From a virus, in the IMG/VR virus record IMGVR_UViG_3300042541_000569, positions 1-38,133 of that record: a DNA stretch of 38,133 nucleotides. One strand, 5' to 3'. The translations under genes and the position numbers were made by a program. Below are positions 1-38,133 of the stretch, piece after piece. A model generated the notes under the pieces. The model did no database searches. It was given only the letters and a program-made list of their open reading frames with translations, and had not been told where the DNA came from. Each line of letters begins with the position of its first letter. Positions within the stretch are counted from its first letter, which is position 1.

Positions 1-114
1 TTGGCAACACGGGCAACTTAAACGCTCAGATTCAATACGACCAAGTTGCTGCAAATACGGGCCAGCTTTTTTTCGGCACAAACCTAGCGGGCACATTTGC
101 AACTCGCGCAACGC
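1..114. repeat. Terminal overlap, left copy (circular closure)
   Basis: These 114 bases are identical to 38020-38133. The tail-fibre reading frame is continuous when the two ends are joined through this overlap: a codon begun at 38019 is completed by bases 1-2. That pattern fits a circular or circularly permuted molecule whose contig was written with a short overlap. A true terminal repeat cannot be excluded from sequence alone, but one of exactly this length inside a coding gene is less likely. Confidence 0.9.
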
Positions 115-1649
115 TAACCTCCACCGGCCTAAACTCCACGGCCATCGGCGCGACTACGGCTAGCACAGGCGCGTTCACGACGTTGAGCGCGAGCACTTCT
201 GCCACTGTTCGATCCGGCCTCACCGGCCTAGTCATTCGCGACTACACGGCAGGCTCGCTGGTTTCGCTCTATTCCACGAACGTCACCGCCAGCAATACGA
301 ACTACTCGCTATCGTTTGACGGCGTGGACACGTATCTGAACGGCGCGACAAGCGCACGACTTGTTGCAGCAGGAACCACTGTCGCTAGTGCTACCTCCAC
401 CGGACTCGCAGTCACTGGGGCGTTGTCGAGCACCACAGGAGCCAACTTTGCGACAAGCAGTGGGTCAGTGGGCATTGGGACTGCTACGCCTGTCAGTAAG
501 TTGGATGTGGTTGAAACGGCAACTATTAAACGAACCACGTCCGGCAACAACATGGACCTGAACTTTTACAACGGTTCTGGTGCAGGAACAGCAGGAAATG
601 TTTCTCGTATTCGGTCTGATGGTGATGGGATTTCAAACGACTATGGTGCACTGTCTTTTTGGACAGGTCGTATTGCGACCGCAGCTATCACCGAACGCAT
701 GCGCATCGACAGCAGCGGCAACGTCGGCATTGGCGTGACGCCGAGTGCGTGGTTTTCAAATAGTCGCGTAATTCAGATTGGGACTGGCGGTTCCGTTGCT
801 GGAAGATCAAATGATGCAAGCGTTGTAGAGTTGAGTGCCAACCAGTTCATCAATACGTCTGGCACGCGCACCTATATTTCTACGGCTGTTGCGTCACTTT
901 ACGAACAAAACTCAGGGCAGCACCGCTTCTTTACCGCCGCCTCTGGCACCGCTGGCAACGCCATCTCGTTCACACAGGCGATGACGCTGGATGCGAGTGG
1001 GAATCTGGGCATTGGTGGTACTGCTGCCGCAGGAGTTAAATTACACATTGAATCAGGAGATGCTCAAATAACCCTTAAGGACAACAATACGAACAAAAAT
1101 AGCAGCCCTTCAACTTATATCAACTTTGAAGCTGCTAATGCTCGTGCTGCATATCTTGGATTTCCCGGAGTAAACGATTTTTATATAAATAACGAAAGTA
1201 TTGGAGCGTTAGTTTTTTCCACTCAAGGATCAGATCGCGTTCGCATCGACAGCAGCGGGAACGTTAGATTTAATGCATACGGCGCTGGTGCGCTCACCAC
1301 GGATGCTTCTGGAAACATCACTGCGGTATCGGATGAACGTATAAAGTCTAACATTCGCCCATTCTCTCGCGGTCTTGCTGAGATTCTTGCCATCAATCCG
1401 ATCCTTCACGGTTACACCGAGGAAAGCGGATTAGACCAAACCCGCGATGACTATGCTGGTTTTTCAGCGCAGCAAGTTCAGCAAATAATTCCTGAGGCAA
1501 TCGGTGAAAATGCTGATGGGATGTTGTCATTCTCTGACCGTCCAGTGATGGCCGCATTGGTTAATGCCATGAAAGAGCTGAACGCAAATCTAGTTGCCCA
1601 AGTCGCGGCATTGTCTCAGCGTCTCGCGGCCCTCGAAAAATCCAACTAA
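1..1649 (+). CDS. Tail fibre, 3' part, with S74 self-cleaving chaperone domain
   Basis: This is the C-terminal part of the gene that starts at 34806; joined through the circular closure it encodes about 1620 residues. It continues the repetitive beta-rich shaft, with three copies of a (R/L)(I)D(S/A)SGN-type turn motif (near 702, 985 and 1242). It ends in a peptidase S74 intramolecular chaperone. The motif SDERIKSNI places the expected nucleophile Ser at codon 1329-1331 (about residue 1515) and the partner Lys five residues later at 1344-1346. Members of this family trimerise the fibre and then cleave just before that Ser, releasing the last ~106 residues; the released tail here ends in a coiled-coil-like helix. 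The segment around 1021-1260 is visibly more AT-rich than its surroundings. The receptor is unknown. I am confident of the S74 domain and of the join to 34806. Confidence 0.9.
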   Translation, partial: GNTGNLNAQIQYDQVAANTGQLFFGTNLAGTFATRATLTSTGLNSTAIGATTASTGAFTTLSASTSATVRSGLTGLVIRDYTAGSLVSLYSTNVTASNTNYSLSFDGVDTYLNGATSARLVAAGTTVASATSTGLAVTGALSSTTGANFATSSGSVGIGTATPVSKLDVVETATIKRTTSGNNMDLNFYNGSGAGTAGNVSRIRSDGDGISNDYGALSFWTGRIATAAITERMRIDSSGNVGIGVTPSAWFSNSRVIQIGTGGSVAGRSNDASVVELSANQFINTSGTRTYISTAVASLYEQNSGQHRFFTAASGTAGNAISFTQAMTLDASGNLGIGGTAAAGVKLHIESGDAQITLKDNNTNKNSSPSTYINFEAANARAAYLGFPGVNDFYINNESIGALVFSTQGSDRVRIDSSGNVRFNAYGAGALTTDASGNITAVSDERIKSNIRPFSRGLAEILAINPILHGYTEESGLDQTRDDYAGFSAQQVQQIIPEAIGENADGMLSFSDRPVMAALVNAMKELNANLVAQVAALSQRLAALEKSN

Positions 1650-1654
1650 AACAC

Positions 1655-1798
1655 ATGAATACCGAACAAGCCCTCAATAACCTATACGCCGCCGCCCGCC
1701 TAGCTCCTCTGCCAGCCGAGCAACACGAAATCCTCCGCAAGAGTGCGGAAGTGCTCGTCGAAGCCTTGAAGCCGAAAGAAGCTCCAAAAGCTGACTAA
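1655..1798 (+). CDS. Small helical protein, 47 aa
   Basis: This short ORF begins five bases after the fibre stop and ends one base before the next gene, so it fills the gap exactly. The translation starts MNTEQALNNLYAAAR and is mostly helix-forming, with alternating Ala/Leu/Glu and a Lys/Pro-rich end. Similar tiny Ala/Glu-rich proteins are common beside tail-fibre genes, but I cannot give a function. The leader taaaacacATG is A-rich and lacks a Shine-Dalgarno motif. Confidence 0.6.
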   Translation: MNTEQALNNLYAAARLAPLPAEQHEILRKSAEVLVEALKPKEAPKAD

Positions 1799-1799
1799 G

Positions 1800-2330
1800 A
1801 TGGCCGGAACCTCAGACGTTAATTGGCGCAGCTACGTTGGCCCTGCGGACAACGGCAAGCTGGTTACGTCTGAGGACTGGAAAGCTCCGTCGAACCCGAA
1901 AGAGTACGACGACTTGTTTAAATGCTCAAACGTGAGCAACCTAACGGCTACTGGGCTAACGATTCCTGCTAGCCGTGAGGACTCGATTGATTGCGTGCGC
2001 GGCAACGCCTATTCCTTCAAATCCTGCGCCATCGAAGGCAGCGTGACGGTGAAGGGCGCGATTGATGGATTGCGGCTCTATAACTGCGTCATTTCGGGCA
2101 CGGTGGAACTAGGGCAATATGACAACTATTGGACGCGAGGCCGCGCTCCTACACGCAGAGTTTCCTTGCTGAATTGCTGCTCACCGGACGGCGAGCCGAT
2201 AAGGGTGAAGCTCTGGGATGCTGAGATGCCTGTGGTGCAGAATAGCAACCTCAAGGTGACTCGAATCCCAAAGTGGGTTTGGCTTCCGTATTTTATTTTC
2301 CGTCGTTTGACGAATCCGAAAGCTGTATAA
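1800..2330 (+). CDS. Hypothetical protein, beta-helix-like, 176 aa
   Basis: I do not recognise a family. Residues ~40-120 read as short beta-strand repeats (for example LTATGLTIPASRED and VSGTVELG-like steps) rich in Cys and Asn, suggesting a small right-handed beta-helix of the kind found in phage fibre-associated proteins. The C-terminus is basic and aromatic (IPKWVWLPYFIFRRL), possibly membrane-associated. It sits between the fibre and the holins with one-base and three-base gaps, so it is probably co-transcribed with them and could be either a virion accessory or a lysis-region protein. No signal peptide is seen. Confidence 0.7.
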   Translation: MAGTSDVNWRSYVGPADNGKLVTSEDWKAPSNPKEYDDLFKCSNVSNLTATGLTIPASREDSIDCVRGNAYSFKSCAIEGSVTVKGAIDGLRLYNCVISGTVELGQYDNYWTRGRAPTRRVSLLNCCSPDGEPIRVKLWDAEMPVVQNSNLKVTRIPKWVWLPYFIFRRLTNPKAV

Positions 2331-2333
2331 GCC

Positions 2334-2732
2334 ATGCTCGATCTTATCACCAACGCACTAGGCGGCGGCGCACTCGGTGTCTTGCTCCGCATCGGCAATG
2401 GTTTCTTCGAGAACTACAAGGCCGGACAAGATCACAAGCGGAAACTCGAAGAGGCGAAGGCGATGGCTGAGATTGCTAGCGATAAAGCGAAGTGGGATGC
2501 GTTCACCGCGAGCCAACAGGCGGCCACTCCTCCGGCCAACACTTCGGCATGGGCGGCCAATTTGATAACGCTGTTTCGCCCATTCATCACGCTGCTCCTC
2601 TTGATTCTGGTGACCATTGTCTTCTTCCGCGTCACCGCACTTGAGCAAGCTGAGATGATCGACGAAATTCAGTTCTGTGCGTTTAATTGTGTAGGCTGGT
2701 GGTTCGGAGATCGCATGACTCGCAAAAAATGA
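2334..2732 (+). CDS. Holin, 3TM type
   Basis: The protein has 132 residues. A Lys/Glu-rich helix (about 28-58) is followed by a strong membrane segment at 78-99 (ITLLLLILVTIVFF) and a weaker one at 112-122. It ends in WWFGDRMTRKK. The WWFG(D/S)R ending after paired membrane helices is typical of the 3TM phage/GTA holin family. Its role would be to form lethal holes in the inner membrane at the end of infection. It overlaps the next gene by four bases (ATGA). The endolysin is not adjacent: the best candidate lies about 17 kb away at 19997. Confidence 0.75.
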   Translation: MLDLITNALGGGALGVLLRIGNGFFENYKAGQDHKRKLEEAKAMAEIASDKAKWDAFTASQQAATPPANTSAWAANLITLFRPFITLLLLILVTIVFFRVTALEQAEMIDEIQFCAFNCVGWWFGDRMTRKK

Positions 2733-3055
2733 ACGAGCACAAAGACCTTATGGAAGTGGCAAAAGTCTGGAAAGAAACAGGCTGGCTCACTGCTGTGATT
2801 GGTGGCGCGGGTATGACTGCTCGGCTATTAGCCAACCCAATCCAAGGCTCAATCTGGGACAGCGTGCGGCGCATCCTAATGGCGGCCATCGTATCAACTA
2901 TTGCGTGGTTCATCGTTGAACAAATCGAAGTTAGCTCGCTCGTTAAGGCCATCACTTATGGCGTGGCTGGCGTGGTCTCTCCTGAGATCATCGACGGACT
3001 GACATCGCTGGCTAAGAAGTATAGCAAGAACCCTAGTAAGCTCTTAAAGAAATGA
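2729..3055 (+). CDS. Second holin-like membrane protein, 108 aa
   Basis: I chose the ATG at 2729 because it overlaps the preceding TGA (ATGA), giving MNEHKDLMEVAKVW; the frame is open upstream to 2687, but that extension lies inside the holin gene. The protein has three hydrophobic stretches (about 17-35, 48-63 and 70-84) and a Lys-rich C-terminus (KKYSKNPSKLLKK). This layout resembles LydA-type phage holins. It may be a second holin or an antiholin to the 3TM protein upstream. It overlaps the next gene by four bases. Confidence 0.65.
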   Translation: MNEHKDLMEVAKVWKETGWLTAVIGGAGMTARLLANPIQGSIWDSVRRILMAAIVSTIAWFIVEQIEVSSLVKAITYGVAGVVSPEIIDGLTSLAKKYSKNPSKLLKK

Positions 3056-3681
3056 ACCCGAAGCTAATCACCGCTGGGCTGGCTGCCGTTGTAGTTTGTT
3101 TTTCGGGCGTAGGCGTCATGACGGTGCAAAAGGTTTCGGAGAACATTGCGGCGAGTGACCAAGAGTTTGCGCTGACCAGTAATGTGCTGAGTCCGCTTTT
3201 CGACATCTATGGACTCGAAATCGTGGACGGTCAGGCCAAAGCCAGCAAAGGACTGATCGACCCGAAGGAGTTTTGCGCTTCTCTCACTAAGCTAGAAGCT
3301 GAAGCCGAGAGGCTCATTGGCGAGTTTGGTAAACCGCCTGAACTCGTGGCGCAGCACAAGCTAGTTAAAGCCTATTTGGAAAAGGCACGCATGGCCTGCG
3401 ACAAGGGTCAAATCGAGACGCTCAACTCTCCAGCCATGACTGCTGAACTCTACGGCGTGATCGAGCCAATGACCCAGCTGATCAATAAACTACTCCAACA
3501 GAATTTATCTATTTCGCGCAAATACAAGGACTCCGCCGACTCCGCGCTGCTCACGTTTGAACGCTTCGCTAGTGTAGCGGCTGGGCTTGGTATCGTATTC
3601 GCAGTCGCTCCGTGGATAAAGCCTAAGAATGGGCCGTCTGTTATAGTTAAGCCAAAAAGCCGCAAGAAGCGCGCGAAGTGA
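3052..3681 (+). CDS. Two-membrane-segment lysis-region protein (possible spanin)
   Basis: The protein has 209 residues. A hydrophobic N-terminus (residues 5-25) contains Cys16. A long, mostly helical middle (~30-165) follows, then a second membrane segment (~172-189) and a basic tail ending KKRAK. The layout of N-terminal anchor, periplasmic helices and C-terminal membrane segment is that of a unimolecular spanin. However, the residues before Cys16 are VVV, not a normal lipobox, so lipidation is doubtful. The middle also resembles four-helix-bundle sensor domains. Its place directly after two holin-like genes with an ATGA overlap supports a lysis role; the exact role is inferred. Confidence 0.6.
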   Translation: MNPKLITAGLAAVVVCFSGVGVMTVQKVSENIAASDQEFALTSNVLSPLFDIYGLEIVDGQAKASKGLIDPKEFCASLTKLEAEAERLIGEFGKPPELVAQHKLVKAYLEKARMACDKGQIETLNSPAMTAELYGVIEPMTQLINKLLQQNLSISRKYKDSADSALLTFERFASVAAGLGIVFAVAPWIKPKNGPSVIVKPKSRKKRAK

Positions 3682-3711
3682 TAAGCGATTTTGACGTCCG
3701 TCGCAGTAGCG

Positions 3712-4653
3712 ATGGAACAAGTCATTACATTCGCAGCCTCCACCGGAGCCATTGACGCCGAAGCTGGCGTCATCCGTGGCGTCTCGCTGATCACTAAAGG
3801 CCCAGCTCTCGGTCACGGCGTCATGATTGACGACAAGACGCTGGCGCAGGTTAAGACGGCAGCCGAGCAATATACTGGCGGTCTCAAGGTTAAGCTAAAC
3901 CACTCGAGCGGCGCGGGCGACATTATCGGCTATATCGACACGCTCCGCATCGACGGCGAAAAGCTGCTCGGCGATCTGCACTTGCTGCAAAACTCGCCGC
4001 ATCGCTCTTATATTTTAGAGATCGCTGACCGGATTCCTGACACGTTCGGGCTTTCCATCGCGTTCTCTGGCCCGTCGGAAAAATCCTCCGACAAGCTAAC
4101 GACTTTGCAACGCTGCTCAGAAATCTACTCGGTTGATCTGGTGGACTCTCCTGCCGCCAACCCGAGCGGATTCTTCGCGCGCAAACTGAAACAACTTCAG
4201 AACGGCGAAGTTGAGCAACCCGAAGCAAAAATCGAAATCGAATTACCTATGAATGACGAAATGAAAAAGGCCATCGAGGGCATGATTGAAAGTGCCATGA
4301 TGAGCATGAATGATAAAGTCGCGAAGCTCGAAAGTGCTCTCGCTCCGAAAGAGGAAAAGCCCGCTATGATGAGCGCGCAGAATGAAGTCGTGCAACTCGC
4401 TGCGAACACCGCCGCGCTCGCTGCCGTCAAAGAATTTGCCAAGTCGTTTGGTGCGCCCGCCGCTCCAGTCGCCTCGGCTGAGGCTCCTAAGCCTGTCGTG
4501 CAAGTGCAGAAATTCGAGGAGATCGTCGCCGCCAAAGCTCTCGAGCTGAAGGGTGATAAATCTGCCGCGATCTCGTTTGCTATCAAGAATCACTCCGACC
4601 TTTACGTCGCCTATCGTGCGCGCGTGCAGAGCGGCGAAATCGTTAAACTCTAA
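3712..4653 (+). CDS. Prohead protease with C-terminal scaffold domain
   Basis: I start at the ATG at 3712 (MEQVITFAAS); an in-frame TTG at 3691 would add seven residues. The first ~155 residues look like a herpesvirus-assemblin-like or Mu-I-like prohead protease: His64 in KLNH and Ser115 in FGLSIAF are the candidate catalytic residues. From ~165 on the chain is acidic, Ala/Met/Lys-rich and helical, as expected of a scaffold cleaved and expelled during capsid maturation. An in-frame ATG at 4249 begins exactly at the linker-scaffold boundary and could give a separate scaffold product, as lambda Nu3 is made from within gene C. The decoration and capsid genes follow. Confidence 0.8.
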   Translation: MEQVITFAASTGAIDAEAGVIRGVSLITKGPALGHGVMIDDKTLAQVKTAAEQYTGGLKVKLNHSSGAGDIIGYIDTLRIDGEKLLGDLHLLQNSPHRSYILEIADRIPDTFGLSIAFSGPSEKSSDKLTTLQRCSEIYSVDLVDSPAANPSGFFARKLKQLQNGEVEQPEAKIEIELPMNDEMKKAIEGMIESAMMSMNDKVAKLESALAPKEEKPAMMSAQNEVVQLAANTAALAAVKEFAKSFGAPAAPVASAEAPKPVVQVQKFEEIVAAKALELKGDKSAAISFAIKNHSDLYVAYRARVQSGEIVKL

Positions 4654-4673
4654 CCTTAATACTATATACTAAA

Positions 4674-5024
4674 ATGGCTACTTCATTTAATAACACGGGC
4701 ACTTTTCTAGCCAACTCGGCCATCACGGCCTTCAGGTTGGTAAGTGTGTCTTCAAATAGAGGCGTGGGTCTTGCTGCCACCGCTTCGCTTCCTGACGGCG
4801 TTGCCGTTATCGACGCCGCCTCTGGCGATTACGTCACCGTCGAATTTCTCGGCGGCACCACCATCAAAGCGACATTGCTCGCCGGCCCTGTCACCGTTGG
4901 CGATACGCTTTTCAGCGTCGCTTCTGGTCAGGTCGCCATCACGGGCACGATCACCGTTGGCAAATCGCTGACCACCGCGTCTGACGCTGGTGCGATCATC
5001 GAGATGCTGCCTAAGAATATCTAA
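4674..5024 (+). CDS. Head decoration protein
   Basis: The 116-residue protein is beta-rich, beginning MATSFNNTGTF and full of short Gly/Thr/Val strands. Length, composition and position between protease-scaffold and major capsid gene match gpD/DUF2190-like capsid decoration proteins, which bind the expanded head and stabilise it against internal DNA pressure. The leader (actatatactaaaATG) has no Shine-Dalgarno motif even though the product should be needed in hundreds of copies, which suggests the host starts translation efficiently from A-rich leaders. The family call rests on context more than on motifs. Confidence 0.7.
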   Translation: MATSFNNTGTFLANSAITAFRLVSVSSNRGVGLAATASLPDGVAVIDAASGDYVTVEFLGGTTIKATLLAGPVTVGDTLFSVASGQVAITGTITVGKSLTTASDAGAIIEMLPKNI

Positions 5025-5047
5025 TCTAAACAATCTACTAAACTAAC

Positions 5048-6013
5048 ATGTATACTAATTCTGCTGCAATTTTCCGTGGCGATATCGCCGGAGTCCTAGA
5101 GCAAGCTAAAGATTTTGAAAGCACGCTTATAGGCACCTCCGTAATGCCCGTCTTAAACGTTCCTGTCAAAGCTGGTCAGTATCCTTCCTTTGTTCTCAAA
5201 GAAGGCCAACTGCTCAAGTCCGACGTCAAGAACCGCGCTCCATATAGCACCTATGCTCGTGGCACCCGCGCCTTCAATCAAGACACCTACACCGCGCTTG
5301 AATACGGTTACGAGGAAGCCGTCGATGACACGGTGACTCTCGACGTTGCTCGCTTCTTCGACGCTGAGACGGTTGCCGCCAAGCTCGCTAAACGTAAGCT
5401 CCTCCTTGCTCACGAACTCCGCGCTGCTGCGAAAATCTTCGACAGCGGTACGTTCACCGCGACCAACTCCGGCACCGCCTACACGACCGCCAACATCGCC
5501 ACGTTCGACGTAGGTGCTGACGTTCAGGAAGCTCTCGACCGTATGCTCGCTAAAGGTGAATCCACCAGCAGCGCAAAAGTCGTGATTCCATATCCAGTAT
5601 GGACCCGCCTGCGCGCTTCCACCAAATTCCAGAATCGCCTCCGTGGAACTGGTCTTTCGAGCGACACCATCCTCAACGCTTCGACCCAAGCCGCCGCTGA
5701 AGTCTTTGGCGTTTCCGAGGTGTTGATTGGTCGTGCGTCCTACGATTCCGCACCCGAAGGTGTTGCCTTCGCTGCGGCGAACGTCTGGGCTAATACGTTC
5801 ATCTGGGTTGGTAACGTTACCGAAGCCTCCTCTGGTTTCTTCGGCGGCGGTGCTGCCTTTACTTTGAATTGGTCCGAGTACGGTCCAGTCATCGGCGTCA
5901 GCACCTATCGCGACGAGTCGATCAAATCCAACATCGTCCGCGCTTCGCACTACACCGCCGAGAAGGTTGTGAACGCGAACGCTGGTCAGCTGATCACGAC
6001 CCAATACGCCTAA
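5048..6013 (+). CDS. Major capsid protein
   Basis: The 321-residue protein follows the protease-scaffold and decoration genes and precedes a strong terminator. It has the expected make-up of an HK97-fold capsid protein: an N-terminal arm, a helix-rich stretch (KLAKRKLLLAHELRAAAKIF, ~116-135), the segment KVVIPYPVWTRLR, and a C-terminal strand region ending in a Tyr/Arg-containing WSEYGPVIGV stretch. It has roughly the size and layout of lambda gpE-like proteins. The codons look like those of a highly expressed gene with C-ending preferences. The leader tctactaaactaacATG is A-rich without a Shine-Dalgarno motif. Confidence 0.85.
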   Translation: MYTNSAAIFRGDIAGVLEQAKDFESTLIGTSVMPVLNVPVKAGQYPSFVLKEGQLLKSDVKNRAPYSTYARGTRAFNQDTYTALEYGYEEAVDDTVTLDVARFFDAETVAAKLAKRKLLLAHELRAAAKIFDSGTFTATNSGTAYTTANIATFDVGADVQEALDRMLAKGESTSSAKVVIPYPVWTRLRASTKFQNRLRGTGLSSDTILNASTQAAAEVFGVSEVLIGRASYDSAPEGVAFAAANVWANTFIWVGNVTEASSGFFGGGAAFTLNWSEYGPVIGVSTYRDESIKSNIVRASHYTAEKVVNANAGQLITTQYA

Positions 6014-6035
6014 TCCATAAACGGATTTTAGTTCT

Positions 6036-6072
6036 AAGCCTCACGCCTAACCGCGTGAGGCTTTTCGTTTTT
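6036..6072 (+). terminator. Rho-independent terminator after the capsid gene
   Basis: A perfect 9-bp stem, GCCTCACGC (6038-6046) pairing with GCGTGAGGC (6053-6061) around the loop CTAACC, is followed by TTTTCGTTTTT. It lies 25 bases after the major capsid stop. It probably caps the abundant capsid transcript, so the genes downstream are expressed by readthrough or from another promoter. Confidence 0.9.
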
Positions 6073-6091
6073 GACGGTTCGTGCGCCTTCT

Positions 6092-7477
6092 ATGCTCATT
6101 TCACTTTGCGTAATATGCGGCAACGAGGCGCACCACATCGAGGCGATGCTCAATTCCTTCGTCGGTCAGATCGACGAGCTGTCGCTTGTCCGCGCTATCG
6201 GCGCAAAGGAACCGGACGCAACCGAGGAGATGGCTCGCAGCTGGTGCGCGACAAACGCCGTTCCTTTCGTTTTTAGCGACTATCGGAACGGAGTCACGGC
6301 TCAGGCTTGGAAGCACGTCGATTCCTTCGCAAAGGCCCGCAATCAGGCTTTCGCGCAGGCGACCGGAGACTGGCTCGTCTGGGCCGACTGCGACGACGTC
6401 TTGGCTGAGGCTGACGATCTCAAGGACAAGCTCGCCGAACTCTCCGAGAACGTGCTGATGGTGCGCTGTCCGTATGACGTGCGCGGCACCGGAAAGAAAC
6501 TACAACGCGAGCGGTTCATCCGTCGCAGCGCGTTTCAGTCTGGGCGCGTTTGGCATCACGACGTACACGAAAACCTGCTGCTGTTGCCAAACGACCGCCA
6601 TGTCGAGTGGACAACTCCGGTCTGGAGGCATGAGCCAGCCTGCATAAAACAAGATAACCGCAAGCGTAACCTTGCTATTCTAGGCCGCAGCGTAGGCGAA
6701 GCGGCGACTCAGTATTTTTATATTCACCAAGAACACTACTGCGCGGGCAATAAGCAGGCCGCCGAACAGTTTGGGCGCATCGCGCTTTCGTTTCCGAACC
6801 TCGACGACTCTTTTCGCTACGAGGTGCAGCTCAACCTTGCGCGCATCTCGGCGAGTCGGCGCGAGTCGATGCAGTTCGCCATGGGCGCACACGGCGTCTT
6901 TCCGTGGTGCCGCGAAGCCATCGCCTCGATCATCATGCTGGCGTTTGAGAAGAACGACGGCAAGCGCGCGAGCTGGTGGGCGTCTCGGATGCTAACCTTG
7001 CCCGAGCCTGCGCCAAAAGACCGTCCGTGGACGCACGAGGCAAAGTGGTACGGGTGGGCTGGGCATGATCTCGCCGCGCGTGCATATCGCTTGGCCGACA
7101 TGACGGCGGACGCGAACGCGCTCCAGCTCGTTTATCACAAGCACACCGAGCCGACTATCCGCATCACTCAGAAAACGCTCGGCAACTCGACGCGCTCGGT
7201 GTCGTTCCGTGACGCTTGGTTATCAACTGCGGCACGGCCCGAGATCGTCGAGCATTACTTTCAAATCAAGGCCGACGACTCCGAGACGATGGCAATGGCG
7301 AAGCAGTTCCTGCATCACGTTGGCGAGCCTACCGAAATGCCGCGTGCGGTGATTCGCGTCAACGTCGAGGACGGCATGGTGCCGCCGAACAACTGGGACG
7401 AGCGGGTTCTGACGTGCGGAGAAACCGTGATCGATGTGGAGAACATTGAGCGAATCCTTGGAGCCAAGAAGCCATGA
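6092..7477 (+). CDS. GT-A (family 2-like) glycosyltransferase
   Basis: I start at the ATG at 6092 (MLISLCVICGNEAHH); the frame is open to a TTG at 6071, which lies in the terminator's T-tract. The N-terminus has the family-2 strand motif (SLCVICGNEAHHIEAML), ARNQAF at 82-87 and the metal/nucleotide-sugar motif DCDD at 99-102 (WLVWADCDDVL). After ~220 the protein is helical with repeated 'YRLA', 'QFGRIAL'-like units, probably a TPR-like domain for acceptor or partner binding. It would transfer a sugar from a nucleotide-sugar donor; the acceptor could be a virion protein, host surface glycan or DNA. A gene between the capsid gene and head-completion genes favours virion protein, but this is inference. 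461 residues. Confidence 0.75.
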   Translation: MLISLCVICGNEAHHIEAMLNSFVGQIDELSLVRAIGAKEPDATEEMARSWCATNAVPFVFSDYRNGVTAQAWKHVDSFAKARNQAFAQATGDWLVWADCDDVLAEADDLKDKLAELSENVLMVRCPYDVRGTGKKLQRERFIRRSAFQSGRVWHHDVHENLLLLPNDRHVEWTTPVWRHEPACIKQDNRKRNLAILGRSVGEAATQYFYIHQEHYCAGNKQAAEQFGRIALSFPNLDDSFRYEVQLNLARISASRRESMQFAMGAHGVFPWCREAIASIIMLAFEKNDGKRASWWASRMLTLPEPAPKDRPWTHEAKWYGWAGHDLAARAYRLADMTADANALQLVYHKHTEPTIRITQKTLGNSTRSVSFRDAWLSTAARPEIVEHYFQIKADDSETMAMAKQFLHHVGEPTEMPRAVIRVNVEDGMVPPNNWDERVLTCGETVIDVENIERILGAKKP

Positions 7478-8118
7478 TCGCCGAGCCTGCTATCGTCGTC
7501 TGCACGACTAACGCCAAGTGCCTCGACGTGATGATGGCGTCAATCAAAGCCTACGTTCCGAGCGGTATTCATATCTACGTTTCGCACGGACTCGGACCGA
7601 CTTTCGGCGAGGCTTACAACGAAGCTGCGCGCAATGCGTTTAAGCAGCACGACCAACTCGTGATCTGTAACGATGACATTGTGTTTACGCCGACGACGTG
7701 GACGAAGCTCATGGCCGACGTCGCTTTGCTGCGCTTGATCTATTTAGACCTCGGCTGGGTGGCGACTCGCTCGGACTACGCACGCGGCGAGCAGAATATC
7801 CGGTGCGGACGCGGACAGATCGACTTTCTTAGATTTCCGTCAGAGCGATGCATTATTACAGCAAGCGTCATCGCACCGATCTGCGCGTGGATTCACCGAG
7901 ACGCATGGGTGGACTTTCCTCCGCTGAACTGGTTTTCCGACGACGTGCAATGCCTCGACATGAAGCGACCGCACTTCATCTCGCGCGCCTACGTTCACCA
8001 CGTTGGAAGCCAGACCTGCGGCAACGACGCAAAGAAGTGCATGGACGATGCCGAGCCTTGGCTGCGCGAGAATCGGCCCGAGTTGCACGCGCGGTGGTAT
8101 TTAACGAAAGGCGCATAA
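7474..8118 (+). CDS. Second GT-A-like glycosyltransferase
   Basis: This 214-residue protein overlaps the previous gene by four bases (ATGA), so the two are probably translated together. It begins with a Rossmann-like strand (AIVVCTTN), has GPTFGEAYNEAARNA and a DXD-like NDDIVF motif (residues 66-71), then WIHRDAW and a His-rich C-terminal part (RAYVHHVGSQTCGNDAKK). These are features of small family-2-type glycosyltransferases used by phages. It is shorter than most and has no clear accessory domain, so it may act with its upstream neighbour. The substrate is unknown. Confidence 0.6.
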   Translation: MIAEPAIVVCTTNAKCLDVMMASIKAYVPSGIHIYVSHGLGPTFGEAYNEAARNAFKQHDQLVICNDDIVFTPTTWTKLMADVALLRLIYLDLGWVATRSDYARGEQNIRCGRGQIDFLRFPSERCIITASVIAPICAWIHRDAWVDFPPLNWFSDDVQCLDMKRPHFISRAYVHHVGSQTCGNDAKKCMDDAEPWLRENRPELHARWYLTKGA

Positions 8119-8120
8119 GT

Positions 8121-8441
8121 ATGGCCGCCGTGCGAGACTTCGATCCGACTCAGATCAATGCCGACTTTGACGCAATCCTGTCGCAAGCGGGCATCGCGTT
8201 CACTTATCAAGGCAACAGCATCACTGGCGTCTGGTCTGCATCGCGTGATGCGTTCTCGGAATTTGAAGATCAACGTCGCGATGACTCAAAATTCACAGTG
8301 TTTCTTTTGACGACGAGCGTGAGCGCAGTTCCTAAGGTCACGCAGACGCTTTCGCGCGCGAGCATTACCTATTTTATCGAGCGAGTGACGCTCGACGCCG
8401 AGGGCGCAGGATGTGAAATCGAAGTCTGCAAAACGATATGA
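8121..8441 (+). CDS. Head-completion / head-tail adaptor protein
   Basis: I chose the ATG at 8121 (MAAVRDFDPTQINADFDAIL), two bases after the previous stop. The 106-residue alpha/beta protein contains TYQGNSITGVWS and ends in a strand-rich GAGCEIEVCKTI. Its size and position between the capsid block and the tail-completion genes match small lambda FII-like connectors that close the portal and accept the tail. The assignment is from synteny. It overlaps the next gene by four bases. Confidence 0.55.
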   Translation: MAAVRDFDPTQINADFDAILSQAGIAFTYQGNSITGVWSASRDAFSEFEDQRRDDSKFTVFLLTTSVSAVPKVTQTLSRASITYFIERVTLDAEGAGCEIEVCKTI

Positions 8442-9247
8442 TTCAGATCGAGACTAGCTTTCATCGCTTAGAATATCAACTGGCGCGACTTGCTCTAGCC
8501 GCAAAGGTCGATCTTGGCTTGGTGATTAAAGAGGAAGCTAAGTATGCGATCCAGACTATCGTGAAGTTCACGCCGCCGAAGAACAAACAGCAAGGAGTCA
8601 ATGCCGTACGCGCTGATTTTAGTCGGCTTGCCCAACCTCTTGTTTATAGTGATCTTGAAGCAAAAGCCACGAAAGGAGGATTTTATAAGTCGATGGCAAA
8701 GTATGTTCGTAAACGTGAGGTAGAAAAAATGCGCGCGCTTTTGCGCAATCCAAATCTTACCGGATATTATGGAATGAAATTACTCGAAAACCAAGATGCT
8801 TTAAAAAAAGAACGTAAATCTCGCGGAAATGCTCGTGGAAGAATAACAGGAAAAGCTATGGCTTTAGCGTTTGGATCTGACTTCAAAAAGTATCGAAATG
8901 AAATTGAAGGTCGTGTAGGCTGGACAGTATCTGGATGGAACGCATCTGCAAAAGTTGCAGGAGCGCGCTACAAGAAATTTTCTGATAAGTTAAAACCGCA
9001 AAGTGGAGTCAATGGACGCTTGTTTGGTTACGTCAGTTCAAATTTCGGACCAAAACCTTTCATTAAAGCGACTGCGACCAACGTAAAAATTCCAAACTAT
9101 CAACGAATGATAGACGGAGCAATCAATTCACGCGAAAAAACTACTTTAAAAAAAGTTAACGCCGTTCTTGCCAATCGAGCTGTCAATCTTGGATTCATCA
9201 AGGTCAACGGAGCAATGCCACTTGAACAACTTAAATTAGCCGCATGA
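8438..9247 (+). CDS. Minor tail / tail-completion protein, gp10-like
   Basis: The protein has 269 residues and is strongly basic (Lys/Arg-rich between 110 and 200), with a C-terminal FGPKPFIKATATNVKIPNYQ resembling the R-P-(F/Y)-(L/I)-xxA signature near the end of HK97-gp10-like tail proteins. That family helps join or complete the tail. The gene is clearly more AT-rich than its neighbours: 8761-8820 is about 30% G+C. It may be a module replaced by recombination. It overlaps the following gene by four bases (ATGA at 9244). Confidence 0.55.
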   Translation: MIQIETSFHRLEYQLARLALAAKVDLGLVIKEEAKYAIQTIVKFTPPKNKQQGVNAVRADFSRLAQPLVYSDLEAKATKGGFYKSMAKYVRKREVEKMRALLRNPNLTGYYGMKLLENQDALKKERKSRGNARGRITGKAMALAFGSDFKKYRNEIEGRVGWTVSGWNASAKVAGARYKKFSDKLKPQSGVNGRLFGYVSSNFGPKPFIKATATNVKIPNYQRMIDGAINSREKTTLKKVNAVLANRAVNLGFIKVNGAMPLEQLKLAA

Positions 9248-9675
9248 GCACACGCACAAACATCCGTAATGCTACCGCAACTGCTCTTACGTCTGCTCTG
9301 GTCGTTCCTACGGCGAACATCCTGCGTGGTCGCAACAACACGATTGCCAGCGTCAGTTTTCCATCAGCTGCGGTTTATGCCGTCACAGAACAAATCGAAG
9401 TCCGCACGCTCGGCCCAAGTAATCGCACGCAGTATCGCCAACTTCAACTCGTCGTTGATTACTTCACGGCTGAGAGTGGCACTTACCTAATAGACGATCT
9501 TTTCGATACTGGCTCCGCTGCGGTTGAAGCTGCAGTCTTAACAGACGTTACGCTCGGCGGTTCTTGCCAAGACCTTCATTTGACGAATGTCGAATATGTG
9601 ATCGAACCCGACGAGGAACGCCGCTGGGGCACTGCTCGTCATACCTTTAACGCAATTTATTTAACTACTGACTAA
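9244..9675 (+). CDS. Tail terminator / completion protein
   Basis: The 143-residue alpha/beta protein lies immediately before the tail tube gene. A short N-terminal helix (RNATATALTSALVV) is followed by strands such as QLQLVVDYFTAES and a C-terminal EERRWGTARHTFNAIYLT. The order, size and 'xxxhxFxxxYxT' ending are typical of gpU-like tail terminators, which cap the growing tube and set where the head docks. The family is inferred from position and general look. Confidence 0.6.
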   Translation: MSTRTNIRNATATALTSALVVPTANILRGRNNTIASVSFPSAAVYAVTEQIEVRTLGPSNRTQYRQLQLVVDYFTAESGTYLIDDLFDTGSAAVEAAVLTDVTLGGSCQDLHLTNVEYVIEPDEERRWGTARHTFNAIYLTTD

Positions 9676-9676
9676 T

Positions 9677-10063
9677 ATGGCTACCAAACTTGGCCGCGAT
9701 GGCCTTATCAAAATCTCGACCACCACCATCGGTGAACTCCGCAACTACTCGCTCTCACACTCCTCTGACACCGTCGAGGATAGCGTGATCGGCGACGTTT
9801 ATCGCACGCGTCTAGGCTCGATGAAAACTTGGAGCGCATCCGGCGATCTCTACTGGGATGAAGCCGACGCGGGTCAGCTCCTCATCACCATCGGCTCGGC
9901 TGTCACCCTCAACCTTTATCCAGAGGGCGCGACGTCCTCGGACGTTTACTATTCTGGCTCGGCTATCGTCACGAAATTCGACGTCTCGGCTTCGTTCGAT
10001 GGTCTTGTCGAAGGCTCGATTGCTTTTGAAGGAAACGGAGCACTCTCGACCCTGACTGTTTAA
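9677..10063 (+). CDS. Major tail tube protein
   Basis: The 128-residue, beta-rich protein starts MATKLGRDGLIKIS and has the sequence of features common to siphovirus tube proteins: a G-x-(L/I)-K strand, WSASGDLYWD in the middle, and a C-terminal FDGLVEGSIAFEGNGAL strand pair. It would polymerise in hexameric rings around the tape measure. The two downstream reading frames joined by frameshift and then the tape-measure gene confirm the placement. The leader ctgactaatATG has no clear Shine-Dalgarno motif. Confidence 0.85.
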   Translation: MATKLGRDGLIKISTTTIGELRNYSLSHSSDTVEDSVIGDVYRTRLGSMKTWSASGDLYWDEADAGQLLITIGSAVTLNLYPEGATSSDVYYSGSAIVTKFDVSASFDGLVEGSIAFEGNGALSTLTV

Positions 10064-10093
10064 CGCTAGGTAAAAACAAAAAACAAAACACAC

Positions 10094-10417
10094 ATGGAAG
10101 CAATCGACCTCGTCCGCGAACATTTCAACAACCTCGGCACTAAACGAATCGAGGTTCCTGAGTGGAAACTCGTGATCTTCTCTACGCCAATGACCTTGGC
10201 CGAGAAAAACCGAGTCTATAAAAAGTCTCAAAACAACGATATGGATTTGCTCGTGGACATTCTGGTTATGAAAGCCACGGACGAGAGCGGAAAGAAGCTG
10301 TTCACCATCGAGCATAAACCGACCTTGCTCAACAAGGCAGATAGCAACATCGTCGCACGCGTCGCCAATGAGATTCTTGCGGACAGCTCCGCGAAGCTCG
10401 ACGACTTAAAAAACTAA
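10094..10417 (+). CDS. Tail assembly chaperone, G-like (zero frame)
   Basis: The 107-residue protein between tube and tape measure corresponds to lambda gpG, which coats the tape measure during assembly and is absent from virions. Its last sense codons are TTA AAA AAC before TAA, forming the slippery heptamer described separately, so a fraction of ribosomes should continue into the frame ending at 10578. The leader (aaacaaaaaacaaaacacacATG type, 10072-10093) is extremely A-rich. I am sure of the role from context. Confidence 0.85.
   Translation: MEAIDLVREHFNNLGTKRIEVPEWKLVIFSTPMTLAEKNRVYKKSQNNDMDLLVDILVMKATDESGKKLFTIEHKPTLLNKADSNIVARVANEILADSSAKLDDLKN
10408..10414 (+). promoter_or_regulatory. 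-1 ribosomal frameshift site, A AAA AAC
   Basis: The heptamer A AAA AAC is in the exact zero-frame phase (TTA AAA AAC) one codon before the stop TAA at 10415. A slip of -1 gives a frame open from 10414 to 10575. This is the standard arrangement of the G/GT tail-chaperone frameshift in long-tailed phages. No unambiguous stem or pseudoknot was worked out downstream; GGCGGCGATG... begins four bases after the heptamer. Confidence 0.85.
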
Positions 10418-10578
10418 TCGGCGGCGATGAAGGTGCCGACCTCTTCGCCGTCTATGCAATCGCTGAACGTCTCGGCAAATTCGCTCACGAAGTTCTCGCT
10501 ATGCCAGCCGAAGAAATGAACGGCTGGCTTGCTTATATTAACCATCAAAATCGACTGAGAAAACAACATGGCAGCTGA
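10414..10578 (+). CDS. Tail assembly chaperone, T-like extension (-1 frame)
   Basis: This frame has no start of its own and is read only after the -1 slip at 10408-10414. It adds 54 residues (beginning LIGGDEGADLFAVYAIAERL, ending RLRKQHGS), giving a GT-like product of about 161 residues. The extension carries MPAEEMNGWLAYI, like the helical tails of other T domains, which contact the tape measure and tube subunits. Its stop at 10578 overlaps the tape-measure start at 10568, as in lambda-like phages. Confidence 0.85.
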   Translation, partial: LIGGDEGADLFAVYAIAERLGKFAHEVLAMPAEEMNGWLAYINHQNRLRKQHGS

Positions 10579-11854
10579 AGCTACATTTACACTCAGAGCG
10601 ATTGATGCAACCAAGATGGCTTTTGCGAGCGTGCAAAACTCGCTGCAAAAGATTCAATCAACAACCAAGACAATCGCAAAAGGATTGACTGGGTTTTTAG
10701 GATTTCAAGCCGTTGTTGGTGCAGCGTCTAAACTCAATTCTACTTTAGAGGATGCTGAACAAAATGCTGTTAAACTTGGATTAAGTTCAGCAGAGATTGA
10801 TAAATTAACTATTGCAACCGACGCTGCTGATAGAGCGGCTATTGCGTTTCAAAAAGGCATCGCAAAAACAGCTATTGCAACAGTTGGATTATTTACTGCG
10901 GAAGATAATGCAGCAAAGGCCACAGGAATTAGATTGGGCCGAGTAACGGAACAACTTAAACCGTTAAACGAAGAGGCTGCAAATTTAGAGCGTCAATTTC
11001 AGGACTTGGGTAAAAGTGAATCGCTTATGGCAAATGAAGCCATGAACCGCGCAAAGGTCATGCGCGAAGAAGCCAACACAATCGAAGGCGGCGATCCGCT
11101 TGCTGCTGCTCGCAAACGAAATGAGGCAAGGAAGACCGAGCTAGACGCTACAAAAGCACTCATTGAAATTGATAAAAAATATGCAGCGGCATCAGAAGCA
11201 TTTGGCGTAGCTCAATCAAAACTCTACACGGGTAATGTTTCTACATCTGAACTATTGATTGGTTTGAGGGCGCAAGAATATGAGCTGTTAAAGAAAACTG
11301 CCTCGCTTGATAAATCTATTGCCACAGAGGCAATGGAAAAACTGGTTCCTGTTTATGAAAAAATTAATGCTCTGCAAATTGAACAGAACCGACTTGGAAA
11401 CGAAGCTGGTCAAATAATTGCTTCCGGTTTTGAAGATGCAGTTTTTAGTGGTCAAAAACTTAGCGAAGTAATTAAAGCAATCGGAATGGATTTAATGAGA
11501 ATGGTTTTTCAACAAACCATCACCGCTCCTCTCGCAAAAGGAATTGGTAATGTCATAGCTGGACTTCCGTTCATGGCTATGGGCGGCCCAGTGTCGGCCA
11601 ACAGTCCTTACATCGTCGGAGAACGCGGCCCAGAATTATTCGTGCCTCATGCCAGCGGTTCCATCGTCTCAAACTCTAACATGAACCAAGGCGGTGGCTC
11701 CGCTGGTTCCTCGATTAACATAAACTACAACATCGCCGCAGGCGTCACGCGCAACGAACTCGCGCCGATCTTGGAGCAGGAACGTCGCCGCCTCAAGGCC
11801 GAGATTCCAGACATGGTGCGCCGTGGTGGCGCGTATCGTTCAGCCTTCGCGTAA
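10568..11854 (+). CDS. Tape measure protein (short)
   Basis: The 428-residue, mostly helical protein has long Ala/Lys/Glu-rich coiled-coil stretches (20-300). Its C-terminal region has GGPVSANSPYIVGERGPELF at ~337-356, the GxxGPEL motif found near the end of lambda-H-like tape measures. At roughly 1.5 angstrom per residue it predicts a tail of only ~60-65 nm, less than half of lambda. The first ~330 codons are AT-rich and the last ~100 GC-rich, so the helical ruler may have been swapped against a resident C-terminus. No peptidase or lysozyme domain is visible inside. Confidence 0.85.
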   Translation: MAAEATFTLRAIDATKMAFASVQNSLQKIQSTTKTIAKGLTGFLGFQAVVGAASKLNSTLEDAEQNAVKLGLSSAEIDKLTIATDAADRAAIAFQKGIAKTAIATVGLFTAEDNAAKATGIRLGRVTEQLKPLNEEAANLERQFQDLGKSESLMANEAMNRAKVMREEANTIEGGDPLAAARKRNEARKTELDATKALIEIDKKYAAASEAFGVAQSKLYTGNVSTSELLIGLRAQEYELLKKTASLDKSIATEAMEKLVPVYEKINALQIEQNRLGNEAGQIIASGFEDAVFSGQKLSEVIKAIGMDLMRMVFQQTITAPLAKGIGNVIAGLPFMAMGGPVSANSPYIVGERGPELFVPHASGSIVSNSNMNQGGGSAGSSININYNIAAGVTRNELAPILEQERRRLKAEIPDMVRRGGAYRSAFA

Positions 11855-11859
11855 ACATC

Positions 11860-12444
11860 ATGGCTATCTCATATCCACTCACACCGCCTGCTGCGCTTGA
11901 AGCCTCGCGCCTATCCTTGACCGGACTCAGCGCAGTCTCGCGCAACGTCTCGCCGTTCACGATGCAGGTGCAGCAATACAACTGGAGCGGCCAAGGCTGG
12001 CTCGGCACCGTGGATTGCCCGCCAATGACGCGCGCGGCTGCGGAACAGGTCGTGTCGTTTCTGCTAATGGCCCAGCGCGGCACGTTTTACTTTCAAGACT
12101 ATGCCAATCCAACGGCTCGCGGTGCGATTAGCGGAACACTGACAGTTGCTACCGCTACCGCTAATTCGTCCACGCTAACTTACAGCGGAACGTCAGGCGG
12201 CACTCAGTTTGCGGTCGGCGATTGGCTGCAAATCTCGACATCTCTATACAAGGTTGTTCAACTCAACGGAGTTGGCAGCGTGGATTTATTTCCAGTCCTG
12301 CGCTCCTCCTACGCAGGAGGCACGGCGATCACTTACAACAACGCTAAAGGTGTGTTCCGTCTTGCCGAGCCTTCGACGCAATGGAACATCGACACGGCTA
12401 AGTTTTACGGCGTGTCGTTTAACGTTCTGGAGGACGTCGCATGA
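11860..12444 (+). CDS. Distal tail (M-like) protein
   Basis: The 194-residue protein directly follows the tape measure. Its strand-rich N-terminus includes SWSGQGWLG-like NWSGQGWLGTVDCPPM, followed by AEQVVSFLLMAQRGTFYFQD, then a small beta-barrel-like middle with repeated Thr/Ser strands. This is the position of lambda M or the distal tail protein that links tube to hub. It overlaps the next gene by four bases. Function from synteny. Confidence 0.6.
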   Translation: MAISYPLTPPAALEASRLSLTGLSAVSRNVSPFTMQVQQYNWSGQGWLGTVDCPPMTRAAAEQVVSFLLMAQRGTFYFQDYANPTARGAISGTLTVATATANSSTLTYSGTSGGTQFAVGDWLQISTSLYKVVQLNGVGSVDLFPVLRSSYAGGTAITYNNAKGVFRLAEPSTQWNIDTAKFYGVSFNVLEDVA

Positions 12445-13073
12445 GCATTACCACCGCAGGCCGCTCGCTATCGGCCAACATGGTTACCGAGGTCAGCGCG
12501 TCGCAACTCTCGCCGATTATTCTTGCGTCGCTTAGTTTCACGCAGCCAGTCAATCTCTGGAGCGGTTACGGCACGATCACCTACGCTGGCACCGGATACC
12601 TTGGAATCGGCACGCTCGGAACGATCTCGCCAGTCGAGGAAACGACCGACCTTGCTGCTCGTGGTATCACGATGCAGCTCTCAGGCGTACCGACTGCCAT
12701 GATTGCCGTCGCTCTCTCCGAGAACTATCAAGGCAAGGAGTGCTCTGTTATGTTTGGCGCGCTCGATTCTAGCGGTGCGCTAGTCTCGACGCCAATCACG
12801 ATCTTCTCTGGTCGCATGGACGTGATGTCGATTAACGACGACGGACAGAACGCGACGATTGGCATGACTGCCGAAAATAAGCTGGTGGATTTTCGGCGTC
12901 CGCGCGAAGTGCGTTACACAGATGAGGAGCAAAAGAACCTCTATTCTGGTGATAAAGGTCTCGAATTTGTTAATTCCATCCAAGAAAAGGAGATTTACTG
13001 GGGCAATGCTAAGTTCTCGGCTCCGGTCGATGATAGCGGTGGCGGTAACTACGGCCCGACAACTTACGATTAA
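12441..13073 (+). CDS. Tail hub (L-like) protein
   Basis: The 210-residue protein has the motif order of DUF2163/L-like hub proteins: an initial strand block with LWSGYGTITYAG, then TLGTISPVEETTDLAARGI, then a barrel strand block (SGRMDVMSINDDGQNATI) and the charged LVDFRRPREVRYTDEEQKN. The phrase 'DxxRPRxxRYTxxxQ' is typical of these hubs. It forms the base of the tail tube under the tip protein. A GGAGG inside the previous gene at 12429 serves as ribosome binding site. Only the Gly/Pro-rich tail (SGGGNYGPTTYD) is unusual. Confidence 0.65.
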   Translation: MSITTAGRSLSANMVTEVSASQLSPIILASLSFTQPVNLWSGYGTITYAGTGYLGIGTLGTISPVEETTDLAARGITMQLSGVPTAMIAVALSENYQGKECSVMFGALDSSGALVSTPITIFSGRMDVMSINDDGQNATIGMTAENKLVDFRRPREVRYTDEEQKNLYSGDKGLEFVNSIQEKEIYWGNAKFSAPVDDSGGGNYGPTTYD

Positions 13074-13075
13074 CC

Positions 13076-13498
13076 ATGCCGACCCGTTGCGCCAACTGGC
13101 CCGAAGCTCTCGCCGCCTATATCGACCGCAAACGCAACGAGCCTTTTACTTGGGGCGTGAACGACTGCTGCCTATTTGGTGCCGACTGGATTCATCTTTG
13201 CACCGGACTCGACCCAGCAGCGACTCTGCGCGGCACTTACGACAGCGCGCTTTCGGGCGTGCGTGTGCTTGAGAATCACGGCGGTCTGATCGGAACCATC
13301 GAGACGCACTTCAATCCTCTAGGATTGAAAGCAATCGGCCAAGGATTCGCTGGGCGCGGCGACATTGCGGTGCGCGATTGTGGCAACGGCGACACGATGG
13401 GTATCGTGCTAGGATCAAACGCAGCGTTCGTCGGCAAGGACGGACTTGAATTTGCTAACTTAAACGACGGCGCGGAAACGCGCTTCTGGAAAATCTAA
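13076..13498 (+). CDS. DUF6950 / NlpC-P60-like tail peptidase (K-like)
   Basis: The 140-residue protein has the signature W-G-x-N-D-C (FTWGVNDCCLFGADW, residues 24-38), with Cys29/Cys30 as candidate nucleophile. It also has RGTYD, a GG pair, GDIAVRDC and a final FWKI. This order matches DUF6950 proteins, which occupy the place of the lambda K cysteine peptidase before the J tip gene. I do not see the classic NlpC/P60 catalytic His in the expected GH motif, so activity is uncertain. It would act on peptidoglycan during DNA entry or in tip assembly. Confidence 0.65.
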   Translation: MPTRCANWPEALAAYIDRKRNEPFTWGVNDCCLFGADWIHLCTGLDPAATLRGTYDSALSGVRVLENHGGLIGTIETHFNPLGLKAIGQGFAGRGDIAVRDCGNGDTMGIVLGSNAAFVGKDGLEFANLNDGAETRFWKI

Positions 13499-13500
13499 CC

Positions 13501-16500
13501 ATGCCAGTCTTCGCTAATCCTTTCGTTTGGGTCGCGCTCATGAACGCTTTTAACAGCGTTGCAATCGCCACGGCGATCACGACCGTGCTGAACTTTGTTG
13601 CCATTACGGCGGCATCAATGGCGGCGTCTAAGCTCCTCGCGCCAAAGGCTCCGAGCTACACCGACGCCTCGCTCTCTCAACGCTCGCAGATGGTTCGCTC
13701 GCCTATTGCTGCGCGTAACGTGATTTATGGTCGATGCCGCGCGTCTGGCACCGTGGTTTACATGTCCACGACTGGAAGCAAAAACGAGTATTTAAACATC
13801 GTTATCGCTCTAGCTGGGCACGAAATCCAAGAAATCGAGGAGGTATATTTCAACGACGACCTCGTTGGTCTTTCTGGAAACGCAGCAACGGGCTTTTATA
13901 GCGGAGTTGCAAATGTGTATAAGCATCTTGGAAGCACAACACAAGCGGCTGACTCTTTTCTTGTTGCTGAAACTAACAGCCTGACGGACGGAAAGTGGAC
14001 AACTGCACACACGCTTTACGGCATCGCCTACCTCTACGTTCGCCTAACTTGGGACACCGAGAAGTTTCCTAGCGGTATTCCGAACATCTCGGCGGTCATC
14101 AAGGGCAAGAAGGTGCTCGATACACGCACGAGTACGACGGCTTACTCGGCTAATCCTGCGCTGTGCTTGCGCGACTATCTTACCGACTCGGCTGTCGGCA
14201 TGGGCATGGACGCGACTGAGATCGACGTCAGCGCGATCAATGCGGCTGCTACTATTTGCGACGAGGACGTCGAGGTAAAGCCGATCACGGTTCCGGCAAC
14301 CTACGAAAACCGCTACGAGTGCAACGGCGTCATTGCTACGAGCGCGTCGCCTGACGAGAACATCGGCAAGCTCCTCTCGGCGATGGGCGGACTCATCGCG
14401 TACTCTGGCGGCAAGATAGTGGTTTACGCTGGCGGCTATCGCATCCCAACGGTGACGCTCACCGAAAAGCACTTCGTCGGCCCGCTCAACATCCAGACAC
14501 GCACAAGCGCGCGCGACCGCGTGAACTCGGTCAAAGGCGTGTACGTTAGCGAGTCGAACAACTGGCAGGTCTCAGACTTTCCGACGATCTCGTCGGCAAC
14601 CTACGTTACCAACGACAACAACACGCGCTATTACCGCGACGTCGTGCTGCCGTTCACGACCTCATCATCCTGCGCTCAACGTCTAGCCGTCATCGAGCTG
14701 CGTCGCGCACGCGAGGAGATCACGTTCACCGCTCGATTCCGACTAGAGGCAATGCAGGTTCGCGCAGGCGATACGGTCATGATTACCAACGCAAAGCTAG
14801 GTTGGTCGTCGAAGGTTTTCGAAGTGATGGAGTGGCACTTTGCTACCGACGGCAATCCGCCGCAGCTTTACATCGACATGACGCTGCGGGAGACGGACTC
14901 GGAGATTTACAGCTGGGACGTAAACGAGGAAATCTTCGTCGAGGACTCTCCGAACACCACGCTGCCGGATCCGTTCACGCTCGGCGCACCATCTGGACTA
15001 ACGCTTACAGCGGACGGCAGCACGCAATTTGTTCAAGCCGACGGCACAATTATTCCGCGTATACAAGTCAAGTGGACTGCGCCTCCGAGTGAGTTTATCC
15101 AGAGCGGTGGCGCAGTCGTGATCGAATACAAGCCGAGCACGAGCACGACATATTTGACTTGGAGCCGAGTCGAAGGCGACCAGACCGAGGATTACATCAG
15201 CTCCGACGTTAGAATCGGAACGAACTATAACGTGCGAATCTTCGGCGAATCGTATTTTAAGATTACCACAACCTACGTCACTAGCTCGGTCACGGTTGCA
15301 AAAGACACATTTGCGCCTACGACTCCAACCGGACTATCCGCCGCAATCGGCACAGGCAGGTTGGTCTCTCTCGATTGGAACGACAACACCGAGCCAGACT
15401 TTTCGGAGTATGGCATTTATCGAAACACGACAGCGGTCACTCCAGCCAACGACAGCACGAACAAGATCGCCGAGGTGCGCGCGTCGAGATTCGTGGACAC
15501 GGATGTAACAATCGGCACGACTTATTATTACTGGCTCAATGCCTACGACACGGTTGAGAACGTCAGCGGCTTTACCAGCTACGTCCAAGCCACGCCGTCG
15601 GTCATCACTGCTGGCCCGATTGATCCGAGCGCGCCAAGCACACCGAACGCGCCGACGCTAATCAGCACAACGGTCTATGTATCGACGGACGGTGGTTCAT
15701 TCGCGCGCGTCTCGCTCACGGCTCCACCGCTTCCAACCGGAGCTGTTGCGCTCGATGTTCTCTACCGTCGAACAGGCGCAAGCGATTTCATTATCGGAAA
15801 TCAAATCGCATCCTCGATTTCTTATGCGGTCTCGATTGATGATCTGACTGTCGGCGAGTCGTATCAATTCGCAGCGCGAGGCATTTCGTTTTCGGGTGCG
15901 CTCTCGGCGGTGTCGAGCGTGTTAAGTCAGACCGCGCCGACCAACTCGACGGCTCCGGCCACGCCGAGCGGTTCAAGTCTGTCTAAGATCGGCGTGACGC
16001 CTAAGCTCATCGAGAGCACGCGCGAGTATTATTTCGGCACGCGCGCATCTTGGACTCCAAACACTGAGCTGGATTTTGATCACTACGAAATTAAAGCGAC
16101 CGCGACAAACAGCAGCAGCGCGACGGATTACACTTGGTTTGGTGAGATGGGCGGATCTCCTTCGTTAGTCTTAACCAAGGCCAACACGATGTGTTTGTAT
16201 GCCTCTTTTCCTTCAACTGGATTTACTTTCCTGCGCGCCGTAAATCGCAGCGGCGTCGCATCGGCTTGGGTATATGTAGACTTGGCTGCTAACAATGCGT
16301 TTCTTGGCGCAGGCACGGTCAGCGCACAAGACAAGAGTGATGTGAGCGTGAGCGGCATCAAGACTGGCGCAGCGTCAGCATCGAGCGTGCGCCAAGTTCA
16401 AGCCGTGTTTCAGGCATCGCACGTCGTCGCGCTCTCCGGTGGTTCGCCGACTGAGACGTTCTCCGTGGACATTTCCAATCGTGGATTCTCGACCAAGCCC

Positions 16501-16668
16501 GACGTCGGTGTCGGCGGTTGCGTCAATGCTGACCTGCTCACCACATACGATTTCGATAATGCCTCAAACAGTTCTTCGACCGCATACGTTCGCGCCTCGA
16601 CGTTGGACGGCAGCAACATTGGTGCAGGCAATTACCGATTCAACTTAGACTTCACGGAATACAACTAA
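13501..16668 (+). CDS. Tail tip / host-specificity protein, J-like
   Basis: The 1055-residue protein starts with a hydrophobic, Ala-rich ~45-residue segment. Residues ~45-500 follow as the J-like hub core (RSPIAARNVIYGRCRASG; later strands such as RARVNSVKGVYV-type). Next come at least three fibronectin-III-like modules at about 495-600, 605-700 and 710-815 (for instance GLSAAIGTGRLVSLDWND), and a C-terminal ~250-residue receptor-end domain. It caps the tail and carries or contacts the fibre. The position after the K-like peptidase is exactly as in lambda. Host recognition may be shared with the 1620-residue fibre. Confidence 0.85.
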   Translation: MPVFANPFVWVALMNAFNSVAIATAITTVLNFVAITAASMAASKLLAPKAPSYTDASLSQRSQMVRSPIAARNVIYGRCRASGTVVYMSTTGSKNEYLNIVIALAGHEIQEIEEVYFNDDLVGLSGNAATGFYSGVANVYKHLGSTTQAADSFLVAETNSLTDGKWTTAHTLYGIAYLYVRLTWDTEKFPSGIPNISAVIKGKKVLDTRTSTTAYSANPALCLRDYLTDSAVGMGMDATEIDVSAINAAATICDEDVEVKPITVPATYENRYECNGVIATSASPDENIGKLLSAMGGLIAYSGGKIVVYAGGYRIPTVTLTEKHFVGPLNIQTRTSARDRVNSVKGVYVSESNNWQVSDFPTISSATYVTNDNNTRYYRDVVLPFTTSSSCAQRLAVIELRRAREEITFTARFRLEAMQVRAGDTVMITNAKLGWSSKVFEVMEWHFATDGNPPQLYIDMTLRETDSEIYSWDVNEEIFVEDSPNTTLPDPFTLGAPSGLTLTADGSTQFVQADGTIIPRIQVKWTAPPSEFIQSGGAVVIEYKPSTSTTYLTWSRVEGDQTEDYISSDVRIGTNYNVRIFGESYFKITTTYVTSSVTVAKDTFAPTTPTGLSAAIGTGRLVSLDWNDNTEPDFSEYGIYRNTTAVTPANDSTNKIAEVRASRFVDTDVTIGTTYYYWLNAYDTVENVSGFTSYVQATPSVITAGPIDPSAPSTPNAPTLISTTVYVSTDGGSFARVSLTAPPLPTGAVALDVLYRRTGASDFIIGNQIASSISYAVSIDDLTVGESYQFAARGISFSGALSAVSSVLSQTAPTNSTAPATPSGSSLSKIGVTPKLIESTREYYFGTRASWTPNTELDFDHYEIKATATNSSSATDYTWFGEMGGSPSLVLTKANTMCLYASFPSTGFTFLRAVNRSGVASAWVYVDLAANNAFLGAGTVSAQDKSDVSVSGIKTGAASASSVRQVQAVFQASHVVALSGGSPTETFSVDISNRGFSTKPDVGVGGCVNADLLTTYDFDNASNSSSTAYVRASTLDGSNIGAGNYRFNLDFTEYN

Positions 16669-16669
16669 C

Positions 16670-17002
16670 ATGGCTCTCCAAAAAACAATCGCTCTGCCTT
16701 CCGGTGTCTCTGGTAATTATATTCGCCTGACCTCGTATCGCTGGGACAGGTCAACGCTAGAGGCTTCGGCTATCTTCGCTCTCTACCTCGATGCGACGCA
16801 CGCGCATGATGGCTCCGACTACCTCGTGCCAGTCATCGCCAAGCTCCGACTCAGCGGCGCAAAGTTTACGCAGTATCTCGGTTCTGCTGCGCTCGCTGAT
16901 CATCAAGTCGCGGCTCAACTCTATGAGGCCGCAAAGGCCGAGACGTTGCTTGCTGGTGGTGGGCTTGCCTCGATATCGCTGGCCGACGCACTCGATGTCT
17001 AA
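16670..17002 (+). CDS. Small tail-associated protein, 110 aa
   Basis: The protein begins MALQKTIALPSGVSGNYIRL one base after the tip gene stop, and ends GLASISLADALDV. The N-terminal half is strand-rich (LEASAIFALYLDATHA), the second half helical with LYEAAKAE. Proteins of this form (TIxLxSGVxxNYxRL) commonly follow J-like genes in phages and are thought to be virion accessories, but their job is not established. Its last codons overlap the next gene's start (ATG at 16995). Confidence 0.65.
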   Translation: MALQKTIALPSGVSGNYIRLTSYRWDRSTLEASAIFALYLDATHAHDGSDYLVPVIAKLRLSGAKFTQYLGSAALADHQVAAQLYEAAKAETLLAGGGLASISLADALDV

Positions 17003-17744
17003 AGGAGCACAACGCTTCATCGTCGTGTCGGACAATCATGGTGACATGGCTGACGCGGCGAGCGTGGGCGCGCTCTGGTCGTTCATGAAAGACTGGAAAC
17101 CAGAACTCAGGGTACATGCAGGCGATGCGTATGATTTTCGGAACCTTCGCCGTGGCGCGTCCGACGAGGAGAAAGCCGCATCGCTGGCCGACGACTGGGA
17201 GGCCGGCAACGATTTCCTGCGTCGCTTCTTCGAGGGCGGAACGAGCAACCATTTTCTGCGCGGCAACCACGACGAACGGCTTTATGAATTTCGCAACTCT
17301 TGCTCTGGTATGCTTCGTGATTACGCTAGCGATGGTATTAAGCAGATGGAAGCGGTGGTGAAGAAATGCCGCGCCGAGATGCTGCCTTACGATTCCGATC
17401 TCGGCGTGCTCAGGCTCGGCAAGCTCTCGGTCATTCACGGATTTCATGCGGGCATAAGCGCGTGTCGCACGCACGCGGCAATCTATGGCAGCTGTCTGCA
17501 CGGCCATATTCACAGCATCGAGGTCGCATCCGTTGCATCGCGCGAACCAGTCGAGGCGCGCAGCATTGGTTGTATGTGCGTGAGAGACATGGATTATGTT
17601 AATAAAAAAACAGGCAAGCTGAAGTGGGCACAAGGCTGGGCTTACGGTCTTTTGTTTCCAGACGGAACGTATCAGCTTTTCCAGACACGGAACATTAACG
17701 GACAATTTCATGGCGCGAGCGAAATCAAAACCTATCACGCCTAA
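16995..17744 (+). CDS. Metallophosphoesterase (calcineurin-like)
   Basis: I chose the ATG at 16995, inside the last codons of the previous gene, giving MSKGAQRFIVVSDNHGD (249 residues). All five metal motifs are visible in order: SDNHGD (12-17), AGDAYD (42-47), GNHDE (90-94), a mid-protein His in VIHGFHAG, and HGHIH near 175. The family hydrolyses phosphomono- or diesters with two metal ions; possible substrates are DNA ends, cyclic nucleotides or phosphoproteins. It follows the tail genes and precedes small regulators, so its timing could be late or early. The active site looks intact. Confidence 0.85.
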   Translation: MSKGAQRFIVVSDNHGDMADAASVGALWSFMKDWKPELRVHAGDAYDFRNLRRGASDEEKAASLADDWEAGNDFLRRFFEGGTSNHFLRGNHDERLYEFRNSCSGMLRDYASDGIKQMEAVVKKCRAEMLPYDSDLGVLRLGKLSVIHGFHAGISACRTHAAIYGSCLHGHIHSIEVASVASREPVEARSIGCMCVRDMDYVNKKTGKLKWAQGWAYGLLFPDGTYQLFQTRNINGQFHGASEIKTYHA

Positions 17745-17991
17745 CTGGGTGGTTGAATTGCGCTCGGTAATGACAGCAAAAACGCGTCAGCCTAAAGGCG
17801 AGGGCTGGATGACGACTGATCAGATTTGCGAATCTCTCGACATCTCACGCGGCACGGCACTGCAATATCTGCGACGCGGCATGGAGTCTGGGCAAATCGA
17901 GCTTTATCGCGGCACGGCAATTTCCTCCGCAGGAATCAGGATTCAGACGTGGTATCGTCCAAAAACGAAAAACACAACTTATTCATTGTAA
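17710..17991 (+). CDS. Winged-helix / HTH DNA-binding protein, 93 aa
   Basis: The start ATG at 17710 lies inside the end of the phosphoesterase gene (35-base overlap). A helix-turn-helix is seen at about 36-58 (WMTTDQICESLDISRGTALQYLRRG), followed by a wing-like strand region with RGTAISSAGIRIQTWYRP. The N-terminus is basic. It may regulate early genes or act in replication initiation. No operator was proved, but an inverted repeat lies just downstream at 18007-18026. Confidence 0.7.
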   Translation: MARAKSKPITPNWVVELRSVMTAKTRQPKGEGWMTTDQICESLDISRGTALQYLRRGMESGQIELYRGTAISSAGIRIQTWYRPKTKNTTYSL

Positions 17992-18006
17992 GTAAGTTGG
18001 GAAAGT

Positions 18007-18026
18007 ATGGTTTTAAAACGAACCAT
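18007..18026. promoter_or_regulatory. Inverted repeat, possible operator
   Basis: The arms ATGGTT (18007-18012) and AACCAT (18021-18026) flank an AT-rich centre that includes TTTTAAAA. It lies in the 114-base gap between the HTH gene and the next ORF. An operator for the HTH protein is a guess from location and symmetry. No convincing -10/-35 pair was found with normal spacing. Confidence 0.3.
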
Positions 18027-18061
18027 TTAGCTTGCGTATTTTAGAACAGGTCCCAGAGTTG

Positions 18062-18105
18062 TTTCATCAAAGGGAATTGACCCTGAGATAAAAAACCAAA
18101 ACAAC
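18062..18105 (+). promoter_or_regulatory. Leader element copy 1 with GGG-CCC hairpin
   Basis: The stretch starting tttcatcaaagggaattgac closely matches 18531-18575 and ends at the start codon TTG at 18106, as the second copy ends at the ATG at 18576. Both can fold a small hairpin with AGGG/GGG pairing CCC around AATTRA, followed by an A-rich run. It may control translation of both genes or be a protein binding site on RNA. Confidence 0.55.
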
Positions 18106-18294
18106 TTGAAAATCTTAACTTCAAAAAGCCGCTCTCTCGAATCTGCTAAAGAGTTTGCAAAATACAATAATAGCCGCAAGCCATTCAACTGCCCTCCCCG
18201 CGAAATCGCTGTTGTTGTAAATGCCCCGACCAATGGATATATGGTCTGCGAGTTGGGTTTCGCTGTTTCGAATGGTTTTGAAATCGTTCGCTAA
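18106..18294 (+). CDS. Small hypothetical protein, 62 aa
   Basis: The start codon is TTG at 18106; I accept it because the preceding 44 bases match the leader of the well-supported gene at 18576. The protein begins MKILTSKSRSLESAKEFAKY and contains a compact alpha/beta pattern (EIAVVVNAPTNGYMVCELG) ending GFEIVR. I do not recognise it. It precedes another small gene by five bases and probably shares its transcript. Confidence 0.6.
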   Translation: MKILTSKSRSLESAKEFAKYNNSRKPFNCPPREIAVVVNAPTNGYMVCELGFAVSNGFEIVR

Positions 18295-18299
18295 AAACC

Positions 18300-18530
18300 A
18301 TGAAAACTCAATTTTTCACGATAGCGACCTGTTCTTTTGGTTCTTCCAATAAGACTTTCAAACTTAGATTTTGCGGCAAATACACCCAAAAATCTATCGC
18401 GAAAATGATCAGGAATGGGTGTGAGGCAACCGAGATGATTCCTCAGCCATACTGGCTGGTTCGCGAGGTTGATCACCTTTCTAATTTTTATGGCAGCGCG
18501 GCTGATTTTTTAAAGACGCTAAAGAAATAA
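18300..18530 (+). CDS. Small hypothetical protein, 76 aa
   Basis: It starts MKTQFFTIATCSFGSSNKTF and is basic, with aromatic residues and three Cys. No family is recognised. It begins five bases after the previous stop (cgctaaaaaccATG) and ends just before the second leader copy. Its composition is AT-rich like its neighbours from 18000 to 19520, which suggests that this block came in together. Confidence 0.6.
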   Translation: MKTQFFTIATCSFGSSNKTFKLRFCGKYTQKSIAKMIRNGCEATEMIPQPYWLVREVDHLSNFYGSAADFLKTLKK

Positions 18531-18575
18531 TTTCATCGAAGGGAATTAACCCCGAGATCAAAAACAAAACACAAA
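18531..18575 (+). promoter_or_regulatory. Leader element copy 2 with GGG-CCC hairpin
   Basis: The stretch starting tttcatcgaagggaattaac is the second copy of the leader at 18062. Its hairpin GGG-AATTAA-CCC is kept although nearby bases differ, and it is followed by atcaaaaacaaaacacaaaATG. The copy directly precedes the DUF932 gene. Confidence 0.6.
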
Positions 18576-19517
18576 ATGGCACACGAAATACAAAGCAACG
18601 ATTACATGGTCAGTGGTAATAATGTGACTCCTTGGCATGGCCTAGGAGCTATCGAACTGGGCAACTTGTCTGCGGCTGATGCTCTCGCTAAAGCACGGTT
18701 GAATTGGACCGTTGATCAAGAATCGGTTTTCGATTCTGACATGATTCAAATCAAGGGATGCCAGCTGAATCGTCGCAGCGATGATAAAACTGTTCTCGGG
18801 ATTGTCTCTGATGGTTGGACTCCTATCCAAAATCACGAGCTTCTTGAAATCGCCGAAGCATTGGGTCAGGTCGATGGTCTTGAATACAAGCCAGTGATCG
18901 AAACTGCTGGTTCACTCAAAGGCGGCAAAATCGTTTGGGCACTAATTCAAACTGGTCAAAAGCAGTTTCATGGAAGTGAGCATAAAGCGTATATGCTTTT
19001 AAGCAACGGCCATGTCGCTGGTCGAGGTCTTCGCGGGACGGCTACCGACGTTCGCGTTGTCTGCAATAATACCCTGACTGCTGCTGAACGATCTGACTCT
19101 GCGATTTTTATCACTCATACTCAAAATGTTAAACAGCGACTTGATAGCGCGATCAAACTTTTGAAGTGGGGCAACGATGCTCTTGATGCGACTTTTGCGA
19201 TTTACTCGGCACTCGCTGCTTATCCAATCAATACCGATAAAGCTCACGCTTTCTTCTGTGATTTAATGCCTACGGAAAATAATAAGCCAAATCACATGGC
19301 AGATCAAATGGTTGATCTTTTTAAGAACGGTAATGGAAATGAAGGCAAAAATTTGTTTGATGCCGTGAATGCTGTAACCGACTGGGTCGATCACGGCAAA
19401 AATTACCGCGACAATGAAACTACTGCAGAGCGTCGTTTCATGAATAGCAATATGTCTGGCGGAGGAGACAGGATGAAGCGTGCTGCTTTAAATAAGGCTC
19501 ACGAATTGGTTTCCTGA
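18576..19517 (+). CDS. DUF932 phage/plasmid-like protein
   Basis: The 313-residue protein begins MAHEIQSNDYMVSGNNVTPW and carries the phage/plasmid-like TIGR03299/DUF932 pattern: an early TPWHGLG motif, a central strand pattern including GGKIVWALIQTG, and LLLSNGHVAGRGLRG-like plus VVCNNTLTAA. The family is widespread on phages and plasmids; its function is unknown, often supposed to act in early infection. It is unusually well set off: its own leader element lies upstream and a terminator-like hairpin downstream, which suggests separate strong expression. Confidence 0.85.
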   Translation: MAHEIQSNDYMVSGNNVTPWHGLGAIELGNLSAADALAKARLNWTVDQESVFDSDMIQIKGCQLNRRSDDKTVLGIVSDGWTPIQNHELLEIAEALGQVDGLEYKPVIETAGSLKGGKIVWALIQTGQKQFHGSEHKAYMLLSNGHVAGRGLRGTATDVRVVCNNTLTAAERSDSAIFITHTQNVKQRLDSAIKLLKWGNDALDATFAIYSALAAYPINTDKAHAFFCDLMPTENNKPNHMADQMVDLFKNGNGNEGKNLFDAVNAVTDWVDHGKNYRDNETTAERRFMNSNMSGGGDRMKRAALNKAHELVS

Positions 19518-19529
19518 TAAATTTAAAAC

Positions 19530-19558
19530 GCGCTGAAGTTACTAAGGCGCATTTTTTT
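19530..19558 (+). terminator. Weak rho-independent terminator
   Basis: GCGC at 19530-19533 can pair with GCGC at 19547-19550 (plus a T-G wobble) and is followed by ATTTTTTT. The stem is short, so efficiency is uncertain. The 12-base word AAATTTAAAACG occurs on both sides (19519-19530 and 19567-19578). Confidence 0.5.
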
Positions 19559-19577
19559 AACTCTAAAAATTTAAAAC

Positions 19578-20000
19578 GTGAAAATCAAAATCAACGAAAC
19601 GAACCGCGAGGCAATCAACGCCGCGCTGAAAAAGATCAACGGAAAAGCAACTGAGCACACTTTTTACGATAGTCTTTCTCTGATCTACGCGGCTCGCGAC
19701 GCCGAGGCTCAACTCGAAAATTTAGGACTCGCCAAAGGATCTCGTTCTGGAGCGATTGCTATTGCGAACAGCGGAGGCTCAGTCGCCAACTCCTACAAAT
19801 ACACTCGGATCACTACGACAGTAACACTGGTGCGCGGATCGTCCGCTTGGTTTTTAATCTCAATCTCGGCATCTGAGACCTACAGGCGCAAGGCTGGCAA
19901 ATTATTTGTAAGTCTTACCGACGCGCAGGATACAGAGGTCACCTTAAAGTTCCGCGCTCAATACTTTAGGCAGACGTTCGTCGTCGGAGGTGCAGCATGA
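19578..20000 (+). CDS. Hypothetical protein, 140 aa
   Basis: The start codon is GTG at 19578 with leader aaatttaaaacGTG. The N-terminal half is helical and charged (NETNREAINAALKKINGKAT). A Gly/Ser linker follows, then a strand-rich C-terminus (TLVRGSSAWFLISISAS). I do not recognise the family. It overlaps the endolysin start by four bases, so the two may be coupled. Confidence 0.65.
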   Translation: MKIKINETNREAINAALKKINGKATEHTFYDSLSLIYAARDAEAQLENLGLAKGSRSGAIAIANSGGSVANSYKYTRITTTVTLVRGSSAWFLISISASETYRRKAGKLFVSLTDAQDTEVTLKFRAQYFRQTFVVGGAA

Positions 20001-20380
20001 AACTCGCCGTCCTTCTTCTCGCAGTAATGGTCTCCGCTGACGCCGCTCCACCCGAATCCTTCTTCCGTGCCTTGCACATCGTCGAGACAAGCGGCAAGCT
20101 CGGCCCAACGATCGGCGATCAAGGCCGAGCACTTGGCCCGCTTCAGATACACAAGAGCTACCATGCCGACTCTCGCGTATCAGGCGATTATTCGCGGTGT
20201 GCCGACCTCGACTACTCGAAGCGAGTCGTCACCGCCTACCTCAAACGATACGCGCCGCAAGCATGGGCTGCGAGCGACGTCGAGACGCTGGCGCGGATCC
20301 ATAACGGCGGACCGAAAGGTGCGACGAAACCAGCGACCAAGGGTTACGGCGTCCGCGTCCAAGCCTTAATAAAAAAATGA
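19997..20380 (+). CDS. Endolysin, i-type (destabilase-like) lysozyme
   Basis: The 127-residue protein has a Sec-type N-terminus (MKLAVLLLAVMVSADA, likely cut near residue 16). The mature part shows Glu30 (HIVETSGK) and Asp41 (GDQGRALG), GPLQIHKSYHADS, and RIHNGGPKG at 100-108. The phrases GPxQI-xxxY and RIHNGGPxG are hallmarks of invertebrate-type lysozymes; Glu30 and Asp41 sit at about the spacing of the known catalytic pair. It would cleave the glycan strand of peptidoglycan. The signal peptide suggests holin-independent export or a signal-anchor strategy. A GGAGG lies just before the ATG. It lies 17 kb from the holin genes. Confidence 0.75.
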   Translation: MKLAVLLLAVMVSADAAPPESFFRALHIVETSGKLGPTIGDQGRALGPLQIHKSYHADSRVSGDYSRCADLDYSKRVVTAYLKRYAPQAWAASDVETLARIHNGGPKGATKPATKGYGVRVQALIKK

Positions 20381-20574
20381 GCCGCCCATCTAACCCGCGC
20401 AACAAACCGCGCATCATCTCCGCGATCAATCGAGGCGAGTCGATCAAGGCCGCAGCCTTCGATCTGGGCATCTCGTCAGGCTACGCTTACCGCATCGCGC
20501 AAGACCTCGGCTATGTCGCGCGCCTCGTGAACCGCAATGAGATTAAACTTTTGCAGCAACTCAGAAACAAATGA
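20377..20574 (+). CDS. Small HTH DNA-binding protein, 65 aa
   Basis: The gene overlaps the endolysin by four bases. Residues ~20-42 (GESIKAAAFDLGISSGYAYR) form a helix-turn-helix of the resolvase/transposase-like or terminase-like kind. The ends are basic. It may regulate this operon or help load replication proteins. No ligand domain is present. Confidence 0.65.
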   Translation: MSRPSNPRNKPRIISAINRGESIKAAAFDLGISSGYAYRIAQDLGYVARLVNRNEIKLLQQLRNK

Positions 20575-20981
20575 CTAACGAACAACATCAAGAACTCCTC
20601 ATCGAGCTGCGCGCAATCCGTGCTGCTCTCGAAATCAAACCACGCGCGGTCGCCACGGCACCGAGCATATCTAGCACTCTGTTTCTAACCTCGTTACCGG
20701 CACCAGAAATCTGGGTCGATAATGCCGGAGAGGTCACGGTGCATTTCGGCAAGAACGCTGGTACGCCAGTCAGCGCGCTCAACGATAAGCAGCTTTTGTG
20801 GTACGGTGCTGATCGCGAACCATCTCTCAAAAAAGACGGCACTCCGTTTCCTCCGCGCGAGGCCGACGTACTTCTTAAGAACGCGGCTCGCACGATTTGG
20901 TTCCAGCGTCGCCAACCTGCGCCCCAGAGCGACGATAAAGCAATCAGCAACCCAGTCGAGACGGAAGAAGTGCCGTTCTAA
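20571..20981 (+). CDS. ExoX-C/DUF3820-like protein with SSB-like C-terminal tip
   Basis: The 136-residue protein has a central VHFGKNAGTPVSALNDKQLL stretch followed by WY, matching the 'FGKxKGxPLxELxxxYLxW' pattern of exodeoxyribonuclease-X C-terminal-like (DUF3820) domains. Its last residues are acidic and end EEVPF, resembling the DDIPF tip by which SSB recruits partner enzymes. It lies upstream of RecT and a RecE-like nuclease, so it may be a DNA-binding or partner-recruiting accessory of recombination. It carries no nuclease motifs and is not an OB-fold SSB that I can recognise. Confidence 0.55.
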   Translation: MTNEQHQELLIELRAIRAALEIKPRAVATAPSISSTLFLTSLPAPEIWVDNAGEVTVHFGKNAGTPVSALNDKQLLWYGADREPSLKKDGTPFPPREADVLLKNAARTIWFQRRQPAPQSDDKAISNPVETEEVPF

Positions 20982-21016
20982 TTTGTCTACGCAACGGACT
21001 CTAAATAGTGCCTCCG

Positions 21017-21095
21017 ACGCCGCTGGTGGCGGTGCGAAAATACGCCAGCATAATTTCCTCAAAGGAAAACCGCCCGCCAACTTAATGACGGGCGG
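21017..21095 (+). other. Intergenic hairpins before RecT
   Basis: The 144-base gap between 20981 and 21126 holds a GC hairpin around gccgctggtggcggt (about 21018-21032) and a stronger stem CCGCCCG (21070-21076) with CGGGCGG (21089-21095), loop of 12. No T-tract follows, so it is not a standard terminator. It could be a leader structure, a processing site or a small RNA. The A-rich segment aaaacacaaaacaaaacaag leads to the RecT start. Confidence 0.4.
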
Positions 21096-21125
21096 CAAAA
21101 CACAAAACAAAACAAGACCGATAAC

Positions 21126-21788
21126 ATGAATACGACAGACGTTAAAACAGATACTCAAGTCGCGGTACAAGATACCGCTCAACCGAAAGCTCAGATCAGC
21201 TTCGGCAATCAAGGCGTGCAGTTGGCTTCAATCGACGAGGCTTTCCGCTTCGCCAAGGCAGTCGTCGCCTCTGGCTTCGCACCACGAGGCATGGAGAAAC
21301 CGGAGAGCGTGATGATCGCAATCCAACTCGGCATGGAGCTAGGACTGACGCCAATGGCTGCGTTGCAAAACACGGCGGTAATCAACGGACGGCCCGCGAT
21401 TTATGGCGATGCCGCTCTCGCTTTGGTTCGCGCCAGCGGCCAGCTCGAAACCTACGCCGAGGAAGAAGTCGGCGAGGTCGGCAAGGACTCGCACGGCTAC
21501 AAGATCACGGTAAAGCGCAAAGGATTCGACGCGGCAAGCGAGACCTTCACTACTGCCGACGCCAAAGGCGCGAAGCTCTGGGGCAAGTCAGGCCCGTGGT
21601 CGGACTATCCAAAGCGTATGTTGAAATTCCGCGCTCGCGGTTTCATCTTGCGCGACCAGTTCGGCGACATCCTTAAAGGCCTTCGCACCGTCGAGGAAGC
21701 GCGCGATATTGCGCCAGAAATTAACGTGACGCCACTCGCCGAGAAAGTCGCAGGCGGCTTGAGCGATGCGATTGGAGGTGCGGCTTGA
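21126..21788 (+). CDS. recT: RecT-family single-strand annealing protein
   Basis: The 220-residue protein contains the RecT core: MIAIQLGMELGLTPMAALQN, then TAVINGRPAIYGDAALALV, followed by a strand region and the KRMLKFRARGFILRDQFGD helix. These match the 'LGLxPxxALxxIyvInGRpxiygda' pattern of the family. It would anneal complementary single strands made by the exonuclease encoded at 22542, repairing or circularising phage DNA and making genomes mosaic. The four short genes between them are likely co-expressed. A TTG-started small ORF overlaps its stop. Confidence 0.85.
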   Translation: MNTTDVKTDTQVAVQDTAQPKAQISFGNQGVQLASIDEAFRFAKAVVASGFAPRGMEKPESVMIAIQLGMELGLTPMAALQNTAVINGRPAIYGDAALALVRASGQLETYAEEEVGEVGKDSHGYKITVKRKGFDAASETFTTADAKGAKLWGKSGPWSDYPKRMLKFRARGFILRDQFGDILKGLRTVEEARDIAPEINVTPLAEKVAGGLSDAIGGAA

Positions 21789-21919
21789 TAACCAAAATCA
21801 AAAATAAGATAGCTACTATTATTCAACGTGGTCATATTGAAAAAAAAACTAGCGATGAAATCGCAGAAGAAATTATTGTGAGCATACTCACAATGAGCTT
21901 TATGGAGGATAGCAGATGA
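21785..21919 (+). CDS. Small protein, 44 aa (TTG start)
   Basis: The ORF starts at TTG 21785, overlapping the RecT stop (TTGA), and ends at TGA 21917-21919, overlapping the next ATG. Translation begins MITKIKNKIATIIQRGHIEK and continues with the amphipathic helix KTSDEIAEEIIVSIL. It fills a 128-base gap exactly. Unknown function. Its AT-rich composition contrasts with RecT. Confidence 0.5.
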   Translation: MITKIKNKIATIIQRGHIEKKTSDEIAEEIIVSILTMSFMEDSR

Positions 21920-22137
21920 ACGTCCTCGGCCAAGCCATTCGCCGCTCTGACGTGTACGACCGGAGCCGACTCTATAAGCCCGAGGCTCGCGTTTTAGAGC
22001 GAATGAAATCACATCACACAAACGAACGAGGCGAGCGCGTAGATAGTCATGGTCGATACGTCGGCCACGGTGACATCGAGCGCGGTCTGCGTTTTTTCTT
22101 CGGCAAACGAATCAACAATCAAACGAAAGAAACATGA
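21916..22137 (+). CDS. Small basic hypothetical protein, 73 aa
   Basis: It starts with a good Shine-Dalgarno motif (tggaggatagcagATG). The protein is rich in Arg, His and Gly (RGERVDSHGRYVGHGDIERG) and ends near a Lys/Thr tail. It may bind nucleic acid. No family is recognised. The small ORFs between RecT and the exonuclease form a tight operon with overlapping ends. Confidence 0.6.
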   Translation: MNVLGQAIRRSDVYDRSRLYKPEARVLERMKSHHTNERGERVDSHGRYVGHGDIERGLRFFFGKRINNQTKET

Positions 22138-22430
22138 ACGACAACGAAACAAAACAGACAGCGATTATCAACGCAGCGACGGAGCAATTCCGAAGCTTGC
22201 TCGAAACAAACTTCAAACAAATCGCCAAGGCAGCGCAGGAATCCTTTATCGAGGACCAAAACCAGACCGAGCCGAAAGCTAAGGCCGCGTTCTCTGTCGA
22301 GTGGGACAGCCTCGCAGCCGCGCCCAAGATCAACGTCAAGGTCAGCTGGTCGGTGCGATTCAAGGACGAGAGCGAAAGCGAAATCGATCCACTACAATTT
22401 AAGATTAAGTTGGAGGACACCGATTTGTGA
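22134..22430 (+). CDS. Hypothetical protein, 98 aa
   Basis: The N-terminal helix (TEQFRSLLETNFKQIAKAAQ) is followed by strands (AAPKINVKVSWSVRF) and an acidic C-terminus (ESEIDPLQFKIKLEDTDL). This alpha-then-beta layout occurs in small phage proteins of unknown role between RecT and exonuclease genes. It overlaps both neighbours (ATGA-type at 22134, GTGA at 22427). Confidence 0.6.
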   Translation: MNDNETKQTAIINAATEQFRSLLETNFKQIAKAAQESFIEDQNQTEPKAKAAFSVEWDSLAAAPKINVKVSWSVRFKDESESEIDPLQFKIKLEDTDL

Positions 22431-22549
22431 ACTCAATTCGCAGGTTGATCGGCTGGATTATCGAATGGGCAATGCTCATTCTGTTTACGATTATTTTGAT
22501 CGTTATCTGGCCGTTCATCTGCGAAGCGGAGGATAAAAAAGATGAATGA
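22427..22549 (+). CDS. Single-pass membrane protein, 40 aa
   Basis: The start is GTG at 22427 (overlapping the previous TGA) with GGAGG 11 bases upstream. A basic end (NSIRRL) precedes a long hydrophobic helix (residues ~8-31, MLILFTIILIVIWPF) and an acidic tail (EAEDKKDE). It could be an inner-membrane toxin-like or superinfection-exclusion protein, or a small holin accessory; sequence alone does not decide. Confidence 0.6.
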   Translation: MNSIRRLIGWIIEWAMLILFTIILIVIWPFICEAEDKKDE

Positions 22550-23369
22550 ATCAATTCAAGATTATCACGCCAACGTTGCGATCTCACACTCGAAGCTAGA
22601 GTGTTACCGCCGCAGGCCCGCGCTCTACTTTAAGAAGTATATCGCAAAGACGTTGGCTCAACCAGAAGAGTCCACGGCGTTCCGATTAGGCAGCGCGGTA
22701 CATTGCGCCGTGCTCGAGGAGAAGGAGTTTGCAGCGCGCTATATTCAGAAACCTGATCTCGAACGGCGCACGAAAGAAGGCAAAGCGGCATACGCAGAGT
22801 TCGCAGCGCAGCACGAAGGCAAGACGCTACTCGATGCCGAGGAACTGGCGCAAGTGATAGCGATGCGTGAAGCGGTAGCGGCACATCCTATTGCCTCGCA
22901 GTTACTCGCGGACGGATTACCAGAAACGACATGGCGCAAGCAGCAGAACAACGCACTTGGCGCGCTGCAATGTCGCACGGACTGGTTCAGCTCGCTCGGT
23001 TGCGAGATGACAAACGGCGAGCCGTACGTGGTGGACATCAAGACGGTCGAGAGTCTGGACAGCGACGCCTTCCGAAACTTTGAGCGTGCTGCGTTTTCCT
23101 ACGGCTACCATCGACAGGCAGGGTTTTATTTGCCGCTCATCAACGAAGTGTTCAAGTGGTCGGTCTCGCGGATGTATTACGTGGCCGTCGAAAAGGCAGA
23201 ACCGTACGGGTGCGCGGTATATAAATTATCCGACGACGCAATCGCTCGCGGACAGGACGAGAACATCGCCGATTTAATTCGCCTCAAGCGAAGCATCGAG
23301 GAAAACAACTGGCCGAACATCGAGCCAGTCCTGCACGAACTCTCATTGCCAGCGTGGTACAAATCATGA
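22542..23369 (+). CDS. RecE/exonuclease VIII-like PD-(D/E)XK nuclease
   Basis: The 275-residue protein has the RecE/DUF3799-type core: AISHSKLECYRRRPALYFKK near the N-terminus, FRLGSAVHCAVLE (47-59) with His54, CRTDW (Asp147), VVDIKT (Asp165-Ile-Lys167), and YGYHRQAGFYL. These are the nuclease motifs I (H), II (D), III (DxK) and the Q/Y motif. It should chew one strand of double-stranded DNA ends for RecT. A GGAGG (22528) sets the start. Its Cys content is not exceptional. Confidence 0.85.
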   Translation: MNESIQDYHANVAISHSKLECYRRRPALYFKKYIAKTLAQPEESTAFRLGSAVHCAVLEEKEFAARYIQKPDLERRTKEGKAAYAEFAAQHEGKTLLDAEELAQVIAMREAVAAHPIASQLLADGLPETTWRKQQNNALGALQCRTDWFSSLGCEMTNGEPYVVDIKTVESLDSDAFRNFERAAFSYGYHRQAGFYLPLINEVFKWSVSRMYYVAVEKAEPYGCAVYKLSDDAIARGQDENIADLIRLKRSIEENNWPNIEPVLHELSLPAWYKS

Positions 23370-23584
23370 TCACTACACTCGCAGTAACCGCGCTTTGCTT
23401 AGTCGCCATCGTGCTCGCCTACTTTGTTGGGCGCGCCGACGGCATCGTGCGAGGCCGCAACGAACAGTGGGTCGATGATTACTTCGACAACCTTAAAAAC
23501 CTGCGCTCGCTCAGAGATGAGCTGGGCAGATTCAAGAACAAGAAACCAACCAAACAACCAAACAATGATTCGCTCACGCCATGA
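23366..23584 (+). CDS. Small membrane-anchored protein, 72 aa
   Basis: I chose the ATG at 23366, overlapping the exonuclease stop (ATGA), rather than the GTG at 23354. The N-terminal helix (TTLAVTALCLVAIVLAYFVG) is a membrane anchor, then a charged coiled coil (DDYFDNLKNLRSLRDELGRF) and a Lys/Pro/Asn tail. It could tether a partner to the membrane or be a lysis-associated i-spanin-like protein, although it lies outside the lysis block. Confidence 0.6.
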   Translation: MITTLAVTALCLVAIVLAYFVGRADGIVRGRNEQWVDDYFDNLKNLRSLRDELGRFKNKKPTKQPNNDSLTP

Positions 23585-23777
23585 ACAAGATAAACTCAAC
23601 GCAGAAATTGACCGACGACTCATCGAGTTTCAGTCACCAAAGGAAATTGCCATGAACATCGAAACCTCGGAACAAAACGTATTCCGTCGCGCGATTATGC
23701 TCGGGCTGATCGCACATCGCATCACGCAAGAGGAGCGCGACCATCTACTCGTGCGACGGAAGGAGGTTACAAAATGA
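23565..23777 (+). CDS. Small HTH-like protein, 70 aa
   Basis: I start at ATG 23565 after an A-rich leader (accaaacaaccaaacaATG), not at upstream Met codons that lie within the previous gene's out-of-frame sequence. Residues ~18-45 (EFQSPKEIAMNIETSEQNVF) read as a helix-turn-helix. The C-terminus is charged (EERDHLLVRRKEVTK). It may be a small regulator. The first 20 bases overlap the previous gene. Confidence 0.55.
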   Translation: MIRSRHEQDKLNAEIDRRLIEFQSPKEIAMNIETSEQNVFRRAIMLGLIAHRITQEERDHLLVRRKEVTK

Positions 23778-24016
23778 GACAGACTCAAATCAAAAACGGT
23801 GGTCTAGCGTTTCCGCATTTCCAATTTACGGAAAATGGAAAAATAGAACTATGTCCGCAAGGAGGTATGACCTTGCGCGACTACTTCGCGGGTCAGGCGT
23901 TGGCTGGATTTTGCGCTGCTCCGCATGACCTACGAAACAAAAATGACGAGACCATGGCTAAGGGTGCTTTTGAGGCCGCCGACGCAATGCTCGCCGAACG
24001 AAAGTATAGCAAATGA
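23774..24016 (+). CDS. Conserved small phage protein, 80 aa
   Basis: A strong Shine-Dalgarno motif (aaggaggttacaaaATG) marks this start. The C-terminal part has GGMTLRDYFAGQALAGF and ADAMLAERK. This 'GMTLRDYFAAxAL' pattern is very common in small proteins of phage replication regions and has no known function. It overlaps the resolvase gene by four bases. Confidence 0.7.
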   Translation: MRQTQIKNGGLAFPHFQFTENGKIELCPQGGMTLRDYFAGQALAGFCAAPHDLRNKNDETMAKGAFEAADAMLAERKYSK

Positions 24017-24468
24017 CCTTCTTCATTCACGGCGACCCAAAAGGCCAGCCACGCCCAAGAGCCTTCGCCCGCAAGATGGGCGGAAAATATGTCGCGCGTG
24101 TTTATGATTCGGACGTGGCCGACGAGTGGAAGCGCGCGGTTAATGTTGCACTTGTTAAGGCGATCAACGAGCAAAAGCCGATCTTCAACGCTGAAGGCAC
24201 CTTTGAAGTCGTGGCGTCTTTCTGGATGCGGCGACCCAAATCACATTTCAACGCGGGCGGCTTCGTAAAGCTCAACGCTCCGGTGCGACACGGTCAAAAG
24301 CCTGACGCCGACAATCTGGTCAAACTGGTGCTCGATCGCATCACGCAGCATCAAGGCATCTGGCGCGATGATTCGCAGGTGGCGTATCTGACCGTTGCGA
24401 AATACTGGGCAGGCAGGGACGAGGACGTCGGCTGCAATATAACCGTGCAACTGCTCACGCAAAATTAA
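24013..24468 (+). CDS. rusA: RusA-like Holliday junction resolvase
   Basis: The 151-residue protein has GDPKGQPRPRAFAR at the N-terminus and the RusA core KPDADNLVKLVLD (96-108) with Asp98 and Asp100, plus WRDDSQV (Asp119, Asp120), which together make the metal-binding active site. It resolves four-way junctions arising during recombination and replication, and can debranch DNA before packaging. It is followed after five bases by the replication gene. Confidence 0.85.
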   Translation: MTFFIHGDPKGQPRPRAFARKMGGKYVARVYDSDVADEWKRAVNVALVKAINEQKPIFNAEGTFEVVASFWMRRPKSHFNAGGFVKLNAPVRHGQKPDADNLVKLVLDRITQHQGIWRDDSQVAYLTVAKYWAGRDEDVGCNITVQLLTQN

Positions 24469-24473
24469 ACACA

Positions 24474-25376
24474 ATGAACTGGATAAACATACAGACCAGC
24501 ACGCTGCGCTCGCCGCAGTTTATAGGCTCCGACCCGATTGCTCGCGGAACTTGGATTTCTGTGCTTGGCTACTGCTACGAGCAAGAAAACGGAGGACTGA
24601 TCGCAAACTGCAAGGGCTGGAAAGATCGTCAGTGGCAGCAGATTTGCGGCGTCACTCGCAATGAGATCGACGGCGCGACGTGGCTAATGCAATGGCAGGA
24701 TAATGATTTGATCGTCTGGAATTACCCTCACGAAACTGAGGGCGAAATCAAACGTAAGCGCGAGTCTGGTCGCAAGGGCGGCCAAGCACGAACCCAAGCC
24801 AAGATCGAAGCAGCAAAGGCTAACGGAGCGAAGCATAACCCAAGCACAACCCAAGCACAACCCAAGCAGGGACCCAACGGAATAGAAAAGAAAGGAAAAG
24901 AAAAGGAAGCAGAGAGCGGTGCTGGAGCCCCGCCGCCCGATCTTCCTTTAGATGGTTTGTTTGACGAACCTGAGAAGCCTCAAAAGCAACCCAAGCAGAC
25001 CGACGCGGAATGGCTGGCCGAACTTACGACCTCCTCAGCTTATCGAGGCATCGACGTTCGACGCGAGCACGCAAAAGCCATAGTCTGGGCTGCGGCTAAC
25101 AAGAAAACCATGAGTCGGCGTCGTTTCTTGAACTGGATAAACCGATGCGAAACCGCAATGGCACCTCAAATGACCCGCGCGTTCGTTTCAACAGCATCTG
25201 TGCCTGAACCTAACGGCTGGCGCGCATGGATCAACGAAAATGCTCCAGAATCGGTTTATGCGCGAGGCGGCACGCGCGAAGGCGAGCAATGGAACGTCCT
25301 AGACCGTACGACGCAAGACTGGCTTACGAAGCAGACCGCGCGAGCGGAACAATTTCAGCACAGAAAACAAAACTAA
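24474..25376 (+). CDS. Replication initiator / replisome organiser-like protein
   Basis: The 300-residue protein begins with a winged-helix-like domain (MNWINIQTSTLRSPQF, WISVLGYCYEQENGG, and WKDRQWQQICGVTRNEID) as in O-like or DnaD-like phage initiators. A basic Gln/Lys/Pro-rich linker (~95-160) follows, then a C-terminal helical domain with ETAMAPQM and GWRAWINEN that may bind a helicase loader. The linker DNA holds five copies of AACCCAAGC (see iterons), as the lambda O gene holds its origin. I see no helicase or primase motifs, so the phage probably borrows the host replisome. Confidence 0.6.
   Translation: MNWINIQTSTLRSPQFIGSDPIARGTWISVLGYCYEQENGGLIANCKGWKDRQWQQICGVTRNEIDGATWLMQWQDNDLIVWNYPHETEGEIKRKRESGRKGGQARTQAKIEAAKANGAKHNPSTTQAQPKQGPNGIEKKGKEKEAESGAGAPPPDLPLDGLFDEPEKPQKQPKQTDAEWLAELTTSSAYRGIDVRREHAKAIVWAAANKKTMSRRRFLNWINRCETAMAPQMTRAFVSTASVPEPNGWRAWINENAPESVYARGGTREGEQWNVLDRTTQDWLTKQTARAEQFQHRKQN
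24791..24996 (+). repeat. Iteron-like repeats AACCCAAGC: candidate origin
   Basis: Exact copies of AACCCAAGC start at 24791, 24837, 24848, 24859 and 24988. The middle three are spaced 11 bp apart, about one helical turn, and lie in three different codon phases, so protein repetition does not explain them. They are followed at 24881-24917 by a purine-only stretch on the + strand (A/G rich). This copies the plan of the lambda origin: initiator-binding iterons followed by an A-rich unwinding region, inside the initiator gene. Function is inferred. Confidence 0.6.
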
Positions 25377-25377
25377 C

Positions 25378-25956
25378 ATGAAATCAGAACGAGAAAACAA
25401 CTCAGAACAGGATATGCTTCGTGCCTCGTATCAATACGCGGCGCGCAAAAGGACTGACATCAACGAGCATTTGCCTATGCTATCTTTCCTCGCGCAGCAA
25501 TGCGATCACGTGACCGAGTTCGGAGTAAGAACAGGCGAGAGCACGCTTGCGTTCCTGCACGGAATGCGTGGCAAGCACGACGCGAGGCTTCGCTCCTACG
25601 ACATCAACGACGATTACGGCGTGCGTCAGGCTTTTGCCGGTCTTACCAAAATCGACTGGGTTTTTGTAACGGCGAGCACGCTCACGATTCCAAAGATCGA
25701 GCCAACCGATTTGCTGTTCATCGACACGCTGCACAATTTCACGCAGGTCTCGCAGGAACTCGCCCTGCACGGCGATCAAGCGAAACGTTGGATTGCGTTT
25801 CATGACACCGAGACGTTCGGCAACGTCGGAGACGATAGCGATGAAGGAATCAACAACGCTATTAGACAGTTTATGAACGTGCGACCTGACTGGCGCGAAG
25901 TATATCACACGCATCTAAACAACGGGCTGACGGTCATCGAGCGAGAAAGTGTTTGA
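25378..25956 (+). CDS. SAM-dependent methyltransferase-like protein (family 24 type)
   Basis: The 192-residue protein has a Rossmann-like motif I (VTEFGVRTGESTLAFL, 45-60), a following acidic strand (LRSYDIN), and TDLLFIDTLHNFTQVSQEL (110-128) with the D-x-xH pattern of methyltransferase-24/cephalosporin-hydroxylase-like enzymes. WIAFHDTETFG follows. Such phage enzymes usually modify sugars or small molecules. It has no PC motif, so it is not a cytosine-5 methyltransferase, and no DPPY/NPPY, so it is not an amino-type DNA methylase. Target unknown. Confidence 0.6.
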   Translation: MKSERENNSEQDMLRASYQYAARKRTDINEHLPMLSFLAQQCDHVTEFGVRTGESTLAFLHGMRGKHDARLRSYDINDDYGVRQAFAGLTKIDWVFVTASTLTIPKIEPTDLLFIDTLHNFTQVSQELALHGDQAKRWIAFHDTETFGNVGDDSDEGINNAIRQFMNVRPDWREVYHTHLNNGLTVIERESV

Positions 25957-25986
25957 CAACAGCGCGCGAACGTCAAAGCCGATTGC

Positions 25987-26124
25987 GTGGCCAAGACACT
26001 ACCAACAAAACCAAAACTCATTTCGGCTCATGCGTGGGCTAAACACCACAAGTTGTCCGCGCAAGGCCCGAAGAAAAAACAAAAACGCAAATGCCCGACA
26101 ACCGAGATCACGAACTGGAACTAA
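25987..26124 (+). CDS. Possible small basic protein, 45 aa (GTG start)
   Basis: Between the methyltransferase stop and the gene at 26091 the same frame reopens at GTG 25987 and encodes VAKTLPTKPKLISAHAWAKH followed by a Lys-rich run ending ITNWN. It overlaps the next gene by 34 bases. The basic, aromatic sequence could bind DNA. No ribosome binding site is seen and the length is short, so it is uncertain. Confidence 0.3.
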   Translation: MAKTLPTKPKLISAHAWAKHHKLSAQGPKKKQKRKCPTTEITNWN

Positions 26125-26360
26125 AAGAACTCGAAGCGTTACGCTTCTCCGCTCGCGCTGCACGCGCGATCACCACGCTAGAGGTTCAGCGCAAAGTTAT
26201 AACGCGTGAATATGGTGAGAGGATTAAAAAGATCAGGGCAGTCATTATGCTGCTGCAACAGCGAGAAAGCATGGGTCAGCTCAGCATCGACGGAATGGAC
26301 GCTATCGAGATCACGCCAGAACTAAAGAAGCTCATTTACAATCCTGTCGGTAATCTGTGA
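26091..26360 (+). CDS. Hypothetical helical protein, 89 aa
   Basis: It starts after an A-rich leader (aagaaaaaacaaaaacgcaaATG) without a Shine-Dalgarno motif. The first ~65 residues are one charged coiled-coil helix (ELELKELEALRFSARAARAI); the end is a short strand block (MDAIEITPELKKLIYN). No family is recognised. It overlaps the next gene (GTGA at 26357), so translation is likely coupled. Confidence 0.65.
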   Translation: MPDNRDHELELKELEALRFSARAARAITTLEVQRKVITREYGERIKKIRAVIMLLQQRESMGQLSIDGMDAIEITPELKKLIYNPVGNL

Positions 26361-26779
26361 TCACTTACACGATCAACCGTCAGCCTGTTTACAGCGCAGT
26401 TTATGACGGCGCAAGCGACTCGGCTAAACTGACGTCAGAGATCATGGAGAGATTGGTTGAGATCGACGAGTGCAAGCTGCGCGACGCTGCTGACCTATGC
26501 CGACGGCTCGGCACTCTTGCTGACTTGGCTCCAGTCATGTTTATCACCGTGCTTAAGGTTGGTTCTGGTGACGTTAATGCTTTAGCCAGATCATTCTCAC
26601 AGATGGCAGAAACAACAGGCAGGACTCGTCAGGCTTTGCACTACGAGTTCATTGCCGAGATGGAGAAAGTTTCGGTGGTGTTTCCTCAGCTTGCTGCGCT
26701 GATGCTGGACTATCGGCAGTCTATCGACCACCATGAGGACGCGAGGAGCGATGCAGACGGTTTGAAGGATGGGTCATGA
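26357..26779 (+). CDS. Hypothetical protein with HTH-like motif, 140 aa
   Basis: The start is GTG 26357, overlapping the previous stop. The first ~40 residues are beta-rich (YTINRQPVYSAVYDG). A helical part follows, with ARSFSQMAETTGRTRQALHYEF (~82-103), which looks like a helix-turn-helix. The end is acidic. It may be a transcriptional regulator at the end of the early operon, which stops at the non-coding region after it. Confidence 0.55.
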   Translation: MITYTINRQPVYSAVYDGASDSAKLTSEIMERLVEIDECKLRDAADLCRRLGTLADLAPVMFITVLKVGSGDVNALARSFSQMAETTGRTRQALHYEFIAEMEKVSVVFPQLAALMLDYRQSIDHHEDARSDADGLKDGS

Positions 26780-26913
26780 AAATATACCTCAACCATTGTC
26801 CAGAAGTGCTCACAGAAGGCCGTTCTATGCTGTTTTTAAGGCATTTGACATCAAATAGGGCCCATGGGGGTGGGCGGGGGGGCAAAGTGAGCTTTCTGCG
26901 TTTAAATCAGTAG
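26776..26913 (+). CDS. Possible small protein, 45 aa
   Basis: ATG 26776 overlaps the previous TGA (ATGA) and gives MKIYLNHCPEVLTEGRSMLF, then a Gly/Arg-rich middle encoded by the G-run at 26866. The coupling position argues for it, but the Gly-run may simply reflect a DNA element. If it is not a gene, the region 26780-26977 is non-coding. Confidence 0.3.
   Translation: MKIYLNHCPEVLTEGRSMLFLRHLTSNRAHGGGRGGKVSFLRLNQ
26866..26882 (+). other. G-quadruplex-capable tract
   Basis: GGGGGTGGGCGGGGGGG has enough G-runs for a quadruplex on the + strand and is preceded by overlapping palindromes GGGCCC and CCCATGGG (26858-26868). It stands in the longest gene-poor gap upstream of the packaging region. 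It could be a transcription or replication block, a termination element or part of a cos/pac region. None of these is proved. Confidence 0.45.
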
Positions 26914-26977
26914 CGGGTTAAGCGACCTCATCACAAAAAACCCATTCCGTTTTCTTTAACAACCAAACAAAAAAATT

Positions 26978-27637
26978 ATGAGTAAACAAATAGTCGCAGA
27001 TTCGATACCAGTGTTTTGCGCGCATTCAGCCATCGTTGATGTCGCAACTCTTGTTCCTAATCCAAGGAATCCAAATAAACACCCTGATTCACAAATTGAT
27101 ATTTTGTCGCGAGTTATAAAAGCTCAAGGCTGGCGATCTCCTATCGTCGTCTCTTCGCGAAGCGGATTTGTGGTTAAAGGTCATGGCCGATTGCAAGCCG
27201 CAATGCGTCTCGGCGTAAAAAGTGTACCTGTCGATACACAAAAATATGAGACAGAAGCTATGGAATGGGCGGATTTGATTGCCGACAATCGCATTGCCGA
27301 ACTATCTGAAATTCAAAACGATGATTTGAAAAACTTGATGAAAGATTTGGAATCAGCGAACTTTGATTTGGAGTTAACTGGTTACACAGCATCAGATTTA
27401 GATAGTTGGCTCAAAGAAGATTTGATCATGGCTGGTAAAGAACAAGGCGCGACTCCAGCAGAATCACTTGAGGATTACGAAAACTCAACAGTTCGCCAAA
27501 TTGTTTTAATCATGGATGTTCAAGAGTTTGAAGAAATCATGTTGAAACTTGATACTATCAAAAAGAAACATGAATTAGATAATAACACTCTAGCGGCAAT
27601 GACTGCTATTCGCGAACATGCAAACACTTGTAATTGA
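26978..27637 (+). CDS. ParB-like nuclease-fold protein
   Basis: The 219-residue protein has the ParB N-terminal domain: VPNPRNPNKHPDSQIDILS, GWRSPIVVS and the signature VVKGHGRLQAAMRLG (66-80), then PVDTQKYETEAMEWADLIADN with typical 'NRIAELSE' end. The C-terminal part has no helix-turn-helix that I recognise. In phages this domain is often paired with DNA-modification enzymes. Here the next gene encodes a TET/JBP-like dioxygenase, followed by a glycosyltransferase. It starts an AT-rich island. The leader aacaaccaaacaaaaaaattATG has no Shine-Dalgarno motif. Its stop lies inside the next gene (20-base overlap). Confidence 0.8.
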   Translation: MSKQIVADSIPVFCAHSAIVDVATLVPNPRNPNKHPDSQIDILSRVIKAQGWRSPIVVSSRSGFVVKGHGRLQAAMRLGVKSVPVDTQKYETEAMEWADLIADNRIAELSEIQNDDLKNLMKDLESANFDLELTGYTASDLDSWLKEDLIMAGKEQGATPAESLEDYENSTVRQIVLIMDVQEFEEIMLKLDTIKKKHELDNNTLAAMTAIREHANTCN

Positions 27638-28451
27638 AAAAAAGAAAATTGATTTAAAGAAATTCATTCAGAAAAGAGCAGCAGAGAATGATTGTTCTGT
27701 TCTTTTGAAAGATGAGTTTAAGCTAGTTGATAAAGAAACGAACCGACTCGTTTGCGTATACATAAAACCAACTGAAGATGAACAAACATTTTCAACGATT
27801 TTTGATACGTGCCTGAACGTAAAGTACACCGAAAGCATCAGAACTTCTGGATTGAAAACTACCAGTCGGATTTTTGGTTACAATCCCAGAAATGCTATCA
27901 GAAAAGATTTTTGTTCTGCCACTTCTCTGGCTACCGAAAATCCAGAAATGCACGCCAGACTTATCAAAGGCGGTGCGCTGGCTGCGAAATATTATGCCTT
28001 AACCAACAAAGAACTCTACGAAGAGCATCTGAAAACAACCAAAGAGAAAATAGTTTCAGATTACAGATTCACAGATGTTCCTTTTACTTCTGGAATCATA
28101 AATGATAACAATCCTTTGTGCTATCATTTTGATTCTGGAAATTTTAAGAACGTCTGGTCGGCTATGATCGTTTTGAAACACAACATTGGCGGCGGATATT
28201 TATCTATGCCGGAGTACGATATTAACTGCGAGGTTTCCGACCGATCTATTTTTTATTTTGATGGGCAAAACATTTTGCATGGAGTTACTCCTATTTCAAA
28301 ACTTGCTCCAGATTCTCGCAGGTTTTCAATTGTTTACTACAGTTTGAAATCTATGTGGAATTGTCAGCCATTGAGAGAAGAAGTAGCGAGGGCGAGAATG
28401 CGTAGAGAAGAAGTTGAAATGCGCAGATTCAAAGGGGAAAAAGTTAAATGA
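27618..28451 (+). CDS. TET/JBP-like 2-oxoglutarate/Fe(II) dioxygenase
   Basis: The 277-residue protein shows the oxygenase core at the C-terminal half: YHFDSGNF (HxD iron ligands His170, Asp172), SAMIVLKHNIGGGYLSMPEY, FYFDGQNILHGVTP (distal His221), and RRFSIVYYSLKSMW (Arg for 2-oxoglutarate, 234/235). The N-terminal part has SRIFGYNPRNAIRKDFC (83-99), as in phage TET/JBP-type proteins. The family hydroxylates methyl groups on bases: 5-methylcytosine (TET) or thymine (JBP). The order ParB, dioxygenase, GT with overlaps suggests a single function. I am sure of a double-stranded-beta-helix dioxygenase and fairly sure of the TET/JBP branch. It overlaps the next gene by four bases. AT-rich (~30-40% G+C by eye). 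Confidence 0.75.
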   Translation: MQTLVIEKKKIDLKKFIQKRAAENDCSVLLKDEFKLVDKETNRLVCVYIKPTEDEQTFSTIFDTCLNVKYTESIRTSGLKTTSRIFGYNPRNAIRKDFCSATSLATENPEMHARLIKGGALAAKYYALTNKELYEEHLKTTKEKIVSDYRFTDVPFTSGIINDNNPLCYHFDSGNFKNVWSAMIVLKHNIGGGYLSMPEYDINCEVSDRSIFYFDGQNILHGVTPISKLAPDSRRFSIVYYSLKSMWNCQPLREEVARARMRREEVEMRRFKGEKVK

Positions 28452-29416
28452 AAATAAATCTTTTATATTTAGCCGAACCAAAATTTGGCGGATGGGTTAG
28501 TTTTACTGAACACCTTTTTTTGTGTTTAAAAAAATCTGGTCACGACGTTTCTTTATTTGGAGTATCTCAAAAATTTAATACAGAAGTTTCATTGTTTTCT
28601 GGAAGCGTCGGTATTCAAAAAATTCCCATTCAATCTATTTTTGAATTAAACGGTTTCATGCTAGTTACAGCATTAGATAAATCAAATGTTCAAAACGCTG
28701 AAATTCTTTTGAAAAGAAAAGTTGGTTACGTTGTTCACGACCCAACTGAATTAACAGAAGACAGAATAAATTTTTATAGAAAATCACATAAAGTTTTTGG
28801 AATCAGAAAAAATATGATTCCTGTTTTATCTGATAACGGAATCAATGCATCTTATCTTCCGCATCCTTATTGTTCTGTTAATCCGAAAAGAAAAGTTTCG
28901 TTTAATGCTGTTGCATATTCTCGTTTGGATTGGGACAAGCACACCGACATAATTGCAGAAGCAAATTCTATTCTTCCGAGAGATAAGCGATGCCGTATTT
29001 ACGGAGCAGAAAACTCTATGTACACATTTCACAAACTTTCGAAAAGGTTTCCTGATTGGAAGAATAATTATTTTGGCAAATTCCCTAAGGCAACTGGCGC
29101 GGGAGCAATCCTTGCTTCAAATGCAAATTGGGCAGTTGATATGTCTGTTATCAAAAACGATGGAAGCGGATCTCAGTATACTTTTTTAGAAGCTTGGGAT
29201 GCTGGCAGCGGTCTCGTTTTAAATAATAAGTGGACGAAAGATAACACCGGAGAAATGAAAAGCGGAGTTAACTGCATTTCTATTGAGAACGGTTCGTCTC
29301 TTGCTGCGATACTTTTAACAGAACCTCCAAAATCTATTATTGAAAACGGAAAAACATCTTTACTGCACCACGAACACAATAGTGTTAATGAAGCATTCGT
29401 TAATGGACTTATTTAA
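28448..29416 (+). CDS. GT-B glycosyltransferase (family 4-like)
   Basis: The 322-residue protein has the GT-B layout: an N-terminal Rossmann half (INLLYLAEPKFGGWVSFTEH) and a C-terminal half with AYSRLDWDKHTDIIAEAN (Arg159, Lys164) and DGSGSQYTFLEAWDAGSG (238-255), the donor-binding Glu248 motif seen in GT4 enzymes. It could add a sugar to the hydroxyl made by the upstream dioxygenase. That target is inferred from neighbourhood; a surface glycan is possible. It overlaps the dioxygenase (ATGA) and its stop abuts the terminase gene. About 30% G+C in 28441-28500. Confidence 0.75.
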   Translation: MKINLLYLAEPKFGGWVSFTEHLFLCLKKSGHDVSLFGVSQKFNTEVSLFSGSVGIQKIPIQSIFELNGFMLVTALDKSNVQNAEILLKRKVGYVVHDPTELTEDRINFYRKSHKVFGIRKNMIPVLSDNGINASYLPHPYCSVNPKRKVSFNAVAYSRLDWDKHTDIIAEANSILPRDKRCRIYGAENSMYTFHKLSKRFPDWKNNYFGKFPKATGAGAILASNANWAVDMSVIKNDGSGSQYTFLEAWDAGSGLVLNNKWTKDNTGEMKSGVNCISIENGSSLAAILLTEPPKSIIENGKTSLLHHEHNSVNEAFVNGLI

Positions 29417-30066
29417 TGCAAAACGAAGTTACACAGGCTGCTAATAAAATTGCGCGACAAAATATTTCAAATATTGTTGCCAAACTTAAATCCGGAAAAA
29501 CTCTTAGCATTTCAGAACAAAATGCTATGGAGAAGTGGGAATCTTCTGAGAACGATGGAGAATGGGTTAAAGACATTACGGCACTAGCAAAAGAACTCGG
29601 CGTGAGTCGCAGAACAATTTATGATGCTAGAGCAAAATTTCCAGATAAAGCTCCAAAAAAAGAAGAAGGTTCTAGGAAAGAAAACTTAATCGCTTGGCAA
29701 AGATTTTGTGCAGAAAATTTAATTGGAAAAGATACTGCTACTGTAAATTTATCTGAACTCAAAGCACAACTTATGCAGCGCGAGATTACTTTGCGCGACA
29801 TGAAGATTGCGCGAGAAGCAGGAGAAACGATTGCGAAAGAGATCGTAGATGATATGTTCGCCACGCTCGCCCAGAAACTCGACTTGCTCCTGCGTCTAAA
29901 GCTAGAGGTCGAGCTGGGTCAGCGCGTGATCGGCAAGAACGCAGCCGAGGCGAACGTCGAGGGCGCGCTGATCCTCGATGAAATCCGCGAGGTGATAAAC
30001 TCTAACATTGCGCTTTATCAAAACGACATGGTCGCGCGCTCGGCGAACTCGAAGGACGGCCAATGA
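29416..30066 (+). CDS. terS: Small terminase subunit, Nu1-like
   Basis: The 216-residue protein has a helix-turn-helix at about 54-75 (ITALAKELGVSRRTIYDARA), a charged linker (KAPKKEEGSRKEN), and a C-terminal helix bundle (AQKLDLLLRLKLEVELGQRV, ILDEIREVINSNI) like TerL-binding parts of Nu1-type subunits. It recognises the packaging site. Base composition changes inside the gene: 29701-29760 is about 28% G+C, 29881-29940 about 58%, with the change between 29790 and 29860. This puts the DNA-binding half in the AT-rich cassette and the TerL-binding half in the resident backbone. It starts at the A of the previous gene's TAA. Confidence 0.8.
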   Translation: MQNEVTQAANKIARQNISNIVAKLKSGKTLSISEQNAMEKWESSENDGEWVKDITALAKELGVSRRTIYDARAKFPDKAPKKEEGSRKENLIAWQRFCAENLIGKDTATVNLSELKAQLMQREITLRDMKIAREAGETIAKEIVDDMFATLAQKLDLLLRLKLEVELGQRVIGKNAAEANVEGALILDEIREVINSNIALYQNDMVARSANSKDGQ

Positions 30067-30569
30067 GCTGGTCGGTTTTTGTAACGCTAACATCAGATGA
30101 AGTTGCTCACGGAATAACCAAAGGAACCGAGAGACAAGAAAGTGCAGAACGCAAAAAAAGTGTCTCGGCTTTTCCGGAACAATTTCCTAATCAACTTTTG
30201 CTAAACCATCAGCACGCGGCTTGCGCTGAATTGGCGGTCGCTAAATTTCTTGGAATAAAAACAGAACTCGGGGTTGATGTTTATTCGGTGCCAGACATAG
30301 ACGGAACGCGAATTGATGTTCGTTGGAGCAGAAGCCGAAACCATTGTAAAGTAAGACAGAGAGACATTGAAAGAGATCGAGTAATTGTTGGAAGCATAGG
30401 CCCAATGAATTGCATAGAGATTCTTGGGTGGATTCTTGCGAGTGATGCACCCAGTCGTTGTCGAAGAAGCAACCCTAACGATGGAAAACCGCTATGTTTA
30501 TTTATCGAAGAACTTGCATGGGAAAACCCGCATGATTTAACCGAGAAGATTTATCTACTCAGAAAATGA
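30063..30569 (+). CDS. PD-(D/E)XK-like protein between terminase subunits, 168 aa
   Basis: The gene sits between small and large terminase with four-base overlaps at both ends. The pattern AACAELAVAKFLGI, then GVDVYSVPDIDGTRIDVRWS and VIVGSIGPMNCIEILGWI matches a phage family with E...(15-20)...D...DxR/K-strand and a final 'xxIxGWI' strand, suggestive of a PD-(D/E)XK nuclease fold. The central Lys is Arg (IDVR). It may act in packaging, restriction of other DNA, or be a moron. It is AT-richer than the large terminase. Confidence 0.55.
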   Translation: MSWSVFVTLTSDEVAHGITKGTERQESAERKKSVSAFPEQFPNQLLLNHQHAACAELAVAKFLGIKTELGVDVYSVPDIDGTRIDVRWSRSRNHCKVRQRDIERDRVIVGSIGPMNCIEILGWILASDAPSRCRRSNPNDGKPLCLFIEELAWENPHDLTEKIYLLRK

Positions 30570-32356
30570 CCGAAACCGAAAGACGCCTCACTATCTTCAA
30601 GCTGCCGAAGCGTGATCGCTCTCCGATCTACGAGTGGGCGCGCAAGCACATCGTGCTGCCCGAGTCTTACGCGACGTCTGGCCCATTCAACGTGCGAATC
30701 TCGCCTTGGCTGATTCCGATCTTTGACGCGCTTCAAAATCCGCTCGTGCGTCGCGTGCATTTCCGCAAGGCGGTGCAGATCGGCGGCACGCTCGTCGCCG
30801 ACATCTGGGTGCCGTGGCTGATCTGCAACGACGCTGGCCCGATCTCGTGGACGATGCAGACCGACGAGATGATCGATAGGCACGCCAAGTCGCGGCTCAA
30901 CCCGATCTTTGAATCCTGCAAGCCTGTCGCCAAAATGCTGCCGCGCGCAGGCCCAATGAAGACCACGACCGAAATTTACTTTGGCGGTTTCTTTTTCATC
31001 CTCAACCCTGCCAATCTTTCCTCGCAGCAATCGCAGTCCATCCGCTACAAGATTAACGACGAAATCTGGCTCCCTAAATGGCAAGATGTTTATGGTCATG
31101 CGGTTGCGCGTGTATCGCGTTTCGAGGAAGTGGGCCGCTCGAAAATCTATAACACATCACAAGCTCCGGTCATGGATTTGGAAACTGGCAACGTCGAGGA
31201 CACGAGCTATCGTCAAGGCAACCAGCAAGAATGGAGCGCAGAGTGTCCGTCGTGCGCCAAGGTTCATCCGGTCGCGTTCACGCTAGAGAAGAACGGCGAG
31301 ACAGGTCTGCGCGGTGGCGTCGTTTGGGATGCAGCTGCAAAACGAGAAGATGATACTTGGGATATAGCGCGCGCAATAGAATCTTGTCGATTTCGATGTC
31401 CGCATTGCGGTTACGAGTCATTAGACTCAGACGCTACTCGCAACTCTTGGAAACGCACCGGACGATTTGTTGCCATGCGACCCGACGCACCGATTGAGTT
31501 TCAGTCGTTCCGCGTTGAGGCACTCGTATCTCGACCGATGCGTTTGCTTGTCGAAGAGTTCTGCGCCGCCGACAATCATCACGTCAGGCAGGGCGACGAC
31601 AAAATGAAGATTGAGTTCAAAACGAAGCGCGAGGCGCGTCCGTGGATTGTCGAAAAGAAGGTCGTCAATCTATTCGTGCAGGTGAGTGACTACACGGTCG
31701 CGCAGTTCTCGAATGGAGAACAGATCGACGGCGAGGTGATTCGATTCATGGCAATCGATCGACAGCAAGATCACTGGTGGCTAGAAATTGGTGCGTTCAG
31801 CTCTGCGACTGGCCCGACCTACAAACAACTTTATTTTGGGCGGATCGAGACGCGCGATCAACTTCGTCAAATGCAACATCGTTATAAGGTGCAAGACTCG
31901 TGCGTCGCGCAGGACAGAGGCTATCGGCCTGCCGACGTGGATCGTGATTGCGCTGATTTTGGATGGCGAGGAATGAAGGGATATGCGCGAAAAACGTGGA
32001 CTATGCGCGACGAAAACACAGATGCGCTGATTAACTTTCCGTTCTCGGAGCCACGCGTTAGCGACTATCGTGGTGGAGATGTGTTCTACTACGACTGGTC
32101 AGGAGACTACTTCAAAGACATTCTGGCGAACGCGCTGGAGAACAAAGGCGATCTCAAATGGCTTATGCCCGCCGACGTCAATCCGCTCTACCTCGAGCAC
32201 CTCAAGGGTGAGTCCAAGGTCGAGATCCGGACCGGCGTCTGGGAATGGCGTGAAGTGAAAAGCAACGCGCCGAACCACGGACTCGATACCTCAGCGATGA
32301 TGCTCTGCATGGCAACGATTGCGAACGTGGTTCGCTACACGCCGCCTAAGGAGTAA
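30566..32356 (+). CDS. terL: Large terminase subunit, GpA family
   Basis: The 596-residue protein shows the GpA layout: WARKHIVLPESYATSGPF, a P-loop region FRKAVQIGGTLV (66-77), Walker B RYKINDEIW (160-168), a zinc ribbon (CPSCAKVHP ... CRFRCPHCGYES), and a nuclease half with RFMAIDRQQDHWWLEIGAF, VAQDRGYRPADVDRD and NHGLDTSAMML. It pumps DNA into the prohead and cuts it. The P-loop has GGT where most ATPases have GK(T/S), like lambda gpA, which uses an upstream basic residue. Here Arg67/Lys68 could take that role. GC-rich (about 65% in 30601-30660). Confidence 0.9.
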   Translation: MTETERRLTIFKLPKRDRSPIYEWARKHIVLPESYATSGPFNVRISPWLIPIFDALQNPLVRRVHFRKAVQIGGTLVADIWVPWLICNDAGPISWTMQTDEMIDRHAKSRLNPIFESCKPVAKMLPRAGPMKTTTEIYFGGFFFILNPANLSSQQSQSIRYKINDEIWLPKWQDVYGHAVARVSRFEEVGRSKIYNTSQAPVMDLETGNVEDTSYRQGNQQEWSAECPSCAKVHPVAFTLEKNGETGLRGGVVWDAAAKREDDTWDIARAIESCRFRCPHCGYESLDSDATRNSWKRTGRFVAMRPDAPIEFQSFRVEALVSRPMRLLVEEFCAADNHHVRQGDDKMKIEFKTKREARPWIVEKKVVNLFVQVSDYTVAQFSNGEQIDGEVIRFMAIDRQQDHWWLEIGAFSSATGPTYKQLYFGRIETRDQLRQMQHRYKVQDSCVAQDRGYRPADVDRDCADFGWRGMKGYARKTWTMRDENTDALINFPFSEPRVSDYRGGDVFYYDWSGDYFKDILANALENKGDLKWLMPADVNPLYLEHLKGESKVEIRTGVWEWREVKSNAPNHGLDTSAMMLCMATIANVVRYTPPKE

Positions 32357-32384
32357 GACCTTTTGACATTTCGGGCATTAGCAA

Positions 32385-32621
32385 ATGCTCGACAACCCAT
32401 TTCTCGGACTCGATAGCGCGACGCTAGCGACCCTTAAAACCAAGACACTCGATGCCATTCAAGCCGTGCTGTTAAATCAAAGCTACTCGCTGAACGGAAA
32501 AAGTGTCTCGCGTGCAGACTTGGCTCAGCTCAATAACATGCTCGGAAACTTGCAGGACGCCATCAACGACGCAAACGGAAGCTCAACCGATACGACCTTC
32601 GTTTCTTATAACGGTAACTAA
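32385..32621 (+). CDS. gpW-like head-tail joining protein
   Basis: The 78-residue protein lies between TerL and portal, the place of lambda W. It has two helices: TLATLKTKTLDAIQAVLLNQ and ADLAQLNNMLGNLQDAINDA, with the strand motif SYSLNGKSVSR between, which is the gpW-type alpha-beta-alpha arrangement. It is needed to make filled heads ready for tail attachment. The leader ends attagcaaATG without a Shine-Dalgarno motif. Confidence 0.7.
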   Translation: MLDNPFLGLDSATLATLKTKTLDAIQAVLLNQSYSLNGKSVSRADLAQLNNMLGNLQDAINDANGSSTDTTFVSYNGN

Positions 32622-32629
32622 AACACACT

Positions 32630-34804
32630 ATGGACAACGAGACCTTTGACGCTTCTAAGCTAATCAAGAATCAGCCTTGGCTTGACCGCGCGCTTGAGAA
32701 CATCGCGCCGACGTGGGCGTTGAAACGTCTGGAGGCTCGTGTTCAGAAATCACTTTTCGAATATAACGCTGCGCGCACCAATCGTCTTTATGCTCCCAAG
32801 CAGTACGGTCAGCCATCGGAGAGCACGCAGAACCAACGAGACCGCGTAGTGCTGATGTGGGAAGCGCGTGACTTGATCGACAACGCACCTGAAGTTCGCG
32901 AGGTCTCGCGCAAGTTTGGTCTGTATCTTACGCCGCACGAATACTCGCCGACGACTGGTGACCGTGATTACAACCAAACTATCAGCGATTATTTTCACGA
33001 TTGGTGCAAGCACTGCGATGTAACCAATCGGCACTCGTTTAAGAAGCTCATTCAAATTGCTGCCGAGGAACGTCCGGTGGACGGCGATTGCGGTTTCGTT
33101 ATTCGTCGTTCTGGCGAAGGCTTGAAACTCCAGCTCGTGCCAGCCACGCGCATCGGCAATCCGAACAGCGCAGCGGTCGAGTCCAACAACTATTACCAAG
33201 GCATCATCACCGACGACTTTGGGCAGCCGATTGCTTACCGTATTTATCGCGTAGATCGGAATGGAGTTTACTTTGGCGCAGAGGACATTCCAGCGAATCA
33301 GTTCTGCCACTACTTCGATCCAAATCGGTCTGATATGTACAGAGGAGTGTCTGATCTAGCGACTGGGATTCAGACTTCGCGGATGCTGCACGAAATTCTT
33401 CAAGCCGAGAAAGCGGGCGTGCGCTTCTCCTCGCAACAGGCCGCGCTTATCTTCAACGACCGAGGCACTGCGAACCCGCGCAATCTTTTCCAACCAAATC
33501 TTGCGCTCTCGCTGCCGAGCGGACAGCAGCAAAAAAACGAGCTGACCGAGGTCGGCATGATTCGCTATTTCCAAAACAGCGACCGCGTGGAAGTAATGCC
33601 ATCGCGTCCGTCGCAAGCGTTCACCGGATTCGTGCAGCATTTAATGCACGAAATTGCCATGTCCGTGGGCATACCCGAGGGCGTATTATTCGGCACACAA
33701 GACTATAAAGGCCCAAGCGTTCGGGCAGAATTTGCCGCCGCTGACCGCGTGTTCACGCGCCAGCAAGGCGTGCTCACCGACAAGGTGCTCGACCCAATCA
33801 AAGACGCGGTCATCCTCGATGCCATCGCTCGCAACGAGATTCCGCCTCCGACTTTGCTCGCAGGTGAGACGATGGTGCAAGCTCTGCGCCGCGCCACGAA
33901 GGGCGAATGGCGTTTTCCTGCGAAGCTCTCGATCGATGTTGGCCGCGAGTCCGCTGCGAACATGAACGAGAATCGCCAAGGTGCGAAGTCGCTTCAAGAG
34001 ATCGCAGCCGAAGAAGGCACCGACGCTTTCTCGAGGCTCGAGCAGATCGCAATCGAGGCAGGTTACGTCAAGGAGTTGGCGGCGAAGTATGGCGTGCCAG
34101 AAACCGCTATTCGACTCACGACGAACTCGCTACCTAGCACTCCTGCCGCTGCCGCTGCTGCGGGCGATGCAGTTGGTGCGTCCGCCGCCGAAGCACAGAA
34201 GGCGAGCCAGTCGCAAGAACCTGCGCCAGCCGAGCTAGTCACGCAAATTCAGAACGAATCAAATCTCGTAACGATTGATTTCGCCACGAACACTTATATT
34301 CCAACGGTCGCCATCGCCGACAACGCCAAGCGCGCTCTTGAAATCCGCGAGAAGAAGCCAGCCTCGCAACGCGGCATGACTAGCGTGGGTCTCGCTCGCG
34401 CGCGTGATCTGATGAATCGCCGTCCGCAATCCGAGGACACGGTGCGTCGGATGAAAGCCTTCTTTGATCGGCACGAAGCCGACAAGCAAGGCGAGACGTG
34501 GGACGAACAAGGCAAGGGCTGGCAGGCGTGGAACGGCTGGGGCGGCGACGAGGGCTACTCGTGGGCGACTGCAATCGTCGAGCGACTAAACAAGCAGGCG
34601 GACACTAAAGAACTCAAAGCAGCATCGAGCGAAGTGCGGCAAAGTTTTGCTGCGCTGCAACCACCGGAGCCAGAGGAGTGGCTAGACGCGGTTCAGAATT
34701 ATCGGAAGAAACAAAATGGCCGCGTCGATGAAATCAAACAAAGCATCGTCGGAGAAAAATCCATCATCGAGTTAAGCAAGACGGTTAAAGCTGAAAACAA
34801 ATAA
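32630..34804 (+). CDS. Portal protein with C-terminal extension
   Basis: The 724-residue protein begins with a lambda-B-like portal ([34 protein letters not shown]-like stem region; [31 protein letters not shown]) up to about residue 500. A Pro/Ala/Ser-rich linker follows. A distinct domain at ~564-655 contains [39 protein letters not shown] and [13 protein letters not shown]. That 'GxAxARDL...RMxxFFxRHExDKxG...WGGDxGxxWA' pattern is found in other phage proteins, free or fused; its role is unknown. The whole forms the dodecameric DNA channel. The final 70 residues are Glu/Lys-rich. Confidence 0.9.
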
Positions 34805-34805
34805 C

Positions 34806-37800
34806 ATGATCCACACTCAGACTCAAATCGACAACCTCATCGAGCTGGCAATCATTCAGCGCGTCGAGCTAAAGAAGCTCGTCGAATCGCTGCCGGAACT
34901 CCGCACGCATCTCTCGGTGGAGATCGAGCGCAACTTAAACGAGATCGAGCCAGCAATGCGCGATGAACTGCAAAAGTTCCTCTCGCAAGAATCACAATCC
35001 GAGCACGCAAAGCTCGGCAACGTATTGAAGCAAAAGATCGCAGAGCTGTCCGTGAGTCTGGAGGACACGACCGCTGCGAAGTATTCCGTGTTGATGGCCG
35101 AGCGTGCAGAGAATGACACGCTGTTGGCTAAGGCCGAAGCGCGCATCGCCGAGGCTGCATCTGCGCTACCGAACGCAGTCAGAGAAATCGTCACCGACGA
35201 ACTCTCGCGCTTTCCTCGCGCGGGCGAAATCGACCAGCTCCGAAAAGAGTTTGCCGAGCCGAAAGGTTTGAACCCGCGCGGCAAGTGGGAATCTGGCGTT
35301 ACTTATTACAAGCTCGATCTGGTTGGCTACAACGGCGACAGCTACGTTGCAAACGAGGAGACGACGCAGAAGCCTTCGCGAACCTCGACCATGTGGACGC
35401 TTAACTCGGCGCGCGGTGCAGCTGGTAGTGGAAACAACGTATCGCTCGCCGAGCTAACTGGCGTGCCCACGAACGGTCAAATCCTGATCGGTAGCAATGG
35501 CGGATTCGTCAACGCCGACCTGACCGCTGGCGACGGCATCTCAATCTCTACGGCGGCTGGCTTCATCGAAATCTCTGCCGACGGTGGCACGAATTACCAA
35601 GGCACTTGGAACGCGGCCACGAACAATCCTGCGCTCGCGTCGAGCGTCGGCACGAAAGGTTATTACTACGTCGTGAACGTTGACGGTTCGACGAATCTCA
35701 ACGGCATCACCGACTGGAAGGTTGGCGACTGGGCGATCTACAACGGCACGATCTGGCAGAAGGTGGACAACAGCGAATCGGTCACGAGCGTATTCGGTCG
35801 CGTTGGCTCGATCACCGCCGTCGCTGGCGATTACTCGGCCACGCAGATCACGAACACCGCGGCAGGTAGCATCACGGCGACCACCGTGCAGGATGCGATC
35901 AACGAACTCGATGGCGAGAAGTTGGCGAAGGCGTCGAACTTGAGCGACGTAGCAAGCGTCACGACCTCGCGAACAAACCTTGGTCTCGGCTCGGCTGCGG
36001 TAGAGAGCGCGACCTTTTTTCTGCAAGCCGCGAACTCGTTGAGCGACGTCGCATCCGTTGCGCTCGCTCGTTCGAACCTTGGCTTGGGCAGCATCGCCAC
36101 TCAATCGGCTGGCAACGTCACCATCACTGGCGGCACGATCACCGGAATCACGGACTTGGCTATCGCTGACGGCGGCACCGGAGCATCGAATACAACGGAC
36201 GCTCGCACCAATCTCGGACTCGGTTCATCCGCAGTTCAGAGCGCAACTTACTTTTTGCAGGTCGCGAATAATCTCAGCGACGTGGTTTCTGCTGGCTCCG
36301 CTCGCACCAATCTTGGCCTTGGTAATTCTGCTACGCGCGATGTCGGCACGACTGCTGGCACCGTTGCGGCTGGCGATGACTCTCGCTTTACGGACGCGCG
36401 CACGCCTACTGGCGCGGCTGGCGGCGATCTCACTGGCACCTATCCTAACCCGAGCCTAACCACGAGCGGAGTCTCGGCTGGCGGATACGGCAGCGCATCG
36501 AGCGCGGTCGTCATCACGATCGACGCGAAAGGTCGCGCAACGTCTGCATCAGCCATCAACATTCTGATCGCAGAGTCGCAAGTCACGAACCTCGTCACCG
36601 ATTTGGCGGCGAAGATTCCGAACACCGAGAAGGGCGCAAACTCTGGCGTGGCTACGCTCGACTCTGGCGGCAAGATTCCGCTCACGCAGTTGCCCGATTC
36701 CATCCTCGGCCAAGTGACGTACATGGGCACGTGGAACGCTTCGACGAATACTCCGACGCTGGCGAATCCTCCTGCGACGACCACGCTCGGCGATTACTAC
36801 ATCGTCACGACTGGCGGCACGTTTGCCTCAATCACGTTCAACATTGGCGACTGGATTATCAGCAACGGCGCAGATGGCTGGGCGAAGGTGGACAACACGG
36901 ACGCCGTCGCCTCGGTCTTTGGTCGCACCGGAACGGTCACGGCTACCAACGGCGACTACACCGCGAGCAACATCACGAACGTACCAGCGGGCAGCATCGT
37001 CGCAACGGAAGTTCAGGCCGCAATCAATGAGCTGGACGGCGACAAACTCGCTAAGGCTTCGAATCTCTCTGACCTCGTTTCGTTCTCCACGGCGCGCACG
37101 AATCTCGGACTTGGCTCCGCAGCGACGCAAGCCGACACCTATTTCCTTCAAGCCGCCAACAATCTCTCCGACTTGGCGAGCGTCACCACGGCCCGCAGCA
37201 ATCTCGCGCTCGGTTCGATCGCTACGCAGAACGCTTCGAATGTTTCGATTACGGGTGGCAGCATCACTGGCATAACCGATCTCGCGGTTGCGGACGGTGG
37301 CACGGGCGTTTCTACCTCCACAGGCACGACTAACGTAGTTCTAAGCAACTCGCCTACTATCGTCACGCCAGTCATTGCCACGATCAACGACGCCAATGGT
37401 AATGAGTCATTGGTCTTGCAAGCTCTTGCAGCGGCTACCGATTACATTGCAATCCGTAATGGCAAAGACACGCAAGACCCTCCGCACATTTACAGCGCGG
37501 GCGCGAGCACGAATGTCGGTATGCATTTGCAGCCCAAAGGCTCAGGACTTGTCACCATCTCGGATGGCACAGTGACGGATAAGCAGCTTCGTTTTAGCCC
37601 AGCGGGTTCAGCTAGCAGCACGTCCACAATTCTTGCCACGTCCTCGACTGTTTCTCGCACCATTACGCTGCCTGACGCGACGGATACGCTCGTTGGTAAG
37701 GCCACGACGGATACGCTCACCAACAAGACTCTCACGAGTCCAACGCTGACCACTCCCATCCTCGGCACGCCCTCCAGCGGCACGCTATCGAGCTGCACAG

Positions 37801-38133
37801 GTCTGCCCATCAGCACAGGCGTCTCGGGTCTCGGCACGGGCATCGCTACGGCTTTGGCGGTTAATACTGGCTCAACTGGCGCACCTGCTTTGCTTGGATC
37901 GGCAGGCGCGTTTACGACGTTATCTGCGAGTGGAGGACTCACGGTAACGGGTAATGCCGATGCAACATCCACATTCCGCGCTATTGCTGGTGGTGGCGGC
38001 GTTTCACAACTCAACTTTGTTGGCAACACGGGCAACTTAAACGCTCAGATTCAATACGACCAAGTTGCTGCAAATACGGGCCAGCTTTTTTTCGGCACAA
38101 ACCTAGCGGGCACATTTGCAACTCGCGCAACGC
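34806..38133 (+). CDS. Tail fibre, 5' part (continues at 1-1649)
   Basis: The reading frame opens at ATG 34806 ([16 protein letters not shown]), one base after the portal stop, and is still open at the contig end. Through the circular join it continues to 1649 (1620 residues in all). Residues 1-150 form a charged coiled coil; ~154-200 ([18 protein letters not shown]) resembles a carbohydrate-binding/attachment module. Two diverged ~200-residue copies follow (nt 35592-36190 and 36720-37312), sharing YxGTWNA, DYxATxITN-type, NLGLGSAA, FLQAANxLSD and [15 protein letters not shown], plus a partial third copy. A neck appendage or side fibre is expected. Its placement between portal and lysis genes is unusual. 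Confidence 0.85.
35592..36190 (+). repeat. Fibre internal repeat, copy A
   Basis: Protein repeat of about 200 residues beginning [15 protein letters not shown] and ending ADGGTGAS. It matches 36720-37312 in order and motif but differs at many silent positions, so the duplication is old. Confidence 0.75.
36720..37312 (+). repeat. Fibre internal repeat, copy B
   Basis: Second copy of the repeat at 35592-36190, beginning [14 protein letters not shown] and ending ADGGTGVS. Between the copies, 36190-36400 holds a partial third unit ([20 protein letters not shown]). Confidence 0.75.
38020..38133. repeat. Terminal overlap, right copy (circular closure)
   Basis: Identical to bases 1-114 over the full 114 bases, in the same frame of the tail-fibre gene. 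Joining at this overlap gives a circular map of about 38,019 bp. Confidence 0.9.

Follow-up and report, generated by a model that had tools for sequence, protein, structure and literature searches.

The window, that is, the whole stretch of 38,133 bases of a virus record that was analysed, carries three + strand genes at 26978–29416, each overlapping the next. The first (26978–27637) encodes a ParB-like protein of 219 aa, recognised by its ParB_N fold and its Pfam and PHROG matches. The second (27618–28451) encodes a TET/JBP-family 2-oxoglutarate/Fe(II) oxygenase of 277 aa, assigned by PF12851, an AF2 model and Foldseek. The third, the tailoring gene of the cassette (28448–29416), encodes a predicted GT-B, GT4-like glycosyltransferase (GT) of 322 aa, assigned by AF2, Foldseek and a family alignment. 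The overlaps were 20 bp (ParB/TET), 4 bp (TET/GT) and 1 bp (GT/next gene), all three ORFs were intact, and the GC contents were 40%, 37% and 35%, respectively, against 52% for the contig. The initial annotation, which had described three overlapping genes in an AT-rich island before the terminase, was therefore accurate on the layout. Downstream of the GT gene, without gaps, follow an HTH gene (29416–30066, + strand; possibly the terminase small subunit, from a weak phrog_57 match at E 0.012), a gene for a 168-aa protein, and the gene for the terminase large subunit (30566–32356, + strand), which is the downstream landmark of the cassette in relatives. The ParB-like, TET and GT genes form one AT-rich operon upstream of the terminase.

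A promoter scan of the cassette gave a site count below that of shuffled sequences. A G-rich stretch (GGGCCCATGGGGGTGGGCGGGGGGGC) lies at 26855–26885, inside the 200-bp gap 5' of the ParB gene. About 1 kb upstream of the cassette is a gene for a SAM-dependent methyltransferase (25378–25956; Methyltransf_24, E 3.4e-7), to which the profile search gave no DNA C5-methyltransferase assignment. A second glycosyltransferase, of family 2, is encoded at 6071–7477 (Glycos_transf_2, E 3.7e-10; phrog_13126), directly 3' of the major head protein gene, and could glycosylate the virion or another target. The contig ends share an exact 114-bp direct repeat, and a single long ORF stays in frame through the joined ends; because of these two features the window is probably a complete genome, which backs its earlier description as apparently complete. 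A scan of prokaryote genomes for the host returned only three distant actinobacterial loci, and the TerL relatives were too distant for placing the phage.

Profile search of the protein encoded from 27618 matched Pfam Tet_JBP (PF12851) over residues 88–242 at E 9.7e-11, with 41.6 bits against a curated cut-off of 34.9. The iron ligands H170-x-D172 (28125–28133, + strand) and H221 (28278–28280, + strand) and the 2-oxoglutarate-binding R235 (28320–28322, + strand) were invariant among 36 aligned TET sequences. The HxD, His221 and Arg235 picked out earlier as oxygenase residues thus stood, whereas Arg234, named with them, varied. The AF2 model of the protein (pLDDT 90.7) was compared with the PDB by Foldseek, and the best 26 matches were all TET/JBP enzymes (CcTet, CMD1, NgTet1 and TET2 at 1e-10 to 1e-12), with AlkB-type enzymes next at 2e-7 and no PhyH among the top 50 structures. 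Since TET/JBP enzymes lead 26 PDB chains before the AlkB type, a PhyH-type or protein-hydroxylase identity is disposed of. From its profile match and predicted structure we assign the 277-aa protein as a TET/JBP-type dioxygenase, in keeping with the resemblance to the TET/JBP branch noted at the outset.

The label queuine tRNA-ribosyltransferase, attached to phrog_6059 and to many mycobacteriophage records, was also considered and was rejected for want of Pfam or fold support. The RefSeq name to this effect on TET/JBP proteins of cluster B mycobacteriophages (for example NC_051582.1 gene 2) looks like a propagated misannotation. That so many mycobacteriophage homologues bear the label would suit a cassette that is inactive or that acts on RNA or protein. 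We regard this as highly improbable, as TET/JBP is the sole significant family and PDB match, the label misfits the fold, the catalytic residues are invariant in the 36 sequences and the three ORFs are intact.

The ParB-like protein matched ParB_N (PF02195) at E 2.7e-5, its 24.6 bits falling just below the cut-off of 26.3, and it matched PHROG ParB families at 1e-33 to 1e-37 and Spo0J chains at 3e-4. In an alignment of ParB proteins, the GHGR of the ParB signature GHGRLQAA, correctly recognised in the initial annotation, was box II (G68-H-G-R71; 27179–27190, + strand). The window protein keeps the box II Arg, and many ParBs of ADDT and TAGT cassettes have a Thr (GNHT). The ParB_N domain with the box II Arg places the protein in the ParB fold, but it does not qualify as a canonical partition ParB, scoring 30.3 bits against the 58.45 of the TIGR00180 model and lacking the central HTH for parS. 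The initial annotation had this protein choosing or nicking sites; profile searches of it found no HTH domain and no nuclease domain, only the NTP-binding ParB fold. A 2025 survey reports CTP, ATP or GTP binding by this fold via the box II Arg, and frequent fusion of the fold to methyltransferases in phages (PMC12704722). In PADLOC the protein matched the N-terminal part of a model for type II methyltransferases (MTase_II), another sign of ParB_N domains travelling with DNA-modifying enzymes. Residues 166–215 (27473–27622; ENSTVRQIVLIMD...) were conserved in the closest ParB-TET cassettes, in several of which identity over the whole protein was only 31–39%; this segment is possibly a TET-contact or dimer region.

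The GT used alone as a query found nothing in Pfam, PHROGs, NCBIfam, PDB sequences or the phage collection, and structure prediction and family building were therefore needed. Relatives were gathered with the protein itself and then with its alignment, and the resulting family profile (alignment A2) found no PDB sequence. The AF2 model, built from 18 sequences, had a pLDDT of 92.0 and a pTM of 0.91. Foldseek against the PDB matched it to GT4-type GT-B enzymes at 1e-8 to 1e-12, with MshA, BshA, PimA, WaaG and SenB among the structural matches at about E 1e-8, and to T4 DNA alpha-glucosyltransferase (AGT), including a DNA complex (1xv5, 1y6f), with TM scores of 0.70–0.71. In the viral Foldseek search it matched two glycosyltransferases from SP-15, a Bacillus phage whose thymines are hypermodified (PMC5977210). 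The model has two Rossmann-like domains, and its nearest structures are of the GT4 type, as expected of a GT4-like GT-B enzyme. A G14-G15-W16 loop, R159 and K164 were invariant among the 18 sequences. By analogy, R159...K164 (SRLDWDK; 28922–28939, + strand) would correspond to the Arg/Lys pair with which GT4 enzymes bind the donor phosphate, and the N-terminal GG loop together with such a pair is GT4-like. The counterpart of the EX7E motif reads DGxGxQYTFLE; E248 is conserved in most sequences, and the residue 8 before it is S, C, G or R in close relatives. Because this motif is not canonical, we file the protein as GT-B and not as a proven GT4 member. The TAGT profile (PF20691) matched neither the window GT nor its 8 close relatives. 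The 322-aa protein is, on its predicted structure, a GT-B, GT4-like glycosyltransferase that falls outside the Pfam families. This agrees with the initial annotation, although single-sequence profiles were empty. GT4 enzymes are retaining, and an alpha-linked sugar is therefore predicted, a linkage made uncertain by the non-canonical EX7E motif.

The cassette was compared with 80 loci that the TET profile picked out of IMG/VR, and with cultured phages. In all 77 loci whose upstream DNA was available, ParB immediately preceded TET; a script called 75 of them, and inspection added L004 and L005, which the script had missed through a long start choice. This set includes a few re-fetched contigs and near-copies and is not one of independent loci. 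The gene 3' of TET varied, being a GT-B, an FkbM methyltransferase, a TAGT (PF20691), an ADDT (amino-acid:DNA transferase, PF18724) with a P-loop kinase (PF18751), or unassigned, and the slot labels needed 27 changes on the TET tree. Among the cultured phages, Altadena has a TAGT together with a deacetylase. The swaps were clean. Loci L013 and L016 are 89.5% identical in DNA across ParB-TET, diverge in the slot, which holds FkbM in one and TAGT in the other, and return to 85–92% identity downstream. The terminase and portal region of another locus (L021) has 78.6% identity to that of the window, and its slot holds FkbM. The window has the features of a ParB-TET-tailoring-terminase cassette, namely ParB directly 5' of TET, a variable tailoring gene and a terminase downstream. 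Of the three-gene order that relatives had been expected to conserve, the ParB-TET pair and the link to the terminase held, but the third gene did not: the fixed unit is ParB-TET, and the GT is one of several interchangeable tailoring enzymes.

In one relative (L001) the cassette (26916–30008) was 94.8% identical to that of the window and the terminase-portal region 86%; the higher cassette identity suggests recent exchange or stronger constraint. Five loci (L072–L075 and L080) had two tandem ParB-like genes 5' of TET. The window also encodes a RecT-like annealing protein (21126–21788), an exonuclease VIII-like nuclease (22542–23369) and a RusA-like resolvase (24013–24468), which as a recombination module might account for the swapping of cassettes.

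Which base the TET enzyme would oxidise was approached through the gene content of these phages, most of the records compared being partial. Profile search of the window for a C5-methyltransferase (PF00145) found none, bearing out the earlier statement that the genome encodes no cytosine-5 methyltransferase. The enzyme was likewise absent from six of the six cultured ParB-TET genomes tested (LilMcDreamy, Tonitrus, Altadena, MO526, HTVC112P and CaiB), and it was present in 5 of about 84 other records, mostly partial, some of the five being fragments. Of 71 loci in the separate Melnitz-type (Melnitz-2) phage TET lineage, 65 had an HhaI-like C5-methyltransferase next to TET and the other 6 broke off at the TET gene; a ParB-like gene occurred in 2 of the 71. 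By family, the enzymes in the slot of sister cassettes (ADDT, P-loop kinase and TAGT) are those of known or predicted thymine hypermodification, which has been published of the CaiB and Tonitrus cassettes (PMC9302106, PMC11955845). In T-even phages, TAGT homologues also have glucosylated 5hmC as a substrate (PMC13216743), and the tailoring families are therefore not strictly thymine-specific.

When the GT alone was used as the query, its relatives adjoined ParB-TET except in four records, all of which lacked TET. PF00303, the thymidylate-synthase family, was present in 4 of these 4 records and absent from 22 other records tested, and HMUDK_hel, the helical domain of 5-hmdU DNA kinase, was present in 3 of the 4, the fourth being a 5.9-kb fragment. 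At the position that sets base specificity, all four PF00303 proteins had the uracil-type Asn, and an Asp there is the mark of cytosine enzymes (PMC6400193). For one GT family, TET and a dUMP-type hydroxymethylase thus seem to be two alternative routes to 5hmU, in line with 5hmU as a shared intermediate. The four TET-less GTs form a separate clade, 32–37% identical to the window GT, so that their acceptor need not match that of the window GT. These records also bear on the idea that the cassette enzymes have separate jobs, with the 5hmU or oxidised cytosine made by ParB-TET being an end product or serving another enzyme, and the GT glycosylating elsewhere, for example a virion protein or a host glycan. 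Such a division would be compatible with a GT that is present in only some cassettes and whose sequence points to no acceptor; but relatives of the GT either adjoin TET or, in 4 of 4 other cases, share a record with a dUMP-type hydroxymethylase, and the alternative slot genes are of DNA-base tailoring families. We therefore consider separate jobs improbable.

The residue eight positions after the 2-oxoglutarate-binding Arg (R+8) is Leu (L243) in the window TET, Leu, Met or Lys in most relatives, and His in TET2 and NgTet1, where it contacts 5mC. Melnitz-type TETs have Asp there, and some others have Arg, among them HTVC112P; because HTVC112P is a ParB-TET phage, R+8 is only suggestive as a substrate marker. 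The host might supply 5mC, in which case TET would oxidise this host-made 5-methylcytosine to 5hmC and the GT would glycosylate 5hmC. Other phage TETs are proven active and work with a C5-methyltransferase (PMC12730594, PMC11347163), those with proven activity acting on 5mC according to Burke et al. 2021 as cited in PMC11347163, and 5hmC is the substrate of T4 AGT, whose fold is related to that of the GT. This cytosine route nevertheless appears unlikely, for the window and the cultured ParB-TET genomes lack the C5-methyltransferase that the Melnitz-type lineage keeps adjacent, the R+8 His is replaced here and in most relatives, and sister cassettes hold thymine-pathway enzymes. Thus, of the two substrates offered by the initial annotation, the genomic context favours thymine, with 5hmU as the predicted product of oxidation, over cytosine.

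Starting from the observed gene identities and folds, the fixed ParB-TET linkage, the swapping of the tailoring gene and the absence of a C5-methyltransferase, we propose that the three genes are one operon whose products modify the DNA of the phage itself once it has been replicated. In this scheme TET/JBP would convert selected thymines of the DNA to 5-hydroxymethyluracil by oxidising their 5-methyl group. The GT4-like GT-B enzyme would then move a sugar from a nucleotide-sugar donor onto the 5hmU hydroxyl; the linkage is probably alpha, and the product would be a base-J-like glycosyloxymethyluracil. The ParB-like protein may be an obligate partner of TET, in the simplest case an NTP-dependent factor for DNA loading or targeting, and the modified genome would be shielded from host nucleases. 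The joint reading, in which TET makes 5hmU, the GT adds a sugar, ParB acts as partner and the DNA is shielded, is in our judgement likely. Base oxidation followed by addition of a sugar had been put forward for this locus before; the TET/JBP oxidase, the GT-B enzyme and the ParB and terminase links agree with it, but the GT is not a fixed part.

This kind of cassette has already been published in actinophages. As far as our searches go, three elements are new: a GT-B family without assignment occupies the slot, the swaps are clean, and the GT family is linked both to TET and to hydroxymethylase phages. Some of this may already appear in Iyer et al. 2013 or Burke et al. 2021; we infer glycosyl-5hmU as the product. 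A fuller proposal is that of a phage base-J-like pathway, in which a thymine-directed TET, a ParB-fold NTPase guide and a GT-B enzyme would yield alpha-glycosyloxymethyluracil, and in which exchange of the tailoring gene alone, with ParB-TET kept constant, would change the DNA coat (sugar, methyl or amino-acid adduct); we hold this in even balance. Were the cassette to act as its context suggests, phages would have an equivalent of trypanosome base J, formed directly on thymine in DNA. The one-gene swap behind a constant oxidase in near-identical sister phages offers a simple test of decoration diversifying under host restriction, and the cassette provides a concrete partner for asking what part ParB-fold proteins play in DNA modification.

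Several known systems resemble the cassette in part. In kinetoplastids, JBP1/2 and JGT convert thymine to 5hmU and glycosyl-5hmU, a likeness by analogy only. Base J is beta-glucosyl, and glucosylated 5hmdU was said in 2019 to be unreported in phages (PMC6449724). The earlier suggestion of a base-J-like product holds as a resemblance, but the product would not be base J itself, because an alpha link is predicted here. T4 AGT has a GT-B fold like the window GT (TM 0.71) and is a retaining DNA-base GT, but it shares only 12–15% identity, its acceptor is 5hmC, and cellular GT4 enzymes score higher. The TAGT (PF20691) of TET cassettes and T-even phages occupies in sister phages the slot of the window GT, but it has a GT-A fold (PMC13216743), whereas the window GT is GT-B and without a Pfam family. 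TETs of the Melnitz-2 type, the C5-methyltransferase-linked kind of Burke et al. 2021, are, as in the window, TET/JBP oxygenases for DNA base hypermodification; they differ in having an HhaI-like methyltransferase directly 5', usually no ParB, and Asp at R+8, and are very distant in the tree.

The cultured Pelagibacter phage HTVC112P has, like the window, a ParB-TET pair upstream of the terminase, but its gp17–gp19 are ParB, TET and FkbM, with a methyltransferase in the slot and a diverged TET with Arg at R+8. ParB-TET cassettes were predicted by Iyer et al. 2013, as relayed in PMC9302106 and PMC11955845, and the authors of the CaiB study described genes for ParB, TET/JBP, a pyrophosphorylase and a kinase ahead of the terminase gene (CaiB genes 1–5, PMC9302106). 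The TETs of the actinophage cassettes (CaiB, Tonitrus and LilMcDreamy) are 27–31% identical to the window TET. Their slot holds ADDT/aGPT-Pplase and a kinase where the window has a GT-B, and no kinase was found with the window cassette. Common to these cassettes and the window are overlapping ParB, TET and tailoring genes directly before the terminase.
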